Of a stretch of DNA of 64,000 nt, positions 1-64,000 are shown piece by piece. The stretch covers positions 1 to 64,000 of the forward strand of contig JADGDQ010000003.1 in NCBI GenBank assembly GCA_016744805.1, in the 5' to 3' direction. Within the stretch, counting starts at the first letter, position 1. Every line of letters begins with the position of its first letter. Source of the stretch: Sulfurovaceae bacterium. GTDB lineage: Bacteria; Campylobacterota; Campylobacteria; Campylobacterales; Sulfurovaceae. The notes below the pieces were generated by a model, which did no database searches, had not been told where the DNA came from, and was given only the letters and a program-made list of their open reading frames with translations. The translations under genes were made by a program, and so were the position numbers.

Positions 1-57
1 TTCAGATCCATACAGAGAAAATACCCCTATAAGTAAAAATAAAATTATTTTATGCAT
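1..57 (-). CDS. N-terminal end of a secreted protein gene (cut by window edge)
   Basis: Only the first 19 codons are inside the window. They read MHKIILFLLIGVFSLYGSE, a short basic start followed by a hydrophobic stretch, as in a Sec signal peptide. A strong ribosome binding site (GGAGG) lies 5 bases before the ATG, which fixes the start. The gene lies downstream of the beta-propeller gene on the same strand, about 55 bases away, so the two may be co-transcribed. The mature protein is outside the window and its function cannot be judged. Confidence 0.7.
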   Translation of the reverse strand, partial: MHKIILFLLIGVFSLYGSE

Positions 58-111
58 TTAATCCTCCAAATAGTAATTGAATAAATTGTATCATAGAAAG
101 ATTAATATTTA

Positions 112-846
112 TCACTTTTTTGCCTTATATAATAACTCTTGACTATATTTCAATATACTTCCTCTATCATCAGCAATATAAAAAAACCCTTTTGTATCAA
201 AAGCTATACCCTCTTGAGCACTTTTTGGTAATTCTATCTTTTTCTCTATTTTTCTTTCATCAAGATTATATTTTATAACTTTATCTTTTTTATCAGAAAC
301 CATATATAAAAAGTCCTTATAATAGGTAAGTCCTGCTATATCTGCTACTTTGAGTTTAATTATATCTACAATAGTAGCTCTATTATTATCAATCTTTACA
401 ACTGCTATAAAAGAGTCTTTTTTCTTTTTTGCCTGCTTAGAGAGATAATAGTATTCTCCCACTTTAGCAATTCCTTCTATTCCAGAATTTTTGCTTATAA
501 GTTTGATATTTTTATTTTTATATTCTCTCTCTATAGGGATAAATTGTTTCTTATTTGTTTTTCTATTAACTTTTAAAAGACCTTTGTTCTCTACAGCAAA
601 CAAAAAATAGTTCTTATGACATACAACACCCTCTAAATCGCCTTTGACTTTGTGCTTTGTAATAAGTCTACCATGTAATGATATTTCATAATACCATCCT
701 TCATCATTCGCAACCACAAGAGTATTACTATTGGCACAATAATCAATACCTGATGCTTCTGGAATATTAGCTATCTTAGCAGAGCTATCTTGTGCATACA
801 CTAAAGAGATACCTACTACTGCTAGGAGTAAAATTTTATGAAACAT
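112..846 (-). CDS. SdiA-regulated-like exported beta-propeller protein
   Basis: This 244-residue protein starts with a signal peptide (about residues 1-18, ending near VYAQ). The mature part has repeated short beta-rich segments with motifs such as EASGIDYC, DLEGVVC, GIEGIAKVG, DIAGLTYY and SAQEGIAFD, spaced about 40-50 residues apart. That pattern fits the SdiA-regulated/YjiK family of periplasmic propellers, in which each blade carries a G-[IL]-x-[FY] strand. Family members have no established enzymatic role. The gene follows tamB on the same strand after about 40 bases. The family call rests on motif pattern only; another six-bladed propeller family is possible. Confidence 0.6.
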   Translation of the reverse strand: MFHKILLLAVVGISLVYAQDSSAKIANIPEASGIDYCANSNTLVVANDEGWYYEISLHGRLITKHKVKGDLEGVVCHKNYFLFAVENKGLLKVNRKTNKKQFIPIEREYKNKNIKLISKNSGIEGIAKVGEYYYLSKQAKKKKDSFIAVVKIDNNRATIVDIIKLKVADIAGLTYYKDFLYMVSDKKDKVIKYNLDERKIEKKIELPKSAQEGIAFDTKGFFYIADDRGSILKYSQELLYKAKK

Positions 847-884
847 ACTTTTTCCTTTTATAAGTTATTTTATGAGAAATACTA

Positions 885-3800
885 TCAAAACTCTCTACGG
901 TAGATAATATCTACTCCACTACTCTCACCATCACTCATAATATTTGATTTAATATTTTTATTCCAATCATACTGCAACCTTGCACTAGAGACCTCATCAT
1001 TACTATAGATAATAGTAACCTTATCAGATATTTTCTTTCCTACTTCCATACTTCCATCAGTCCCCAAAGAGAGATGGTCTATCTTGATTCCTACCCCAGA
1101 AAGAGCTGATTTTGCCATAGCTCCTCCCATCATCTTCATCATATCATCTCCACTACTTGAATCACCAGCATCTTCATTATCAAAGAGTATAACTGATAAA
1201 ATCTGCTCTCTAGTGAGTGTAGGAATAGATGAGAATATAAGATTTGGTGTTTGTGGGTCTCCTGTAACTTGTATTTTAATTTCATAATTAATAGAGTTAT
1301 ATAAAGCCATAATATCAAGTATAGGTTTGCTAGGGTCTCCTATAAAGGCTATTAAACTATCTTTGAGTGTAAATTTTTTCTCTTGAAACATATAATAGGA
1401 GCCATCAACAATAGTAGCCGTTCCATACACTGCCAAAGGTGTAGCACCTATCTGTTGCACAACTACATCTGTTTTTAGTTTAATATCTGCGTCATCATTT
1501 TTATAAACTAAAGGTTTTTGGGTATCTATAATAAGTGATAGCATTAAATTCTCCATAAATGGACTTGCTTCTCTTTTTTTGATATTTTGTACAAGAATAA
1601 TATCACTATCAGTTGCAAAGCTTCTTTTATCCATATCCAGATAGACTCGCCCACCCATAATAGTCACTTTTCCATCTACTTTAGTTTTAATTCCATCTAC
1701 AATAGCTTTTACATTTATCTTACTCTTTAAATCTATCATTTTGTGTGAGACTACAAAAGTATCTGCATACGCTAATATATCTCCTTTTTTATTACTTAGA
1801 TTATAATTTCCTGTAATTTGTAATGAATCATTGAGCCAAAATGGTGCTATACTTATAATACTCTTTTCAAATGTTATAAATGATGGTTTTGTTGCAAATA
1901 TTTTTTGTTCTTGAAAAGTAGTATGATAGCTTTTGAGTGTAAGATTAGTATCGACAACTTCCAATGAAAACATAGTATCATCTATAATATGTTCTGTTTT
2001 TTTATCAGGTTTTACACGCAATTGATTTGAAGCAATAGTAAGATCAAGTTTACTTTTATTTTCTATACTAATAGAAAGGTTCACATCACCATCTATTTTG
2101 GGGTCTTCAAAAGAGTAAAGTGTTTGTACTCTAGCTACAAGCTCTTTAATATTGGGAATAGCATGTTTTAATATAACTTTATTTTGAAGATTCCCAGCAA
2201 ATACAATACGCTCTTTAACTACATCTAGCATACCTCTAATATCTTGATTTTCAAGATTATACATAGCTTTTGCATTGACCGCATTTGATACTATATCTAC
2301 TTCTATACTTTTATCATCCATCTGAATATCACTCTTTAATGGATTTATCTTATCAAGATGTAGAGCTTTATCAAAGTCTCGCAAAAGAGAGTTTGCAGGA
2401 AAAGAGGTTGTGCTTTGTACTTTTACACTTTTGTTATAATCAATAGTAGCATCAAAATTCACTAAGTTTGAAAGAATCTTCACTGTAGCACTATTGCTTG
2501 ACTTATTTACAAAATCTAATGGTGCGTTAATATCAAACTCTAATTTTGTCTTTTCTAATTTGGGAGGAAGTGTTACTAGCTCTTGCAGTACCAAAGGCTT
2601 TTTTGTTGAGAGGTTAAAATCTCCTTGTTTAAAATCACTAGATATAAGTTGCCCTTGTAACTCTGCTGAATCTATATACGCCTCTATGCTACTATTATTC
2701 CCCTCATACGATATAGTCAAATCTTGCAATGGTTTGCTTTGGTTTGCATCGAGTGCTTCTAGTTTTCCAGGAAGTAGAGAGCCTTTAAAGTGAAACTTCT
2801 CACCATCTAAAACAACATTATTATCTAAAAGAATATCTTTTGCGTAGGGTGTTTGGATATTGGCTTTATTATGAAGTGTAAGTTTTTTATCTGGAATATT
2901 ATAATGGAGTCTATTGACAAATGCTAATTTCTCTACATTAAACTCACCCTCTTTTGCTACTAATATTTTTGTACCATTAATTGCTATTTTGGCATCTACA
3001 TGGCTTTGATTAGCATCTACAACAAAAGCAATAGGCTCAATTCCTCCCTCTCTCAGTGTATATTTTGTAAAAAGCTCCTTTAGTGGTGTTGCAACTCCTT
3101 TACTTTTGATTTGATTATCTATAATTGAGATGCTATACTCTAGTGTAGCTAGATTGCTTATGGCATTAATATCAATAGCCCCATCTTTGGCTATGAGATT
3201 ATGAATATCAAAAATAAACTCTTTGGCATCTATTTGTAAACTTTTTATATCTATATCATCATAGAGTGCTTGTTTTATTGATGTATGAAACTTTTTAAGC
3301 TCCAAACTTTTTGGTACAAAAGGGCTAGGTTCACTAGCTTCTACTTGTGTACTATTACTTTCTGTATTATTTATATCTGTACTATTGCTCTCTTTGGGTA
3401 CAAATAATTTTTCTAAGGCTAGAGTATCTATCTCTTCTATAAACAACTCTTCAATCAAAACTTTTTCATTTTTGAGTGAAGCATCCAGAGAGATAGTAGT
3501 CAAATTTGTATCAGCTACTAAAACTATTTTTTCTACCTCTATAGCATTTTTAGTAGGAGTGAGAACTTTTAGCATATCTACAGTAATTGATTCTATATCA
3601 AGTGATGCTTTTACAATATCCACTTCAGGAAACTTCGCAGGATTTATAGCTATCTTAAGACTCTCTACCTCCAAGGCTGTAGGCATCAGAGGACTTGGTG
3701 TACTCTTTTTTTCTGCTACTGCTGTAGAGCTATTACTATCTTCTTGGCTCTGCAAAGAGTCAATAATCTGACGAATTTGGACTAAATCAACCTCCTCTAA

Positions 3801-4394
3801 AGAGAGTTTGGAAAGTGTAGCCTTTTGGTCTTGGAGTGTAGCATCTATAGCTAGAGTGCTTATATTTGTATCTATATTTAACAGTAATCTCTCTATATCT
3901 AAACGCTCTTGAAAGAGTATATTTTTACTCTTTAGGGTAATAGAATTGATGGTAATATTCTCCTCTTCAAAAGAGTTTATGCTAATATCTATATTATTAA
4001 CTTCCAAAGCCATAGGCATTACAAAAGAGCTATTATCTTCACTCTTTGGCTCATCACTTGCAAATGCCTTTGCGGTGTTTTTGAGTGCATCAACCTCTAC
4101 TCCTAAAAGTTCCAACTTATTAATAGTAATTGTATTAGACAATAACGCAAGAGGACTCCATGCAAATCCAATAGTATCCATAAGCTTTTCATCTTTGAAT
4201 GCTAGGTCTTTCACCTCTATCCCACTAAAGAGTGTCCCAGAGATATGAGTATAAGAAAAATCATACTCTGGAGCATATTTTTGAGCTGTCCACTCTATAA
4301 CTCTTTGAGAACTCCCAACAAAAATAGTAAGTGCTATAGTTATAAATATAACTGCAAAAAAGAGGTAACTTATACCATTAATAATTTTTTTCAA
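885..4394 (-). CDS. tamB: TamB-family translocation/assembly module protein
   Basis: This 1169-residue protein has one N-terminal membrane anchor (about residues 8-28) and a long beta-rich periplasmic body. The C-terminal DUF490 region (about residues 880-1169) contains VYGTATIVDGSYYMFQ, PILDIMALYNS, DPQTPNLIFSS and LTREQILSVILF, typical of TamB. TamB spans the periplasm and works with an Omp85 partner in outer-membrane protein insertion or lipid transport. Its start overlaps the stop of the Omp85 gene by 4 bases, matching the usual tamA-tamB pair. The N-terminal part has three related segments starting near residues 126, 237 and 360, each opening with a [MV]P-x-[AS]LE[VL] motif, so the protein appears to have grown by internal duplication. 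Confidence 0.9.
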   Translation of the reverse strand: MKKIINGISYLFFAVIFITIALTIFVGSSQRVIEWTAQKYAPEYDFSYTHISGTLFSGIEVKDLAFKDEKLMDTIGFAWSPLALLSNTITINKLELLGVEVDALKNTAKAFASDEPKSEDNSSFVMPMALEVNNIDISINSFEEENITINSITLKSKNILFQERLDIERLLLNIDTNISTLAIDATLQDQKATLSKLSLEEVDLVQIRQIIDSLQSQEDSNSSTAVAEKKSTPSPLMPTALEVESLKIAINPAKFPEVDIVKASLDIESITVDMLKVLTPTKNAIEVEKIVLVADTNLTTISLDASLKNEKVLIEELFIEEIDTLALEKLFVPKESNSTDINNTESNSTQVEASEPSPFVPKSLELKKFHTSIKQALYDDIDIKSLQIDAKEFIFDIHNLIAKDGAIDINAISNLATLEYSISIIDNQIKSKGVATPLKELFTKYTLREGGIEPIAFVVDANQSHVDAKIAINGTKILVAKEGEFNVEKLAFVNRLHYNIPDKKLTLHNKANIQTPYAKDILLDNNVVLDGEKFHFKGSLLPGKLEALDANQSKPLQDLTISYEGNNSSIEAYIDSAELQGQLISSDFKQGDFNLSTKKPLVLQELVTLPPKLEKTKLEFDINAPLDFVNKSSNSATVKILSNLVNFDATIDYNKSVKVQSTTSFPANSLLRDFDKALHLDKINPLKSDIQMDDKSIEVDIVSNAVNAKAMYNLENQDIRGMLDVVKERIVFAGNLQNKVILKHAIPNIKELVARVQTLYSFEDPKIDGDVNLSISIENKSKLDLTIASNQLRVKPDKKTEHIIDDTMFSLEVVDTNLTLKSYHTTFQEQKIFATKPSFITFEKSIISIAPFWLNDSLQITGNYNLSNKKGDILAYADTFVVSHKMIDLKSKINVKAIVDGIKTKVDGKVTIMGGRVYLDMDKRSFATDSDIILVQNIKKREASPFMENLMLSLIIDTQKPLVYKNDDADIKLKTDVVVQQIGATPLAVYGTATIVDGSYYMFQEKKFTLKDSLIAFIGDPSKPILDIMALYNSINYEIKIQVTGDPQTPNLIFSSIPTLTREQILSVILFDNEDAGDSSSGDDMMKMMGGAMAKSALSGVGIKIDHLSLGTDGSMEVGKKISDKVTIIYSNDEVSSARLQYDWNKNIKSNIMSDGESSGVDIIYRREF

Positions 4395-6187
4395 AATGAT
4401 TGTCCTATCTGAAATCCAATTCCATATTGAGAGGGGTCATTTACATTCATCCCTACATCTAATTTAATGGGTCCTATGGGGGTTACATATCGTACACCAA
4501 ATCCTGCTGAACTCAAAATATCACCTGTAAAATCATAACTATTGATTGTAAGCATAGTATTATCATTAAAAACTGCTCCATAAAGATTTCCAACGATAGG
4601 ATAGTTAGCCTCTAATGAAAGATTTGCCATAGTAAAAGCACCATCAAGACCATATCGTTTAGGAGAGATAATAATACCTACTTGGTTATATCCATACGCA
4701 CGGTTACTATATGACCCTCCTCCAAAAAAGAGTTTAGACTCAGGAAGTTCATTTGCCATCTCATCAACAATCCCTGCTTTTAATACACTTGAAAGAGTTA
4801 ACTTTGTAATTGTATAAATCAATCTCCCCTCTAAAGAGTACTTTAGATAACTACTAGAGTCTCCATCATAGTCAAGACCATACTCAACCATACCAGCCAA
4901 ATAATAGCCATCTTTGGGGTTTAACTTGGAGTCTCTACGGTCATAAGTAAAACTTAAAAATGGATAGGCAAGAAGAAATGTCCCATCATTAATTGACTGA
5001 ATAACCTTATCTTCATCAACATTATCTCTAAGTGATATATCAATATTTTCCAAAGCAAAACCAGCACGAATATGTAACTTTTCATTTGTATATGCCAAAT
5101 AAGCCTGAACATACCCTTTCTCTTCCATAAAGCCTTCATACTCTAAGTTAGAGTATCCTATCTTACTAGCTAAGTCAATAGAGTAGTTTCCAACAGTAAA
5201 AAAGGCAGGAACTATATGCCCAAACTCCAAAAGCTGTTCAAGCTTAGTATAACTAGAGCGTATTTTGAGTTTTTGTGCATCACCAAAGAAGTTTTTTCGA
5301 GTGTATTCTGCTCTAATACCAGCCCCCACATTAGTATCATAACTCAAACCACCCATAAAATAGTTCTTTTTTGTAAGCTCTTTCACCTTAATATCAATGG
5401 GAACAATATTATAATATTTTCTATCATATCGTATACTCACCATATCAAAAGCATCAAGATTATAGAGTGATTTATAACTCTCTTGAATCATCTCTATATT
5501 AAATCGTTTTCCCTCTCTTGCTCTGACTCGTGATACAACAACATCCTCATCAATTCTCTCTAACCCTTTTGTTGTTACTTTCCCAAAAGTACAGTATCCC
5601 CCTTTGGTCAAGATAAATCGCAAATCAACCTCTGCTTTATCTAAGTCTACATACGCCTTAGTATCCAAATCATAACTACAATACCCCTCTTTCAAAAGTG
5701 CCTCTACAATAGAATTTTTGATATTAATAAAATCTTTTGCTCGAAATATATCACCAGAGTTAAGCGTAATAAGCTGGGTAATATTATAATCACTAGAGAT
5801 ATTTATATCTTTAATCCGTACAGGCTGATTCTCTTTGATATTTACAAGAACCCATGTATCATTTATATCTACACTACAATTAGCATCATAATACCCTTCT
5901 GACTCATAAAATGCATGCAAAGAGTCGCTAAGTGTAGGAAGGAGTTTATCTTTGATTTTGGGTATATCACTTTTCCAAAACTCTATAAAACTTGGAGTAT
6001 CTACCCCCATAGCCTCTTGGAGTTGCACCTGCTCTATACCTTCAAACCCTCTAAATGCAATATTATGTGAAGCATGAACTATCTTTTTGTCTTTTTCAAA
6101 AATAGCATAAGATTTTTGAGTAGTTTCGTTGGTATCAGCAAAGAGGAGTATAGAAAAGATTAGAATGAGTAAAAACTTATAATACAT
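4391..6187 (-). CDS. tamA: TamA-like Omp85 outer-membrane protein
   Basis: This 598-residue protein has a signal peptide (about residues 1-18, ending LLFADTN) and POTRA-type domains up to about residue 270, including GDIFRAKDFINIKNSIVEAL and VTTKGLERIDEDVVVSRVR. A 16-strand Omp85 barrel follows and contains SFTYDRRDSKLNPKDGYY and FGVRYVTPIGPIKLDVGMN. It ends in phenylalanine, the usual BAM recognition residue. BamA is normally larger, with five POTRA domains, and is not paired with TamB, so TamA is the better name. It is the first gene of a tamA-tamB unit that may continue into the beta-propeller gene. Confidence 0.87.
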   Translation of the reverse strand: MYYKFLLILIFSILLFADTNETTQKSYAIFEKDKKIVHASHNIAFRGFEGIEQVQLQEAMGVDTPSFIEFWKSDIPKIKDKLLPTLSDSLHAFYESEGYYDANCSVDINDTWVLVNIKENQPVRIKDINISSDYNITQLITLNSGDIFRAKDFINIKNSIVEALLKEGYCSYDLDTKAYVDLDKAEVDLRFILTKGGYCTFGKVTTKGLERIDEDVVVSRVRAREGKRFNIEMIQESYKSLYNLDAFDMVSIRYDRKYYNIVPIDIKVKELTKKNYFMGGLSYDTNVGAGIRAEYTRKNFFGDAQKLKIRSSYTKLEQLLEFGHIVPAFFTVGNYSIDLASKIGYSNLEYEGFMEEKGYVQAYLAYTNEKLHIRAGFALENIDISLRDNVDEDKVIQSINDGTFLLAYPFLSFTYDRRDSKLNPKDGYYLAGMVEYGLDYDGDSSSYLKYSLEGRLIYTITKLTLSSVLKAGIVDEMANELPESKLFFGGGSYSNRAYGYNQVGIIISPKRYGLDGAFTMANLSLEANYPIVGNLYGAVFNDNTMLTINSYDFTGDILSSAGFGVRYVTPIGPIKLDVGMNVNDPSQYGIGFQIGQSF

Positions 6188-6348
6188 AATATACGAAACC
6201 TTTTTTATAAAAAATATTTACATTTTAACTAATCTTTGATGATAAGTAAGTGTTAAATTAAAAATGATTTCAATAAAATAGAGTTCTCATAGCTATAAAA
6301 GATAATTTACTTTGCTATAATCCTCTTAGATAAAATCAAGGTATTACA

Positions 6349-8313
6349 ATGTCCCCATTTGCAATTCAACTTATAAACGGTTTTCTTATCTCAGATCTTG
6401 AAGAAGAAGATTTAGATAGCTTTGAGAAACTTCAAGAATTAAATGCCCTAGAACAGATAGAGCAGTTATGGAGACTCCGCTCACTCTACCGTGTAGGAGA
6501 ACTCTATCTAGGCAAAGATGGTCGAGGGTTTGTAGAGGCTCAAACCAAAGAACAAAAAGATTTGCTTGTAGAACCTGATAACTTGGGTGATGGTGGCGTA
6601 GGTGATATAGTAGTTGCCAAACGGATTATTGCACGAAGAGGAAGAGCCAGTGGCAAAGTAGTACTCGTAGTAAGCCAAGCACACCCTTTTAGTATAGTCT
6701 ATACCTACCGTGATGCGCAGGGGCGATTTGAGATTCGTAATATCAAAACCTCTCTTCCTACCCATGCCGTAATGGAGGGTATGGACTTAAAGGCGTTTAA
6801 GATAGGTACTGTTATGCAAGTTGATAGCACTACAGATAAAGTTATATCTGTATTAGGACATTTAGATGACCCTAAAGTAGATGAGAAAATCTCTCTTGCA
6901 CTCTACCAAAGAGAAGATGAATTTCCTGAAACTTGTATAGACCAAGCCAAAGCTGTACCAAATAGAGTTGACAAAAACGATTATCCCAACCGTGTAGACT
7001 TAACCAGTCTGGACTTTTGTACAATTGACCCAGTGACAGCCAAAGACTTTGATGATGCAATCTACTTTGATACCAAAAGCTATACACTCTATGTAGCTAT
7101 TGCCGATGTGAGCTACTATGTAGAGTACTTTACCCCCATAGACAAAGAGGCAAAAAAGAGAGGATTTACCACTTATCTGCCTCATAAATCATTCCCTATG
7201 CTTCCACGACAACTTAGCGAAAATCTCTGTTCTTTGAAACCAAGCGTAGATAGATTAGCCTTTGTAGCCAAAATCAAACTCGATAGAGACTCCCTGCAAC
7301 CACTCAAAGAGGAGTTTTTTGAGGCAGTTATCCACTCAAAGAGACGCTTTAATTATGAGCAGATAGATAGTATCATAGAGCAAAACGGAGCCAAGAGCGA
7401 GGGGGTAGAGGCTCAGATACTCACCTATCTACTGCCTCTTTACAAAATTACCCAAGAGCTTAGAGCAAATAGACTCACAAGCGGTTTTGACTTTAGAAGC
7501 GAAGAGATACGCGTGAGTATAGACTCTAGCCATCTTCTGCAACACACCACCATAGAGACTAGCACCCCCTCTCACTCACTTATAGAGGAGTGTATGCTCC
7601 TAGCCAATAGAGCCTCTGCCAAAAGATTTATGACCAACAAAGAAGAGGAGGAATTTGGGATATTCCGTATCCATGAGCCACCACAACTTAGCAAAACAGA
7701 AACCCTCTTAGAAGAGCTCTCTACTATAGGTCTTTTTGTAGAGAGCTACCAAGACTCCCCTACCCTTATCCGTGCAATACAAAAAGAGGCATCCAAACTA
7801 GGCTTAGAGAGCGAAGTAGATGCTATGATTATCAAATCCCTCCGCCGTGCCTCCTACTCTCCTAGAAATGTAGGACACTTTGGTCTAGGGTTTACCCACT
7901 ACAGCCACTTTACATCCCCTATTAGACGCTACAGCGACCTTATACTCCACCGCCTTATCAAAACACAACTCACCCAAGACAAAGAAGAAGAGGGCTATCT
8001 CTTGCGAAATATAGAGCCTCTTTGTATCAGAGTAAGCGACCTAGAGAGAGAAAGCACCAAAGCCGAATGGGACTTTAGAGACCGCAAATTTGCACGATGG
8101 GCAGAACAAAACAGTGGACTATTTTTTGATGCAGAAGTAATAGAAGCAGGAGAGAGTGCTAAAGCCATACTTATAGGAGATATACAAGGCATAACCGTCC
8201 ATATCAAAGCCGACAACAGAGTATTATTTGAGAAGATAAAAGTTATGATTACGGAAGTAGATATTGCTATGGCTACTATTATGGCAGAGGTAGTAACCCA
8301 AGGAGAGAGCTAG
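6349..8313 (+). CDS. rnr: Ribonuclease R (RNB-family 3'-5' exoribonuclease)
   Basis: This 654-residue protein degrades RNA from the 3' end. The RNB catalytic core starts near residue 225, with the metal-binding aspartates in TAKDFDDAIYF (D233, D235 and D236 region). It continues through VSYYVEYFTPIDKEAKKRG, LPRQLSENLCSL and the signature HFGLGFTHYSHFTSPIRRYSDL. The upstream region carries cold-shock-like OB folds, and the C terminus has a short S1-like domain. The length is close to that of other Campylobacterota RNase R proteins and shorter than the E. coli enzyme. It stands alone on the plus strand, divergent from tamA, with a 161-base gap for its promoter. Confidence 0.93.
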   Translation: MSPFAIQLINGFLISDLEEEDLDSFEKLQELNALEQIEQLWRLRSLYRVGELYLGKDGRGFVEAQTKEQKDLLVEPDNLGDGGVGDIVVAKRIIARRGRASGKVVLVVSQAHPFSIVYTYRDAQGRFEIRNIKTSLPTHAVMEGMDLKAFKIGTVMQVDSTTDKVISVLGHLDDPKVDEKISLALYQREDEFPETCIDQAKAVPNRVDKNDYPNRVDLTSLDFCTIDPVTAKDFDDAIYFDTKSYTLYVAIADVSYYVEYFTPIDKEAKKRGFTTYLPHKSFPMLPRQLSENLCSLKPSVDRLAFVAKIKLDRDSLQPLKEEFFEAVIHSKRRFNYEQIDSIIEQNGAKSEGVEAQILTYLLPLYKITQELRANRLTSGFDFRSEEIRVSIDSSHLLQHTTIETSTPSHSLIEECMLLANRASAKRFMTNKEEEEFGIFRIHEPPQLSKTETLLEELSTIGLFVESYQDSPTLIRAIQKEASKLGLESEVDAMIIKSLRRASYSPRNVGHFGLGFTHYSHFTSPIRRYSDLILHRLIKTQLTQDKEEEGYLLRNIEPLCIRVSDLERESTKAEWDFRDRKFARWAEQNSGLFFDAEVIEAGESAKAILIGDIQGITVHIKADNRVLFEKIKVMITEVDIAMATIMAEVVTQGES

Positions 8314-8394
8314 AGTAAAATCTAAGATATAATACAAACAGAGAGTAGGCTATCTCTTTTGTTTGCTAATATAGCTTATGAATAGTTAGTTGTA

Positions 8395-8600
8395 GTTGTT
8401 ACCTGAACATTCCTCCTCTTAATCACTCCAAACATAGCAGGTTGTGATAACCCTAATACTTTAGCAATCGTATGCTGAGAATACCCTTGTGCATAAGCTT
8501 TGACTATTTTACTATTTCGTCCTCTTGCTAGTTTTAATGATAGACCGCTATTTCTATCTCTAGCGTACCCACAAGGGATACCCCTACAACAAAAAAATAT
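8395..8600 (-). pseudogene. C-terminal remnant of a REP-associated (Y1-type) transposase with helix-turn-helix tail
   Basis: The minus strand from about 8563 down to the stop near 8380 reads through without a stop. It encodes about 60 residues including SLKLARGRNSKIVKAYAQGY and SQHTIAKVLGLSQPAMFGVI. The second stretch is a clear helix-turn-helix. Similar tails (AYxxGYSQxxIAxxLGLS) occur at the C terminus of Y1-family REP-associated transposases in this phylum, but no Y1 catalytic domain (HUH motif) is left here. The frame continues upstream into the adjoining palindrome as GIPCGYARDRNS without a credible start codon. I read it as a decayed fragment. A small stand-alone DNA-binding peptide is less likely. 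Confidence 0.5.
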
Positions 8601-8620
8601 TCCGTAGGGGCATGCCCTTG
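8572..8620. repeat. REP-like imperfect palindrome
   Basis: The left arm CAAGGGATACCCCTAC (8572-8587) pairs with the right arm GTAGGGGCATGCCCTTG (8604-8620), with one bulge and one mismatch, across an A/T-rich 16-base loop. It lies directly upstream of the transposase remnant, the arrangement expected for a REP element next to its REP-associated transposase. It also lies downstream of rnr, so it could act as a transcription barrier, although no U-tract follows it. Confidence 0.6.
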
Positions 8621-8681
8621 AACTTCAGAATAGTTTAAATATGTTATCTGAATAGATCTTAGGAAATAACGCAATCTGCTT

Positions 8682-9704
8682 TTAATTAATCGTATAATTC
8701 ACATAAAACTTAATTTTGGTTCTTTTTTGTGGGAGTGGGTAGTTAGAGTATGCTATACGGATGACTTGGAGGGTGTTATTGTCTAATGAGCTATGTCCCA
8801 TTGATTTTTCTAGTTTGAGTTGGGTTATGTTGCCATTTGGATGGAGATAAAAAGAGACTACATTGACTCCCTCTTGACCCATTCTAATAGCAGACTCAGG
8901 GTATCCATTGCGACTAAGAGCTTTTTGGGTGATAGAGTGGATTCTTCCTAGGTTGGCTTTGAGGAATTTTTTCTCTTGTGAGGAGTAGCTATCAAACTCT
9001 TTGCCATAGAGTTTATTAATAAGATTGGTACTTGATGATTGTGTTAATTGGCGTGAGCGTGTTGGTTTGTAGGATGTGCCACTCTCCATTAATGAGTTAG
9101 CTAAAGGAGATTTATACTCTTTGAGTCGTCTTTGTTGCTCTTTGAAGAGCTTTTTTTCCATGGCTTTGAGTTCTTTAATTCGTTTTTTTCTTGCTTCTCT
9201 TTTTTTCGCTTCTTCTTTTTGTTTCTCTTTTTTTAATTGAGCTTTTTTGCGTTTTTCTTGTTTTATTTTTTCTTTTTGGAGTTTGGCTTTTTTTCGCTTC
9301 TCCTCTTTGAGTTTTTTAATTTTTTGTTTTATACTCTCTTCTTTTTCTTTTTGCTTTTTTAGTTTCTTTTTTAGTGTTGTATTGTTCTCTTGTGTGGACT
9401 CTTTTACAACAAGGACTTTTTTGTTTGTAAGGAGTTTTCTTTTGGCTTGGGGGGTGTTTTCTATCTTTTTTAGAGGTGCAGGTGTTTGTATAGATTTTTG
9501 TTGTGGCAAGGTTTGAGGTAACTCTTTTTTGGGTACAACTATAGGTTTTGGAGGTGATTTAAATTGTGTTAAATCAAGCGTAATTGCTTTTGCATCTTTT
9601 GGTGGAGGGAAAAAGATAATTTTTTCTTTAGTAAAATATAAATAAAGGTAGACAATTATCAAATGCAAGAGTATAGAGCTTAGGAATGCTTGAGTTGTTC
9701 TAAT
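8682..9704 (-). CDS. TonB/TolA-like energy transducer, apparent ATT start
   Basis: The C-terminal 80 residues contain GVNVVSFYLHPNGNITQLKL and TLQVIRIAYSNYPLPQ, typical of a TonB C-terminal domain, which contacts outer-membrane receptors. The middle (about residues 85-190) is an extremely Lys/Glu-rich coiled coil, as in TolA, spanning the periplasm. The first conventional start (TTG at 9668) would leave only about 10 hydrophobic residues. The open frame upstream adds IRTTQAFLSSILLH, which completes the membrane anchor. An AGGAG ribosome binding site (9711-9715) sits 6 bases before an ATT codon at 9704, and an in-frame stop follows upstream. I therefore place the start at ATT, giving 340 residues. 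No exbB/exbD is adjacent. TolA is an alternative name. Confidence 0.72.
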   Translation of the reverse strand: MRTTQAFLSSILLHLIIVYLYLYFTKEKIIFFPPPKDAKAITLDLTQFKSPPKPIVVPKKELPQTLPQQKSIQTPAPLKKIENTPQAKRKLLTNKKVLVVKESTQENNTTLKKKLKKQKEKEESIKQKIKKLKEEKRKKAKLQKEKIKQEKRKKAQLKKEKQKEEAKKREARKKRIKELKAMEKKLFKEQQRRLKEYKSPLANSLMESGTSYKPTRSRQLTQSSSTNLINKLYGKEFDSYSSQEKKFLKANLGRIHSITQKALSRNGYPESAIRMGQEGVNVVSFYLHPNGNITQLKLEKSMGHSSLDNNTLQVIRIAYSNYPLPQKRTKIKFYVNYTIN

Positions 9705-9721
9705 CTTTTGCTCCTATAGTG

Positions 9722-9727
9722 TATAAT
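9722..9727 (+). promoter_or_regulatory. Probable -10 element for hemL
   Basis: TATAAT lies 31 bases upstream of the hemL ATG, inside the short divergent gap shared with the TonB-like gene. No convincing -35 hexamer is visible at standard spacing. An AAGGA ribosome binding site follows just before the ATG. Confidence 0.4.
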
Positions 9728-9758
9728 TTCAGCAATTATAGCAAAAAGGATAATAATA

Positions 9759-11057
9759 ATGGGTTATGACAAGAGTATTGAAGCATTCCAAGAGGCTTAT
9801 AGCGTTATTCCTGGTGGCGTAGATTCACCTGTAAGAGCATTTAGTAGTGTAGGAGGGACACCGCCTTTTATCCAAAGAGGAGAAGGTGGGTATCTCTTTG
9901 ATATTGATGGCAATAGATATATTGACTTTGTACAGAGTTGGGGACCACTAATATTTGGTCATAGAGATGCAGATATAGAGGCTTCTGTAATTGATGCTGT
10001 CCAAAGAGGGTTAAGTTTTGGAGCCCCTACAACTGTGGAGACAGATTTGGCACAAGAGATAGTCTCTATGTTTGATACTATGGATAAGGTGCGTTTTGTA
10101 AGTTCTGGTACAGAGGCTGTTATGAGTGCCTTGCGTTTGGCTCGTGGGTATACTGGCTGTGATGATATTATTAAATTTACAGGTTGTTACCATGGACATA
10201 GTGATTCATTGTTAGTTCAAGCAGGAAGTGGGGCCGTGACTTTTGGTCATCCAAGTAGCCCAGGGGTTCCAGCAGACCTCACAAAACATACACTTCTAGC
10301 TCAATATAATAATATCCAAAGTGTCAAAGAGTGTTTTGCTCAAAGCCAAGAGGGGGTGGCATGTGTTATTTTAGAACCAATTGCTGGAAATATGGGCTTA
10401 GTTCCTGCAAATGAAAAGTTTCTTGAAGAGTTAAGAGCTTTATGTGACCTCAATGGAACATTACTTATTTATGATGAAGTGATGAGTGGGTTTAGAGCCT
10501 GTCTTATAGGAGCTCAGGGGATTAGCAAAGTAAAACCAGATATGGTAACACTAGGCAAAGTAATTGGTGCAGGTATGCCTGTGGGTGCATTTGGAGCAAG
10601 AGCAGAGATTATGGCTCATCTTTCACCTGAGGGTCCTGTCTATCAAGCAGGAACACTAAGTGGCAATCCAGTGGCTATGGCTGCTGGTCTTACAAGTCTT
10701 AGAAAACTCAAAAGCCAACCATCTATCTATGTTACACTTGCTGCAAGAGCCAAAAGATTGATGCAAGGATTCCAAGAGGCAGCCAAAAGTGCTGGAATCC
10801 CTCTAGAGACGAGAGTGCGTGGGAGTATGTTTGGATTTTTCTTTAGTTCTAAACCTGTAGAGAACTTTGAGGATGCATTAGAAAACAATACCGTGACATT
10901 TGGGAAGTTTCATCAAGGCATGTTAGCTAATGGTGTCTACTTGGCATGTTCGGCGTATGAGACAGGATTTATATCAACTGCAACAAGTGATGAGATGATA
11001 GAAGAGACTATTGCTATAGCTACAAAAGTTATGGCAGAGATTGCTTCAAAGGAGTAA
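9759..11057 (+). CDS. hemL: Glutamate-1-semialdehyde 2,1-aminomutase
   Basis: This 432-residue class III PLP aminotransferase converts glutamate-1-semialdehyde to 5-aminolevulinate, the C5-route step in haem synthesis. The start [20 protein letters not shown] is diagnostic. The PLP lysine is K267 in [10 protein letters not shown], with the cofactor aspartate in [12 protein letters not shown] upstream. The length matches the family. It opens a plus-strand run of four genes. A second haem gene, hemH, lies on the opposite strand 1.3 kb away. Confidence 0.97.
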
Positions 11058-11059
11058 AA

Positions 11060-11359
11060 ATGCAAGAAGAAGAACCAAAACTAAAAAAGGTAGTAGATGC
11101 TGCTGATGGACTAAGCCTAGGTATCTCTATGGTAGTAGCTGTTTTATTGGGAGTTGCTATTGGCTTGGGTCTAAAAAGTCTCTTTGGAATTGCTTGGCTT
11201 TTATGGATTGGAGTCTTTTGGGGAGTTGCTGCTGCGGTGCTTAATGTTTATAAAGCATATCAAAGACAAAAAAGATCTATGGATGAGTTAGCCAAAGACC
11301 CACGCTATGCCTATGATCCTAATAAAAAAATAGATGATGATGACGATGACAAGTACTAA
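11060..11359 (+). CDS. AtpZ/AtpI-like small membrane protein
   Basis: This 99-residue protein has two closely spaced membrane segments (about residues 17-40 and 43-64). The glycine-rich first helix (SLGISMVVAVLLGVAIGLGL) matches the AtpZ/AtpI family, which assists ATP synthase c-ring assembly or ion supply. The C-terminal tail is very acidic (DDDDDDK). It starts 2 bases after the hemL stop, so it is translationally linked to hemL. No ATP synthase genes are nearby. Confidence 0.7.
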   Translation: MQEEEPKLKKVVDAADGLSLGISMVVAVLLGVAIGLGLKSLFGIAWLLWIGVFWGVAAAVLNVYKAYQRQKRSMDELAKDPRYAYDPNKKIDDDDDDKY

Positions 11360-11876
11360 TATAAAAATTATTAATACACTTTTGTTTGTAGATAGTCTTC
11401 TTATAGGGTTTTGTATATTTATGGGGGATAGAGATTGGCTTTATAGTTCTCAAATAGCTTTTTTTACCTCAGCTTTGGTTATTAGTGCATCTATGATAAG
11501 TTATAGAAAAATGGTTAATAGAGGTGTAGCTTTGGGTGCTATGCCTACAGATGCTGATCGTGATGAGTTAGATAAGTTAGACGACCCCCATGACCTCTAT
11601 AGTGAGGATGAGGGCAACAGTCTCAAAGAGGAAAAAGCTAAACTAAAAGAGAATCGTCGCTCTTTAAAAGAAGTTGCAAAAGATTCCAGAGCATCTTTTT
11701 CATTTTTTCGTTTGAGTGCGTATATTATTTTGGTTTTAGGCTTTTTTTATCTCAATAGACATGAGTATTTGCATATTCCATCCTATCTTATCTCTTTGAG
11801 TTTCCCACCATTAGTAATAGTCTCTATTCTTTTGAGTGAAGCATATACAAAAACAAAAGAGTTGCAAGATGGATAG
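11334..11876 (+). CDS. Integral membrane protein of unknown function
   Basis: This protein of up to 180 residues has four predicted membrane segments: two near the N terminus (about residues 8-30 and 36-54) and two near the C terminus (about residues 122-140 and 147-167). A charged, Asp/Glu/Lys-rich middle (DRDELDKLDDPHDL) separates them. Its start overlaps the end of the AtpZ-like gene. Several ATG codons lie in the acidic-tail region (11334, 11337, 11343, 11349), so the exact start is open. I do not recognise the family. It is translationally coupled on both sides. Confidence 0.65.
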   Translation: MMMTMTSTNIKIINTLLFVDSLLIGFCIFMGDRDWLYSSQIAFFTSALVISASMISYRKMVNRGVALGAMPTDADRDELDKLDDPHDLYSEDEGNSLKEEKAKLKENRRSLKEVAKDSRASFSFFRLSAYIILVLGFFYLNRHEYLHIPSYLISLSFPPLVIVSILLSEAYTKTKELQDG

Positions 11877-12366
11877 TAGAGAATATGAGACAAAAATGTT
11901 AGAAGCATATATAGCAACACCATCAAAAGTTACATGGTATACAAAAGCTTTTCAAACATTTGATGGACGCTCAAAAGGGGTAAGTTGGTACTGGAATAGT
12001 TGGGCAATGATTGGTGGTTTTTGGTATCTTCTCTATCGTAAACAGATGAAGGTAGCACTTATTATTTTATCTATTATACTTATTGTAGGAGCTATTGTAC
12101 CTTTGCCATTTTTTATTCTATTTTATCTGCTACTCTCTCTACTCTTAGGGGGATTTAGTACCTACTTGGTCTATACAAACTATAAACTTCATAGAAAAGA
12201 TATTGAAGTGATGTTTAAAGATGATAAAGAGAAGTCTATAGGTGTGATGCGTATTGTAGCAGGTGTCAATAGTGTAGCACTCTATGCAGGAGTTTTTGCT
12301 TTTGTCTCACTACTTCTTATTACTATAGGTCTACTTATCATAGCTAAAGGGAGTCTACCTCTTTAG
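11869..12366 (+). CDS. DUF2628-like membrane protein
   Basis: This 165-residue protein starts at the ATG giving MDSREYETKM, which overlaps the previous stop by 8 bases. An upstream in-frame ATG at 11836 is less likely. The motif VSWYWNSWAMIGGFWYLLYR is the hallmark of DUF2628 proteins, a cytosolic N terminus ahead of membrane helices. Three further helices follow (about residues 57-77, 78-98 and 134-160). The function is unknown. It is the last gene of the hemL run, and its 3' end overlaps convergent hemH by 23 bases. Confidence 0.75.
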   Translation: MDSREYETKMLEAYIATPSKVTWYTKAFQTFDGRSKGVSWYWNSWAMIGGFWYLLYRKQMKVALIILSIILIVGAIVPLPFFILFYLLLSLLLGGFSTYLVYTNYKLHRKDIEVMFKDDKEKSIGVMRIVAGVNSVALYAGVFAFVSLLLITIGLLIIAKGSLPL

Positions 12367-13279
12367 CTATAAAGTTCACAAACTTATCACTATCATTCAT
12401 ACACTCTACTACAATATAATCCTCATAGCCTACCTTTTGGGCTATCTCTCTATGTTCAATATCAAGTTCAAAGTGTGTCTCTGAATTATCAATAGTAAAA
12501 GCAATAGGATAGATAACTACTTTAAGACTTTTGGGATTTCGTAGAACATCTGCAAGATTAGGCTCTAACCATGCAGAGGAGCCAACTTTGGATTGATAGG
12601 CAAGAGAGATGCTCTGAAAAAAGATATTCTTACTATGAAGATAGGTTTTAATAGCAGAGACATTAGCAGTAATCTCTTTCTCATAAGGGTCACCAGCTTT
12701 GATAATACTCATAGGTAAGCCATGGGCTGAGAGTATAAGGTCATAAGAGCTTCGTTCTATCTCTTTAGTAGCATCTATAATCTTTTCACAACTCGCTTCA
12801 ATATACTCATATTTATCATAATAGGGTTCTATAAGAGTTATTTTTGGAGTATACGAGAGAGCTTTGGCACGATTTTGTATATCTTCTAGGGATGAGAGTG
12901 TAGTTGTTGTGGAGTATTGCGGATAGAGAGGAAAAAGCAGTAACTCTTCTACTCCATCTCTTTGGCATTGAATAAGTGCCTCTGTTGCAAAAGGGGCTAC
13001 ATATCGCATTGTGGCATATATAGGGAGTTTTATTTTTGTAGAGAGTTTATCTATGAGGTCTTGTGTAAGTTGAGGAAGAGGAGATTTCCCACCCAAAAGA
13101 CGATAATTTTCTTTTACCTCTTCTAATCTTTTAGAGATAATAATAGATGCGATAAGTTTTCGTAAGTATCTATTAATAGGCAAAATATTTTTATCTGCAA
13201 ACATATTGGTTAAAAAAATTTCAATCTCTTCGATATGATTTGGTCCCCCCATATTTAGAAGGAAAAGTGCTTGTTTCAT
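12344..13279 (-). CDS. hemH: Ferrochelatase
   Basis: This 311-residue enzyme inserts ferrous iron into a porphyrin in the last step of haem synthesis. The start ALFLLNMGGPNHIEEIEIFL and the catalytic motif LILSAHGLPMSIIKAGDPY identify it. The second conserved stretch, TIDNSETHFELDIEHRE, carries the active-site glutamate. The length is typical for the bacterial family. It is convergent with the DUF2628 gene, with overlapping 3' ends, and divergent from kdsB across about 67 bases. Confidence 0.95.
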   Translation of the reverse strand: MKQALFLLNMGGPNHIEEIEIFLTNMFADKNILPINRYLRKLIASIIISKRLEEVKENYRLLGGKSPLPQLTQDLIDKLSTKIKLPIYATMRYVAPFATEALIQCQRDGVEELLLFPLYPQYSTTTTLSSLEDIQNRAKALSYTPKITLIEPYYDKYEYIEASCEKIIDATKEIERSSYDLILSAHGLPMSIIKAGDPYEKEITANVSAIKTYLHSKNIFFQSISLAYQSKVGSSAWLEPNLADVLRNPKSLKVVIYPIAFTIDNSETHFELDIEHREIAQKVGYEDYIVVECMNDSDKFVNFIAKEVDSL

Positions 13280-13346
13280 CTGCTACCTATTTTATAGAAA
13301 TTTATTGTAGAATTATAGCTATTATTTTTTACAAAAAGGTTTTATA

Positions 13347-14066
13347 ATGATTATTATCCCTGCACGCATAGGCTCTAGTAGATTTCCCAATAAAGTACTT
13401 GCTGATATAGCAGGAGTGCCTATGGTAATTCGTACAGCTATGCGAGTCTCTAATATAGATAAGGTTGCTATTGCAACAGATTCAAAAGAGGTTATGGATA
13501 TGGCTTCATCATATAATATTACAGCAGTGATGACATCAAGTAGGCATCAAAGTGGTACTGATCGTATCTTTGAAGCTGCCCAAAAGTTAGAGTTAGATGA
13601 AGATGAGATTATTATTAATGTTCAAGGAGATGAGCCTTTTATAGAGTCAGAAGTAGTAGAGGCTATCTACTCTCTTACCAAAAAAAATAGAGAGAATAGT
13701 GAAATTATAATGAATTCAGCCTACAAGATTATTACTAACCCTGAAGCAGATGACCCAAATATTGTCAAAGTAGTCACTTCAAAAGATAAAATTGCTCTTT
13801 GTTTCTCTAGAGCAAAAATTCCTTATCCTAGAGACCATCACTTTGATGCGTATAAGGGGCATTTGGGTATTTATGGTTTTTCTATGAAATCATTGAAGAA
13901 ATTTTGTACCTTAGAGCTTTCCCCACTAGAGAGTATAGAAAAGCTAGAACAGTTAAGAACTCTCTACTATGGATATAAAATAGCCATGGTAGAAGTACAC
14001 ACACAAAGCTTTGGAATTGATACAATAGAAGATTTAGAAAGAGCTATGAGGTATCATAAGCTCTAA
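13347..14066 (+). CDS. kdsB: 3-deoxy-manno-octulosonate cytidylyltransferase
   Basis: This 239-residue enzyme activates KDO as CMP-KDO for lipopolysaccharide core synthesis. The N-terminal nucleotide-binding motif MIIIPARIGSSRFPNKVL is diagnostic. It is followed by IIINVQGDEPF and, near the C terminus, ESIEKLEQLRTLYYGYKIA. The length fits the family. It is a single plus-strand gene, with 9 bases between its stop and the stop of the convergent secretion operon. Confidence 0.97.
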   Translation: MIIIPARIGSSRFPNKVLADIAGVPMVIRTAMRVSNIDKVAIATDSKEVMDMASSYNITAVMTSSRHQSGTDRIFEAAQKLELDEDEIIINVQGDEPFIESEVVEAIYSLTKKNRENSEIIMNSAYKIITNPEADDPNIVKVVTSKDKIALCFSRAKIPYPRDHHFDAYKGHLGIYGFSMKSLKKFCTLELSPLESIEKLEQLRTLYYGYKIAMVEVHTQSFGIDTIEDLERAMRYHKL

Positions 14067-14075
14067 TCTAAAAAG

Positions 14076-15323
14076 TTATTTACTAACTGCATCTCCCATT
14101 CCCCACATAGGCATAAAGATACCAAGAGCCATTAATAGTACCAAACAGGCAATAAAAAACATCATAATAGGCTCAATTGCAGAAGAGAGGTTATCAATAA
14201 AGTCAGCAAACTTTTGTTTATAGTATTGTGTAACTTTTTCAAGCATTGCATCAAGTTGCCCCCCTTGCTCTCCTGCTTTAATCATCTGAAGAAGCATATT
14301 TTCATAAATACCTGTGAGTTTAAGTGCTTCTCCCAAACCCATACCCCGACTAATATTTGCATTGACTGTTAGAAGTTTCTTCTTAATAGCACTATTATCA
14401 ATCATATTTACAGCAGTCTCTAAAGCTTCTGCAACAGGAATACCAGCCTTTACTAGTTCTGTAAAGACTAAATTATAGCTATACATAGAGGAGTAAAATA
14501 TAGCATCATGAATTAAATAAAATTTTGGATGAATCGCAATACTATCCATATGAAATTTATACTCTTTACTATGTTTATAAAAATATTGAGAGGTTTTTAG
14601 TAGTATAACGCCTGTAACTAAGATATAAATACCATAGGCACTAAGCACACTCTCCAACCATAAAAGTATAAGCGTAGGAACAGGTAAATCCGAACCTAGC
14701 TTTTCAAAGATACCCTTAAATTTAGGAACAACTACCATAATTAAAACAGTAAAAGCAATTCCCATAGCTATTAAAGTATTTCTAGGACCCTTCATTGCTT
14801 TTTTAAATTTTGCTGCATTATCTCTTTGGTTTTCCATAATTTCCGCAAGTGTCTTATAGGACTCTGAAACATTTCCTGTTTTCTCTCCTAACTCTGTCAT
14901 AGCAATAGCTACACTTCCAAAAGCATCAGAGTGTGGTTGAAAGGCAGCAGTTAGAGATTTACCAGAATTTAGATCATTAGCCATAGCTAAATACATCTCT
15001 GCTAACTCTGCATTATCTGTATTTTCAGAGATCTCAAGAAGTGCATCATTAATACCAATACCTGCATCAGTCATAACCGCAATTTGACTAATTGTAGCAA
15101 TTTTATCTTTGATAGGAATAGCTTTTTTAGACCCTTTTTTAAAGCCTTCCATAAGTTTAGCAAATTTATCTTCTAGGGGAGCATCCCCCTCAACAGCTTT
15201 AATAACCATTGTTTTTGGAAAATTCTTTTTTGCTGTACTAATAGCATCTCTTTTATTCTCTGCATAAAGAGACTCTATACGCTTTTTTCCTTTTTCTGTT
15301 ACTGTTACATTAAAATATACCAT
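14076..15323 (-). CDS. ctsF: Type II secretion/competence inner-membrane protein (GspF/PilC family, CtsF-like)
   Basis: This 415-residue protein has two GspF domains (about residues 70-200 and 280-400) and three membrane segments (about residues 188-208, 235-255 and 385-405). The motif MIKAGEQGGQLDAMLEKV is characteristic. It is the inner-membrane platform of a pilus-like machine. It overlaps the upstream ATPase gene by one base (TAATG). Its place as last gene of an R-D-P-X-E-F string matches Campylobacter jejuni ctsF, needed for DNA uptake. Confidence 0.88.
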   Translation of the reverse strand: MVYFNVTVTEKGKKRIESLYAENKRDAISTAKKNFPKTMVIKAVEGDAPLEDKFAKLMEGFKKGSKKAIPIKDKIATISQIAVMTDAGIGINDALLEISENTDNAELAEMYLAMANDLNSGKSLTAAFQPHSDAFGSVAIAMTELGEKTGNVSESYKTLAEIMENQRDNAAKFKKAMKGPRNTLIAMGIAFTVLIMVVVPKFKGIFEKLGSDLPVPTLILLWLESVLSAYGIYILVTGVILLKTSQYFYKHSKEYKFHMDSIAIHPKFYLIHDAIFYSSMYSYNLVFTELVKAGIPVAEALETAVNMIDNSAIKKKLLTVNANISRGMGLGEALKLTGIYENMLLQMIKAGEQGGQLDAMLEKVTQYYKQKFADFIDNLSSAIEPIMMFFIACLVLLMALGIFMPMWGMGDAVSK

Positions 15324-17065
15324 TATTCTCTTGCCACCCTATATATCTCTTCTAGCGTTGTATCGCCCTCTAAAGCCTTTCTTATACCATCAGCAAACAT
15401 AGTTATAAATCCCTCCTTATTAGCTTGAACAGTCATCTCTTCTTTACTCGCACCATTGGCAATCATTCGTGCGAGAACCTCACTAATAGTAAGTACCTCT
15501 GAGATCATCTCTCTTCCTGAGTAGCCACTATGTCCACACTCTTTACATCCCTCTCCTGTATAAAAGATATATTTTTCAGGAAGAAATTCTTGTACATCTC
15601 TAATAAGTCTCTCTTCAGGTATATGTTCTATTTTACAGTGAACACAGAGTTTTCGTACAAGTCTTTGAGCCTGTATAGCTACAACAGCACCACTTACGAG
15701 ATATGTTTCAATACCCATATCTAAAATTCTATTAATAGCACTAATCGCATCATTTGTGTGAAGAGTTGAGAGGACAAGGTGACCTGTAAGTGCTGCTTGA
15801 ATAGCAATACGAAGAGTTTCTTGATCTCTAATTTCCCCGATCATAATCTTATCTGGATCTTGTCTAAGAATAGATCGTAGTGCATCAGCAAAACTCAAAC
15901 CTACACTGGCTTTTACTTGAACTTGTTGAATACCATTCATCTGGTACTCCACAGGATCTTCAACAGTAATAATTTTATCTCTAGGGTCTTTAATTGCATT
16001 AAGTGCACCATAAAGAGTGGTCGTCTTTCCACTACCTGTAGGTCCTGTAACCAAAACAATACCATAAGGCACAGCAATACCTTGAGAAATTTTCTCATAA
16101 TTGTGTGCACTCATCCCCGCATCTTCTAATCGAATCATCACTTTGGATTTATCCAAAATCCTCATAACAATAGATTCTCCATACATTGTAGGAAGTGTTG
16201 AAACCCTAAAGTCAAACTCTCTTCCTCCAACAAGAGCTGAAAATCGTCCATCTTGTGGTTTTCTTTTTTCTGCTATATCAAGGTTTGACATAAGCTTCAT
16301 TCTTGACGAGAGTGGACCAAATATATCTTTATCAAAGGTAAAGGTCTGTTTGAGCATTCCATCTATTCTATCTCGAACTAAACAGTTTTTTTCTGTAGCT
16401 TCCACATGAATATCACTTGCTTTACTAACAATCGAAGATTTAAGAATAATATCAATGAGTTTTACAATAGCAGGAGATGCACCCTCTTCTTCTTCTTTGC
16501 TTTCTCCCCCTCTACTAAGATCTTTTCTTACATCATTTACTAATCCTTTAACACTATCAGTTATCTCCATTTGGCTAAGGTATTTCCTAAGTTGAGAAGG
16601 TTTAGCAATAGCTATATTGATAGGTTTTTTAGGAAAGAGCCTCTGTAGTGCCTCTTGTGCACCCATATCCAAAGCATCTTCAAAGGCTACTAGGATACTT
16701 AAATCTGTCTCTTCAATAGGCATAGCATTGTATTTTAGAAGTTGTTTATAAGGAATTTTATTAAACAAGTGCATATCAAGATCTGTCTCATCAAGGTCAA
16801 CAAACTCAATCTTTAACTCTTTTGCAATTACTGTAAGTATGGGAGAGAGATCTATACCCTGAATCTGTTCAAGGTGTGCTAAAGTAATAACTCCCTCTCT
16901 TACTTGTTTGGCTAGATATATTTGAACGGTATGAAGATCTATCATTTTTTCAAGAACTAAGTTACTAAAAGATATTTTTTTAGGTGGTCTACTCCGTACT
17001 AGCTTAGAAATAGCATCCTTTGATATTAGCTTCTCTTCTAACATCATTTTGATTAATTTTACCAT
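15323..17065 (-). CDS. ctsE: Type II secretion/competence assembly ATPase (GspE/PilB family, CtsE-like)
   Basis: This 580-residue ATPase powers pseudopilus extension. It has an N-terminal GspE/MshEN region (about residues 40-170), a P-loop GPTGSGKTT (341-349), an Asp box DPDKIMIGEIRD, and a zinc-binding tetracysteine site (CVHCKIEH with CKECGHSGYSG). These make it a complete PilB/GspE protein. One-base TAATG overlaps join it to the genes on both sides. It corresponds by order to C. jejuni ctsE. Confidence 0.92.
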   Translation of the reverse strand: MVKLIKMMLEEKLISKDAISKLVRSRPPKKISFSNLVLEKMIDLHTVQIYLAKQVREGVITLAHLEQIQGIDLSPILTVIAKELKIEFVDLDETDLDMHLFNKIPYKQLLKYNAMPIEETDLSILVAFEDALDMGAQEALQRLFPKKPINIAIAKPSQLRKYLSQMEITDSVKGLVNDVRKDLSRGGESKEEEEGASPAIVKLIDIILKSSIVSKASDIHVEATEKNCLVRDRIDGMLKQTFTFDKDIFGPLSSRMKLMSNLDIAEKRKPQDGRFSALVGGREFDFRVSTLPTMYGESIVMRILDKSKVMIRLEDAGMSAHNYEKISQGIAVPYGIVLVTGPTGSGKTTTLYGALNAIKDPRDKIITVEDPVEYQMNGIQQVQVKASVGLSFADALRSILRQDPDKIMIGEIRDQETLRIAIQAALTGHLVLSTLHTNDAISAINRILDMGIETYLVSGAVVAIQAQRLVRKLCVHCKIEHIPEERLIRDVQEFLPEKYIFYTGEGCKECGHSGYSGREMISEVLTISEVLARMIANGASKEEMTVQANKEGFITMFADGIRKALEGDTTLEEIYRVARE

Positions 17066-17778
17066 TAAAATTTTCCTGATTCTATTGAATGAAGTAGTTT
17101 TTCAACTTTTGAAGAACTGTTTTCTTTAAGGTAGGCCTCTAAAATTTTTCCAGCAGCATCATAATCACCAAGCTTAGCTTTTGACTTAGCAAACAGTAAC
17201 CAACTCTCTTCAGAATTACTATTAAGATTATTACTCTCTAATGCCCATTTTTGAGCTTTTTCATAACTTCTTTGTTCATAATAGCCTTCTGCTAAATAGA
17301 TAGCATCTTCATAGTTTGGTGATTGTTTATATCGTTTTTCTACAATACTTAGTGTATCAAATATCTCTTTATTATTATTTCTTGATTCTTTATCTGTGAC
17401 AACAATATTAAGATATTTCCTTTTATGTACTTTCTCCTGTGTAAATTCAATATCCATAATCGGTCTTTTTTTCTCTTCAGGCTCTAGTATTGGGATATCT
17501 TTTTTAGCCAACTCTTTATCAATTTTTTGATTAAAAAGTTCATCACTTATATTATACTCCTGAGATCTATTATCAAAGGTAGTATTATTTTCTTTTATTA
17601 ATATAATATTACTACTATTTTTATCATCAAAATATTGAGAAAGTTTTTGAAAAATAATATCTCGATTAAAAATATAACTAAGAGTTATTCCAATAATTAT
17701 AAAAAGACCAATCCAAGGAAGACGGCGTTTCATTTTATAGCGTTTCCACTCTTTTTCCAATAACTCTACATCATACAT
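17065..17778 (-). CDS. Single-pass TPR-like secretion protein (CtsX position)
   Basis: This 237-residue protein has one membrane segment (about residues 19-37) after a basic cytoplasmic start (EKEWKRYKMKRR). A low-complexity linker follows, then a helical C-terminal half (about residues 140-237) with TPR-like pairs (EDAIYLAEGYYEQRSYEKAQ and AKLGDYDAAGKILEAYL). It resembles MshN-type proteins. By order it sits where ctsX lies in Campylobacter, but sequence similarity cannot be judged here. It overlaps the ATPase gene upstream by 8 bases. Confidence 0.72.
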   Translation of the reverse strand: MYDVELLEKEWKRYKMKRRLPWIGLFIIIGITLSYIFNRDIIFQKLSQYFDDKNSSNIILIKENNTTFDNRSQEYNISDELFNQKIDKELAKKDIPILEPEEKKRPIMDIEFTQEKVHKRKYLNIVVTDKESRNNNKEIFDTLSIVEKRYKQSPNYEDAIYLAEGYYEQRSYEKAQKWALESNNLNSNSEESWLLFAKSKAKLGDYDAAGKILEAYLKENSSSKVEKLLHSIESGKF

Positions 17779-18583
17779 GAATAAATCCTAGTTTAATAGC
17801 AGCCATTTCAATAATTTTTTTTGAAAAACTATGTTCATCAATTTTACTTTTATGATGTAAGTCATAATACTCATAAATTTCAAAAATAGTAAAAAGGATT
17901 TTATTTGTTTCTCTATAGTTTCCTTTTGTAAATTTATAAATAAGTCCAATATGATAACTTTTTATACTATTGGCAATTTCAAAAAGATTTTTCTTTAGAA
18001 GTTTTTTATGTATGTAGTTTTGAGTATCCTCTAGCGTTCCATTACGAAGTTCTATAACTTCCCATATTCTAGATTGAAAATGCTCTTTGGCTATTAAATC
18101 TTCTTGATCTGTTTTGTGTAAGGCAATAATAAATTTAATAGAGCGACTATCTGAGAGGAGTCGTATTCGCTCCATCATTTCAGCAGAGTACATTTGTGCT
18201 TCATCAAGAAGAACAACAATTTCTCTTTTCCCTTGCATATCTCTACAATAGTCAACAAGTGTAGAGAAGTTAACACGAGTATTAGCTGGGAGATCTTTTT
18301 TGGTAATAACTTTAAATATCTTATGAAAAAACTCCTCTTCATTGGTAGTAGGAGTTGCAAAATAGTGAATATCTTTTTGATACTTTAGGTTTTCATACAA
18401 ATAGTTTAAGAGAATGCTTTTACCTGTTCCAGGTCGTCCAAAGACCAAAATCATTTTAAGAGGCTTCTCTATGCTATGTTGTAGCTGTTTATAAGAGATA
18501 ACCGAAGAATCAAGTGCAATATAGTCATCAATCTCTATAGAATCGATAAATACATTTTTGGCATCATAGTATCTACTTTCCAT
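17771..18583 (-). CDS. ctsP: AAA ATPase of the competence/secretion operon (CtsP/MshM/ExeA-like)
   Basis: This 270-residue AAA protein has a Walker A motif GRPGTGKS (residues 49-56) and a Walker B motif VVLLDEAQ (123-130). It is related to ExeA/MshM ATPases, which help assemble the secretin or peptidoglycan-spanning parts of these machines. Unlike ExeA it has no peptidoglycan-binding domain. It overlaps the secretin gene by 11 bases. The order matches C. jejuni ctsP, a nucleotide-binding protein needed for transformation. Confidence 0.85.
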   Translation of the reverse strand: MESRYYDAKNVFIDSIEIDDYIALDSSVISYKQLQHSIEKPLKMILVFGRPGTGKSILLNYLYENLKYQKDIHYFATPTTNEEEFFHKIFKVITKKDLPANTRVNFSTLVDYCRDMQGKREIVVLLDEAQMYSAEMMERIRLLSDSRSIKFIIALHKTDQEDLIAKEHFQSRIWEVIELRNGTLEDTQNYIHKKLLKKNLFEIANSIKSYHIGLIYKFTKGNYRETNKILFTIFEIYEYYDLHHKSKIDEHSFSKKIIEMAAIKLGFIHV

Positions 18584-20144
18584 TTACTTTCTTATATCCT
18601 AATTCTCGTAATGATATATCTTTTCCATTTTTAATAATATGTGGAGTTATAATAAGTACTAATTCAACAATATTTTCAATCTTTTCTTCTTTTTTAAATA
18701 CATTTGATAGAAGAGGAATATCACCTAATAAAGGAACTTTATTTATTTCTGTTCCTGTTTGTGTTGTAATAAGTCCACCAAGTATTGCATGGTGACCATC
18801 TTTAACCTTGATAACAGATGCAATTTGTCTACGAATTAAATCAGGTGGAATATCCCTAGTCCCACTATCAGAACTAATAGGTTCAAGTGTATCCGTAATA
18901 GATGGATTGATTTTTAGGGTTATTATGCCCTCATTACTGATTTCAGGTGTAATATCTAATAGAACTCCTGCAAAAACAGAGTCTACAGTCTCCCCCTCTG
19001 CAGCAACAGATCCACCCCCACTACTAGCCGTACTAGAAGATGAGATTTTATAAAAAAGTTCTTTTCCTACACTTATAAGAGCAGGTTGGTTATTGAGTGT
19101 CATAACCCTTGGGCTTGATATAGATCGTACATCTCCTTGTGTAGCAAGAAACTTTACAACATCTTGGACTTCGATATTTCCTCTTATGTCTAAAAGAGAT
19201 GCTTCACTAGGGTTTGAACCACTTGTCCATTCAAACTCCCCAATACCTGTTTCTGAATCAACAGTATAAGAGTTAAGGTTTTTAGCTTTCATAGCCATAG
19301 TGTTAATAGCAACATTCTGCAGTCCATAAAGCTGTGACCAGTCTACACCAGTTGTTTTACTATTATCAAAGGTTACAGTGATAATTCGTACATCAATAAC
19401 AACTTGTTTTTTTATCTGTTTTTTAAGAGTATCTATATATCTAGCAACTCTGTGAATTTGTCTATTAGTCCCTGTTACTGTAATCATCCCTGCATCAGCA
19501 TTTACAATAGGAGCTAAAGGATTATACTCCCATGCTTTTCCATTTGGTCCAGTCCATTTTGTATCACTCTCTTTTGTATAATGCGTACTACCATCTGCAG
19601 CACCAATGAGTATTCTTTGTACTTCAGACTCTATAGTTTTCCAAAATTTAAACTCATCACTACTCTCTATTTGTATTCCAGTACGAGAAGTACTACTTGA
19701 ACCACTGTCAGAAGAGGTTGCCCCATTATTTGAATTTGCTATAGTAACATTGGCACTACTTACACCACTTCTAGTTCCAGATATATAGTGGACTCTAAAG
19801 GTTTGTGTTAAAAGGTAGGAGATAGATAATTTATTTCCTTTTAGTGTATAATTTAAGTCATTCTCGCTTAATACAGTATTTAAAAAACCTTTTAGCGAAG
19901 TATTTTTTAGCTTTACAAAGTAGAGTTTTTTATCTAACTTTTTTTTAGCCCACTCATCCTTAATAGTTACAGTTAAATCACAAGTATCTGCTAGGTTTTC
20001 TATTGCATCACTAATAGTTAACTTACTATCTATTGTTACAGTAAAGAGCTTGTTTGTACAACTCCCTCCATAAGAAAAAATAGAAAAAAGAGCAGTTATA
20101 AATAGTAACCACACTCCTTTTTTTATTGAATAATATATTGTCAT
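18573..20144 (-). CDS. ctsD: Outer-membrane secretin (MshL/PilQ family, CtsD-like)
   Basis: This 523-residue protein has a signal peptide (about residues 1-26), an STN-like N-terminal domain (about residues 45-110), a Ser/Gly-rich linker near residue 125-150, an N1-type domain, and a secretin domain from about residue 320 containing VRSISSPRVMTLNNQPALIS and a conserved end DGHHAILGGLITTQ...VPLLGDIPLLSNVF. Secretins form the outer-membrane pore for pili or DNA uptake. It lies 4 bases after the preceding gene and matches the ctsD position. Confidence 0.92.
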   Translation of the reverse strand: MTIYYSIKKGVWLLFITALFSIFSYGGSCTNKLFTVTIDSKLTISDAIENLADTCDLTVTIKDEWAKKKLDKKLYFVKLKNTSLKGFLNTVLSENDLNYTLKGNKLSISYLLTQTFRVHYISGTRSGVSSANVTIANSNNGATSSDSGSSSTSRTGIQIESSDEFKFWKTIESEVQRILIGAADGSTHYTKESDTKWTGPNGKAWEYNPLAPIVNADAGMITVTGTNRQIHRVARYIDTLKKQIKKQVVIDVRIITVTFDNSKTTGVDWSQLYGLQNVAINTMAMKAKNLNSYTVDSETGIGEFEWTSGSNPSEASLLDIRGNIEVQDVVKFLATQGDVRSISSPRVMTLNNQPALISVGKELFYKISSSSTASSGGGSVAAEGETVDSVFAGVLLDITPEISNEGIITLKINPSITDTLEPISSDSGTRDIPPDLIRRQIASVIKVKDGHHAILGGLITTQTGTEINKVPLLGDIPLLSNVFKKEEKIENIVELVLIITPHIIKNGKDISLRELGYKKVNGK

Positions 20145-20148
20145 CTAT

Positions 20149-20559
20149 CTATCTCCCTTTTATAATAATAATATTTTTGTGCTCTTTTTTTTCTAAGAAA
20201 AGTTTTATTATATTTCTCTCTCTTACTAAAACCACACCTTTTTTACCTATAAACATAACAGTATAATCAGATACAATATCATCTTTAATTCGCCACTCAT
20301 CATCAATAAAGGCTTTTCCATTCATAATAGCATTTAATGAAAAATCTTTATCTTTTTTGGAAATAATTGTTTCTGTATTATTCCCTTCACTCAAAACAAC
20401 TTGCTCTTTAAATGGGTCAGGTGTTTTAGATAGAGCTTCTAATAAAATACCATCTCTAGGTTTTTTTATTTTATCAATCATCATATCAATTTCTTGAAGT
20501 GATATCTCTGCAACAAGAGTAGTTGTTATAAATAGTGAAAATATAATAAATTTTTTCAT
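20149..20559 (-). CDS. Small exported secretion-operon protein (MshK/CtsR position)
   Basis: This 136-residue protein starts at the ATG whose A is the last base of the previous stop codon (TAATG). An upstream in-frame ATG at 20577 exists but would overlap more. It has a signal peptide (about residues 1-17, ending VAEIS). The rest has no domain I recognise; it includes DEWRIKDDIVSDYTVMFIGK, which resembles MshK/PilP-like pilotin segments with a single beta domain. Its place just before the secretin matches C. jejuni ctsR. Confidence 0.7.
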   Translation of the reverse strand: MKKFIIFSLFITTTLVAEISLQEIDMMIDKIKKPRDGILLEALSKTPDPFKEQVVLSEGNNTETIISKKDKDFSLNAIMNGKAFIDDEWRIKDDIVSDYTVMFIGKKGVVLVRERNIIKLFLEKKEHKNIIIIKGR

Positions 20560-21206
20560 TAGTGATTTATCCCCCATACAGAGAGTTGAATATCTGCGTT
20601 AACTCCATTATCTGTTTTTTTAGCACTGCTTGTATAAATATCAGTTACAAGAGTATTTTGTTCTAATTCATTCATAAATTGAATAATATTTTTAAACTGT
20701 CCTGCACAGCCTAACTCAATCTCTAATACATGCCCAAAACTTCCATTACTATCGACATAATGATTTTTAATATATTTTAGGTTAACTTTTTGATTGGCAG
20801 CTATTTCTGCTATAGAATTAAGAAATGTAGCCCAACTTTTTTGGTTAAAAAGCATATCTGAAAGTTTTAATAGGTTCGAGTCAATATAAAGTATAGTTTC
20901 ATTAAGCCTTGTTATTTTACTCTTTTTATTATGAATATCAGCATCAAACTTTTTAACAAAGTAATCTCGATCCCCACCTTGAGTAATAGAATTTAGATAG
21001 GTTCTTTGTGTTGCTATATTTTTTTCTAGTTTACTTTTTGTCTGTACACTATTTTCTAAAAGATCTTGTGCATAAGGAAGAAAATAGGTGTAGGCAACAA
21101 AAGTAATAGATCCAGCAGTTATTGCTATCATTCCCCATTTTTGTGTATCATCTTTTGTTGAAAAGTATTTATCCATCTCTTCAAGTTTATTGGCTATGAC
21201 TTTCAT
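20559..21206 (-). CDS. PilO/MshJ-like pilus assembly protein
   Basis: This 215-residue protein has one membrane segment (about residues 27-47), a coiled coil (about residues 55-105), and a C-terminal ferredoxin-like domain with LEIELGCAGQFKNIIQFMNEL. The architecture is that of PilO/MshJ, which dimerises with PilN-type proteins in the inner membrane. Its ATG overlaps the stop of the PilM-PilN-like gene by 4 bases, the arrangement expected for a PilN-PilO pair. Confidence 0.78.
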   Translation of the reverse strand: MKVIANKLEEMDKYFSTKDDTQKWGMIAITAGSITFVAYTYFLPYAQDLLENSVQTKSKLEKNIATQRTYLNSITQGGDRDYFVKKFDADIHNKKSKITRLNETILYIDSNLLKLSDMLFNQKSWATFLNSIAEIAANQKVNLKYIKNHYVDSNGSFGHVLEIELGCAGQFKNIIQFMNELEQNTLVTDIYTSSAKKTDNGVNADIQLSVWGINH

Positions 21207-22723
21207 TTTAAATTAACCTTTAGTACACCTTTGTAGGTACTTGTATTCTCATCCATAGAGATAGTATCAATATCTATATAACTGATATCGTTAAAATATC
21301 TCTCTGAAATATGTTGTATTAGGCTAGTGATTTGTTTATTATCTTCACTAAAAATAGAAAAAATAAAATGGTCATTATTACTAGTAACTTCACTAACATT
21401 CACATTAAATGATTCTATATCACTAGCAAACTTATAATAGAGTTCTGATTTAAGACGATAATGTACTTTTTTATCATAAATAGAAGTAATTGTTTTCTCT
21501 TTCCCTTTGTATATAAGTGTAAGTTTATCTACTTTTTTATCAAGTACATCAATTTCAGATTTTTTAGTACTTAATATTTTTTTATATTTATTAGCCTCAC
21601 CTGTAAGGTCTGCCTCTTCTTGTTGTAAGATAAAGTTATGAGCATCATTTGTATATGACCCAAGTAAAAAATAAAGAGGATAAGATATTCCTAGCATAGT
21701 AGCTGATACAATCGATATTATAAATTGACCACTTGTCCGTTTGTAAAACTCAGGTGGTCGCTCAAAGAGTGTAAGGTTAACAGTGCTTGCTTCATTATCC
21801 AAGTACTCTAAAGAAGCAAGAGACATAAGGTATTGAAATTGATCAATATACCACTCATCACCACCCATATCAAAATCAAAATTAAGTTCTGAAGATTTAA
21901 GTCCAAGATAGTTTTCACTATACTCATCCAATCCTATAATAGGTCCTCTAGCACTTCCTACAAACATTTGATCAATAGTTTCAAGCTCATAGGCTCTTTT
22001 GACATAGATTACAATATCATTAATGCTTATGAATATTTCACCAAATAATTTCATAAAATTTTGCTGATAGTCTGCATGCATTGTTTTGAGACCTTCAACT
22101 TCTAATATCTTAAAGAAGTTCTCTTTATCAATAGCCTCACCAACAATTTCACAATATTTATCATAAATATTTTCCAAAGAATACTCTATAGATTTAGAGT
22201 AGAGGTAATCACCATCTTTATAAAAAGTAATAAATGCATCATTTATAGTAAAATAGATAAAGCAATGAACACCTGTTCTATAGAGAAGTTCTTTTTGATA
22301 AATTGGTTGATAGAGTAATGGTGCAGGAATTATTAAATCTATATATTTTGTCTCTTTAAGAGTAGGTGGATATAACTCTTCTATTACTTCAGGCTCTATA
22401 ATAAAAACATGGTATACACGGTTATCTGCAGTTGGTTCACCTTCTATATTTTTTATTATATATTCATTTCCCTGATCAAGTCCAAGCTCTTCATAAACTT
22501 GAGTCTCAAGCATATCTTCAATATCTTCTTCTTCAAGACTAAAGCTAATCTCAATAGTTGTTGTAATCATATCTCGGTTAGAGAGATATGAAGTCACATA
22601 GTTTCCACCATTATAAGTTAATTTTTTAAGAGGCTTTAATTTTTTATCTTTTAGAGCATACTGCTTTTGGGCATAAGGATTAACGCTAACAATACTACTT
22701 ATTTTTGACTTTTTTACGCTCAT
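21203..22723 (-). CDS. PilM-PilN-like fusion protein (MshI-type)
   Basis: This 506-residue protein looks like two pilus assembly proteins in one chain. Residues 1 to about 330 resemble an actin-fold PilM/MshI domain, with IETTIEISFSLEEEDIEDML-like text and YRTGVHCFIYFTINDAFITF. One membrane helix follows (about residues 345-365, IISIVSATMLGISYPLYFLL), then a coiled coil (about residues 375-425) and a ferredoxin-like PilN domain. It is the first gene of the operon and sits just upstream of the PilO-like partner. No separate pilM or pilN is present. Confidence 0.68.
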   Translation of the reverse strand: MSVKKSKISSIVSVNPYAQKQYALKDKKLKPLKKLTYNGGNYVTSYLSNRDMITTTIEISFSLEEEDIEDMLETQVYEELGLDQGNEYIIKNIEGEPTADNRVYHVFIIEPEVIEELYPPTLKETKYIDLIIPAPLLYQPIYQKELLYRTGVHCFIYFTINDAFITFYKDGDYLYSKSIEYSLENIYDKYCEIVGEAIDKENFFKILEVEGLKTMHADYQQNFMKLFGEIFISINDIVIYVKRAYELETIDQMFVGSARGPIIGLDEYSENYLGLKSSELNFDFDMGGDEWYIDQFQYLMSLASLEYLDNEASTVNLTLFERPPEFYKRTSGQFIISIVSATMLGISYPLYFLLGSYTNDAHNFILQQEEADLTGEANKYKKILSTKKSEIDVLDKKVDKLTLIYKGKEKTITSIYDKKVHYRLKSELYYKFASDIESFNVNVSEVTSNNDHFIFSIFSEDNKQITSLIQHISERYFNDISYIDIDTISMDENTSTYKGVLKVNLK

Positions 22724-22833
22724 ACTTTTAAGCTCCCATTAGTTCATAGAAAGATTATATATGCTTTAATATTAAAACCTTCTTACTCATTAAAAAGAGA
22801 GAGTTTTATAATCTCTATAGTTCTTAATTGTCA

Positions 22834-23730
22834 TTAAATAATATATCCAAACTCTTCTAATCCATCACGGTTTTTACTCCACCCTTTTTTTACAGAAACA
22901 AAAAGATTAAGATATATTCTTTTTCCAGAAAAGAGTTCCATCTGTTTTCTAGCAGTTTTTCCTAATCGTTTGATAGTCTCACCACTATTTCCTACAATAA
23001 TACCTTTTTGAGTCTCTTTTTCTACTACAATAGTAGCAAAAACTCTATCCATATCATCACTCTCTTCTATTTTTTCAATAGTTACATCACTCTCATAAGG
23101 AAGCTCATCACTTACATTATCAAAAATAGATTCTCGAATCAACTCTTTATATATATCACGAATATTTTCTGTTGTTAAAATCTCTGTATCATATAAAAAA
23201 GGAGAGCTTGGGAGATATTTGCTAATCTCATGTAAGAGGGCCTTTTTTCCAACATTTTTATTTACAGAAAAGGGAATAATAGCTTCAAAATGCTCTTGGT
23301 ACTTCTGATATTCACCAAGTTTCTTAAGAAGGTCTCCTTGTTTTACATGGTCCATTTTTGTCAGAAGTATAATATGTTTGATATTCTTAGATTGTGAAAG
23401 TGCCAAGAATTTTTCATACTCTGTTACTTTATCAGTTGCAGGAGCCAAAAAGATAATTAAGTCACTATCTCCCATAGCTTTGAGTGCTTCATCAAGCATA
23501 AATTGATTAAGGAGTCTCTCTTTTTGGTGTATTCCTGGTGTATCCACAAAAATAATTTGTGAATCTTCATGCATCACAATAATATTCATGCGTTTGCGTG
23601 TAGCTTGTGCTTTTTTAGAGACCATTGCTAATTTTTCACCAACAAGATGGTTAAGAAGTGTGCTTTTACCTGCATTTGGTCGACCAACTACTGCGACAAA
23701 TCCTGCTTTTGTTTTTACATTTTCATACAT
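22834..23730 (-). CDS. era: GTPase Era
   Basis: This 298-residue ribosome-assembly GTPase has G1 GRPNAGKS (residues 16-23), G3 FVDTPGIH, and G4 LLTKMD. A C-terminal KH domain has the GXXG-type motif VGNSGETIKRLGKTARKQME, which binds the 3' end of 16S rRNA. The length is usual. It follows hslU by 18 bases in the rplI-hslV-hslU-era order found across the phylum. A 110-base gap separates it from the downstream secretion operon. Confidence 0.97.
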   Translation of the reverse strand: MYENVKTKAGFVAVVGRPNAGKSTLLNHLVGEKLAMVSKKAQATRKRMNIIVMHEDSQIIFVDTPGIHQKERLLNQFMLDEALKAMGDSDLIIFLAPATDKVTEYEKFLALSQSKNIKHIILLTKMDHVKQGDLLKKLGEYQKYQEHFEAIIPFSVNKNVGKKALLHEISKYLPSSPFLYDTEILTTENIRDIYKELIRESIFDNVSDELPYESDVTIEKIEESDDMDRVFATIVVEKETQKGIIVGNSGETIKRLGKTARKQMELFSGKRIYLNLFVSVKKGWSKNRDGLEEFGYII

Positions 23731-23748
23731 ATTTTTCTCTTTTTATAA

Positions 23749-25080
23749 TTACAGAATATATCGGGTAGTATCTTCATCTTCTACTACTTTGCCTAGTTTA
23801 TCTTTGATTAGTTGCGTATCAACTTCTATCTCTTCACCTTGATGCTCATCAGCTTCAAAGCTAATCTCTTCAAGTATTTTTTCCATAACTGTATGGAGTC
23901 TTCTTGCACCAATGTCTTCTGTTTTTTCATTGGCTAAAAAAGAGTAGTGTGCGATAAGCTTTAAGGCATCTTCACCAAATAGAAGGTCTACATCTTCTAC
24001 TTTTAATAATGCTTTATACTGTTTGATAAGAGAATTTTTTGGTTCAGTTAAAATACGATAAAGTACCTCTTCATCAAGAGTATTGAGTTCGACTCTAAGT
24101 GGAAAGCGTCCCTGAAGTTCGGGAATAAGATCACTAGGTTTACTTAGATGAAATGCCCCTGCTGCAATAAATAGAATATGGTCTGTATTAATGATTCCTA
24201 GTTTGGTATGTACACTACTCCCTTCTACAATAGGCAATAGGTCTCTTTGAACTCCCTCTTTACTAGGGTCTTGTCGACCTTGACTATTAGATGGTACAGC
24301 AATTTTATCAACTTCATCCAAAAATATAATACCACCCTGTTCTACTTTTTTGATTGCAATCTCTTTGAGTTTATCATCATCAAGTAACTCTTGGCTTGCT
24401 TCCATTGCTAATATCTTTTTGGCTTCTTGTACTGTAACTTCTTTCTCTTTGCCTTTTTTATTAATCCCACCAAGAACTTTAGAGATAGACTCTTGAACAT
24501 TTGCCATTTGGGGAGGGAGACCACTATCTTCCATATCAAATGTAGGTGCAGGCATCTCTATAGTAATCATTAAATGATCAAGACTTCCAGCTTCAAACTT
24601 TTTTTGCATACGAGTAAATGAGGCATCATAATCATCTTTTTTTTGTTGGCTTACACCTGAAGGAAGTGGTGGCAGAAGTTTTTCTATAATTTTATTTTCT
24701 ATATACGCTTCTATCTTCTCACTATTTTTACTATTTTCAGACTCTCTTACAAGTTTAAGTGAGATAGCTGCTAAGTCACGAATCATAGACTCTACATCAC
24801 GACCCACAAAACCAACCTCGGTATATTTACTCGCTTCAATTTTAATAAAAGGTAACTCCATCATCTTAGCAAGTCTTCTTGCTATTTCAGTTTTTCCTAC
24901 CCCTGTACTTCCTATCATAAGAATATTTTTTGGTATTACATCTGCTTGTATCTCTTGTGGAAGTTGCATGCGTCTATAGCGGTTACGAAGAGCTACAGCA
25001 ATTGTTTTTTTGGCATCATTTTGACCGATAACATATTGATTGAGATAAGTTACAATCTCTTTAGGTGTTAAATTTTCCAA
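23749..25080 (-). CDS. hslU: HslUV protease ATPase subunit
   Basis: This 443-residue AAA+ unfoldase feeds substrates to HslV. It has a Walker A motif GSTGVGKT (residues 57-64), a Walker B GGIIFLDEVDKIA, and the pore motif region around KYTEVGFVGRDVE, where GYVG is the usual pore loop. The C terminus ends DEDTTRYIL, the tail that docks into HslV. The gene starts 10 bases after hslV, and the two form one operon. Confidence 0.97.
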   Translation of the reverse strand: MENLTPKEIVTYLNQYVIGQNDAKKTIAVALRNRYRRMQLPQEIQADVIPKNILMIGSTGVGKTEIARRLAKMMELPFIKIEASKYTEVGFVGRDVESMIRDLAAISLKLVRESENSKNSEKIEAYIENKIIEKLLPPLPSGVSQQKKDDYDASFTRMQKKFEAGSLDHLMITIEMPAPTFDMEDSGLPPQMANVQESISKVLGGINKKGKEKEVTVQEAKKILAMEASQELLDDDKLKEIAIKKVEQGGIIFLDEVDKIAVPSNSQGRQDPSKEGVQRDLLPIVEGSSVHTKLGIINTDHILFIAAGAFHLSKPSDLIPELQGRFPLRVELNTLDEEVLYRILTEPKNSLIKQYKALLKVEDVDLLFGEDALKLIAHYSFLANEKTEDIGARRLHTVMEKILEEISFEADEHQGEEIEVDTQLIKDKLGKVVEDEDTTRYIL

Positions 25081-25090
25081 TTATTTCCTT

Positions 25091-25624
25091 TTAGGATAGT
25101 TCAAGAATTTTAATATTATGATTTGTATAGATACAGAGGTCTCCTGCAATATGCAAAGACTCTTTAACTAATTCATCTTCTGAAAGATTTGAGTGTTTTT
25201 CTAATGCTCTAGCAGCAGAGATAGCATAATTTCCTCCAGAACCAATAGCTGCAATTATGCCATCTTCTGGTTCTACAACATCTCCTGTGCCTGTAAGTAT
25301 AAATATATGGTCTCTATTGAGTACAATCATCATAGCTTCAAGTTGTCGGAGATGTTTGTCTTTACGCCATGCTTTAGAGAAAGCAATCACAGAGCGAAAG
25401 AGGTCTCCTTTTTTTTCGTTAAGAAAACCCTCAAACATATCAAAAAGCGTAAAAGCATCTGCTGTACTTCCTGCAAATCCACCTAATATTTCACCATGGT
25501 GGAGTGTACGAATTTTGGTTGCATTTCCTTTAAGGACAGTATCACCAAAAGTTACCTGTCCATCACCACCAATGACTGCTTTATTCTTGCCTTTATAGGC
25601 AAGTATGGTTGTAGCATCAAACAC
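25091..25624 (-). CDS. hslV: HslUV protease peptidase subunit
   Basis: This 177-residue peptidase normally starts at a catalytic threonine after processing. Here the start is [20 protein letters not shown], so Thr5 or Thr6 would be the N-terminal nucleophile after removal of a short propeptide. The motifs GDGQVTFG and [14 protein letters not shown] are characteristic. Its ATG overlaps the rplI stop by one base. Confidence 0.96.
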
Positions 25625-26070
25625 TATACTGCTACCACTTCAACTTTAAGTGTTGCATGTATGCCATGTCCTAATTTTGCATCTACTTCATGCAAACCTG
25701 TTGATTTAATAGCTTTTTTAAGATTAATGCTCTTTTTATCAAGATCAATATCAAACTGCTCTTTAATAGCTTTAGAGATATCAGCATTTCCTACAGATCC
25801 TTGAATTCCTACAGGTGCTGTAGGTTTTTCAATACGAATAGTAACCTCTTCAAACTTTTTTTGTTCTAGAGCATGTCGTGCCATATCATCTTTGAGTTGT
25901 TGTGCTACTCTCTCTTGTTCTTCTTTCCAGTTTGCAACTACAGCAGGTGTTGCAATTTTTGCAAATCCTTTTGATACAAGAAAGTTTTGACCATAGCCAT
26001 CTTTAACTTCTTTAATCTCTCCTGCTTTTCCAAGTGTTTTTACATCTTTAGTTAATAGTACTTTCATCAT
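25624..26070 (-). CDS. rplI: 50S ribosomal protein L9
   Basis: This 148-residue protein has the L9 signature in its first 40 residues, [20 protein letters not shown] followed by [14 protein letters not shown] long connecting helix (about residues 45-75) and a C-terminal rRNA-binding domain ([17 protein letters not shown]) follow. The length is typical. It is the first gene of the rplI-hslV-hslU-era unit, and it diverges from the hydrolase gene. Confidence 0.97.
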
Positions 26071-26192
26071 TTTATCCTTAATGCTAATATAATATTTTTC
26101 TTATTCTACCAAGTTTTTATCAATTTGGTGTGAAAAAAGATAAAATTATGGTAAAATTATCCTCTTTTTATCTCACTACACAATGGCAAATA

Positions 26193-26921
26193 ATGGCATC
26201 CAAAGAAATATATTATAAAAATCAATCTTTTACTATCTCTTATCAAATAGTAAATCCATCACAAACACCCTCTATTCTGATTTTACATGGTTGGGGAAGT
26301 AATAAAGAGATTATGAAAAACTCTTTTGGACAAACTCTCTCTGAGTATAAACATATCTATATTGATATGCCCGGTTTTGGAAAGAGTAGTAATCCTATGA
26401 TACTCCAAACGAGTGACTATACAGCTATTATTAAACTATTTTTAGAAACGCTTAATGTTAATATAAAGATTGCTATGGGACACTCTTTTGGAGGTAAAGT
26501 AGCTACACTTTTGGATACACCTTATTTGGTGCTTCTCTCTTCATCAGGTGTTTTAGTACCAAAGGCATTTATAGTCCGTTGTAAAATAGCACTCTTTAAG
26601 ATGCTCAAACCCCTAAAACTTGATAAGTTTCAACAACTTTTTGTTAGTAGTGATGCAAAGGGTATGAGTCAAGAGATGTATGAGACTTTCAAAAATGTAG
26701 TCAACGAAGATTTTGAAGAGAATTTTATAAAAAGCAAAAGTGAGTCTTTACTCTTTTGGGGTAAAGAGGATACGGCAACACCACTCTATTCTGGCAAAAG
26801 AATAGCACAACTTATCAAAAAGAGTCACTTCTATCCTCTCGATGGAGACCACTTCTTTTTTGTAAAGCATAATGCATTTATTGCTCAAACTATTATTAAT
26901 ATTTGTAAGGAATCAAACTAA
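26193..26921 (+). CDS. Alpha/beta-hydrolase fold protein
   Basis: This 242-residue hydrolase has the oxyanion-hole motif LHGWGSNKE (about residues 31-39), a nucleophile elbow GHSFGG with Ser98, and a C-terminal histidine in DGDHFFFVKH. The substrate is unknown. I chose the ATG at 26193 (MASKEIYYKN) because the residues before it look like non-coding upstream DNA; in-frame starts at 26130 (GTG) and 26148 (ATG) are alternatives. Its stop overlaps the murF ATG (TAATG). In C. jejuni a hydrolase gene also lies next to murF, so a cell-envelope role is plausible but unproven. Confidence 0.82.
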   Translation: MASKEIYYKNQSFTISYQIVNPSQTPSILILHGWGSNKEIMKNSFGQTLSEYKHIYIDMPGFGKSSNPMILQTSDYTAIIKLFLETLNVNIKIAMGHSFGGKVATLLDTPYLVLLSSSGVLVPKAFIVRCKIALFKMLKPLKLDKFQQLFVSSDAKGMSQEMYETFKNVVNEDFEENFIKSKSESLLFWGKEDTATPLYSGKRIAQLIKKSHFYPLDGDHFFFVKHNAFIAQTIINICKESN

Positions 26922-28336
26922 TGATCTATCTAAACCTCTTAAGCTATCTTCTATTTATCGCTATGATTGGATATTACTTTATTGTGAATATGCAATGGTA
27001 TAATTATAAAATAGAGAGAGTTATCTTCCATCATACAAAAGTTTGGTGGCATTTTGTCTATTTTCTTATTCCTTTTATTCTTTTTGAATTTGTCTCTGCT
27101 GTAACCAATAAGCATTACGGATTTATTGTAGTTTTACTCTATCTCCCACTTTTTATTTTATGGTATAAGGGAATAGATAAAAAATTAGTTTTTACAAGAC
27201 GAGTTAAAAGGTTTTTTGGTTTACTCTTTTTGTTTGCTATTTTTATTACTTTTTCTTTTGAGTTTTTTACAATATTTATTCCTATTTTATTGGCATCTCT
27301 TATCTCAAGATTTATTGAAACTATGCTTTTTGATGGATTTAAGAAGAGTGCTAAAGAAAAAATTGAGAATATGGACAAACTTATTGTGATAGGTATTACC
27401 GCAAGTTACGGAAAAACAAGTATCAAAAATTATGTAGAGCATATACTCCAATCCAAATATAATACTTACGCAACACCTCGGTCTGTTAATACTTTAGGTG
27501 GTGTTGTCAAAGATATTAATAATGATTTACCAAGTGACACAGAGGTTTATGTAGTTGAAATGGGTGCAAGAGGCAAAGGTGATATTGCAGATATAGCTAC
27601 TTTGGTCAATCCTCACTATGTTATTGTGGGCAAAATAGGACCTGCACATATAGAGTATTTCAAGACTATGGAGAATATTCGTAATACCAAAATGGAGATT
27701 TTACAGACAAATCGTCTGCAAAAAGCATGGATACATGAGAGTGCAGTTATTAATCCTATAGAAAATATTTATCAATTTGGTAAAGATATTACAGATATAA
27801 AAGCCTCTCTTGATGGTGTGAGTTTTACTTTGGAAGGGGTGGAGTATCATGCAAATGTATTAGGTGAGTTTAATGCTATGAACCTAGCAGCAGCTGTAAA
27901 AATATCAAAGATTTTAGGTATTGAGGATGAAACCTTACGACAAAGACTTAATACCCTCAAAGCCGTTCCCCATCGTCTACAACGCATAGATGCAGGTGGA
28001 AAGATTATACTTGATGATAGTTTTAATGGAAATATTGATGGCATGATGGCTTCATTTAAACTTGCAGATACTCATAATGGACGCAAGGTTATTGTCACCC
28101 CTGGACTTGTTGAAGTGGATGAAGCACTTAATATTCAAGTTGCTCAAAAAGCAAATGAAATATTTGATGTAGTAATTGTTACAGGAGATCTTAACTATGC
28201 AGTTTTTAAAGAGTATATTGATGCAGATAAACTTCATAAACTCTCTAGTAAAGCAGATATGGAAGAGATGCTTGTGACACAAACAATAGCAGGAGATTTA
28301 ATTCTCTTTGCTAATGATGCACCAAGTTTTATTTAG
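26921..28336 (+). CDS. murF: UDP-N-acetylmuramoyl-tripeptide--D-alanyl-D-alanine ligase
   Basis: This 471-residue Mur ligase adds D-Ala-D-Ala to the peptidoglycan precursor. The ATP-binding motif GITASYGKTS is at residues 158-167, followed by TPRSVNTLGG and VVEMGARGKGDI. Near the C terminus are ILDDSFNGN and VTPGLVEV. It differs from E. coli MurF by about 140 extra N-terminal residues with four hydrophobic segments, a membrane-anchored form seen in this phylum. It is translationally coupled to the hydrolase gene. Confidence 0.92.
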   Translation: MIYLNLLSYLLFIAMIGYYFIVNMQWYNYKIERVIFHHTKVWWHFVYFLIPFILFEFVSAVTNKHYGFIVVLLYLPLFILWYKGIDKKLVFTRRVKRFFGLLFLFAIFITFSFEFFTIFIPILLASLISRFIETMLFDGFKKSAKEKIENMDKLIVIGITASYGKTSIKNYVEHILQSKYNTYATPRSVNTLGGVVKDINNDLPSDTEVYVVEMGARGKGDIADIATLVNPHYVIVGKIGPAHIEYFKTMENIRNTKMEILQTNRLQKAWIHESAVINPIENIYQFGKDITDIKASLDGVSFTLEGVEYHANVLGEFNAMNLAAAVKISKILGIEDETLRQRLNTLKAVPHRLQRIDAGGKIILDDSFNGNIDGMMASFKLADTHNGRKVIVTPGLVEVDEALNIQVAQKANEIFDVVIVTGDLNYAVFKEYIDADKLHKLSSKADMEEMLVTQTIAGDLILFANDAPSFI

Positions 28337-28449
28337 TTAATCATAAATAATAGCTAAAATAAAATTCTAAAAGGTCACTATTTCTTTTAAATCATTATGC
28401 TAAAATCTTTAATAGTTTATATGGTTGTTGATTAATAAGGAAATATACT

Positions 28450-31400
28450 ATGGAAATAATTTTAAGTGTAAATGAGACAAGAATAGTATCAAGTAGTGAA
28501 CATCAAGAGATTACTATTGAGGATGTTTTATTAAAGAGACTAGAGGCTTATAATTCAGAGTACCAAAGTATCAAACAAAATTCCGATAACGAGAAGCTAT
28601 TGGCATTGGGGAAAAAGCTTTTTCAAACTTTTGCTACGATACTCTCGTTGGATACTTGGCTCAATGCTTCTTCTACTAAAAAACTAGAGATTGTAAGCTC
28701 AATCACCCCAAATAATTTAGAAATTCTTTTACTCTCTTTGCCATGGGAGATATTGGCAACTGAGAAGGGTTATTTGGCAGAAGATAGACGACTCTTTGAA
28801 GTGATACGACGCATTGAATTTGCAAATGAAAATATAGAAGAAGCCCAATATAGTGATATCACACTTACCTTTATGGCTTCTGACCCAAACTTTGAGAGTG
28901 GTTTACAGTATGAGGTAGAAGAGAGAGTTATTTTGGATGCTGTACAAAAACACAAAAACTTACATCTAGTAGTAGAAGAGAGTGGGAACTTAATTAGTCT
29001 TCAAAATCGTCTGTTTGATTTGGGTCATTGTGATATGGTACATCTCTCATCTCATGGGGCTTTTGATGGAGATGATTATGTATTGATATTAGAGGATGAC
29101 CGCTTTAATGTAGAGATAACAAAAGCAGAGGACTTTAGATATTTAAGCACTATTATAAAAGCTCTATTCATATCGGCATGCCATAGTGCAGAGTTTAAAA
29201 ATAGAAAAAACATGGCAGTAGATATGGCTTCAATAGGTATTGCAAATGTTATTGGTTGGGATGGTGCAGTAAAAGATGAAGATGCTACAGAGTTTACAGC
29301 ATCTTTTTATAAATATCTACAGCTAGGCTCTTCTTTGTCTTCTGCTAGTGCAGGTGCACGCAGTGATATGTTACAACAAAATAGAAACGATTGGCACTTG
29401 GCTAGAGTCTATCTAAACGCCCATGGTGGCAAAGGTCTCAATAGTAGAATGGGTAACAAGAGTCCTAAAAAAAGGTATCAAAAAGTTCACAAGATTATAG
29501 ATGCTCAAAAAGGTGGAATCAAAGTAGCTAGTAGAGACTCTTTTGTCGGTCGTAGAAGAGAGACAAAAAGAGTACACCATGCATTTGACAATGAAAAATC
29601 CGTGCTTCTCTATGGCTTGGGAGGAACAGGAAAATCAAGCTTGGCAGTACGGATAGTAGAACGATTAAATCCGCCCTATACAGCTCTTTTTATCTATAAA
29701 AATTATGACTATTTTGCTTTGTTAACGGCTATAGAAAAAGAGGTAAGCAGAAATTATCCTGATTTGAATTTTTCTGAACTTATCAATAGTATACGAGAAA
29801 ATCCAAGCAGACTCTATCATACATTAGTAAATCTTTTAGAGAATAATTTAGATGAGTATCCTATTGTTTTGGTTATAGATGATTTGGAGCAGTATGTTTT
29901 AGAACCTCTTGCAAGAGGAGAAGATGATGTGATGGTCAAAGCAGAGTATCAGCTATTTTTTCAGAGTGTTATCTCTGCTTTTGAAGATGCAGAGACACAA
30001 TCAAAACTTCTGTTGACTTCTCGTTATAAATTTAAAATGGCTGATAGTAGCGATGGCTACTTAGACAAAATCAATGTCCCTGATATGACTAGGTCAGAAC
30101 AGATCAAACACTGGCTAGCAATTTCTAGAGATAATATATCTGATTTGGATGAACAAGAACAGTATCTTAGTAGAATATTTGAAGTCTCTAGAGGAAATCC
30201 AGGATTGCAAGATGTTTTGTTTGCACCCTTGGACAAAAAAGAGTTCACAACGCTAGAGTTGGCACTCAATAAGCTAGAGAGCTATCATATTGATGCGTTA
30301 AGTGAGAATAAATTGATAGGTGTAGATGATATAGACAAATACCTACAACGCATTGCACTAGAGATCTATCGTGATGCTTTGACAAAAACAGAGTTATATC
30401 TACTGACTATTTTAACTATCTTTAATTTTCCTATTCCCAAAAATCTTATAGCGTTATCAGCAGAACAGTTAGGCATAGATAATCCCCAAAAAGCACTTAC
30501 AAGGCTTGATAATTTTGGACTTATCAATCATCTCCAAGGAGAAGGTGTAGAGAACCATATCTCTTGTTATGGTTTGGTTTATAAAATAATAGAACCTCTC
30601 TCTGATCAAGATAGAAATGATATTGCTCAAATTACAATAAAACACTTATGGGATATTTGGTTTGGTACTCTGCTTAGAGAGAGAAACAACATAACTCTAA
30701 CTATAGACGATATAATGAATAAAGATATACTTCTTAACGAAGAAAGCTATTTAAATACTCTATTTAGTTCTAAATTGGAATACCAAAGATTAAATTTTTT
30801 ATATGATCTATGTCTATTGAATAATTTGATAAATTGGGATGAAGTAGGTGTGGAAAATATAGAATTCAAACAAATATTTGAGCTGATGTTATCTCTAAAT
30901 GCACTAACAAAACTCCAAATTTTGACTATGACTTTGTTTAATAAAATATCTGCACAACAGATAAAAGGAATTTTATTAGTCTCCATAGAGGAAATAACAA
31001 AGTTTAAAGAATCATTACCTAATGAGTCTATGATATTATCAGATTTAATTTTTCAACGATTTTCTTTTCGACCTGATTTAATGAAAAAGATGTATAATAT
31101 CTATTTTCCAGAATATTCGGAAGTGGAACACCGATTGTTACAAGAGATGAATAGTGATAGTGAAGAGAAAAAGCATATCACTATGATAGAACTTTCTAAA
31201 AATAATCAAGAGTTAGCGTCTAATCTTGGAAACTATGCAGTGTTCTTAACAGATAATCTCCAAGACTACCCAAAAGCCAAAGAGATGTATGAGAGAGCTT
31301 TAGAGGCAGATCCAAAACACGCAAATATTCTTGGAAACTATGCACACTTCTTAACAAATAATCTCCAAGACTACCCAAAAGCCCAAGAGATGTACGAAAG

Positions 31401-32298
31401 AGCGATAGAGGCAGATCCAAAACACACAAATATTCTTGGAAACTATGCACACTTCTTAACAAATAATCTCCAAGACTACCCAAAAGCCCAAGAGATGTAC
31501 GAAAGAGCCATAGAGGCAGAGCCAAATCACGCAAACAATCTTGGAAACTATGCTCTCTTCTTAACAAATAATCTCCAAGATTACCCAAAAGCCAAAGAGA
31601 TGTATGAGAGAGCTTTAGAGGCAGAGCCAAAACACACAAACAATCTTGGAAACTATGCACTCTTCTTAAAAAATAATCTCCAAGACTACCCAAAAGCCAA
31701 AGAGATGTATGAGAGAGCTTTAGAAGCAGATCCAAAACACGCAAACACTCTTGGAAACTATGCACTCTTCTTAAAAAATAATCTCCAAGACTACCCAAAA
31801 GCCCAAGAGATGTACGAAAGAGCGATAGAGGCAGATCCAAAACACGCACACACTCTTGGAAACTATGCACACTTCTTAACAAATAATCTCCAAGACTACC
31901 CAAAAGCCAAAGAGATGTACGAAAGAGCCATAGAGGCAGACCCAAAACACGCAAATAATCTTGGAAACTATGCAAAGTTTTTATTGGTTAAAGCTGAGTC
32001 CAAGAGAGGGATAGAGCTACTAGAGCAAGCAGAAAAAATTAAAGAGATTCATAATGATTTGGCTGTAGAGTTGGCTTTTTATAGATATGCTCATGTCCAG
32101 CCATACGATTTACAAGCTCTAAAGAGATTAATGCTAGAGGGTAGTAGATCTGTTGGCTGGGATTTGAGTATGAATGTAGCTAAAGCTGTAGAAGACAATC
32201 ATCCAGATAGTGATATGTTAATGATGATAGCAGATGTAATCAGTGGCAAAGAAGAGATAGAAAGTTTAAATAAATTTCTAAAGTGGAATAAGGATTAA
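28450..32298 (+). CDS. CHAT protease-like / STAND NTPase / TPR-repeat protein
   Basis: This 1282-residue protein has three parts. Residues about 80-340 form a CHAT (caspase-like) domain, with the predicted catalytic pair His202 in HLSSHGAF and Cys244 in FISACHSAEF. Residues about 365-620 form a STAND/NB-ARC-type NTPase, with Walker A GLGGTGKS (389-396) and Walker B VLVIDDLEQ ending near 480. A helical linker follows. Seven 35-residue TPR-like repeats occupy residues 926-1170, with a degenerate eighth after them. The combination is that of signal-responsive conflict proteins in which ligand binding to the repeats activates the effector through the NTPase. It sits between murF and lysS and overlaps neither. 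A small partner gene follows after one base. No CRISPR locus is nearby, so a type III-E role is not supported. Confidence 0.85.
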   Translation: MEIILSVNETRIVSSSEHQEITIEDVLLKRLEAYNSEYQSIKQNSDNEKLLALGKKLFQTFATILSLDTWLNASSTKKLEIVSSITPNNLEILLLSLPWEILATEKGYLAEDRRLFEVIRRIEFANENIEEAQYSDITLTFMASDPNFESGLQYEVEERVILDAVQKHKNLHLVVEESGNLISLQNRLFDLGHCDMVHLSSHGAFDGDDYVLILEDDRFNVEITKAEDFRYLSTIIKALFISACHSAEFKNRKNMAVDMASIGIANVIGWDGAVKDEDATEFTASFYKYLQLGSSLSSASAGARSDMLQQNRNDWHLARVYLNAHGGKGLNSRMGNKSPKKRYQKVHKIIDAQKGGIKVASRDSFVGRRRETKRVHHAFDNEKSVLLYGLGGTGKSSLAVRIVERLNPPYTALFIYKNYDYFALLTAIEKEVSRNYPDLNFSELINSIRENPSRLYHTLVNLLENNLDEYPIVLVIDDLEQYVLEPLARGEDDVMVKAEYQLFFQSVISAFEDAETQSKLLLTSRYKFKMADSSDGYLDKINVPDMTRSEQIKHWLAISRDNISDLDEQEQYLSRIFEVSRGNPGLQDVLFAPLDKKEFTTLELALNKLESYHIDALSENKLIGVDDIDKYLQRIALEIYRDALTKTELYLLTILTIFNFPIPKNLIALSAEQLGIDNPQKALTRLDNFGLINHLQGEGVENHISCYGLVYKIIEPLSDQDRNDIAQITIKHLWDIWFGTLLRERNNITLTIDDIMNKDILLNEESYLNTLFSSKLEYQRLNFLYDLCLLNNLINWDEVGVENIEFKQIFELMLSLNALTKLQILTMTLFNKISAQQIKGILLVSIEEITKFKESLPNESMILSDLIFQRFSFRPDLMKKMYNIYFPEYSEVEHRLLQEMNSDSEEKKHITMIELSKNNQELASNLGNYAVFLTDNLQDYPKAKEMYERALEADPKHANILGNYAHFLTNNLQDYPKAQEMYERAIEADPKHTNILGNYAHFLTNNLQDYPKAQEMYERAIEAEPNHANNLGNYALFLTNNLQDYPKAKEMYERALEAEPKHTNNLGNYALFLKNNLQDYPKAKEMYERALEADPKHANTLGNYALFLKNNLQDYPKAQEMYERAIEADPKHAHTLGNYAHFLTNNLQDYPKAKEMYERAIEADPKHANNLGNYAKFLLVKAESKRGIELLEQAEKIKEIHNDLAVELAFYRYAHVQPYDLQALKRLMLEGSRSVGWDLSMNVAKAVEDNHPDSDMLMMIADVISGKEEIESLNKFLKWNKD
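31225..31959 (+). repeat. Seven tandem 105-base repeats coding for TPR units
   Basis: Seven in-frame units of exactly 105 bases begin at 31225, 31330, 31435, 31540, 31645, 31750 and 31855, and an eighth (31960) diverges after about 15 bases. Each begins CTTGGAAACTATGCA and encodes LGNYAxFLxNNLQDYPKA. Differences are confined to a few codons (for example V/H/L at unit position 6, T/K at 9, K/Q at 19, L/I at 26, D/E at 29). The near-identity at DNA level indicates recent duplication or gene conversion. Confidence 0.95.
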
Positions 32299-32299
32299 A

Positions 32300-32653
32300 A
32301 TGAAAAAAATAGAAATAAGTATACCTGAGAATGAACAGAGATTAGAGTCAGCTATTAAAAGCTTTGTTTTAGAAGAGTTTAGAGAAGATGCACAGTTTAG
32401 TATAGACAGCATATCCCCTGAACTCAAATACAAAGACCCTACAATAGGTGAGATAGGTTGGATAACACTTCAAGTAATAGCAACCGTAGAAGGATCTCTA
32501 CAATTTTCTGAGCGAATAGGACGCGTAGAGAGAGTCAAAAAGCTTATGAAAACGATTAATGAAGTAGGAAAATCTGTATATGTTAAAATAGGAGAAGCTG
32601 ATATAATTGATTTACTAGGAATGGATATTGATGATATTATGAATATTTTATAA
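32300..32653 (+). CDS. Small partner of the CHAT-STAND-TPR protein (unknown; possibly EACC1-like)
   Basis: This 117-residue protein starts one base after the CHAT gene stop, so the two are co-translated. It has no signal peptide or membrane segment. The pattern is an N-terminal strand (MKKIEISIPENE), a helix with acidic residues, a loop DPTIGEIGWITLQVI, an amphipathic segment ERIGRVERVKKLMKTI, and a final strand YVKIGEADI. Size, position and the central GE(I/M)G-type motif recall the small effector-associated constant components described for STAND conflict systems, but I cannot confirm this. No catalytic motif is evident. Confidence 0.75.
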   Translation: MKKIEISIPENEQRLESAIKSFVLEEFREDAQFSIDSISPELKYKDPTIGEIGWITLQVIATVEGSLQFSERIGRVERVKKLMKTINEVGKSVYVKIGEADIIDLLGMDIDDIMNIL

Positions 32654-32662
32654 ATTAAGTTA

Positions 32663-32698
32663 TCTCAGTAAAAATCTATAGAATAATTTTCACTGAGA
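32663..32698. terminator. Bidirectional terminator-like inverted repeat between convergent genes
   Basis: TCTCAGT (32663-32669) pairs with ACTGAGA (32692-32698), extended by an A-run and a T-run inside (AAAAAT / ATTTT) with one bulge. It lies between the stop of the small partner gene and the stop of convergent lysS, where a shared terminator is expected. Short A/T tracts flank it on both sides. Confidence 0.55.
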
Positions 32699-32717
32699 AA
32701 GAGACTAACTTAGGATT

Positions 32718-34355
32718 TTATTTCTCCATCATTCTCTTTTTACAAGCGACACCATCTATACAAAACATCCCTTTGCCTTTTTTGGCAGGTTTTAGCTCTT
32801 CTATATTTTCGTTCCCACATTTTTTGCATTTATTCTCATCTGAAACTACAATAGTTACAGGTTTTGGTGCTTCTGGTTTCATAGCAGGAAAGAGCAGAAC
32901 ATCACGAATAGTGTGTTGGTTTGTAAGCATCATCACAAGTCTATCTATCCCTATCCCTTGCCCTGCTGTTGGGGTCATACCATACGAGAGAGCATTTACA
33001 AAATCTTCATCCATCTCATGGGCTTCATCATCACCAGCATCTTTTGCAGACATTTGCCCTTGGAATCTTTCTAGTTGATCAAGAGGATCATTAAGCTCAG
33101 AAAAGGCATTGGCTATCTCTTTGCCTGCCATAAAGAGTTCAAATCTCTCTGTTACTTCTGGGTTAGCATCACTTCTTCTAGCTAGAGGACTAATCTCTAC
33201 AGGATAATCAGTAATAAAAGTAGGATCTATTAGTTTTGCTTCTACAAACTCATCAAAGAGTTCACCTTGAAGTTGTCCTAGATTGAGGTTTGGTTTTATT
33301 TGAATATTTTGTTCTTTACAATAAGTATAAATACTCTCTTTACTATGACAAATATCAGCAGGAACGCCACCTACTGTAGTCAAACTCTCTACAAGTCCTA
33401 TCTCTGTAAAGTTATCAAAATTAATCTCTATATCACCATAAGGTAAAATTTTTGGAAGTTTAAGATGTTCAAAGAGATATGCAAAATACTCTTTGGTAAG
33501 CTCTATAAGGTCTCTATATGTTTTATATGCCCAGTAAAACTCTATAGATGTAAATTCAGGATTGTGTGTAGCATCCATCCCCTCATTTCTAAAGTTTCTA
33601 TTTATCTCAAAGACTGCTTCAAATCCACCTACAATAAGTCTTTTAAGATAGAGTTCTGGTGCAATTCGTAGATACCTATCAATCCCCAAAGAGTTATGAT
33701 GAGTAACAAATGGCTTGGCATTTGCTCCACCTGCAATAGGGTGCATCATAGGGGTTTCAACCTCCAAAAAGCCTCTATCTTCAAAGAATCTTCTTGTAAG
33801 CGATATAACCTTACTTCGTGTTTCAAAAGTCTTTTTAACATCAGGATTCATAATTAAGTCTAAGTATCTTTGTCTATATCTTAGTTCTTTATCTTTGAGT
33901 CCATTAAATTTTTCAGGAAGAAGAGAAATAGCTTTGGTAACTATTTCAAATTTTTTACAGTGTAGCGTAAGCTCGCCAGTTTGCGTAACAAATGGATAAC
34001 CTTCAGCTACAACTATATCACCTACTTCAATAAGCTTTTTAACTTTGTTATAATAGCCTTCTGGTAAATCATCTCTATTATAATATATCTGAACAAGACC
34101 ATCACTATCTTCTAGTTTAGCAAAAGCAGCTTTACCCATTATACGGATAAATTTAAGTCTTCCAGTAAGTCTATATGTCTTGTTCTCATCTTTCTTTTCA
34201 TCAGCATCTAGCTCTTTGATATATGCACATTCATCTAAAAATTGTTTAGAGGGTGTGCCTTTTTCTATTTGGTTTGGATAAGGGTTAAAACCCTCTTCTC
34301 GTAACTGCTGTGCTTTTTTTATTCTCTCTTGGATATATTGATTATCAAATATCAA
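32718..34355 (-). CDS. lysS: Lysyl-tRNA synthetase (class II) with C-terminal cysteine-rich tail
   Basis: This 545-residue enzyme charges tRNA-Lys. It has an N-terminal OB-fold anticodon-binding domain (about residues 60-150) and class II motifs: motif 1 around [15 protein letters not shown], motif 2 [14 protein letters not shown], and motif 3 GIGIDRLVM. The typical family end ([13 protein letters not shown]) is reached near residue 495. About 45 further residues follow with a CxxC...C...C pattern ([22 protein letters not shown]), resembling a zinc ribbon. The enzyme usually stops at about 500 residues, so the tail is an addition. It follows fur, as in Campylobacter. Confidence 0.95.
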
Positions 34356-34393
34356 AGTTGCTCCTGTATTGTAGTATTGATTTTTATCTGTGG

Positions 34394-34837
34394 TTATTTA
34401 TCTTGACAATCTTTACAAATACCTGTAATATTCATAATATGTCCTGTCATTTTGAAGTTAAATTTTTTGGCAATCTTTTTTTGTTGTTCTTCTATGGTCT
34501 CATCATAAAACTCTATAAGCTTTTCACACTCTAAACATATTAGATGATCATGATGTGCTTTAATACCTAATTCATATTTTTTGCCTTTTGCACCAAATGA
34601 AAGAGAATCAACCATTCCTGACTCTTCTAATACACTCAATGTTCGATAGATAGTAGCAATTCCTATTGTTAAATCAGGGTACTGTTTTTTCATCATACCC
34701 AAAATCTCTTCTGGTGTAGAGTGGTCTTTGTTTTCATAAAGTGTTTTGAGTATTAGCTCACGCTGTTTTGTAAATTTTAGTCCCTTATCTCTTAGAAGCT
34801 TCCTAAAAGTCTCTAAGAGTGTTTCATAATCTAGCAT
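34394..34837 (-). CDS. fur: Ferric uptake regulator Fur
   Basis: This 147-residue metal-responsive repressor has an N-terminal winged helix (about residues 15-85, with [20 protein letters not shown]) and a C-terminal metal-binding and dimerisation domain containing [19 protein letters not shown] CxxC pair at the end (GICKDCQ) forms, with the first CxxC (CLEC), a structural zinc site. It lies 38 bases upstream of lysS, the same linkage as in C. jejuni, where fur is transcribed from upstream genes. Confidence 0.95.
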
Positions 34838-34845
34838 TCTTCTCT

Positions 34846-35427
34846 CTACTTAAGATTTGTTTGATTTGTATCTTGCAAGAGAACTGTTGTAGGTGCTACA
34901 GTACTATTGAGATCAGCATTAAATGTATTTAGGTCAATATTAATAAGAAAAGCCCCTGATTGTTTAAGATATGGATAAAGGATACTATCTTTTACATGCT
35001 TTTCTAAATTATCTTTTACTAGTGTTACATTTGATAATGCTGTAACAATAAGAGCAAAAATCAAAAAATATTTTCCACCACCTACAAGGAAACCTAGAAG
35101 ACGATTAATAAAACCTAATCCACTAGCATAAGTAAGTTTTGAAAAAAGTCCCCCAATGGCTACAGAGATAAGCCAAAGAGATCCAAGTATAGCAATAAAT
35201 CCAATAAGCCGTAATGCTGCTATATTTTCCATCTGAAAAAAGTTTGCATCAATAAAAACAGCAGCTTTATCAGCCATTCGAGATGCTATATAGACACCAC
35301 CAATAAGTCCCAAAAGACCAAAAAATTCTTTGATTACGCCATTTATAAAGCCCTTAAGCCCTAAAATAAAAATAATAGATGCAATAATTACATCAAAGTA
35401 ATTTAAGTTAAGTGTTGAAAAATCCAT
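34846..35427 (-). CDS. cvpA: CvpA-family membrane protein
   Basis: This 193-residue protein has four membrane segments (about residues 12-30, 33-50, 66-88 and 115-135). The start NYFDVIIASIIFILGLKGFI is typical of CvpA proteins, named after colicin V production and linked to envelope stress. It lies 8 bases upstream of fur and 13 bases downstream of pilT, in a compact operon. Confidence 0.85.
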   Translation of the reverse strand: MDFSTLNLNYFDVIIASIIFILGLKGFINGVIKEFFGLLGLIGGVYIASRMADKAAVFIDANFFQMENIAALRLIGFIAILGSLWLISVAIGGLFSKLTYASGLGFINRLLGFLVGGGKYFLIFALIVTALSNVTLVKDNLEKHVKDSILYPYLKQSGAFLINIDLNTFNADLNSTVAPTTVLLQDTNQTNLK

Positions 35428-35440
35428 ACTTATTTATCCT

Positions 35441-36520
35441 TTATAATTTATTAAGTGCTGCTCTCATTTCATCGGGTTTATTGGCAAACTGCATAGCAAC
35501 ATCACTTGTAATCTTACCATCTTTATAATAACCCAAAATAGATTGAGTTTGCGTTTGCATTCCTGAATCACCTTGACCCATTTGCATCTGAGAGTAAATA
35601 TGGTGTACTTTATTTTCACGAATCAAGTTACCAATAGCACTATTTGTAATCAAAATTTCTGCAGCAGCTACACGACCACCACCCTTTTTTGGTAAAAGCA
35701 TTTGTGATATAACAGCCACCAATGAACCACCAACCATAGCTCTAATCTGATCTTGTCTCTCTGCTGCAAAAACATCAATAATACGGTTAATTGTTCCTGG
35801 AGCAGAAGAGGTGTGCAGTGTACCAAAAACCAAGTGACCCGTCTCTGCCATGGTAAGTCCTGCTTCTACGGTAACTTCATCACGCATCTCCCCAATAATA
35901 ACAATATCAGGATCTTGACGCAATGCACCTTTCATCGCAGCCGCAAAGCTATTGGTATCAGGACCAACATTTCTATGAGAAAAGAGAGATTTTTTATTTT
36001 GGTGAATAAATTCAACAGGATCTTCAACAGTAAGAATATGTTTATACTCTGTGATATTAATCTCATTAATCATAGCAGCAAGAGTAGTAGATTTACCAGA
36101 ACCAGTAGGACCAGTTACAAGTATCATCCCTTTTTCTCTTTTGATCATCTCTTTATAAATCCCAGGAGCTCCTAGGTCATCTAGTGCAGGAATCTCCACA
36201 GGAATAATCCTAAATGCAGCAGCAACATCACCCATAGTTCTATAGTAGTTTCCTCTAAATCGTCCCATCCCTGGAACTTCTATAGCAAAGTCTAGCTCAT
36301 TAAACTCTTCAAAGTCCTGTTTTTGTTTCTCTGTAAGAAGTGAGTAACACATAGTTTCTACATCTTCACCATCCATAATAGGAAGATTCACTCTTTTGAG
36401 CTTCCCACCCATTCTAATTTGTGGTTCACTTCGACTAACTAAGTGCAAATCTGATGAGCCATGACTCACAACACTCTGTAGGAGTTTTTTTACATTAAAT
36501 TTAGATTCTTCTTCTGCCAT
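35441..36520 (-). CDS. pilT: Type IV pilus retraction ATPase PilT
   Basis: This 359-residue ATPase has a PAS-like N-terminal domain (about residues 1-100) and a RecA core with Walker A GPTGSGKS (137-144), Asp box DPDIVIIGEMRD, and His box TGHLVFGTLHTSSA. The AIRNLIRE-type motif, here AIGNLIRENKVHHIYSQMQM, is the PilT C-terminal signature. PilT disassembles pili during twitching or DNA uptake. It is far from the cts-like operon and lies inside the gatC-cvpA-fur-lysS neighbourhood, where C. jejuni has no pilT. Confidence 0.93.
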   Translation of the reverse strand: MAEEESKFNVKKLLQSVVSHGSSDLHLVSRSEPQIRMGGKLKRVNLPIMDGEDVETMCYSLLTEKQKQDFEEFNELDFAIEVPGMGRFRGNYYRTMGDVAAAFRIIPVEIPALDDLGAPGIYKEMIKREKGMILVTGPTGSGKSTTLAAMINEINITEYKHILTVEDPVEFIHQNKKSLFSHRNVGPDTNSFAAAMKGALRQDPDIVIIGEMRDEVTVEAGLTMAETGHLVFGTLHTSSAPGTINRIIDVFAAERQDQIRAMVGGSLVAVISQMLLPKKGGGRVAAAEILITNSAIGNLIRENKVHHIYSQMQMGQGDSGMQTQTQSILGYYKDGKITSDVAMQFANKPDEMRAALNKL

Positions 36521-36564
36521 TTTTTATCCTTTTAATGATCTTCAATTTTAACTATACCCAAAAA

Positions 36565-36855
36565 CTATTCAATAATAGCAGGTACAACAAAAAAGTCATC
36601 TTCGCTCAATGGCGCATGACTTAATATACTTTTGCCTACTGTAAGGTTGGGAGATACAGTATCTTCTCGCATCGGTGTTCCCCCCTCAAGTGTAGAAAAA
36701 GAGGCATCAAGGTTAGAGGTATCAAGCTGTGCTAGATTTTCAACATAGGATACAATTTCTGAGAGTTGAGACATAACCTCTTCTTTTTTATCTTCATCAA
36801 TATAGAGATGAGAGAGTTTCTCTAGTTTTTCTAAAACAGTGTTGTCAATTTGCAC
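36565..36855 (-). CDS. gatC: Aspartyl/glutamyl-tRNA amidotransferase subunit C
   Basis: This 96-residue protein has the GatC pattern: LEKLSHLYIDEDKKEEVMSQ near the N terminus, a central YVENLAQLDTSNLDA, and a C-terminal MREDTVSPNLT and LSHAPLSEDDFFVVPAII. GatC stabilises GatA and GatB, which convert misacylated Glu-tRNA-Gln and Asp-tRNA-Asn. Neither is in the window. It is the first gene of the run leading to pilT, cvpA, fur and lysS, and diverges from dapE. Confidence 0.95.
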   Translation of the reverse strand: MQIDNTVLEKLEKLSHLYIDEDKKEEVMSQLSEIVSYVENLAQLDTSNLDASFSTLEGGTPMREDTVSPNLTVGKSILSHAPLSEDDFFVVPAIIE

Positions 36856-36965
36856 AATAATCCTTTATTTAGCTATTCTTACGATTTTTATTATTATATA
36901 TTAAAATAGATTAAGATATAACACGCTATAAATAAATCAACTATTAAATCAAAGGATAAGTCCAA

Positions 36966-38066
36966 ATGCAACTTATTGATCTTTTTATCAAATTACTTAG
37001 TTTTGAGTCCATTACACCTAATGATGATAACTCATTAGAGTTTATTCAAGAGTATCTTTGTGACTACGAAGCTATATGGAAAAATGAAGGAGGTGTGAAA
37101 AATCTTTTTTTATTCAAAAAGTTTACTGATGGTCCACATCTCTGTTTTGGAGGGCATGTAGATGTTGTTCCTGCTGGTGATGGATGGAGTTCTAATCCTT
37201 TTATCCCTGTGTTAGAGGAGGGTGTAATTACAGCTAGAGGTGCACAAGATATGAAAAGTGGTGTTGCCTCTTTTGTACAAGCACTGAAAGATACAGAGCA
37301 TTTTAATGGAACGCTCTCTTTGCTGTTGACAAGTGATGAAGAGGGAGATGCTACTTATGGTACTCAAATTATGCTAGCACACCTTAAATCTATCAATCTA
37401 TTACCTGATGCATGTATTGTAGCAGAACCAACATGTGAAAAGGTCTTTGGAGATGCTATCAAGATAGGGAGGAGAGGCTCTATTAATGGTACAATTCGTA
37501 AACATGGCAAGCAAGGTCACGCTGCATATCCTGAAAAAGCTATTAATCCTATACACAAAGTATCACAGGTACTCCCTCTTATGGCAGGAGTGAATTTGGA
37601 TAATGGAGATGAACACTTCTCTCCTAGTAAATTTGTTATTACAGATATTAGAGCAGGAATGGAGGTAACAAATGTAACTCCAGGTATGCTAAAGATGATG
37701 TTTAATGTGCGAAACTCCACCAATACAACACTTCAAGATGTAGAAGATTTTGTCCATAAGCATTTTGATGGACTCAATTATGAACTCGACATTAATCAAT
37801 CTTCTCGCTCTTTTATGACAAATCCTCAAAGTGCTGTTGTAAAGACAATAGACAAAGCTATTGTAGCAGTCTGTAGTACCCCTCCAAAACACTCTACAGC
37901 AGGAGGCACAAGTGATGCACGATTTTTTGCAGAGTATGGTGTGGATACGGTGGAGTTTGGTGTTATAAATGATACTATTCACGCACCAAACGAACGAACA
38001 ACCGTAGATGAAGTAGAGAAACTCTATCAAGTTTTTATACAAACAATCCAAAATTTTAAGGACTAA
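36966..38066 (+). CDS. dapE: Succinyl-diaminopimelate desuccinylase
   Basis: This 366-residue M20-family metallohydrolase works in lysine and peptidoglycan-precursor synthesis. The zinc-binding motif LCFGGHVDVVPAGDGW and the second-metal region ARGAQDMKSG are conserved, as are the catalytic glutamates in TSDEEGDATYG. The dimerisation lid domain occupies about residues 175-285. The length is as expected. Two further plus-strand genes follow closely, starting with a thioredoxin-like protein after one base. Confidence 0.94.
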   Translation: MQLIDLFIKLLSFESITPNDDNSLEFIQEYLCDYEAIWKNEGGVKNLFLFKKFTDGPHLCFGGHVDVVPAGDGWSSNPFIPVLEEGVITARGAQDMKSGVASFVQALKDTEHFNGTLSLLLTSDEEGDATYGTQIMLAHLKSINLLPDACIVAEPTCEKVFGDAIKIGRRGSINGTIRKHGKQGHAAYPEKAINPIHKVSQVLPLMAGVNLDNGDEHFSPSKFVITDIRAGMEVTNVTPGMLKMMFNVRNSTNTTLQDVEDFVHKHFDGLNYELDINQSSRSFMTNPQSAVVKTIDKAIVAVCSTPPKHSTAGGTSDARFFAEYGVDTVEFGVINDTIHAPNERTTVDEVEKLYQVFIQTIQNFKD

Positions 38067-38067
38067 A

Positions 38068-38460
38068 ATGAATAAGATAATAGTAATAATAATGTTTTGT
38101 ATAGTTTCTGTTTACTCTGCACCACTTCAGTGGGAAAAAGATTTGCAAACAGCTTTTATTAAAGCCCAAAAAGAGAATAAAGTTGTAATGGTACTTGCAG
38201 AGGCTGATTATTGTCGTTGGTGCAAAAAAATGAAAACACAAACCATTGAGAATAAAGAAGTTAGTAAAAAGCTTGAAAAGTTTGTATTAGTAAGAATTGA
38301 TAGAGATAAAGTTAAAGTAGACTATATTCCTTATGCAAAATATATTCCAACAGTTTATTTTATGAGCAAAGATAAAGAGATTATAGAACAAGTTACTGGC
38401 TACTTTGGGGTCTTAGATTTTAAGAGTTGGATTGATGATGTTGAAAAGGAGATGGAGTAG
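38068..38460 (+). CDS. Exported thioredoxin-fold protein
   Basis: This 130-residue protein has a signal peptide (about residues 1-17, ending VYSA) and a thioredoxin-like domain with the active site CxxC in DYCRWCKKM (about residues 49-52). The family is Thioredoxin_7/DUF255-like. The cis-proline is in YIPTVYF. It is likely a periplasmic thiol-disulfide protein. It starts one base after dapE and ends 2 bases before the histidine kinase start, so the three are probably one transcript. Confidence 0.85.
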   Translation: MNKIIVIIMFCIVSVYSAPLQWEKDLQTAFIKAQKENKVVMVLAEADYCRWCKKMKTQTIENKEVSKKLEKFVLVRIDRDKVKVDYIPYAKYIPTVYFMSKDKEIIEQVTGYFGVLDFKSWIDDVEKEME

Positions 38461-38462
38461 TT

Positions 38463-39497
38463 TTGCATTCGCTTACTACTGTTATTATTAGGAAAATATT
38501 TGTAGTGATGCTTTTTGCTTTGGTACTTTTTTACTTTCTTTTTAGAGAGCTATTTAGTGCTCTTAATATGGTCTTGCCTGCTGTAACTATTTTAGCTCTC
38601 TTTTTTGCTCTAATTTTGTATCTATTATACGATAGTATAACAAAAATTCAAAATCAATTAGAGAAGATAAATAAACACCTAATAACTATTAAGCCTCCCT
38701 CAAAAGGGATTGATAGCAGTTCTTTTATAAGTAAAGAGTTTGGGGTTATTTATAATAATCTCACAAGAGTGCTTGTCAATGCAAAAAAAAGAGAAGTAGA
38801 TAAACAAAAGTATAATGCAAAACTTAAACTTAAAAATCGTCAAAGAAGTGATATGCTCTCTGCTATAGCACATGAATTTCGCAATCCTATATCTGCTATT
38901 ATGGGATACTCACAAACACTGCAAGATGATCCAAATATATCTCAACCACTTAGAGAGAAATTTTTATCTAAGATTTTTAATAATAGTCAAAAGATAGAGG
39001 ATTTATTAGCAAGGCTTATTCTTTGGAATAAATTTGAGAGTGGAGAGGCTAAGTTACATCTAACTTCTTTTAATTTACTAGCATTGGTAAATGAAGTAAA
39101 ACAGAATCTTGAAGATAAATACAAGCAAAGGAATATTAGTGTAGAGCAAGTTGATACTCAAAAAGTATTTATAAAAGCTGATCGTACTCTTCTTGAAGTA
39201 GTGATTAAAAATCTTATAGAGAATGCACTCAAATATTCCAAAGAAGATGTTATTATTAAGATTAACAAGGAGAGTATTTATATTATAGATAAAGGTGTAG
39301 GTATAAGTAGCGAAGATATAGGTAAAGTAACCAAAAAATTTTATCGTTCAGGGACACATAATTGGGATAACTCTATGGGGCTTGGTTTGGCTATAGTCAA
39401 GACAATTCTTACATTACATCAGATGAACTTACAAATAAAGAGTACGAAAGGGGTAGGTTCGTCTTTTTTCTTCTCTTTTTATAAGGAAGAATCCTAA
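38463..39497 (+). CDS. Membrane-bound sensor histidine kinase, TTG start
   Basis: This 344-residue kinase begins at TTG behind GGAG (5-base spacing). Two membrane segments (about residues 9-30 and 34-56) flank almost no periplasmic loop, so it probably senses a membrane or cytosolic signal. The HisKA box is AIAHEFRNP with His137. The ATP-binding domain has NLIENALKYS (N box), DKGVGIS (G1) and GLGLAIVKTI (G2). No response regulator is adjacent, so it is an orphan here. The gene probably shares a transcript with dapE and the thioredoxin-like gene. Confidence 0.9.
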   Translation: MHSLTTVIIRKIFVVMLFALVLFYFLFRELFSALNMVLPAVTILALFFALILYLLYDSITKIQNQLEKINKHLITIKPPSKGIDSSSFISKEFGVIYNNLTRVLVNAKKREVDKQKYNAKLKLKNRQRSDMLSAIAHEFRNPISAIMGYSQTLQDDPNISQPLREKFLSKIFNNSQKIEDLLARLILWNKFESGEAKLHLTSFNLLALVNEVKQNLEDKYKQRNISVEQVDTQKVFIKADRTLLEVVIKNLIENALKYSKEDVIIKINKESIYIIDKGVGISSEDIGKVTKKFYRSGTHNWDNSMGLGLAIVKTILTLHQMNLQIKSTKGVGSSFFFSFYKEES

Positions 39498-39560
39498 AAA
39501 AAATATTTCAATAATAAAGTTGTGTTATACTATTATATAACTTAATTCTAGGAGGTTTTT

Positions 39561-40088
39561 ATCAAAACAATATATCTTATAAGACATGCAAAATCTAACT
39601 GGAGCGATGGCAAGTCCAGTGACTTTGAAAGAGGTCTCAAAAAAAGAGGTCTCAAAGATATTAATACTATGGGGTCATATATGGCTCTACAAAATATTTG
39701 CCCTGATCTTATTCTCTCTAGTCTAGCCTTTAGAGCACAATTAACCGCAGATAATCTAGCAAACAAAATAGGCTATAAAAATCGTATTCACTATATGGAA
39801 GAGTTGTATCTTGTGCGACCAGAGACAATAATGAATATTTTATCACTCCAAGATGATCAACACAAAAGCATATTCCTTATTGGACATAATCCTGAATTAA
39901 CTGAATTTGCCAATATCCTTATTAAAGATAACTTTTCAAAACTTCCAACTTTAGGCATACTAGCCATTAATTTAGATATAAATAATTGGAACGAAGTTAC
40001 AGATACACAAGGAGAAATAGATTTTTTTATCTATCCAAAACAGTTTAGATATTATGTACCAAAACAGATAAGAAATACTCTAGGATAA
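39561..40088 (+). CDS. sixA: SixA-like phosphohistidine phosphatase, apparent ATC start
   Basis: This 175-residue histidine phosphatase has the RHG motif LIRHAKSNWSDG at its very start (catalytic His at residue 9) and a second histidine in FLIGHNPELTE. SixA removes phosphate from histidine phosphotransfer proteins. The first conventional ATG (39669) would delete the catalytic motif. The conserved family start lines up with an ATC codon at 39561, 5 bases behind a perfect AGGAGG (39550-39555), with an in-frame stop just upstream. ATC is therefore the likely start. A TATACT element lies at 39526-39531. It follows a histidine kinase gene, which fits a phosphorelay role. Confidence 0.8.
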   Translation: MKTIYLIRHAKSNWSDGKSSDFERGLKKRGLKDINTMGSYMALQNICPDLILSSLAFRAQLTADNLANKIGYKNRIHYMEELYLVRPETIMNILSLQDDQHKSIFLIGHNPELTEFANILIKDNFSKLPTLGILAINLDINNWNEVTDTQGEIDFFIYPKQFRYYVPKQIRNTLG

Positions 40089-40110
40089 TTAAACTAATAT
40101 AAAATTCATT

Positions 40111-40127
40111 GGTGGGATTCTCCCACC
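40111..40127. repeat. Short palindrome with TTC loop
   Basis: GGTGGGA, loop TTC, TCCCACC forms a perfect 7-base stem. It lies 22 bases after the sixA stop. No T-run follows, so it is not a standard terminator. The same design (GGTGGAT, TTC, ATCCACC) recurs at 58181-58197. Confidence 0.6.
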
Positions 40128-40264
40128 TTATACACTCCCAAATATCATCAAAAAGTATTGTATTATCTACTTGTATAGGTATCTTAAAAATTTAAAGGAT
40201 AAATATTATTATTTAAGAAATTTTATAGTATAATTTATAAATATAATATACATAAGGAAAATAT

Positions 40265-41278
40265 ATGAAAATCACAACATTAACTCTCTTGACAACAGCC
40301 TCACTTTTGGCATCACCATTGGCTAAACAAGCTAAAAGTACTGGTTTGGTTCCTATTCCAGAGTCTACAACCGAACTCTTGAAATTGATAGAAAATCCCA
40401 AAAATATTATGAACAAAGATAAAATAGAACTAGGTAAAAAGCTTTTTTTTGACCCAAGACTCTCTAAGAGTGGTTTGATTAGTTGTAATACTTGTCATAA
40501 CCTTGCAGAGGGTGGAGATGATGGAGTCTCGGCTGCTATTGGTCATAAATGGACAGCAAACCCTAGTCACCTAAACTCTCCTACTGTTTATAATGCAGTA
40601 TTCTTTGGTTCTCAATTTTGGGATGGGAGAGACCCTGATGTAGAGACCCAAGCACAAGGTCCTATGCAAGCAGCTCCAGAAATGTCAGCAACACCACTTC
40701 ATGTAGAGAACACCGTAAAATCAATGCCACAGTATGTAGAAGATTTTAAAACTGCTTATGGAAAAGATGTAAAAATTGACTTTAAAGCTATCGCAGATAC
40801 AATTGGTTTGTTTGAGAGAACTTTGGTAACTCCTTCACGGTTTGATGACTTTTTAAATGGTGATGATAAGGCCCTCAACAAAGAAGAAAAAAATGGTCTT
40901 AAAGTTTTTATAGAAAAAGGCTGTGTCTCTTGTCATAATGGTATAGCCCTTGGTGGGTCTATGCAAGCCTTTGAAGTGACTGGTAAATACAAACATAGAG
41001 ATTTAGGTGATTTCAAAGGTGATAAAAATGGATTAGTCAAAGTCCCAACACTTAGAAATATCACTCAAACAGCACCGTACTATCATAATGGTGGAATATG
41101 GAGTCTTAAAGAGTCTATTATTGAAATGGGTAGAATCCAGTTAGGTACAAAAATAACCGACAAAGAGGCTACTGCAATAGAGACATTCTTCAAAGCATTA
41201 GATGGTAGAAAACCAGAAATTATCTATCCAAATCTCCCTGCATCAACAGAAACAACTCCAAAACCTGATTTAAACTAG
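40265..41278 (+). CDS. Di-haem cytochrome c peroxidase
   Basis: This 337-residue protein has a signal peptide (about residues 1-16, ending LLASP) and two c-haem sites, CNTCH (74-78) and CVSCH (220-224). It therefore acts in the periplasm, reducing hydrogen peroxide with electrons from a cytochrome c. The motifs LGKKLFFDPRLS and FGSQFWDGRDPDVETQAQGP are diagnostic of the CcpA/MauG group. A length near 340 and the absence of a third haem favour a classic peroxidase. It is a single gene with its own A/T-rich upstream region (TATAAT at 40229-40234) and AAGGAA ribosome binding site. Confidence 0.93.
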   Translation: MKITTLTLLTTASLLASPLAKQAKSTGLVPIPESTTELLKLIENPKNIMNKDKIELGKKLFFDPRLSKSGLISCNTCHNLAEGGDDGVSAAIGHKWTANPSHLNSPTVYNAVFFGSQFWDGRDPDVETQAQGPMQAAPEMSATPLHVENTVKSMPQYVEDFKTAYGKDVKIDFKAIADTIGLFERTLVTPSRFDDFLNGDDKALNKEEKNGLKVFIEKGCVSCHNGIALGGSMQAFEVTGKYKHRDLGDFKGDKNGLVKVPTLRNITQTAPYYHNGGIWSLKESIIEMGRIQLGTKITDKEATAIETFFKALDGRKPEIIYPNLPASTETTPKPDLN

Positions 41279-41291
41279 TAGGTGCTGTTGT

Positions 41292-41311
41292 CAAGGGATA
41301 ATAATCCCTTG
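41292..41311. terminator. Perfect inverted repeat after the peroxidase gene
   Basis: CAAGGGAT, loop AATA, ATCCCTTG forms a perfect 8-base stem starting 13 bases after the peroxidase stop. It lacks a clear T-run. Position suggests a terminator or mRNA-stabilising hairpin. The arm CAAGGGAT also opens the palindrome at 8572. Confidence 0.5.
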
Positions 41312-41353
41312 TGAGTACTCTAGAGATAGAAATTTTGAGTTATATCACTTAAA

Positions 41354-41830
41354 TTAGCCTCTCTCTTTGCCTAGCTTTGGTCTAAATGAGCCTAATAGTA
41401 TCTCCAGTATCAGAGGGATGGCATTGGATGCACCTACTATCGCCTCCTTGTTTGCTAGATCCAAAAACTCTTGACTCAAGGCACCATCTTTGATAGAGAG
41501 TGTGGAGAGTTCTACTAGCTCTGGCATCATCGGTACAAGGAATACGAAGGCATTGATAGTCAAAAAAGCCATCAAGATAAATTTGATCTTCAGCCAGTTT
41601 GGAGTGATCTCAAAACTTCTGTAGAGCAGTATATCTGCTGTTATCTTCAAACCCAAACCAGGCAGTATCAATATATAAGCACTCATCTCTTTGTAGAGTG
41701 ATACACTATATGCTGTATTGGCATCGGGGTGTCCTACTACAGCACCTATGATGATATGGGAGAGTATCCCACCGACATACATGATTGTACCTATCTCTTG
41801 GATGAAATCTACTACTTTTTTATTTATCAT
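41354..41830 (-). CDS. DUF2269-like membrane protein
   Basis: This 158-residue protein has four membrane segments (about residues 12-33, 45-65, 80-102 and 130-150). The first contains EIGTIMYVGGILSHIIIGAV with a conserved histidine, a pattern seen in DUF2269-like small haem- or quinone-associated proteins. The function is unknown. It follows the cytochrome b561 gene after 10 bases, so both may form a small redox unit. Confidence 0.65.
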   Translation of the reverse strand: MINKKVVDFIQEIGTIMYVGGILSHIIIGAVVGHPDANTAYSVSLYKEMSAYILILPGLGLKITADILLYRSFEITPNWLKIKFILMAFLTINAFVFLVPMMPELVELSTLSIKDGALSQEFLDLANKEAIVGASNAIPLILEILLGSFRPKLGKERG

Positions 41831-41840
41831 TTGCTACTCC

Positions 41841-42392
41841 TTATACTATTCGTTTGAGTGTGTTCTCTTTAGTCAAGAGATAGTGCTTGGCTACTCCGAT
41901 GACATGCAACACTACCAATGCCATCATCAAAAACGAGAGCGTGCCGTGTGCTTTGAGTGAGGGGAGTGTCTCACTATCTTTGATTAACTGCCAATCATTT
42001 GCCCCCAAAGCATCTCCATAACCACCCACGATCATAGTCACAACCCCACTGATACCAATCAGTAGCAGGAGAATATAGAATCCGTTATGAATATAGTGTA
42101 CTAACTTATCATTGATTTTTGAACCTGTTTGAAGATTGTCTGGTCTAGGAGATTTGAAAAAGAGGATACTCCTCACAATCGTCAAGAGAAAAAGCAAAAA
42201 TCCTAGCGATGCATGTGGCTTAAGTAGATCTAACTTCTCTGAAGGTTGCAAGCTTTCCAAGCTCAATCCCAAAAAGAAGAGACCAAATATAAGAAGAGTC
42301 GAGAACCAATGTATAATAATAGTCGCTTTACTATACTTTTGGCTCATATCGTTTTGTACTGTCATTACTGTCCTTTTTGTTGTCATATACAA
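41841..42392 (-). CDS. Cytochrome b561 family protein
   Basis: This 183-residue protein has four membrane helices with histidines expected for two b haems: KATIIIHWFST in helix 1, LKPHASLGFLLF in helix 2, and HGTLSFLMMALVVLHVIGVAKH in the C-terminal helices. CybB-type proteins pass electrons from quinol to small acceptors. It is co-directional with the DUF2269-like gene and divergent from a MarR regulator 66 bases away, which may control it. Confidence 0.85.
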   Translation of the reverse strand: MYMTTKRTVMTVQNDMSQKYSKATIIIHWFSTLLIFGLFFLGLSLESLQPSEKLDLLKPHASLGFLLFLLTIVRSILFFKSPRPDNLQTGSKINDKLVHYIHNGFYILLLLIGISGVVTMIVGGYGDALGANDWQLIKDSETLPSLKAHGTLSFLMMALVVLHVIGVAKHYLLTKENTLKRIV

Positions 42393-42458
42393 GTATATTC
42401 TATTTCTCTTAAAATATTGCTTTAGACAACTATTATTTTTCTATTGTATAATTGCATT

Positions 42459-42893
42459 ATGAAAGATATACAACTCAACAAATCACTCGGACATCTATTC
42501 CATAGTATCAACCTTAATATGAGAAAAAGACTCGAACAGGATATCAAACAGTTTGGATTTAGCTCTTCACATCAGTTTGGAGTACTGCTCCTCCTCTCCA
42601 AACGCAGTATATCCCAAAAAGAGATATCAGAGTTCACACTCGCCGATGAACCCTCTACAACGCGTATGCTAGATAGGATGATAAAGAAAAACATCATTGC
42701 CAAAGAGAGAAGCCAAGAGGATAAAAGAAAGCAGATAGTCACTATCACAGAGCAAGGGCAAGAACTCCTACACAAGATCCTACCTATAGTTGCAGAAAAA
42801 AACAGAGAGATAGAGGAGCTGATAAGCGATGAAGAGCTAGAGCAACTCTATGTAATACTCAACAAAATCAACCAAAACTTACCAGACCTATAA
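42459..42893 (+). CDS. MarR-family transcription regulator
   Basis: This 144-residue regulator starts at ATG 42459 (MKDIQLNKSLG). An in-frame ATG at 42444 is less likely. The winged helix spans about residues 35-105, with SQKEISEFTLADEPSTTRML as recognition helix and RSQEDKRKQIVTITEQG as the wing. MarR proteins repress adjacent genes and respond to phenolic, oxidative or similar signals. It diverges from the cytochrome b561 pair, the likely target. Confidence 0.88.
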   Translation: MKDIQLNKSLGHLFHSINLNMRKRLEQDIKQFGFSSSHQFGVLLLLSKRSISQKEISEFTLADEPSTTRMLDRMIKKNIIAKERSQEDKRKQIVTITEQGQELLHKILPIVAEKNREIEELISDEELEQLYVILNKINQNLPDL

Positions 42894-43012
42894 TACATCA
42901 CAAGTTACACATTATAGATATTTATATTATTTTCTAAGATGTATTTAGCTAATATATTTACACTATTCTAAAGTTTAGATTTCAGGGGTCTGATGAGAAA
43001 ATATTACGCATA

Positions 43013-43702
43013 TTAAAAAGGCAAAAGCTTCTCTATCTCTGCTTGTGGAGCTTGGATAAGTAGTGGGTATTTTTTGGGGTCTAGCCATTTGAGAATCTTT
43101 GTTATCTCTTTTTGGGTCATTACGGTGCATCCTGCGGTTGGTACACTTTTGATATGCAAAAATATACATGACCCAGCACCCCGTACTGCTTTTGGGTTAT
43201 GCTCTACTACAATACCATAGCGATAAAAATCTTTGGGAAACTTCATAAACTCATAGCTTTTGTAGTCTGCTTTTATTTTGGTGCTATCTACTATTTGATT
43301 ATAATATTTGGATTTTACATCATCTACACAGTGGTCTGTTCTTTTGTAGACTCTGTAGGGGTAGGCTATGGCAAAAGGTTTATATCCAAAGCCGTGACTC
43401 AGTCTAAAAACTCCAGCAGGGGCTTTGCCATCGCCCTCTTTTTTGATAATTTTGGCATTTTTTGGTACTTTATGCACTCCCAATCCCCAGCCTAAACCAT
43501 TACGACCTAGCTTTATGTTGATGGAGTCTCCTACTTTGTACCAAGTATTTTTTTGATAGCTATAGCGTTGGAGTTTTCCGCTAGAAGTTACCCAATTTTT
43601 GGTGTTGACAACCAAGAGTTGTTTTGTTTTTTTAAACTCTTTTTCTAAAGAAGAAGCCTGTAATAATAAAAATGATAAACAAAGAGTAAGTACTATTTTC
43701 AT
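43013..43702 (-). CDS. L,D-transpeptidase (COG3786-like)
   Basis: This 229-residue protein has a signal peptide (about residues 1-18). The catalytic region has the histidine in GSCIFLHIKSVPTAGCTVM, with Cys in TAGC, the variant active site of this subfamily in place of the HGC of classic YkuD enzymes. Upstream conserved segments are GDGKAPAGVFRLSHGFGY and YGIVVEHNPKAVRGAG. It probably cross-links or trims peptidoglycan. Its ATG overlaps the stop of the UbiD gene by 4 bases. Confidence 0.82.
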   Translation of the reverse strand: MKIVLTLCLSFLLLQASSLEKEFKKTKQLLVVNTKNWVTSSGKLQRYSYQKNTWYKVGDSINIKLGRNGLGWGLGVHKVPKNAKIIKKEGDGKAPAGVFRLSHGFGYKPFAIAYPYRVYKRTDHCVDDVKSKYYNQIVDSTKIKADYKSYEFMKFPKDFYRYGIVVEHNPKAVRGAGSCIFLHIKSVPTAGCTVMTQKEITKILKWLDPKKYPLLIQAPQAEIEKLLPF

Positions 43703-45528
43703 TCTACACCAAACTCTAGGAGACCAAATTTTTTGATAAAGGCATCATCAATATCTATCAGACCTTTTTGAGAGAGAATCTCTAGGGTCTTCTTATCACA
43801 AAGCGTATCCCCAGGCCACTCTCTTGTGTAGCCATCAAGGCTATTTTTGTTGGTAGCATCTATGGCTATAAAGGGTGCTGTTACTATATCTCTACTAGCA
43901 TCTATATTATTAGCCACTCTCCAAATAAGCATATAAGGGTTCTCTAAATCATTATTCTGCTCATCTACAATCACCAAAATTTTGATATGTGGGGCTAAAG
44001 GCTCTAGGCTTTTGATTACCTCTAATTGTGAGATATTTTTATCTACGGCTACTATGGTAATTGGGTTTTTGGTATCTGTCATATACTGTTTTAGATTATG
44101 AATATCACTATCTATCTCTTGCATAAGTTTAAGTAACTCTTGGTCTGCTAGAGGCTCACTTACACCCTCTTCTACCTCATCATCTGTAGCATCAATGCCT
44201 AGTTTTCCACCTACCAAAGTCTCATCACTTGCATGGTCTAGGGCATCAATAATACCTTGGGTAATCAGTATCTTTTTGGGGGTGAGTCTATTGAGTATAT
44301 GCTCTGCTATCTGCCAATCATCCTCTAGCTCTGGAGCATCTTCACCTACAAAAATAGCATGTTTTACAAAACTCATCTGCCCTACACCCCAAAATGCATG
44401 CATAAACTGCTGTGCATGTCCTTTGTAGTGTGTTTTCATTTTGGCCAAGATAAGATTATGAAAGACTCCATTTTCTGGCATATAATAGTCTATAAGGTCT
44501 GGTGCAGTTGTTTGCAAAAGAGGCAAAAAGATTCGCTCTGTTGCCCAGCCCATATATTTATCTTCTAGGGGTGGTTTGCCTACTACAGTGGCTTGAAATA
44601 CTGGCGACTTTTTCATAGTAATCGTCTCTACCTCCATCACAGGGTATGGCTCTTTGAGTGTGTAGTAGCCTGTATGGTCTCCAAAAGGTCCCTCTATTTT
44701 GAGATTGCTTGGGTCTACAAAGCCCTCTATTACAATATCCACATCTCTAGGAATATAGATATCATTGGTAATAGATTTGACCAACCTTGCATTTTTATTG
44801 CGTACAAAACCATAGAGCATCATCTCAAACATTCCATAAGGCAATGGAGCCTGACCACACCATATATAAAGAGGATCTCCACCTATAGCAATAGTCACTG
44901 GCATTTTTTTGCCTGCTTTTTGGTACTGGTCAAAAAAGTGTGAGGAGTCTTTGTGGATTTGCCAGTGCATCCCTAGGTGGTTTTTATCATACTGTTGGAG
45001 TCGGTACATCCCCACATTGGACATCTCTCCATCAAGACTCTGAGTATAGACCTGCCCCATTGTAATAAAAGGACCCCCATCTTCACTCCAAGTTGTGAGT
45101 ATTGGCAATGTATCTAAATCCACTCTCTCTTTGGGAATAATAACCTCTTGGCATACTCCACGGCTAGAGGAGCGTTTGGGAAATACATTTTTGAGTGCTA
45201 CAAGCTGAGGAAGCATAGCTAGTTTATCTCTCCACCCTTTTGGTGGTTTGAGTTTGAGGAGTTGTCCTATATTTTGTGCTATCTCATCAGGGTGTTTTGC
45301 AAATATCTTCTCTGTAAGCTCTTTGTTGGCAAAGATATTCATCAATACTGGAATATCATACTCTATACCTCGTGATTTACTTATGGGATGCGTAAAGAGA
45401 ATGGGTCTTGACTCCCCTTTTTTGACCTCTATATAAGCAACATGCGGAATCTCTAACTCTATATCCAAAGGTTCATCTACTATTTTTAGGTTTCCATTCT
45501 CTTGTAACCACTCTACTACATTTTCCAT
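43699..45528 (-). CDS. UbiD-family menaquinone-biosynthesis decarboxylase
   Basis: This 609-residue enzyme is a prenylated-FMN decarboxylase. The family pattern includes RGVCQEVIIP, TMGQVYTQSLDGEMSNVGMY, HWQIHKDSSHF, the PFGDHTGYY motif, and ATERIFLPLLQ. At over 600 residues it belongs to the long UbiD subgroup found with futalosine-pathway menaquinone synthesis in this phylum, not the 490-residue E. coli type. No UbiX or mqn gene is adjacent. It is followed by the L,D-transpeptidase gene and preceded by a small secreted protein gene. Confidence 0.88.
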   Translation of the reverse strand: MENVVEWLQENGNLKIVDEPLDIELEIPHVAYIEVKKGESRPILFTHPISKSRGIEYDIPVLMNIFANKELTEKIFAKHPDEIAQNIGQLLKLKPPKGWRDKLAMLPQLVALKNVFPKRSSSRGVCQEVIIPKERVDLDTLPILTTWSEDGGPFITMGQVYTQSLDGEMSNVGMYRLQQYDKNHLGMHWQIHKDSSHFFDQYQKAGKKMPVTIAIGGDPLYIWCGQAPLPYGMFEMMLYGFVRNKNARLVKSITNDIYIPRDVDIVIEGFVDPSNLKIEGPFGDHTGYYTLKEPYPVMEVETITMKKSPVFQATVVGKPPLEDKYMGWATERIFLPLLQTTAPDLIDYYMPENGVFHNLILAKMKTHYKGHAQQFMHAFWGVGQMSFVKHAIFVGEDAPELEDDWQIAEHILNRLTPKKILITQGIIDALDHASDETLVGGKLGIDATDDEVEEGVSEPLADQELLKLMQEIDSDIHNLKQYMTDTKNPITIVAVDKNISQLEVIKSLEPLAPHIKILVIVDEQNNDLENPYMLIWRVANNIDASRDIVTAPFIAIDATNKNSLDGYTREWPGDTLCDKKTLEILSQKGLIDIDDAFIKKFGLLEFGVE

Positions 45529-45539
45529 TTTTGTCCTTT

Positions 45540-46085
45540 TTAGTTACTATTTAATCTATAATATGGCAAAACCTCAGAGCCATACTCTTGGTTTGTCACT
45601 TTGGCTACACTATTGTAGCTCTCTACCATCCTTGGCATCTCTTGGAGTAGATAGCTATATATACTATCTATATCTCCCTCTTTGGTCTTTGCCAAAAGAC
45701 TTGCATAATCAAAAAGTATATGATAGGTGATATTAATCTGCTTCTGTAACGCCTCTAAATGCAAAATTATCTTATTACTATTAAGTACCTCTTGCAGTTT
45801 ATAGGTCTCATTTTTTAGAAGCTGTAGAGGCATCTTTGGGGAGTCACTAAATTTTCTAAATACTCGCATAAGGTGCATAATCTGATCTTGTGGATTGGCG
45901 TAATCTTTGTTCCATAGAGTGATGATTCTCTCTACACCTTGGCTTATCTGAGCGTCCATAATATTGACTAAAACCTCACGAGGCTTACTACTCTGAGAAG
46001 AGGCGAAGCTTTGTGGTGTAGGAGGTGCAGAGCATAGATTGCTAAAGGATAGAGAGAGTAAGAGTGCTAAGAGTGTTTTTTTCAT
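45540..46085 (-). CDS. Exported protein of unknown function
   Basis: This 181-residue protein has a signal peptide (about residues 1-20, MKKTLLALLLSLSFSNLCSA). The rest is mostly helical, with an Asn/Lys-rich end, and contains DQIMHLMRVFRKFSDSPKMP and ALQKQINITYHILFDYASLL. A cysteine near the cleavage site does not fit a strict lipobox. I do not recognise the family. It lies 11 bases upstream of the UbiD gene and 51 bases downstream of nhaC on the same strand. Confidence 0.6.
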   Translation of the reverse strand: MKKTLLALLLSLSFSNLCSAPPTPQSFASSQSSKPREVLVNIMDAQISQGVERIITLWNKDYANPQDQIMHLMRVFRKFSDSPKMPLQLLKNETYKLQEVLNSNKIILHLEALQKQINITYHILFDYASLLAKTKEGDIDSIYSYLLQEMPRMVESYNSVAKVTNQEYGSEVLPYYRLNSN

Positions 46086-46136
46086 ATTTTCCTCACTATT
46101 TGAATCAAAAATTGTACCCTAAATCTTTTAATCTTA

Positions 46137-47516
46137 CTACGACAAAATCCAACCAAAGAGCAAAAATGCCACTCCTGCCATCGCTCCTCCTAGAAGAGCG
46201 TAGGGTATCTGTGTGCGTACATGCTCTATATGGTCACACTCTGCTGCCATAGAGGAGACAATAGTAGTATCAGAGATAGGCGATGCGTGGTCTCCAAAGA
46301 TACCTCCTGAGATAACAGCAGCGATAAGCAGTGGTAAATCTAAACCCATTGTAGCCCCCAAAGATAAAGCAATAGGCATCATAATAGAAAAAGTCCCCCA
46401 ACTTGTCCCTGTGGAGAGTGCTGTTATGGCTGATACTAGAAAGATAAGCAGAGGGATAAAGAGTGAGGGGATAGTACCACTTAGAAGTTCTGCTAGGTAT
46501 CTAGCTGTATCTAGCTCTTTGATAACACTCCCAATAAGCAGAGCCAAAACAATAATAACCCCCAAAGGAATCATCTCGCCCATACCACGATAGAGAGCAT
46601 CAAAATACTCTTTATGCTTCATAACTTTAGATGGAATATAGTAAAGATACAAAAAAATCAGTGTTACAATCACTGCGTAATAGACCGCTGTAGAGCCACT
46701 CCCTGCAAAAATATCTCCTTTGCCTGTGATATACAATGCTATAGGAACAGTTGCAACCATTACAATAAGAGGTAGAAGCATCTGATAGAGGTTAGCTTTT
46801 TGTTGATTTTGAGGGTTTGTATTGATATAGGCTATAGCTTTGGCATCTCTCATAGCTCCTATATTCCAATCTTTCAAAATAACAAACAGCACAATAAGAA
46901 GCGTAAAGATAGCATAGAAGTTATAAGGTATCGAAGCAAGAAGCAAAGATACCCCACTCCCCTCCACCACTCCACTCTCTATAGCAGTCATAATAAGCCC
47001 CAACAGCAATGCACCCCAAGCATTTAGAGGGATAAGTGAACAGATTGGTGCTGAGGTAGAGTCACAGATATAGGCTAGTTTTTCTCTGCTTACGCCATTT
47101 TTATCACAAAGAGGTTTTGCCACGACTCCTGCAATAAGTGCCGTAATAGAGGACTCTATAAAGATAACTACACCCAAAAAATATGCCAAAAGCATAGAGC
47201 CTTTAGGGGAGTCAACACGACTCGCTTTTTGGCTAATCCATACTACAAATCGCTCTATGGCTCCACTCTCATTCAAAACTCTCATAATCGCCCCCACAAG
47301 CAGAATAAAGAGTACAGTCTTGGTAATCCACCCCTGAGCAAAGAGCGTAATAATCCCATTAAAAATAGCTACAAAAGCTTCATCTATTTGATAATTATGC
47401 ACCACTAACTCACCAGCAAAAATACCACCCAAAAGAGAGACAACAACATCTCTAGTCACAATAGCCAAGATGATTGTCAAGAGTGGTATAACCAGCGAAA
47501 TAACTCCATACTCCAT
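46137..47516 (-). CDS. nhaC: NhaC-family Na+/H+ antiporter
   Basis: This 459-residue protein has about 11-12 membrane helices. Conserved segments ALSTGTSWGTFSIMMPIA and GGIFGDHASPISDTTIVSSM mark the NhaC/IT superfamily; the second also contains aspartates typical of ion sites. FIESSITALIAGVVAKPLCD adds support. Such proteins exchange sodium for protons, and some family members carry organic acids or amino acids, so the substrate is not certain. It starts 3 bases after the lgt stop in a shared operon. Confidence 0.85.
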   Translation of the reverse strand: MEYGVISLVIPLLTIILAIVTRDVVVSLLGGIFAGELVVHNYQIDEAFVAIFNGIITLFAQGWITKTVLFILLVGAIMRVLNESGAIERFVVWISQKASRVDSPKGSMLLAYFLGVVIFIESSITALIAGVVAKPLCDKNGVSREKLAYICDSTSAPICSLIPLNAWGALLLGLIMTAIESGVVEGSGVSLLLASIPYNFYAIFTLLIVLFVILKDWNIGAMRDAKAIAYINTNPQNQQKANLYQMLLPLIVMVATVPIALYITGKGDIFAGSGSTAVYYAVIVTLIFLYLYYIPSKVMKHKEYFDALYRGMGEMIPLGVIIVLALLIGSVIKELDTARYLAELLSGTIPSLFIPLLIFLVSAITALSTGTSWGTFSIMMPIALSLGATMGLDLPLLIAAVISGGIFGDHASPISDTTIVSSMAAECDHIEHVRTQIPYALLGGAMAGVAFLLFGWILS

Positions 47517-47518
47517 AA

Positions 47519-48292
47519 CTAGCTCCTCTTATAGAAAAAGAGTGTATAGAGTCCAAGTACAATAAAAGGAATACTCAAAAACTGCCCTGTACTCAAGAGT
47601 AACTCATTACTATACGCCTCTTGTTTTAACTTGACAAACTCTATCAAAAAACGCACTCCAAAAACAGAGATAAGATAGAATCCAAAAAGATAGCCATCTT
47701 TGAGTGCAGACTTAGAGTTTTTGTAAAGATACACTATAATAAAAAAGAGGAAAAAATAGCTCAAAGACTCATAGAGCTGTGCAGGGTGTCTAGGGGTAGC
47801 ATCAAAATTACTAAAGATAATAGCCCAAGGTAGCGTACAGACTGTTCCAATAATCTCTGAATTAAAGAAGTTCCCTATACGGATAAATGCCCCAGCTAAG
47901 AGAGCAGGAATTACAATGCGGTCCAAAAGCCATATATATCTGTAGTTATATCTTAAAGAGAAGATATAGAGGCTCATAACCACACCCATAGCTCCCCCAT
48001 GACTAGCAAGTCCACCTTGCCATACTGCAAATATCTTTAGAGGGTTTGCAAGATAATAGCTAGGGTCATAGAAGAGACAATGCCCTAGCCTCGCTCCAAT
48101 CACAGCCCCTAAAATTACATACAAAAAGAGATGCTCTACATCCTCTATCTTCTGCTCTTCATGGGTAAATATCCACTCCATAATCTTCATCCCCACAAAA
48201 AAAGCCAAAGCAAAAAGCACTCCATACCAATGGATACTCAAACTCCCAAAACTTATCAAAACAGGATCACCACTCCATACTATATACTCCAT
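47519..48292 (-). CDS. lgt: Prolipoprotein diacylglyceryl transferase
   Basis: This 257-residue membrane enzyme transfers diacylglycerol to the lipobox cysteine of prolipoproteins. The Lgt signature is IRIGNFFNSEIIGTVCTLPW, and the conserved HGG-type motif WQGGLASHGGAMG is present. Seven membrane segments are visible. The length fits. It lies 16 bases downstream of the exonuclease gene and just upstream of nhaC. Confidence 0.95.
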   Translation of the reverse strand: MEYIVWSGDPVLISFGSLSIHWYGVLFALAFFVGMKIMEWIFTHEEQKIEDVEHLFLYVILGAVIGARLGHCLFYDPSYYLANPLKIFAVWQGGLASHGGAMGVVMSLYIFSLRYNYRYIWLLDRIVIPALLAGAFIRIGNFFNSEIIGTVCTLPWAIIFSNFDATPRHPAQLYESLSYFFLFFIIVYLYKNSKSALKDGYLFGFYLISVFGVRFLIEFVKLKQEAYSNELLLSTGQFLSIPFIVLGLYTLFFYKRS

Positions 48293-48307
48293 TACACCCT
48301 CCTCTGC

Positions 48308-49048
48308 CTAGCTATAGTAATCAAGCGTATACTGCATATCTTCATCTAGCTCTAAGCTCTTTTGCATCCATGCAATATAGCCTCTATCTTGATGCGAAAT
48401 CTCCTCTATACTCTCCCCTTTGTATTTACCAAACTTAAATGTTTTCATCAACACAGGGGTCACTGTAAGCTCTGCTAATTTTGCCATTATATCACTCTCT
48501 GGGAACTGTCTTTGAACCTCTTTGACTAATTTAGAGAGCAGAAGCTTCATCACAATAACATCACCAATAGCATCATGGGCTTTGATTGTCTCTCCTACCC
48601 TCTTGGCCTCTGCAACCTCATCTTTATAGAGTTCTAGTGCATAACGAAAGTATTGCAAACGGTGGTAAGGCATATCAGGGTAGAGGTGCTTACTACACCT
48701 TAGTGTATCTATAAGTGTAAAGTTATTCACAAACCCCTCTTTTTTGAGCATACCCAAATCAAAATCAATATTATGAGCTATCAGATAGTTCTCCTCTTGA
48801 TTGATACTCAGAAGCTTTGTATAAAAGTCTGTCTCTATAAATGGTGCTTTCTGCTCTATCATATCAGGAGTGATATTATGCACCTCCATCGCCTCTACAC
48901 TAATAGGCAAGGATGCACTACAGAGTTCGTTATAGACCTCTATATGCTCTTTGTTATAGATAATAAATGCACCTATCTGTATGATGCGGTCTCTCTCTTG
49001 ATTGCCTGTTGTCTCTGTATCAAAAAGAACATAAGTTGCCATATTCAT
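48308..49048 (-). CDS. DnaQ-like 3'-5' exonuclease
   Basis: This 246-residue protein is a DEDDh exonuclease: Exo I VLFDTETTG, Exo II LIAHNIDFDLG, Exo III AHDAIGDVIVMKLLL. The first ~185 residues form the exonuclease domain. The end (FKFGKYKGESIEEISHQDRGYIAWM) is a separate small module, like DUF3820, often attached to DnaQ-like proteins. It may act in proofreading or RNA trimming; it is not fused to a polymerase. The start may be ATG 49048 or 49042. It is the first gene of an exonuclease-lgt-nhaC run. Confidence 0.87.
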   Translation of the reverse strand: MNMATYVLFDTETTGNQERDRIIQIGAFIIYNKEHIEVYNELCSASLPISVEAMEVHNITPDMIEQKAPFIETDFYTKLLSINQEENYLIAHNIDFDLGMLKKEGFVNNFTLIDTLRCSKHLYPDMPYHRLQYFRYALELYKDEVAEAKRVGETIKAHDAIGDVIVMKLLLSKLVKEVQRQFPESDIMAKLAELTVTPVLMKTFKFGKYKGESIEEISHQDRGYIAWMQKSLELDEDMQYTLDYYS

Positions 49049-49161
49049 TCTACCTTTGTAAATCTTATTTCAAATTTTACCCTTATTTTCTTCTAAAAAC
49101 CTCTATTTTAGCTTAATAGAGTTTTTGTATAATGCTCATAAATTTAAAACTAGGGAAAAAC

Positions 49162-49503
49162 ATGACGATATATGGTATCAAAACATGCTCCACAGTAGGA
49201 AAAGCTAGAAAGTTTATGAGAGAGAATGGTATTGAGTTTGATTTTGTTGATTATAAAGAGACCTCTGTAGATGAGACAAAGATTCGCCAATGGTTAGAGC
49301 AGATAGATATAAAAGTACTTTTTAACACGCGTGGCACAAAATATAGAGAACTCAAACTCAAAGAGCTTACCCTTGATGATGAGGGAAAAATAGCATGGAT
49401 GGCAAGAGAGAACTATCTAATAAAACGCCCTGTTATTGAGTATGATAAAGATAAAGTAGTCGTAGCCTATGAGGAAGCTCTCTACCAAAAGATTTTTTTA
49501 TAA
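49162..49503 (+). CDS. ArsC/Spx-family thioredoxin-fold protein
   Basis: This 113-residue protein starts at ATG 49162, preceded by AGGGAAA; the in-frame ATG at 49132 lies too far upstream. MTIYGIKTCSTVGKARKFM has the single N-terminal cysteine of the ArsC fold, and VLFNTRGTKYREL and KRPVIEYDKDKVVVAY follow. It resembles YffB-type members. Arsenate reduction is not shown by sequence; other ArsC-fold members act as regulators or thiol proteins. Confidence 0.82.
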   Translation: MTIYGIKTCSTVGKARKFMRENGIEFDFVDYKETSVDETKIRQWLEQIDIKVLFNTRGTKYRELKLKELTLDDEGKIAWMARENYLIKRPVIEYDKDKVVVAYEEALYQKIFL

Positions 49504-49571
49504 TCGCTAGAAAGGCTCTCTTTTCCTAAAAAAAAGTGTATACTTCTAAAAAATTTATAGAGGTTATATCC

Positions 49572-51437
49572 ATGAAAGATTTTGGTTTAGATATTTGGGG
49601 TGATGATAATTTTATTATTAAAGATGGTCAAATTCTCCTCAATTATGCCAATCAACCCTCTCTTCTTGAGATTACAAAAGAGATACGAACCAAAGGCTAC
49701 AAAGGTCCTATTTTACTCCGCTTTCCTCATCTTATTAAAAAGCAGATTGATACGCTCTTTGCAACCTTTCAAGAGGCAAGAGAGTCATTTGCATACCAAG
49801 GCTCTTTCTATGCTGTATTTCCACTCAAAGTCAACCAATTCCCCAACTTTGTAGACTCTCTTATGGAGGTCTCCAAGCCCTATAACTATGGGCTAGAGGC
49901 AGGAAGCAAAGCGGAGCTTATTATCGCTATGTCACAAACCCCCATTGGCGCACCCATTACAGTCAATGGATTTAAAGACAAAGAGATGATAGCTCTCTGT
50001 TTTATCACCGCAAAGATGGGGCATTTTATTACAGTGACCATAGAGGGTCTAGGGGAGTTAGAGACTATTATAGAGGTGGCAAAAGAGTTTAATAGCACAC
50101 AAGAATCCTTTGTAGCCCCCCAAATTGGTATGCGGATTAGACTCCATAGCTCAGGGGTAGGAGCATGGGCAAAGAGTGGTGGGTATAGCTCTAAGTTTGG
50201 TCTCACCTCTACAGAACTCTTAGAGGGGTATGACCTACTCTCTAACAATGGACTCCTAGAGCACTTTTCGATGATTCATTTTCATATAGGCTCTCAGATG
50301 AGTGAAATCTCTGCACTCAAAAAAGCTCTAAGAGAGGCAGGAAATATCTATGCAGACCTCAAAAACCGTGGAGCATCCTCACTTCGAGCCATCAATATAG
50401 GCGGTGGTTTAGCCGTGGAGTACGCACAGCATAGCTACGCAGTAGAGAGAAACTACTCCCTCAAAGAGTTTGCCAATGATGTTATCTTTTTGATGCAAGA
50501 GATAGCAAAATCCAAAGGCGTACCACAGCCTGATATATTTACAGAGTCAGGACGCTATATTGCTGCAAGTCACTCTGTGCTTATTGCTCCTGTACTAGAG
50601 CTATTCTCTCAGGAGTATCACCAAAAAAGCCTCCGCCTCAAAGAGCAAAACCCACCACTTGTTCAAGAGCTTTATGACCTTTTTAACTCACTATCACACA
50701 CCAATGCACACGAATATCTCCATGATGCACTCGACCACCTAGAGTCACTCTTTACCCTCTTTGATTTAGGATATATTGACCTTGAAGATAAGTCTAATAC
50801 AGAGATACTAGTAAATCTCATTATTAAAAAAGCTATTGTACTGCTTAAAGATGAAGATAGCAAAGAGTTAAAACGACTCCAAAACCGCATTCAAGAGAAG
50901 TACCTTGTGAATTTTTCAGTCTTTCAATCCCTACCAGATTTCTGGGGACTCTCTCAGAATTTCCCTATTATGCCTCTAGATAGATTAGACATCAAACCCA
51001 ACCGCCCTGCAAGTATTTGGGATATTACATGCGATAGCGACGGAGCAATAGAGTTTAATCCAAAACTACCTCTGTATCTGCATGATATAGATGTTACCCA
51101 AGAGGAGTACTTTTTGGGCTTTTTCCTCACAGGTGCATACCAAGAAGTATTAGGAATGAAACACAACCTCTTTACACATCCTACAGAAGTAGTTGTAAGC
51201 TTTGATAAAGAGGGGAATAGAGAACTCAAAAATATTATTGAGGCTCAAAACCTTTTGGATATCTTGGATGATTTAGATTATAATACAAACAAAATAGATA
51301 AACAACTCAAATTTACTATAGAATCTTCTAATGTATTAACTCATGAAGGGAAAATAGATATTCTAGGTAAACTTTATCTATATTTAAGTGAAAATAGCTA
51401 TCTTAAAACTATTCAAGCTACAAAGGAGAGTTTATGA
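49572..51437 (+). CDS. speA: Biosynthetic arginine decarboxylase
   Basis: This 621-residue PLP enzyme makes agmatine from arginine for polyamine synthesis. The start is ATG 49572 (MKDFGLDIWGDDNF), preceded by AGAGG. The PLP lysine is K86 in YAVFPLKVNQ; later come HFHIGSQMSEI, INIGGGLAVEY and ESGRYIAASHSV. The length is that of SpeA and longer than ornithine decarboxylases. Its stop overlaps the cysE ATG by 4 bases. Confidence 0.95.
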   Translation: MKDFGLDIWGDDNFIIKDGQILLNYANQPSLLEITKEIRTKGYKGPILLRFPHLIKKQIDTLFATFQEARESFAYQGSFYAVFPLKVNQFPNFVDSLMEVSKPYNYGLEAGSKAELIIAMSQTPIGAPITVNGFKDKEMIALCFITAKMGHFITVTIEGLGELETIIEVAKEFNSTQESFVAPQIGMRIRLHSSGVGAWAKSGGYSSKFGLTSTELLEGYDLLSNNGLLEHFSMIHFHIGSQMSEISALKKALREAGNIYADLKNRGASSLRAINIGGGLAVEYAQHSYAVERNYSLKEFANDVIFLMQEIAKSKGVPQPDIFTESGRYIAASHSVLIAPVLELFSQEYHQKSLRLKEQNPPLVQELYDLFNSLSHTNAHEYLHDALDHLESLFTLFDLGYIDLEDKSNTEILVNLIIKKAIVLLKDEDSKELKRLQNRIQEKYLVNFSVFQSLPDFWGLSQNFPIMPLDRLDIKPNRPASIWDITCDSDGAIEFNPKLPLYLHDIDVTQEEYFLGFFLTGAYQEVLGMKHNLFTHPTEVVVSFDKEGNRELKNIIEAQNLLDILDDLDYNTNKIDKQLKFTIESSNVLTHEGKIDILGKLYLYLSENSYLKTIQATKESL

Positions 51438-52135
51438 GACTCTATACTCTTATTAAAGAGGATTTTTTAAATGTCAAAAGAAATGATCCTGCTTTACACT
51501 CTAGTTTTGAACTATTATTTAACTATCCTGGTTTATGGGCTCTATTTTTTCATCGTCATGCACACTGGCTCTACAACAGAGGTCTGCGTTTTTTACCACG
51601 ATTTATCTCAGCTATTGGACAGTTTTTGACCACTATTGATATTCATCCAGCTGCACAAATAGGCGAAAGAGTTTTTATTGACCATGGTGTAGGTGTAGTA
51701 ATTGGTGAGACTGCTATTATAGGACAAGATGTTGTTATTTATCAACAAGTTACTCTAGGAGGGGTAAGCCTAACTAGTGGAAAAAGACACCCTACAGTAG
51801 AAGATAATGTAGTTATAGGTGCAGGGTCTAAGATTTTGGGAAATATTACTATTGGCAAAAACTCAAAAGTAGGTGCCAACTCTGTAGTAGTCAAAGATGT
51901 TCCCCCAAACTCCACAGCCATAGGTATCCCTGCAAGAGTCATAAAAAGAGGTTTTGATAAAAACCCTTTGAGTCATAATAAAATTCCAGATATTAATAAA
52001 GAGATTTTTGAGTACCTTGTCAAACGATTAGCAGTACTAGAACATGCCGTCAAAACAGGAGATACCCTCTCTATGGAAAAAGAAGACCATGAGTTAGCAG
52101 AGGTTTACAATACATTTATCAAAGCTATGGATTAA
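51434..52135 (+). CDS. cysE: Serine O-acetyltransferase
   Basis: This 233-residue enzyme acetylates serine for cysteine synthesis. It has the CysE N-terminal helical region (FHRHAHWLYNRGLRFLPR) and a left-handed hexapeptide domain (about residues 70-170) with DHGVGVVIGETAIIGQDVVI and GAGSKILGNITIGKNSKVGANSVV. The catalytic His/Asp are in HPTVEDNVVIGAG and IDHGVGV. It is translationally coupled to speA, and 6 bases separate its stop from the convergent DUF819 gene. Confidence 0.93.
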   Translation: MRLYTLIKEDFLNVKRNDPALHSSFELLFNYPGLWALFFHRHAHWLYNRGLRFLPRFISAIGQFLTTIDIHPAAQIGERVFIDHGVGVVIGETAIIGQDVVIYQQVTLGGVSLTSGKRHPTVEDNVVIGAGSKILGNITIGKNSKVGANSVVVKDVPPNSTAIGIPARVIKRGFDKNPLSHNKIPDINKEIFEYLVKRLAVLEHAVKTGDTLSMEKEDHELAEVYNTFIKAMD

Positions 52136-52141
52136 CAGATA

Positions 52142-53302
52142 TTATCCTGCTATCATCTGCATAGCTTTGCCCACAGCCAAGCCTCCAAAAGTTCCTAAAA
52201 TGTATCCCATCATAGCCATCAATACTCCTATAGGAATAAGTGACTTAGAGTAAGCTCCTGCAAGTATTGGAGCAGAGGCTACGCCTCCTATATTTGCAAG
52301 CGAAGCAACTCCTAGTGTAAATAAATCCAACTTAAATATCTTGGCAAACACAAGCATTATTATCCCATGAATAGCAATAATCATAAATCCTGCCACTACA
52401 TACAAAGGTGCCTGTGTAAGTTCTGAAAAATTAGCACGAGAAGCAATCAGAGCCACCATAAGATAGAGCAAAATATTACCTAGTTCACTCGAACCTGCCA
52501 TTTTACCAAAAGGAGTCATAGCAAAAATTATCCCTATAATTGTAGTAATAATAACAACCCAAGTATTTGTTGTTACAAAATTATTGATAGGAAGATAAGG
52601 AGCAATAGTTTGGCTTATAACAGAAACCAAAAGAGCCATACCAAGAAGCAAAAAAAGTGAATGAAACGAGATAGCTTCTGTAGTTTTTGCCAAAGAGAGC
52701 TTTTGACCCACTGTTTCAAGCGTAGATGTATCAGCATTACTCCAATGGTTAAATCTATGTGCCAAAGGTACAAGAGCCAAAAGAAGCATAATATATACAG
52801 AGTAATTTATAGAATCTATAAGCAGAGCATAGCCCATCTTGCTATCTGGCACAGCTAATGCACTCTGAATAGCTACCATATTAGCAGTCCCCCCCATCCA
52901 GCTTCCACACAAAGCCGAAAAAGCTCTCCATGCATCAGGTTCAAAGAGATGTTCTAAAAAAGCAAACATCCCAATAAATCCTATGGCTATACTAACTGTA
53001 GCTAGCAAAAAAGTAAAAACCATCTTTATACCCAATGCTCTAATCTGACGCAAATCAGCATGTAATAAAAGCAAAAAAATCATTGCAGGTAAAATATTAG
53101 ATTTAACACTCTTATAAGTAGCCGTAATCTCTACACTCTTTTGCCATACTCCTAGCGTAGAAAATACCATAGCAGTAAAATAGATAATTACAATAGCAGG
53201 TAAATACTCAAATATTTTCCATTTATAATACTCTTGTGCATAAACAACCAACGAAGCAATTACAATAAGCACAGTAATATATGCAAATCCATTTTCTATC
53301 AT
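52142..53302 (-). CDS. DUF819-family membrane protein
   Basis: This 386-residue protein has about 10-11 membrane segments. Conserved stretches SALCGSWMGGTANMVAIQSAL and GVASLANIGGVASAPILAGAY are typical of DUF819/YjcL proteins, thought to be transporters of unknown substrate. Its ATG overlaps the stop of the HpaII-type endonuclease gene by 4 bases, so it appears to be the last gene of the restriction-modification string. Confidence 0.85.
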   Translation of the reverse strand: MIENGFAYITVLIVIASLVVYAQEYYKWKIFEYLPAIVIIYFTAMVFSTLGVWQKSVEITATYKSVKSNILPAMIFLLLLHADLRQIRALGIKMVFTFLLATVSIAIGFIGMFAFLEHLFEPDAWRAFSALCGSWMGGTANMVAIQSALAVPDSKMGYALLIDSINYSVYIMLLLALVPLAHRFNHWSNADTSTLETVGQKLSLAKTTEAISFHSLFLLLGMALLVSVISQTIAPYLPINNFVTTNTWVVIITTIIGIIFAMTPFGKMAGSSELGNILLYLMVALIASRANFSELTQAPLYVVAGFMIIAIHGIIMLVFAKIFKLDLFTLGVASLANIGGVASAPILAGAYSKSLIPIGVLMAMMGYILGTFGGLAVGKAMQMIAG

Positions 53303-54366
53303 GACTTAAACCTAATTTGTAAATTGAGTTTAAAATAATATTTATCATTCTCTTTGTAAATATCAAACATTTTATATCTAGTTGAACTTGGACTCTCTAG
53401 CTTAATATTGTCAATCAAATAAGTATCAACAATACTTTTAAAATAAATTAAATCCAACAGATATACTGCACCTGTTTTTGTGACTATAATAATACCACCA
53501 TTAACTTCATTGATTCCATCCCAAGCTTCACTTGCTCTCATGCCAAATGTTACAGCATTCGCAAAATCACCTATTTTCTTTTTGTAATAAATTTCAGAAG
53601 TTGTATCATTAATGATAGATACCAATAATTTTTTAATATCTTTTTCATTGTCTTCATAAGATAAAATTAACATTTGAGCTAAAATTTTATCTAAATCAGA
53701 ATCAATCAGTTTTAAATTATTAGCAAAGAGAGTACTTTCGGTTTGAATAAACTTAAAAACTGCTCCATTTGATTTTAGAAAGTTACATCTATCTAATAGC
53801 TTTTTTCTACCCTTAATAATATTATTTTGTTTCATTATTTCATCATCTATATTTTCTATTTCATAAATAAAATTTGTATGCCTAGAGGCGTTTAAAAGTG
53901 TAGGAGGGCTTCCTAGATTAGATTTAATATTGTATGTTAAATTTATACTCATTTCTCTTTTTTTATCCAATACTCTAGCACTTAAGTCACCCTTAGTTTT
54001 TGAGCTTCCTTTAAACTTTTTACCATCAAGAAAGTCATTAATGAAAGGTTCTATTTCCTCTATCTCAAATGAACCTTTTGATTTTTTGTGAGTCATAATT
54101 TTTTCTAATAACAACTCTTTTTTCTCTTTGATAGTATCAATTAAATAGATATTTTCAATATTATTAGCTCTTATCTTAGTGATATTTTTATCTTTTTGAA
54201 TTTTATATCTTCTATTATCTGCGAGGTATATCTCTCTAATTTCAAAAGTATTAGTATTTATCACTTTTAGATGCGCATCAGTTATTGCTAAATTTGGATA
54301 AATCAAAAGTGTCAAAAAAGTATAAAGTTCTGACCATTCACCTCTATTAAATCCCATAATTTTCAA
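53299..54366 (-). CDS. HpaII-family type II restriction endonuclease
   Basis: This 355-residue protein has the family opening GFNRGEWSELYTFLTLLI and the family end TPSSTRYKMFDIYKEND-type text with YYFKLNLQIRF. HpaII cuts CCGG. It overlaps the methyltransferase gene by 20 bases, forming a methyltransferase-endonuclease pair on one strand. The target CCGG is inferred from the family. I did not assign catalytic residues. Confidence 0.85.
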   Translation of the reverse strand: MKIMGFNRGEWSELYTFLTLLIYPNLAITDAHLKVINTNTFEIREIYLADNRRYKIQKDKNITKIRANNIENIYLIDTIKEKKELLLEKIMTHKKSKGSFEIEEIEPFINDFLDGKKFKGSSKTKGDLSARVLDKKREMSINLTYNIKSNLGSPPTLLNASRHTNFIYEIENIDDEIMKQNNIIKGRKKLLDRCNFLKSNGAVFKFIQTESTLFANNLKLIDSDLDKILAQMLILSYEDNEKDIKKLLVSIINDTTSEIYYKKKIGDFANAVTFGMRASEAWDGINEVNGGIIIVTKTGAVYLLDLIYFKSIVDTYLIDNIKLESPSSTRYKMFDIYKENDKYYFKLNLQIRFKS

Positions 54367-55453
54367 ACTCCGCTAATTGTTTATACATATATTTTGCTAA
54401 CTCTTCTATCACTGGTATTGAAACAGAATTGCCTAATTGCTTATACTGTTGTGTTTCACTTACTTTTTTTGGAAATGAAAAAGTATCTTTGCCATCTTCA
54501 ACAAAGGCATAATCTTTAAAGCCTTGCAGTCTTGCCCATTCATTTGGAGTCATAACTCTAATACCTTGGTCATTGATAGGTGTCTTTTTTGTACCAAACA
54601 TCATCCCATAATATTCTGGTTTTTCTTGTAAGACTAAATTTCGCTCTTTTCCACTTCCACCTGTGGCTAAAATAGTATTTGAAATGGGGTTTTCTCCAAT
54701 ATTTACTACTTTGTAGCCAAAACCATTGCCTTTAGATTGATGGTTGGCTTTGTGTTTTTCTAATGTTTTAATATACTGTTCTGATAAGTAATATTTGGCA
54801 GATACATTCTCTTCTAACAACTCATATAAATTATTAAAAATAGGTTTATCTTTTTTAGTAGGGAGTTCTTTAAATTTGTAATTATTAGGTACTAAATCTT
54901 TTCTAAATCCCATAATATAAGTCCTAACTCTTTTTTGTGGCAGTCCAAAATCTACAGTTTTTCTTAAAAATGATTTTGAATCATAGCTTAGAAGACCATC
55001 AATATCTTCTACTCCCACAATTTCATATCCCAACTCTTTGACCAAAGTATCTATAATAATTTTAAAGGTTTTCCCTTTATCATGCCGAAAGAGTCCTTCT
55101 ACATTTTCTAATAAAAAGGCTTTGGGTTGTGTGCGTTTGAGTATATCAGCCACATCAAAAAAGAGTGTACCTCTTGTGCTATCTTCAAAACCTCTCTTCT
55201 CTCCTGCAATAGAAAATGCTTGACAAGGAAAACCAGCAAGTAAAATATCATAAGATAAATTTTGAACTTTTTCTTTAAACTCTTCACTTCTAACATCATT
55301 AAGTGGATTTTCTCCATAAAGATGTTCATAAGTCATACAAGCATATTTATCAATTTCTGCTGATAAAATATTTTCATACTCCCCTACCCGTTCAAATCCT
55401 TTTCTCACCCCACCAATCCCACAAAAAAGATCTATAGTTTTATATTTTGTCAT
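54347..55453 (-). CDS. DNA cytosine-5 methyltransferase (HpaII partner)
   Basis: This 368-residue C5 methyltransferase has motif I DLFCGIGGVRKGFE, motif IV with the catalytic cysteine in GFPCQAFSIAG, motif VI ENVEGLF, motif VIII QKRVRTYIMG, and motif X QLGNSVSIPVIEELA. All are intact. It is paired with the HpaII-type endonuclease, with the endonuclease gene starting inside its 3' end, so CCGG is the expected site. It lies one base after the other C5 methyltransferase gene. Confidence 0.93.
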   Translation of the reverse strand: MTKYKTIDLFCGIGGVRKGFERVGEYENILSAEIDKYACMTYEHLYGENPLNDVRSEEFKEKVQNLSYDILLAGFPCQAFSIAGEKRGFEDSTRGTLFFDVADILKRTQPKAFLLENVEGLFRHDKGKTFKIIIDTLVKELGYEIVGVEDIDGLLSYDSKSFLRKTVDFGLPQKRVRTYIMGFRKDLVPNNYKFKELPTKKDKPIFNNLYELLEENVSAKYYLSEQYIKTLEKHKANHQSKGNGFGYKVVNIGENPISNTILATGGSGKERNLVLQEKPEYYGMMFGTKKTPINDQGIRVMTPNEWARLQGFKDYAFVEDGKDTFSFPKKVSETQQYKQLGNSVSIPVIEELAKYMYKQLAEFENYGI

Positions 55454-55454
55454 A

Positions 55455-56429
55455 CTAGAACACCTTTTTTATTGCCAATGCCAAAGCATACGCCAAAGTA
55501 GGAGGCACAGCATTCCCCACCATCTTATATCCTGCACTTAAATTTTTGTAATAAAAAAGATGTTCATCAGGAAAACTCTGCACCCTAGCACATTCTCTAA
55601 TGCTTAGTCGCCTATATAAATCTTCATGACCCTCTACAAAGCATCGTTTATCTTTTTCTACAAGTTGCATTTTGGGGGCTTGTGGATGAAGTGGTGCATG
55701 TCGTCCTCCTGCTTGGATAGTAAATGATGGTTCATCCCAAGCCCTCACACGATTACGAGACATAAACATAGAAGAAAATCCACCTAGCATATATTCATGA
55801 TTTAGGAATTTACATTTATCAAGAGTATAATTTTTTTCATCTGCTGAGACCACATTATCTTTTAAATCCCAAATAATGTCTTTCAATGTCAATTTTTCTT
55901 TTTGTCCTTTTGGAAACTCAAACTTTATATTTAAATCATTTCTAAAACCCACAAAAAATATTCTCTTTCTATCTTGTGCCACCCCATAATCTTTAGCATT
56001 AAGCATCTCAAAAGACAAATCATAACCACTATCAATAAAATGATTTTTGATATTTTCCAAAGCTTCACTATGCTTTGAAGCCAACATACCAGATACATTT
56101 TCAGCCAAAAAAAACAGAGGCTTCTTATCTCGCAACACACGAATAAACTCAAAAAAGAGTTGCCCTCTATCATCATCTATCCCACGAGATTTACCAGCCT
56201 CACTCCAACTCTGACAAGGAGGCCCACCAATCAGCCCTAGAGTTTCAGGAATATCCTTCGATGGAATTTGCGTAATACTCCGTCTATCCAAAACCGTATC
56301 AGAAAAATTCTTCTCAAAAGTTTCCCAAATTTCTTTATCATACTCATTTGCCCAAATGGTTTGAAACCCTGCTTTTTTGAAACCAAGGTCTAAACCACCT
56401 GCTCCTGAGAATAGGGAGATTATTTGCAT
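55455..56429 (-). CDS. DNA cytosine-5 methyltransferase (NgoPII-type partner)
   Basis: This 324-residue C5 methyltransferase has motif I SLFSGAGGLDLGFKKAGF, motif IV with the catalytic cysteine in GGPPCQSWSEAG, motif VI ENVSGML, motif VIII QDRKRIFFVG, and motif X GNAVPPTLAYALA. It starts immediately after the AbiJ-like gene stop. By family it should protect GGCC, matching the NgoPII-type endonuclease two genes upstream. It is distinct from the HpaII-type methyltransferase that follows. Confidence 0.9.
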   Translation of the reverse strand: MQIISLFSGAGGLDLGFKKAGFQTIWANEYDKEIWETFEKNFSDTVLDRRSITQIPSKDIPETLGLIGGPPCQSWSEAGKSRGIDDDRGQLFFEFIRVLRDKKPLFFLAENVSGMLASKHSEALENIKNHFIDSGYDLSFEMLNAKDYGVAQDRKRIFFVGFRNDLNIKFEFPKGQKEKLTLKDIIWDLKDNVVSADEKNYTLDKCKFLNHEYMLGGFSSMFMSRNRVRAWDEPSFTIQAGGRHAPLHPQAPKMQLVEKDKRCFVEGHEDLYRRLSIRECARVQSFPDEHLFYYKNLSAGYKMVGNAVPPTLAYALALAIKKVF

Positions 56430-57311
56430 TTAATCTTCTTTATTTTTTGCTATCAAATAATTCACAAATGCTGAACAGCTTACAAGCATATATTTAGCCT
56501 CTTCAAATGAAGTTTTTAACTCTTCTTTTGTGTGTCCATGTCTAATTCCATCTTCTTTACAAGTCCAACCATAGAGATTTATCATTGAAGTTTTAAACTG
56601 CTTATTCAAATCTATATCTATAATTTTTAAACAATTTGCTAAATCTGTCTCTTTTCCTGTGATAATCTTAGCTACAGACTCTACAGCAGTAATAGACTCT
56701 TTAATAGAGTTTTGATAATCAGGATTTTCTCTATCACTTAAAAGCTCTAAGGCATTTGATAGATGTTTTCTTGCAGGGGTATACTTACAACATAAAGCCT
56801 CTTCAACTTCTTTAATTTCAACCTCATCAATAATTGGAGCAATATAACTATCTATAAATCTATATCCACTCATCTCTTCTTCTAAAATCTGATTTACCTC
56901 TTCTCTAAATTTAGTAGAAATTTGTTGTTCATGATATATTTCTGATATATATTCTATAAAGTCATAAACTTCATACCATTCAAAATTAAAATATCTTTTT
57001 TTCAAATCTTTTTTGATGTTATTTTTTGAATATGATAAAGGTTCAATAGAGTCTTTTAAAAATTGGTCATAAATTTTTAAAACAAAATATTTATCATTTT
57101 CTTGCCTAAGTAATCCACCCTCTGATTCATAATAATTATCACGATCATCTGAATGCAAGACCATAGAGTGCTTATATCCTATAAGAGTATCAATAAATGT
57201 TATTTTTATTTTATTCCATAATCTACTTTTTAATCCATTATCCATACTATCAATTTGAAATGTATCTCGTACTTCTATAAAACCATTTCTTTCAGAAAAT
57301 CTTTTTCTCAA
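56430..57311 (-). CDS. AbiJ-like (abortive-infection) protein
   Basis: This 293-residue protein opens with FSERNGFIEVRDTFQIDSMD, matching the AbiJ N-terminal domain type 4 (FSERxG...QIDSMD). The C-terminal third contains ALCCKYTPARKHLSNALELL, SIKESITAVESVAKIITG and DGIRHGHTKEE, the pattern of a helical C-terminal abortive-infection domain with RxxxH-like text (RHGH), possibly a HEPN-type nuclease motif. It lies between the NgoPII-type endonuclease and its methyltransferase with gaps of 11 and 0 bases. A defence role is likely; mechanism unknown. Confidence 0.8.
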   Translation of the reverse strand: MRKRFSERNGFIEVRDTFQIDSMDNGLKSRLWNKIKITFIDTLIGYKHSMVLHSDDRDNYYESEGGLLRQENDKYFVLKIYDQFLKDSIEPLSYSKNNIKKDLKKRYFNFEWYEVYDFIEYISEIYHEQQISTKFREEVNQILEEEMSGYRFIDSYIAPIIDEVEIKEVEEALCCKYTPARKHLSNALELLSDRENPDYQNSIKESITAVESVAKIITGKETDLANCLKIIDIDLNKQFKTSMINLYGWTCKEDGIRHGHTKEELKTSFEEAKYMLVSCSAFVNYLIAKNKED

Positions 57312-57322
57312 TTTTTCTCCAT

Positions 57323-58162
57323 TTATATTCTAAACCCTAACAAAACCCCATCAACCAACCTCACAGGATTATTAGGATTCTTTATTTTAACTTCTCTCAC
57401 CTCAACACTCTCCATATTCTCAATAATCTCTCTATCATTTTTTGGCATACTATTATATTTTTCTTTTGTCATCAAAGCTATTAACTGAAATGATTTACTC
57501 TCATCATACTCATAGAGATAATCAAAAGTTTTATTTGGATTTTCAATATGCCACATACCTCTAATTCTAAGGTCTGTAATACCTAAAGGGTCTATTTTTT
57601 TGACTTTTCCTAGTTCATTTGTGGGTGTGAATTCTACATTTTCTATAGCGTTGATGCCGTTTGATATAGTATCCTTTATCTTCTCATAAGTCTCTTTATC
57701 TGCACAAAAACAATCTCCATAGACAAGCCAAAGAGATTTTAGATTTTTGGTGGCTTTGGGAATATGACCAATGGCATAGAGCATATCTTTTTGTGTCCAT
57801 GTTTCACACTCTTTACACGCTTTGGTTATCATTGTGCTAGAGGCATAGAGTTTGTCTTTGGGGTAAGAGCTATTTAGAGCTATGGCTGAATTTTTACTCT
57901 CTAGCTTTTTTATCTCTATAGCATCGCTATTTTTGAGGATTAAATCAGGTGGATTATTTTTATTTCCTTGATATGAAAATATCTCTTGAAATATTTCTAA
58001 TTTTTGAGCTGTTTCTTTAAAAGTATTGGCAAAGGCATTTTGGATATAGTTTTCTAAACCCTCACCCATATTATTAGCTCTATTGTTTCCACTTGTAATT
58101 GTTTGAATATTATATTGGTAGTTATTGACGATATTTATAAACGCTTTGAGTGTATTTGACAT
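57323..58162 (-). CDS. NgoPII-family type II restriction endonuclease
   Basis: This 279-residue protein matches the NgoPII family in length and in the opening region (NNMGEGLENYIQNAFANTF). A PD-(D/E)xK-like site is seen in NNPPDLILKNSDAIEIKKL. CKECETWTQKDMLYAIGH follows. NgoPII cuts GGCC. It is the first gene of the restriction-modification string. The recognition site is inferred from the family. Confidence 0.85.
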   Translation of the reverse strand: MSNTLKAFINIVNNYQYNIQTITSGNNRANNMGEGLENYIQNAFANTFKETAQKLEIFQEIFSYQGNKNNPPDLILKNSDAIEIKKLESKNSAIALNSSYPKDKLYASSTMITKACKECETWTQKDMLYAIGHIPKATKNLKSLWLVYGDCFCADKETYEKIKDTISNGINAIENVEFTPTNELGKVKKIDPLGITDLRIRGMWHIENPNKTFDYLYEYDESKSFQLIALMTKEKYNSMPKNDREIIENMESVEVREVKIKNPNNPVRLVDGVLLGFRI

Positions 58163-58180
58163 TTTAAAAATCCTTTAAAT

Positions 58181-58197
58181 GGTGGATTTCATCCACC
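58181..58197. repeat. Short palindrome with TTC loop
   Basis: GGTGGAT, loop TTC, ATCCACC forms a perfect 7-base stem, followed by CTAC. It lies between the small open reading frame and the NgoPII-type endonuclease start, within its 5' region. The same loop and near-identical arms occur at 40111-40127. Confidence 0.6.
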
Positions 58198-58209
58198 CTA
58201 CAACTCTAT

Positions 58210-58302
58210 TTAAAAGCCTAATTTAGCTCTAGCTTCATCAATGCTATATTGTTTATTATTCTCTTTCTTAATTTCTTGAATATCTAAAGGTATAGTTTGC
58301 AT
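58210..58302 (-). CDS. Small open reading frame (30 residues), unknown
   Basis: The minus strand encodes 30 residues beginning MQTIPLDIQEIKKEN and ending SIDEARAKLGF, then a stop. A weak purine-rich site (GGATAGG) precedes the ATG. The end resembles small antitoxin or regulator fragments but is too short to assign. It lies 47 bases upstream of the NgoPII-type endonuclease gene on the same strand. It may be a leader peptide, a truncated antitoxin, or chance. Confidence 0.4.
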   Translation of the reverse strand: MQTIPLDIQEIKKENNKQYSIDEARAKLGF

Positions 58303-58413
58303 CACCTATCCTTTGTAAAAAATAAACTTTATTATATCTACTTAAAGCTAACCTATAAATTTGATTTAAAAAAATATTGAGAAAGTTCTATTATGATAGG
58401 TGATTGGTATATA

Positions 58414-58450
58414 GAAAAAAAGTCTAACTCCCAAAGAAATTTGGGAGTCA
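58414..58450 (-). terminator. Rho-independent terminator of the molybdoenzyme operon
   Basis: On the minus strand GACTCCCAAA pairs with TTTGGGAGTT across a short loop, followed by AGAC and six or more T residues. It begins about 18 bases after the stop of the large molybdoenzyme gene. It is one of the clearest terminators in the window. Confidence 0.8.
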
Positions 58451-58467
58451 AATGAAGTGTGTAAAAA

Positions 58468-61400
58468 TTATGTAAGTTTTACAGCGTACGCTTTGGCAGA
58501 CAAAGGTACTGCTGGTCGTTTCATGTGTGTTGGTCTTCTGAGTGTGTCTGTTACATCTAGTGGGCGAGTTAGTTTATCTCTCCACTCTTTGTAGACTTTC
58601 ATGTTGTTTTCATAGTTGACATAAATATCACCTATTTGCTCATCTTTTCCTGCCAGTTCTATACGAACTTTTTGATGCCAAGCATGGTTTCCTGCAATAG
58701 GGTCTGGATGGCTTGGGGCTACGGCATTTTGCCATGAACCACTGAGTCCATCCCACCAAATATTGTCTAGGTCTTTATTGTACTCTTTAAACTGCCATGT
58801 CTCTCTTCTGTCCATCATACCTTTATCAAGACCTTCTGTAGGCTTAAGTGTACCTATCTTGCCATCCATAGTCATATCATAAAGAGGTGCACCAATACCC
58901 ATAACTCCTAGTTTTTGTTCAAAACCAGGAATCTCTACAGCATTTTTGAGTTTCCATCTTCCTGCGTGGTGTGAACAGGCTGTAACACCTGGCATAGTAC
59001 CCTCTGTAGGCACTGCCATAGCAATAAAGTATCCTGATTCAAGACCTGATACAGTATCAGATACTGTAACCTTAATAGCGTCACCTCTTTTGATACCTAG
59101 TCTTTTGGCATCATCAGTATTAATCCATACAGGATTATGGTTTTGTGAAATCTCCATAAGGTGCTTAGAGTTAACCGAACGAGTATGGATATTATATGAG
59201 AGTCTAAATACAGTATTGAGTGCAAACTCATTATCTTTTTCCATATAATCATGGTGAACATGACTTACGACATGTATCATTTTCTTTCGTTCTTCTTTAT
59301 CTTTTGGATAGATAGGTATAGCATACTCAGGCCATTTCCACTCTTTGAACCACTCTGAATAGAACTCAAGTTTACGGCTTAGTGTATGGAAACCTTGTTT
59401 AATCTCTCCATCAACTTCAATACCAATAGCTTTTTTACCACCATGTGTATGGTCATCAACAAGTAATGCACCAAACTCATCTTTTGTTACATCACTTGCA
59501 CTATATTCGTGTCCGTGAGCAATATACTTATCTCCAACTTTTTTGAGGTCTCTCTCTTGAGGTTTAAAGATATTATCTTCTTCTAGCCAAGTACCTCTAT
59601 CTCTCATCATTTCATAGTTAGGATACTTAGAGTCAGGATATGCTGCTGAAGCTGCTTTTTTGAGATTTGGGAGTTTATCAAAGGCTGCTTGATACCACTC
59701 TGCAATTGTTACAGCACGGCTAGGATCTTCTTTTGAAGCCCAATATTTTCTTACACCCAAAGAACCATCAGGGTCTACATGGTGTACCATAATATTTGCC
59801 CAAAACTCTACCTCTTCCCAAACTTCACCAAGACCCGCTTTAATGTGTGCTTCGAGTGTGGCTCTTGTTGGGTCTTCTGGCTTCCAACCCATTTTTTCAA
59901 GTGCAACTCTTAGAGCAGGATTACGGAAGCTTAACCATCGTGCAGGTTTTGTAGCTTCTGAATGCTGATCGTGTCTCTCACCTGCTAAACCAACAGGTAG
60001 TACATAGTCACAGTACCAGTTTGTCTCTGACCAAGTTGGAGAGAGGTTAAAGCTCATCTCAATTTTATCTTCTCTTTTGAGTGCTTCTATCCATCTGAAA
60101 CCATCTGGATTAATCCAAACTGGATTGTACATTCTAGGAATCCAAACTGCCAATTTTTTAGGAACAGTGAGACCTTTTTTTGTCCATTTGTCTTGCCACT
60201 CTTCATCCATAAGAAGGTGAGGCATAATATGACTCATCTCATAAGTACTCAATGGATACTCAGGAGGCCAAGCTATCTCGTTCCATACATCTACTTTAGG
60301 AGGTCTCTGCCCTGCTTGTGAGGCAGCGTCACCTTTACCATTGACAGAAATAACATGCCAGTGGTGCAGACCTACACCACCTTTGTCACCAGCCATAGCT
60401 CCACGCAATACAAAAGGCAAGAATCCAGCTCTAGCTATCATCCAACCACCACGGTGAGCAATTGGTCCTGCTCTCCATATATATGTAGTTACTCTTGCAC
60501 CTGCGTCAATAAACATATCATAGAGTTTTTCTACGATTCTTGCTTCTATACGACACTCTTCTACTACAAAATCAAGCGTATATCCACTATACATCTCTTG
60601 AATCATAGTAATAAAGTCTTCGTATTTATTACCTTCTGGTACAGATTTGATATAACCTCTCTCTACAAGATAGCCAAGATATTTTTTATCAGCCATCAAT
60701 CTATCCCAGTTTACCCAGTTTTTAACAAATGCATGGTTGACTAAATCTTCGCCATTTACACCTTTTTCATTAAGAATACGGTTTGCAAGATAGAGATACA
60801 AAGCTGTCTCAGTACCAGGCCAGCATGGAACCCATAGATCAGCCATACCCGCAGAGTTTGACATTCTAGGATCCATAACTACAAGCTTTGCACCTTTTTT
60901 ACGAGCATCTGCTATAAGACCAGCTGCCTGTTGGAAGTAGTGACCTGCATCAGCAGCGTGAGATGATTGCAAGAATATAAGCTTTGCATTAACCCAATCA
61001 GGTGAGTTTCTATCATCATTTGCCCACTGTATAGTTCCCTCTCTCGCACCTGCTGAACAGATGTTTGTATGAGAATCATATCCATCACAACCCATAGAGT
61101 GAGGAACACGGTGTCCAAATCCATTTTCATTTGGACGACCGACATGGTACATAATTGATTTTTTAGAGATTTCATCACCCACTTTAAGTGTATCATGCAT
61201 CTTTTTACCAATCTCTGCCATAGCAGTATCCCAAGTAGTTCTAACCCATTTACCCTCACCTCTTTTGCTACCAGGAGCTCTTTTAAGAGGGAAAGGAATA
61301 CGATCTGGATCATACATTTGTGATTGTGTTGCATACCCTTTGGCACAGTTTCTACCACGACTACCTGCGTGTAATGGATTACCCATATATTTACGAACGG

Positions 61401-61803
61401 CTAATTGACCACCCTTTTTATATGTACCAATATCTACCCATGCAGTCAGTCCACATGCGGCTTCACAATTAGAACATGCTGTAGGAACAAGCATATATTC
61501 TGTGGCTTTGATACCATCAGGATTTTTTTCACTCTCTACACCATGTCGTCCTGTACCACCGCGTTTCCAATCATCACCATCAAGCTCTGTAAAGCTATCC
61601 CACTCATTAAGAGGTGGATAAAAAGAGAGAGTTTTTGGCGTTGGAGTAAATTTGCTATCTTCTGCTACGGCAGGAGTAGATGCGATTGTCTCAAATACAC
61701 CCTTAGCAATTGCTGCACCAGCGACAGTGTATGCACTGCCTTTAAGGAAGCTTCGTCTACTTTCGATAAACGAGGGCTTGTTACTGTTCATAGTTTTTGT
61801 CAT
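58468..61803 (-). CDS. Tat-exported molybdopterin oxidoreductase, catalytic subunit (Psr/Ttr/Soe-like)
   Basis: This 1111-residue protein has a Tat signal (ESRRSFLKGSAYTVAGAAIA, about residues 14-33). A 4Fe-4S site follows (CSNCEAACGL with a fourth cysteine in GRNCAKGY). The expected molybdenum ligand is Cys249 in HTNICSAGAREG, as in polysulfide, thiosulfate, tetrathionate and arsenate reductases. The C-terminal pterin-binding domain has TEGTMPGVTACSHHAGRW. At over 1100 residues it is longer than PsrA (~760) and nearer to TtrA. It acts in the periplasm with the ferredoxin and NrfD subunits encoded upstream. The substrate is probably a sulfur compound, but arsenate or others are not excluded. 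Confidence 0.85.
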   Translation of the reverse strand: MTKTMNSNKPSFIESRRSFLKGSAYTVAGAAIAKGVFETIASTPAVAEDSKFTPTPKTLSFYPPLNEWDSFTELDGDDWKRGGTGRHGVESEKNPDGIKATEYMLVPTACSNCEAACGLTAWVDIGTYKKGGQLAVRKYMGNPLHAGSRGRNCAKGYATQSQMYDPDRIPFPLKRAPGSKRGEGKWVRTTWDTAMAEIGKKMHDTLKVGDEISKKSIMYHVGRPNENGFGHRVPHSMGCDGYDSHTNICSAGAREGTIQWANDDRNSPDWVNAKLIFLQSSHAADAGHYFQQAAGLIADARKKGAKLVVMDPRMSNSAGMADLWVPCWPGTETALYLYLANRILNEKGVNGEDLVNHAFVKNWVNWDRLMADKKYLGYLVERGYIKSVPEGNKYEDFITMIQEMYSGYTLDFVVEECRIEARIVEKLYDMFIDAGARVTTYIWRAGPIAHRGGWMIARAGFLPFVLRGAMAGDKGGVGLHHWHVISVNGKGDAASQAGQRPPKVDVWNEIAWPPEYPLSTYEMSHIMPHLLMDEEWQDKWTKKGLTVPKKLAVWIPRMYNPVWINPDGFRWIEALKREDKIEMSFNLSPTWSETNWYCDYVLPVGLAGERHDQHSEATKPARWLSFRNPALRVALEKMGWKPEDPTRATLEAHIKAGLGEVWEEVEFWANIMVHHVDPDGSLGVRKYWASKEDPSRAVTIAEWYQAAFDKLPNLKKAASAAYPDSKYPNYEMMRDRGTWLEEDNIFKPQERDLKKVGDKYIAHGHEYSASDVTKDEFGALLVDDHTHGGKKAIGIEVDGEIKQGFHTLSRKLEFYSEWFKEWKWPEYAIPIYPKDKEERKKMIHVVSHVHHDYMEKDNEFALNTVFRLSYNIHTRSVNSKHLMEISQNHNPVWINTDDAKRLGIKRGDAIKVTVSDTVSGLESGYFIAMAVPTEGTMPGVTACSHHAGRWKLKNAVEIPGFEQKLGVMGIGAPLYDMTMDGKIGTLKPTEGLDKGMMDRRETWQFKEYNKDLDNIWWDGLSGSWQNAVAPSHPDPIAGNHAWHQKVRIELAGKDEQIGDIYVNYENNMKVYKEWRDKLTRPLDVTDTLRRPTHMKRPAVPLSAKAYAVKLT

Positions 61804-61816
61804 TGATATCTCCTTC

Positions 61817-62764
61817 TTAACTTAACGGTAATAGTTGTGGAATCTTAAGCCATACATCTTTTGCAAGATAAAGCCCAATCAATGCCAAAATAGCTGCAAA
61901 TCTTAGAAGTGTTTTATTATCATTCTTAATATTTGCTGTAGCCAAAAAGAAAGGAACAATAAAACCTAACGACATTGCCATCCAAAACTGAATATTATAT
62001 TCACCACCAGAGTGAACAAATGCTAGTGTTGCTTCTGCTTCTGCTGCTTTAAATGAGAAGAAGTACTCTCCCATATACATCATAAAACTAAAGAATACAG
62101 ACATAGCCAAAACAAGAGCTAAATCTTTGCGAACTTCTTTGCTCCAGCTATCAGAGATAAAGATAAGTGTCGCAGAACCTGCCATAAAAGCAGCTAAAAG
62201 CATCTGCATTAACTCTGTTGGTGCTTGCCACAACTCTCTTGCACTTGATTCTGCCATAATTACAGCAGTATAGAGCGTTACAGGAATTGCAAGAAAAACA
62301 GTAAATGGGAATATTTTTTCATAAACATCACTATTACCTCTTACCGTTTTTGCTACTTCACAATGTCTTCTAAAGTCAGGGAAAGCATCAAATCCACTAA
62401 TAACCATCATAACAGTGATTAATCCAGTGAATATTGTAGCCATCCACGCACCTACTGTAATTGCTGAAGTCCAGTGTGGGTGTAAGAAAATATTAATCAT
62501 TCGCAAAGGCTGATGTAAGTCTACAAGTGTGAAGAGTAAGAAAACATTCAACGCAATAAATGAGATAAGTGGCATTGTCCATCTAAGGCTTGGCATATCC
62601 TCTTTTTTGTGTCTATAGAGTAAAAATGCTCCAATCAAAACAACACCTGTTCCAATACTTTTTGCCCACATATTAAGTGTAATCATCCATCCCCAGATAA
62701 TTCCAGGAAGGGCGACATCCATCGTTACGACAGCATTTGTCGCATTAATAGTATGTTCTACCAT
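61817..62764 (-). CDS. NrfD/PsrC-type membrane anchor subunit
   Basis: This 315-residue protein has about eight membrane helices. Segments LNVFLLFTLVDLHQPLRMIN and FLHPHWTSAITVGAWMATIF are typical of NrfD/PsrC proteins, which exchange electrons with menaquinone. It starts right after the ferredoxin gene (one base between) and ends 13 bases before the catalytic subunit. The B-C-A order resembles ttrBCA more than psrABC. Confidence 0.88.
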   Translation of the reverse strand: MVEHTINATNAVVTMDVALPGIIWGWMITLNMWAKSIGTGVVLIGAFLLYRHKKEDMPSLRWTMPLISFIALNVFLLFTLVDLHQPLRMINIFLHPHWTSAITVGAWMATIFTGLITVMMVISGFDAFPDFRRHCEVAKTVRGNSDVYEKIFPFTVFLAIPVTLYTAVIMAESSARELWQAPTELMQMLLAAFMAGSATLIFISDSWSKEVRKDLALVLAMSVFFSFMMYMGEYFFSFKAAEAEATLAFVHSGGEYNIQFWMAMSLGFIVPFFLATANIKNDNKTLLRFAAILALIGLYLAKDVWLKIPQLLPLS

Positions 62765-63541
62765 CTAGTGACCTCCTTTATCTTCATGCGATTCATCTTT
62801 AGTAGAGTTATCATCTGTAGTCTGCTTGAAATCTATAAAACTTTTATTATCAGATGCACCGTGACTTGCAAATGGAGCTAAAAATCTATCAAGAATACTA
62901 TGATGAGGATCACCAACATGATCTAAGTGTGTGATATTATTAAACAGACCATATCCTTCTATTCGTTTATGAGCTAAAGGATTAAGTGTCTGATTACCGC
63001 CTCCTACATAGAAGTGTTTAGGATCAGTATGTTTTTCAGGTTTACGCACCTGAACGCCACCTTGATGCTCCATAATATAACGAGAAATATGACTATTATC
63101 ATCTTCTATATCACCAAATATATTTGCTTCAACAGGACAAGCAACTACACATGCAGGCATCATGCCACTCTCTATACGGTGCGCACAATAAGTACATTTA
63201 TCTGCTGTATTTGTCTCTGGATCCATATAGATAGCTCCATACGGACAGGCCATCATACATCCAGCACAGGCTATACAACGCTCACTATCAACATTTACAA
63301 TACCATTTTCCAAATAATGTAGTGCCGACACAGGACAAATTCTTTCACATGGTGCATTTTCACAGTGATTACAACGCAATGGTGTAAAATGTCTCGATGC
63401 ATCAGGGAATGTCCCCATATCAATATATTTAACGCGTAGTCGCCAAGAGCTTAGTGGTACTTCATTCTCCACCTTACAGGCAACCTCACAACCTTTACAA
63501 CCCATACAAAGGTTTAGGTCAACCAAGAAACCAAGTTTCAT
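62765..63541 (-). CDS. Four-cluster 4Fe-4S ferredoxin subunit (PsrB/TtrB-like)
   Basis: This 258-residue protein holds four cysteine groups: CMGCKGCEVACK (from residue 12), CNHCENAPCERICP, CIACAGCMMACPYGAI, and CTYCAHRIESGMMPACVVACP. It carries electrons between the membrane anchor and the molybdoenzyme. No Tat or Sec signal is visible; it is probably exported in complex with the catalytic subunit. A charged tail follows residue 190. AAGGAGG lies just before the ATG. It is the first gene of the operon. Confidence 0.92.
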   Translation of the reverse strand: MKLGFLVDLNLCMGCKGCEVACKVENEVPLSSWRLRVKYIDMGTFPDASRHFTPLRCNHCENAPCERICPVSALHYLENGIVNVDSERCIACAGCMMACPYGAIYMDPETNTADKCTYCAHRIESGMMPACVVACPVEANIFGDIEDDNSHISRYIMEHQGGVQVRKPEKHTDPKHFYVGGGNQTLNPLAHKRIEGYGLFNNITHLDHVGDPHHSILDRFLAPFASHGASDNKSFIDFKQTTDDNSTKDESHEDKGGH

Positions 63542-63685
63542 GCTTCCTCCTTAAATTTTAGCTTGACTTATAATAAATATAAGCACCCCTTAAAGTATCA
63601 CATTAAGAGCGTTTGCCTAGCTATGATTCTAGTAAACTTTGGATTAAAAAATAATTATTTTAAAGATAAAAGATAAGTTTTTTTG

Positions 63686-63711
63686 ATTAAGTAACCCCTT
63701 TGTTACTTAAT
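63686..63711. promoter_or_regulatory. Perfect 10-base inverted repeat upstream of the molybdoenzyme operon
   Basis: ATTAAGTAAC (63686-63695) and GTTACTTAAT (63702-63711) flank a 6-base CCCTTT spacer. It lies about 145 bases upstream of the ferredoxin start and 15 bases after the receiver-domain stop. In the minus direction A-rich sequence follows, not a T-run. It may be an operator or a terminator without a typical tail. Confidence 0.5.
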
Positions 63712-63725
63712 TGATAAATAGATAC

Positions 63726-64000
63726 TCAAATATTATCTACACCCTTTGATTCTAAAGCCTTATAAAATGACTCTTTGAGTTTAGTATTATTAAAAGGTTT
63801 TGTTACTAACATATCAAATAGCTCTTTTTCTTCAGAAGTTTGTAAAGGGTCTCCTGTGATAGAAATTGCATAAATTTGATTAATATTTTTATCTTTCTCT
63901 ATATCTCTAATTGTCTGTATTACCTCTGTACCAGAAATAGTAGGTAGATATTTATCTAAGAAAATCATATCATAAGACTCTCCTTTAAGATAAGCATCTT
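63726..64000 (-). CDS. Response-regulator receiver domain, C-terminal end (cut by window edge)
   Basis: The frame is open to the right edge and reads ...DAYLKGESYDMIFLDKYLP, so the listed ATG at 63968 is internal. The phospho-acceptor aspartate is in MIFLD, the conserved Thr/Ser in ISITGDP, and the conserved lysine in VTKPFNNTKL, all as in CheY-like domains. The protein ends about 10 residues after the receiver domain, so this is either a single-domain regulator or the end of a hybrid sensor kinase. It lies upstream of the molybdoenzyme operon on the same strand. Confidence 0.85.
   Translation of the reverse strand, partial: DAYLKGESYDMIFLDKYLPTISGTEVIQTIRDIEKDKNINQIYAISITGDPLQTSEEKELFDMLVTKPFNNTKLKESFYKALESKGVDNI

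Follow-up and report, generated by a model that had tools for sequence, protein, structure and literature searches.

The gene pair described here occupies positions 28450 to 32653 of the window, that is, of the whole 64,000-nucleotide stretch of Sulfurovaceae DNA that was analysed. It is flanked by the convergent genes murF (upstream, + strand) and lysS (downstream, − strand). Judged by gene content, the host is Campylobacterota-like. The first gene (28450..32298, + strand) encodes P0001, a CHAT-STAND-TPR protein of 1282 aa delimited by its open reading frame, Pfam domains, and an AlphaFold2 model of residues 1-740. After a single base it is followed by the gene for P0002 (32300..32653, + strand), a candidate for a diverged EACC1-like component located on the 3' side; this assignment draws on identity to a partner gene in a Thiotrichales genome (locus L107), with weaker links from profiles. 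An earlier note, made from the sequence alone, had described a 1282-residue protein, a one-base gap, and a small downstream reading frame; the coordinates proved exact, and the small protein is 117 aa long.

The caspase-like CHAT domain of P0001 spans residues about 54-314 (28609..29391, + strand) and was recognized by PF12770 (residues 54-314; E 1.8e-14). Position and conservation identify His202 (29053-29055) and Cys244 (29179-29181), both on the + strand, as the predicted catalytic pair. The STAND NTPase and winged-helix part covers residues about 356-740 (29515..30669, + strand) and was defined by AAA_16 (residues 365-481; E 3.9e-12), nSTAND1 (E 5e-6; 26.7 bits, just below the cut-off of 27.1), motif conservation, and Foldseek. 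All hallmarks of the STAND superfamily were present in P0001: Walker A (389-396), Walker B (D477/D478), the sensor arginine (R525), a GxP-type motif (GNP, 582-584), and the winged helix. Seven stretches of the protein matched TPR_17 (E 3e-31). In PADLOC, the sole match of P0001 was mad8 (E 0.0016), and no match to an Avs or bNACHT/NACHT family was obtained. Searching the PDB by sequence gave no match, and the PHROGs search gave no informative one.

Motif conservation was scored over 24 diverse relatives of P0001 from several phyla. His202, Cys244, G389, G391, G392, G394, K395, D478, R525, and G582-N583 were invariant in this set, while S396, D477, and P584 were nearly so. Judged from sequence, both the catalytic residues of the CHAT domain and the ATP-binding motifs of an apoptosome-type STAND switch are intact. 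The CHAT domain with His202/Cys244, the GLGGTGKS motif at 389-396, and the TPR array named in the earlier note were thus borne out by Pfam and the 24 relatives. The AlphaFold2 model of residues 1-740, built from the 24-sequence alignment, had a pLDDT of 72.4 and a pTM of 0.65. Foldseek comparison with the PDB matched its CHAT half to the activated SAVED-CHAT filament 8tl0 (rmsd 3.0-3.7 Å over about 200 columns), so that the structural check proposed earlier returned a caspase-like CHAT fold. The STAND half matched CED-4 (4m9s; E 1e-9) and, further, the NB-ARC domain of tomato NRC1, the TPR-bearing archaeal STAND protein 6mfv, Apaf-1, and Avs3 (8dgc). Whole-chain TM-scores of these matches were low because each target spans only one half of the model.

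Tandem Repeats Finder located the TPR array at 31222..31974 (+ strand), with 7.2 copies of a 105-bp (35-aa) unit and 92% matches, which mark it as recently amplified. Ten of the 35 positions vary among the seven units. According to Magliery and Regan, the ligand-contacting, hypervariable positions of TPRs are 2, 5, 9, 12, 13, 33, and 34 (PMC1261162). In P0001, five of these seven groove positions vary versus five of the 28 others (p 0.012), in the usual numbering and with a hand-set register that allows for a single extra residue close to the helix turn. The pN/pS ratio among the units is 0.33, which indicates purifying selection, and diversifying selection was not seen in them; this is a counterpoint to reading the pair as a conflict system. 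The pattern of variation fits a binding groove; it is not in itself a sign of adaptive change.

A sister species with a 91% identical MurF (locus L114) has an empty site, with 12 bp in place of about 4.4 kb and the TAG codon of murF abutting the lysS stop. Its sequence aligns to 25420-28339 and 32737-34218, which delimits the insert in the window as 28340..32736 (no strand assigned). The placement between murF and lysS reported earlier is therefore correct, and comparison of the two sites indicates that the pair is gained or lost as one unit. Neither target-site duplications nor terminal repeats were found at the insert ends. A hairpin lies 3' of P0002 (32656-32712); it was rejected as an intrinsic terminator on its z of just -1.3, and the promoter scan gave a site count not above that of shuffles. 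The AT-rich composition of the pair resembles that of the rest of the window. No defence or CRISPR genes adjoin the pair and no defence island surrounds it, the nearest defence genes being those of a type II restriction-modification system about 21 kb away. The co-occurrence with defence genes raised in the earlier note was thus not seen at this site, which is likewise a counterpoint to a conflict-system reading.

Scanning genomes with the A1 profile of the large protein yielded 80 loci, mostly from Nostocales, and four plasmid loci brought the total to 84. One genome out of 397 in the phylum to which the window belongs contained the protein, as did 8 of 63 genomes of the order of Cocleimonas, 3 of 251 of the order of Methylovulum, and 5 of 243 of the order of a Desulfobacteraceae genome. 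Other kinds of CHAT domains were scattered (17 of 149 relatives). No phage-borne copies were seen in viral contigs searched with P0001 and alignment A1.

Similar pairs were recovered in two other organisms. In the Thiotrichales genome G457, locus L107 carries a CHAT reading frame, a STAND-TPR reading frame, and then a 127-aa partner, in the same order as P0001-P0002; its large gene is split by a frame disruption, and an assembly gap lies within the repeats. Plasmid p4 of Azospirillum brasilense Sp7 bears a CHAT-STAND-TPR gene and a 125-aa 3' gene with a 4-base overlap; a recombinase gene lies on one side of them and tniQ/tniB/transposase genes on the other. A maximum-likelihood tree built from the large protein grouped the window with L107, L007, Azospirillum, and L136 in one clade (support 99/96). 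Sister to it were forms from Desulfobacterales whose EACC1-like partner lies on the 5' side (support 98/85). No small partner was seen in L136, and the L007 locus stops at a contig end before any 3' partner could be read. A single relocation of the partner from the 5' to the 3' side would account for this tree, since the 3'-partner clade is sister to 5' forms. From its distribution, the P0001-P0002 module is rare, horizontally acquired, and accessory rather than core. The search for the same pair elsewhere, suggested in the earlier note, was therefore successful, and conservation as a core set in all relatives, which would have spoken against a defence role, was not the case.

The EACC1-caspase two-gene system is 'System 4' of Kaur et al. 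2020, a predicted immune or suicide system; its authors propose that EACC1 acts as a sensor in the membrane and sets off autoproteolytic activation of the caspase (PMC7159879). This named relative, which has its small gene on the other side, was missed in the earlier note. Two of its traits are present in P0001: an N-terminal caspase-superfamily peptidase (PF12770, H202/C244, 8tl0 fold) and, after it, a variable C-terminal module (STAND and TPR), of which the TPR part varies widely among relatives. Among the 84 loci, an EACC1-like gene of about 108 aa lies directly upstream of the large gene in 58, and within 15 bp in 37 of these, many of the loci being close kin rather than independent. In two of the loci, L003 and L017, the EACC1-like small gene lies downstream. 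The Pfam EACC1 model matched 5' partners from three genomes, in each case slightly below the curated cut-off: that of a Gemmatimonadetes genome had E 2e-4 when searched singly, and those of two Thiotrichales genomes had E 6.5e-4 and 1.3e-3 at whole-genome scale. For the three genomes together, whole-genome values ran from about 6e-4 to 1e-3. In hhalign comparisons, the cyanobacterial set aligned with the Gemmatimonadetes protein at 99.8%, the Thiotrichales set with the cyanobacterial set at 87%, and Azospirillum P0004 with the Thiotrichales set at 98.9%. The motif DPVAIAALV is common to P0004 and the Desulfobacterales 5' partners.

For P0002, the link to this family is more distant. The protein is 39% identical (E 1e-27) to the 127-aa product of the same-position gene in L107, so that the 'conserved-looking' partner is indeed conserved. 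Pfam, NCBIfam, PADLOC, and PHROGs gave no match for it, and as a lone query it found none in 60 relatives, genome contigs, and plasmids; its AlphaFold2 model from the single sequence was uninformative (pLDDT 42). The set of P0002 and the L107 partner aligned with that of P0004, L137, and L138 (P2fam versus P4fam) at an hhalign score of 24.8 over 110 columns, compared with a best of 17.5 in 60 column shuffles, at a probability of only 17%. Matches of the P0002 profile itself were weak (hmmsearch E 3.8-8.6). Taken alone, the L107 partner scored 30.5 against the joint set (best among 120 unrelated reading frames, 17.3). It was also the best non-member among 3052 reading frames for two EACC1-like profiles without common sequences (E 0.033 and 0.052). 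The position of the large protein beside 5' EACC1-like forms in the tree points the same way. A 96% hit of the combined profile P2P4 to Thiotrichales 5' partners was discounted, as P0004 drives that score. Plain EACC1 membership of P0002 was rejected as unproven, with no match to the Pfam EACC1 model; this, too, is a counterpoint to the conflict-system reading.

EACC1-like relatives keep a glycine-rich hydrophobic helix rich in small residues. The top 19-residue hydropathy is 1.11 in P0002 and 1.67 in the L107 partner, while the median in cyanobacterial EACC1-like proteins is 2.18, and P0002 has no clear counterpart of the conserved transmembrane helix with its small-residue patch. The most fitting interpretation of P0002 is an EACC1-like component that has diverged, has moved to the 3' side, and has a weakened membrane helix. 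Since this central helix is too weakly hydrophobic for the anchoring predicted for EACC1, a role as a soluble regulator or substrate is more likely, and the protein is probably soluble or loosely membrane-bound rather than anchored.

On balance, the pair is more likely than not a mobile conflict system related to the EACC1-caspase type and made up of two genes, one for the CHAT-STAND-TPR protein and one for a small partner that, judged from the sequence, is co-transcribed with it. The earlier interpretation as a candidate defence system thus stands with respect to domains, pairing, insertion, and the class of NTP-dependent conflict systems, but finds no support in the gene neighbourhood. By analogy with Apaf-1/CED-4 and NLRs, the TPR repeats would keep the STAND switch closed until the array binds its trigger, which may be a protein of the invader or a signal of damage. 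This would free the STAND module, ADP would be swapped for ATP, and a ring would assemble. In the ring the CHAT domains may come together and become active, much as separate caspases do on the Apaf-1/CED-4 ring. The active protease may then cleave proteins of the host or of the system itself, and the infected cell would halt growth or die. P0002, as the putative diverged EACC1-like constant component, would most likely bind the CHAT end as a regulator or first substrate and, in this clade, would be mainly soluble or loosely membrane-bound. The one-base spacing of the two genes argues for a fixed ratio of their products. The host is not known as multicellular, unlike most hosts of the described EACC1-caspase family, which is a further counterpoint to the conflict-system reading.

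Genes that overlap or abut, a small partner, sporadic transfer, and the hipBA toxin-antitoxin locus adjoining the L107 module would also suit a toxin-antitoxin-like pair, with P0001 constitutively harmful and the 117-aa protein its dedicated inhibitor. We consider this unlikely: the small gene of most relatives encodes an EACC1-like product whose glycine-rich hydrophobic helix is unusual for an antitoxin, and some relatives, such as L136 of the same clade, are without it. Moreover, STAND proteins are normally self-inhibited until triggered, as established for Apaf-1 and NLRs.

Bacterial caspase-like proteases are known to activate genetically linked substrates, as in gasdermin systems and Csx29/Csx30. 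In the same way, CHAT cleavage might free a hydrophobic helix of P0002 that damages the membrane like a small gasdermin, and the retention of a small-residue-rich hydrophobic helix in EACC1-like relatives (median hydropathy 2.18) is in line with this. The helix, however, is weak in P0002 (1.11) and moderate in the L107 partner (1.67), and Kaur et al. favour a sensor role for EACC1, so this executioner function appears doubtful. We give equally little credence to a separate caspase-STAND lineage in which the EACC1-like membrane component has turned into a soluble 3' partner that the fused protease cleaves first or employs as its executioner; if true, sensing, ring assembly, proteolysis, and execution would all be contained within two genes. 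A regulator with a housekeeping or stress-signalling role in the host would suit the housekeeping genes on both sides, the lack of a defence island, the window-like AT-rich composition, and the fact that STAND and TPR proteins, such as MalT, also control transcription, but it is somewhat less likely still, given the presence in 1 of the 397 phylum genomes, the empty site in the sister species, relatives on plasmids and beside a transposition module, and the intact CHAT catalytic pair.

If the conflict-system reading is correct, the module would represent a compact equivalent of the apoptosome in bacteria, one that has its caspase-like protease in cis and travels on a mobile two-gene unit. Its host is a small-genome, probably single-celled bacterium, whereas most EACC1 systems were described from multicellular bacteria. 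No experiment on any member of the EACC1-caspase systems was found in the literature searched. At about 4.2 kb, the pair is short enough for transfer to a laboratory host, which makes the sensor-triggered proteolysis predicted for these systems directly testable. The 3'-partner clade offers a natural comparison for the role of the small constant component without a strong membrane helix.

Several known systems share parts of this architecture. SAVED-CHAT (CRISPR type III) and TPR-CHAT/Csx29 (Craspase) have the CHAT protease fold with its His-Cys pair, but are activated by cyclic nucleotides or guide-RNA target binding; P0001 contains its own STAND switch and TPR array, and its gene has no CRISPR neighbours. 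Avs (AVAST) and bNACHT proteins display the same order of N-terminal effector, STAND switch, and C-terminal TPR-like sensor, in agreement with the Foldseek match to Avs3 (8dgc); P0001 differs in having no PADLOC match to these families and an obligatory small partner. The Apaf-1/CED-4 apoptosome and plant NB-ARC NLRs share the STAND fold and the tripartite arrangement of effector, switch, and C-terminal repeats, but P0001 carries its protease in cis instead of recruiting it, and has TPR repeats in place of WD40 or LRR. EACC1-caspase systems differ in the 5' position of the partner (3' here, as in L003 and L017), in the EACC1 model match and clear membrane helix that P0002 lacks, and in host lineages, the present one being outside those named for that family. 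The module was not filed as a plain member because the 5' position and the membrane helix are lacking and the EACC1 identity of P0002 is drawn from weak matches. What it shares with these systems is a small constant component beside a caspase-superfamily protein with variable C-terminal modules (STAND NTPases, superstructure repeats) and a sporadic distribution, and it belongs beside them, probably even within the group, as a divergent variant with reversed gene order.

The sister species, which has an empty site between murF and lysS, lacks the pair and encodes three other, unrelated CHAT proteins, located at locus L148 and elsewhere in its genome. CHAT proteins therefore turn over rapidly within the genus to which this species and the window belong.

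An open frame of 251 amino acids runs antisense to the TPR array (31220-31975, minus strand); it was rejected as a gene candidate, being a by-product of the repeat and of codon usage. An inverted repeat (32656-32712) lies between the convergent ends of P0002, the small partner gene, and lysS. It is a possible two-way terminator; its stability was not greater than that of shuffled sequences (z -1.3). The window also contains a compact type II restriction-modification cluster (53299-58162, minus strand) with HpaII-like and NgoPII-like endonucleases and two C-5 cytosine methylases, amid whose genes an AbiJ_NTD4/PDC-S32 candidate defence protein is encoded (56430-57311).

The Thiotrichales pair is adjoined by a hipBA-like locus, comprising a HipA kinase gene and, upstream of that gene, a helix-turn-helix gene (L107:8058-9676). 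Here, the CHAT and STAND-TPR parts occupy two overlapping ORFs in different frames (L107:4304-7875, minus strand), with unrelated-looking sequence between these parts. This split may be natural or may reflect decay.

The Azospirillum pair is flanked by a recombinase gene on one side and a tniQ/tniB/transposase module on the other (L003:4836-14202), placed as transposon cargo would be.

Follow-up and report, generated by a model that had tools for sequence, protein, structure and literature searches.

An AbiJ-type gene in a Sulfurovaceae genome as the probable occupant of a defence-gene slot between a type II restriction endonuclease gene and its methyltransferase gene

In the genome of a Sulfurovaceae bacterium, a gene for an AbiJ-type protein lies between the gene of an NgoPII-family restriction endonuclease (R) and that of its methyltransferase (M), which raises the question of whether the three genes form one dedicated device or whether the AbiJ gene is a guest inside a restriction-modification (R-M) pair. 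The original prediction favoured the former and proposed co-regulation, with an abortive response that backs up restriction. Its description of the locus, including the coordinates and the frame, was accurate, as the AbiJ gene is separated by 11 bases from the endonuclease gene and abuts the methyltransferase gene. In the window, which is the whole stretch of 64,000 nucleotides that was analysed, five consecutive genes occupy positions 58162-53299 of the minus strand, with gaps of 11, 0, 1 and -20 nt (Table 1). The reading that we prefer, with a probability of about 0.68, is that AbiJ belongs to a large set of unrelated defence cargos found at one fixed position, or slot, between R and M, with R and M serving as homology arms.

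The R-M genes of the window belong to recognisable families. The NgoPII endonuclease domain of R scores 385 bits against a cut-off of 25, and the first R-M pair should act on GGCC because M is closest, among solved structures, to M.HaeIII (1dct; E 2.1e-129). The window M is also 72-85% identical to the slot methyltransferases of its relatives. Directly after M, in the same orientation, follows an HpaII-type R-M pair (53299-55453) that was absent from the original prediction, and for which CCGG would be the expected target of the family. The 64-kb window has 12 GGCC sites where 57 would be expected and a single CCGG where 10 would be, and since GCGC and GATC are likewise rare, this scarcity is consistent with, rather than diagnostic of, restriction at GGCC and CCGG. 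The proposed co-regulation gains from the packing of R, AbiJ and M, whose common direction and gaps of 11 and 0 nt fit a single transcript. It gains little from the promoter-like site that sits between the upstream terminator-like hairpin and R, which is weak because 34 such sites were found against 29.6 +/- 5.9 in shuffles. Just upstream of R, a 31-aa frame (58210-58305, minus strand) resembles by eye the ends of a 75-aa antitoxin-like protein that lies inside the decayed R of another locus (L152, 6553-6780), and it looks like a leftover toxin-antitoxin gene.

Table 1. Features of the window and of the slot in related loci (R, NgoPII-family endonuclease gene; M, C5 methyltransferase gene).
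Feature	Locus	Position	Strand	Remarks
R gene: NgoPII-family restriction endonuclease, 279 aa	window	57323..58162	-	PF09521, E 1.4e-115; bounds the slot on the left
Slot cargo: AbiJ_NTD4 + HEPN protein (PDC-S32), 293 aa, TTG start	window	56430..57311	-	PF18863, PDC-S32, HEPN fold as modelled
R257-H258 codons, invariant pair of the HEPN site	window	56538..56543	-	31/31 sequences, alignment A5
M gene: HaeIII-type C5 methyltransferase, 324 aa	window	55455..56429	-	PF00145, E 1.1e-95; bounds the slot on the right
Second C5 methyltransferase, 368 aa, partner of the HpaII-type endonuclease	window	54347..55453	-	PF00145, E 1.1e-78; 1 nt after M
HpaII-type endonuclease, 355 aa	window	53299..54366	-	PF09561, E 1.6e-73; overlaps the gene before it by 20 nt
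Promoter-like site upstream of R	window	58331..58359	-	TTTATA-17-TATAAT, 10/12 consensus match
Terminator-like hairpin of the upstream gene	window	58423..58452	-	13-pair stem and T tract; divides that gene from the R-AbiJ-M operon
nSTAND1 + Mrr-nuclease protein	L037, L057			
613-aa protein without Pfam or PADLOC match	L060, L072	L060 9561-11402	+	scanned as the copy in L038
PtuA-like ATPase	L094			
43-aa remnant of PtuA-like ATPase	L059			48% identity over 42 residues
Thoeris-like TIR genes with PDC-M50A/B	L041, L058			
AbiTii	L053			
428-aa protein without curated Pfam or PADLOC match	L056	9864-11150	+	
Trypsin-like PDC-S45	L068			
Pycsar cyclase + Cap15-like 2TM effector	L075			
AbiU/AIPR	L077			
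CBASS cyclase + SLATT effector	L088			
CBASS cyclase remnant	L083			
IetA-like ATPase set	L084			
PDC-S26 cargo	L152			R remnant
HEC-06/GmrSD cargo	L154			R remnant, M intact-looking
NADAR + PRTase-CE	L181			R remnant
Nested R-M system between R remnant and M	L182	5048-8526		
Nested R-M system between R remnant and M	L045	2776-6447		
Nested R-M system	L184	1278-4986		R and M both remnants

The AbiJ frame is intact: it opens with a TTG at 57311 on the minus strand, closes with a stop at 56430 and comprises 293 codons, and a GGAG, read by eye, lies five bases ahead of the TTG. Residues 4-173 belong to AbiJ_NTD4 (PF18863; E 4.9e-26, 92.5 bits against a curated cut-off of 34), and the PADLOC model PDC-S32 covers residues 3-290 (E 4.2e-92, 306.9 bits). 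The HEPN part is invisible to sequence comparison alone (Pfam Abi_C, E 0.16; no credible sequence match in the PDB), and the structural assignment draws on an AF2 model (pLDDT 84.4, pTM 0.82) for which 30 viral-contig homologs were used. When VIA-align was run on the chains that Foldseek ranks highest, residues 174-293 of the model matched 1ufb, which we take to be a HEPN protein (Z 13.1, rmsd 2.6, 111 residues aligned), and the HEPN protein 2hsb (Z 12.5, rmsd 2.8, 110 aligned). Four entries titled HEPN are among the best chains, with Z of 12.5, 11.9, 11.7 and 11.6, values to be read alongside the weak E-values of Foldseek itself (0.44 for 2hsb) and the middling Z that helical bundles reach by chance; AbiA, AbiV, Csm6 and RnlA stand lower in the ranking. 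As modelled, a C-terminal HEPN fold at residues 174-293 is confirmed, and the protein would share both this fold and the domain order of the AbiJ family (AbiJ-NTD4 followed by HEPN).

The active-site motif of HEPN ribonucleases is Rx4-6H. An RHGH motif had been put forward as a HEPN-like site, and one half of it held: its R257 and H258 are invariant in the 31 sequences of the alignment, and the second histidine, H260, is not. R257 and H258 are adjacent, unlike the Rx4-6H spacing and unlike three other AbiJ-type relatives, which carry R-x5-H, with five residues between the two, at the same place. Set against this rule, the AbiJ family found here is best described as a HEPN fold with a shortened motif. 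A canonical HEPN motif was dropped for this adjacency, while the reading of a HEPN-like action was kept, and the protein is predicted to be a ribonuclease.

Whether the position of AbiJ is special was addressed by a census of NgoPII loci. The endonuclease was matched in 23 of 397 genomes of the phylum and in 34 of 398 of the order, in draws that overlap, and the census also took two viral contigs and the best 80 of 339 relatives, so that it leans towards R genes like the query. Collapsing the duplicates among 154 loci with an R match left 104 distinct R, many from metagenome-assembled genomes: 55 with an M at least 72% identical to that of the window, 32 with an M below this value and 17 without M downstream, 12 of which have M before R. 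Judged by record title or by the phylum searched, most of the 55 loci are Campylobacterota, and one is labelled Candidatus Marithrix. In 33 of them the slot is empty and R and M are directly joined (gap -4 to 15 nt), which makes the AbiJ gene a clean addition to a two-gene unit; in the remaining 22 an insert of 146 to 2753 nt lies exactly between R and M. The 31 more distant pairs with the same gene order contain no insert and no gap above 35 nt (22/55 against 0/31, Fisher p 1.4e-5, ignoring relatedness); a 32nd pair, L184, was omitted for its M remnant and nested R-M system, although it is otherwise like the clade. The window gene is thus an embedded, predicted defence gene for which the empty arrangement is also known. 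AbiJ itself was found in one of the 55 loci and different inserts in 21 others. As such, the survey of NgoPII loci for the same insert that accompanied the original prediction gave a single AbiJ and a slot filled in 22 of 55 loci with varied cargo, and uniqueness, which had been named as counting against the idea, applies literally to AbiJ in this sample while the arrangement generalises as a slot.

HpaII pairs served as a control for inserts, with matches in 15 of 397 genomes, several of which have M and R fused in one frame or present as fragments; these 15 genomes showed no clear defence insert, and they make a weak control. One decayed HpaII-type locus (L145/L150) holds a 253-aa open reading frame between pieces of M and R (L150, 688-1449, plus strand), a possible parallel to the slot inserts in another R-M family. 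In another case, one assembled genome (HLG_WM_MAG_06) carries two NgoPII R-M copies (L065 and L068) with M 93.9% identical in DNA, one slot being empty and the other holding the PDC-S45 cargo.

The 22 filled loci hold at least 17 unrelated cargo families (Table 1), a count in which the nested R-M systems of L182 and L045 are included as families and their methyltransferases fall outside the PADLOC scan. In the nested systems an HNH or NgoFVII-type endonuclease accompanies two C5 methyltransferases, or a 369-aa protein accompanies a single one. PADLOC models are matched at E<=1e-10 by 12 of the 17 families, whereas among 95 genes beside the R-M units no more than 15 do so, an upper bound because the results give family tallies only. 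The matches to PDC-S32, -S45, -S26 and -M50 are partly circular, because the PDC candidates come from an embedding approach; other models matched among the cargo are AbiTii, AbiU, CBASS, Pycsar, ThsB, PtuA, IetA, HEC-06 and PRTase, of which HEC-06 stems from the same approach. By their position in the slot, the 613-aa and 428-aa proteins are new candidate defence proteins. Relatives of the former, annotated as hypothetical, occur on Synechocystis and Klebsiella plasmids (L231, 4980-6740; L232, 4650-6341), and a search for a plasmid relative of the latter found none.

The cargo is packed tightly against M. Packing was scored in 21 of the 22 filled loci (L045 omitted; R end set by hand in L181 and L182), and all 31 cargo reading frames, the 43-aa remnant of L059 included, run in the direction of the R-M genes. 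Coding sequence amounts to 0.88-1.11 of the gap in 20 of the 21 loci, and to 0.68 in L152. The last cargo stop falls -10 to +14 nt from the M start in every locus scored, nine of which show a 4-nt ATGA or TTGA overlap between the two, and even the remnants of L059 and L083 preserve an open frame that ends on the M start. Since M starts -4 to 15 nt after R in empty loci, the cargo assumes the position of R, and such packing suggests translational coupling of M to the cargo. R itself has decayed to a remnant in five of the 22 filled loci (L152, L154, L181, L182 and L045). In L154 an internal deletion has left a 65-aa open frame (8972-9169, minus strand) with about the first 39 and last 32 residues, and in L075 the R frame is broken near its end. 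In a further locus, L153, where M is missing downstream, an R.NgoPII remnant is followed directly by the gene of a DRT4 reverse transcriptase (5259-6972, plus strand; PADLOC E 4.4e-178).

Cargo and R-M genes have separate histories. On the M tree, which omits L045, L049 and L181 for their short or broken M, cargo presence changes at least 10 times compared to 16.7 in shuffles, with six changes forced by well-supported branches; cargo is therefore both clustered and repeatedly gained or lost, and the clustering means that the 22 filled loci are not 22 independent events. Closely related pairs carry unrelated cargos: three in L072, L094 and L041 (R and M 89-93% identical in DNA) and two in L057 and L056 (92-94%). 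In the pairs L072/L094 and L057/L056 (R and M 91-94%), identity drops at the R stop and resumes at the M start. Conversely, common cargo can be more alike than the R-M genes around it, at 86.8% against 76.4% for R and 75.5% for M in L037/L057, at 85.8% against 81.7% and 76.1% in L060/L072, and at 87.7% over 1038 bp against 76.6% and 72.9% in L041/L058. The filled L058 and the empty L080 stay collinear (about 89-91% identical) over about 9.3 kb ahead of the slot, where small breaks occur, and over about 6.8 kb beyond it, and 2185 bp present exactly at the slot in L058 are missing from L080. L050 has the same flanking order and an empty slot. Elsewhere, the flanks of the R-M unit vary between genomes.

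On what we consider the simplest account, R and M may well be the conserved homology arms through which incoming DNA swaps the cargo by recombination and leaves the R-M pair undisturbed. No terminal repeats or target-site duplication were found at the slot, an absence that fits recombination without proving it. A mobile element or site-specific recombinase that targets the R/M junction and leaves passengers behind would account for the exact position, for the clean 2185-bp insertion of L058 relative to L080, and for bases associated with filled loci, whose signal is greatest over the final 22 nt of R and the opening 15 nt of M, with peaks at positions 6 and 15 of the latter (C at position 15 in 14 of 19 filled and 2 of 32 empty loci). 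However, the cargo lists hold no integrase or transposase gene (by eye and by family scans), the cargo ends are gene ends and not element ends, and direct words shared across the junctions of 18 loci average 5.8 nt compared to 6.4 nt in mismatched loci (inverted, 5.7 against 5.9), which is no longer than chance and led to rejection of transposon or site-specific insertion. The junction bases are not significant once relatedness is controlled, in a set whose five or six independent pairs cannot reach significance, and sliding identity differs between filled-filled and filled-empty pairs by at most +0.10 near the R end, where the signature may only reflect the ribosome-binding AAGG needed when M follows directly. 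A targeting element is therefore very unlikely. Somewhat less so, yet still doubtful, is a neutral landing site at which foreign DNA is tolerated and defence genes are common passengers, with neither arm exchange nor hostage effect. The lack of duplications and repeats, the remnants of L059 and L083, and the persistence of cargo beside a decayed R all agree with such a site, but the excess of defence models among the cargo over the flanking genes, the common direction of all 31 frames ending at M, the movement of the same cargo between diverged R-M pairs with borders at the slot, and the confinement of inserts to the gap while the flanks of the unit differ across genomes do not.

The idea closest to the original prediction is that AbiJ is held inactive by, or monitors, the R-M pair and fires when restriction is inhibited or evaded, in the manner of PrrC. 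The place of a HEPN protein gene in the middle of an R-M operon speaks for it, as do the published case of PrrC and the general linkage of HEPN genes with R-M systems, as described in the sources cited (PMC3710099, PMC12707154). The wider distribution of AbiJ argues the other way, since it is an ordinary, portable gene: a 51% identical homolog stands alone in another genome of the order (L043), beside genes read as ribonucleotide reductase and thioesterase genes, and others occur on a Leptospira plasmid, on an Aquicella plasmid and in 37 viral contigs, in two of which the gene lies between genes read as P2-type baseplate genes. In the flanking DNA available for these 40 loci (two plasmids, one cellular genome and 37 viral contigs), a comparison with the four R-M proteins of the window gave no match at E<=1e-5. 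Moreover, the slot takes at least 16 other cargo families, for each of which such a latch would need rebuilding, and with CBASS, Pycsar and AbiTii among the interchangeable occupants, a latch in the manner of PrrC that is peculiar to AbiJ becomes less plausible. With AbiJ in one of 55 slots, 21 other inserts and no R-M pair of this type at the 40 loci elsewhere, a special link between AbiJ and the R-M pair of the window did not hold up, and we regard the latch as unlikely. Under the preferred reading of an exchangeable cargo, AbiJ would, with good probability, act alone: the NTD4 domain would sense infection and the HEPN domain, through R257-H258, would cut RNA and so stop the phage together with the cell, as a further barrier after restriction at GGCC and CCGG. 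The R-M pair would supply a transcript and a mobile unit whose genomic neighbours change, and it might also slow the loss of cargo, because M must be made. It is conceivable, at clearly less than even odds, that the R-M pair helps to retain the cargo because M, which acts as antidote to R, follows the cargo and has its expression tied to it. The fuller version, an addiction-locked exchangeable cassette in which R and M are the arms and loss or truncation of the cargo threatens the cell, so that guest defences are retained, is more tentative still. The five filled loci with an R remnant indicate that cargo can outlive R, so addiction to R would not be the sole cause of retention, and with cargo and M remaining there, the cargo appears to be kept also for its own value.

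Embedding of defence genes in R-M loci is already known, and the accounts cited here describe isolated examples or multi-gene loci of type I. Guilt-by-embedding (Payne et al. 2024 preprint), the source of the PDC and HEC candidates (PMC12988326, PMC12255303), likewise concerns defence genes between the genes of another defence system; as far as these sources describe it, the present case differs in that one type II R-M position was followed over 55 loci, with empty and filled states, at least 17 families and swaps. Similarly, DarTG2 is a suicide system embedded between the R-M genes of a type I locus in E. coli EPEC (hsdS-[darTG2]-hsdR), and the site is described as a potential recombination hotspot (PMC12255303); that account gives two kinds of insert in a type I locus, compared to at least 17 families in a type II pair here. 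PrrC-EcoprrI has a HEPN-type RNase gene embedded in an R-M locus (PMC3710099, PMC12707154), which as described is of type I, with latching demonstrated and an ABC ATPase domain on the toxin. AbiJ lacks that domain, has two type II R-M pairs as neighbours in place of type I surroundings and, unlike PrrC-EcoprrI, occurs elsewhere without R-M genes of the window type. The 2013 survey, in the parts relevant here, links HEPN genes of at least 16 clades, AbiJ included, to R-M systems, mentions AbiJ-family 'solos' in an operon with an R-M system, and reports ApeA embedded in R-M operons of epsilonproteobacteria (PMC3710099). In the literature searched, with bioRxiv preprints outside its scope, no description was found of a single type II two-gene slot with such a range of cargo, and a search for PDC-S32 returned nothing. 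New here are the exact slot in a two-gene type II pair, the many empty and filled states and the natural swap pairs.

To conclude, the slot opens a test of how single defence genes move and why they settle inside other defence systems, and it can serve as a finder, as whatever occupies it is probably a defence gene. If the tentative addiction-locked cassette were true, the R-M pair would keep guest defences that would otherwise be lost from the genome.
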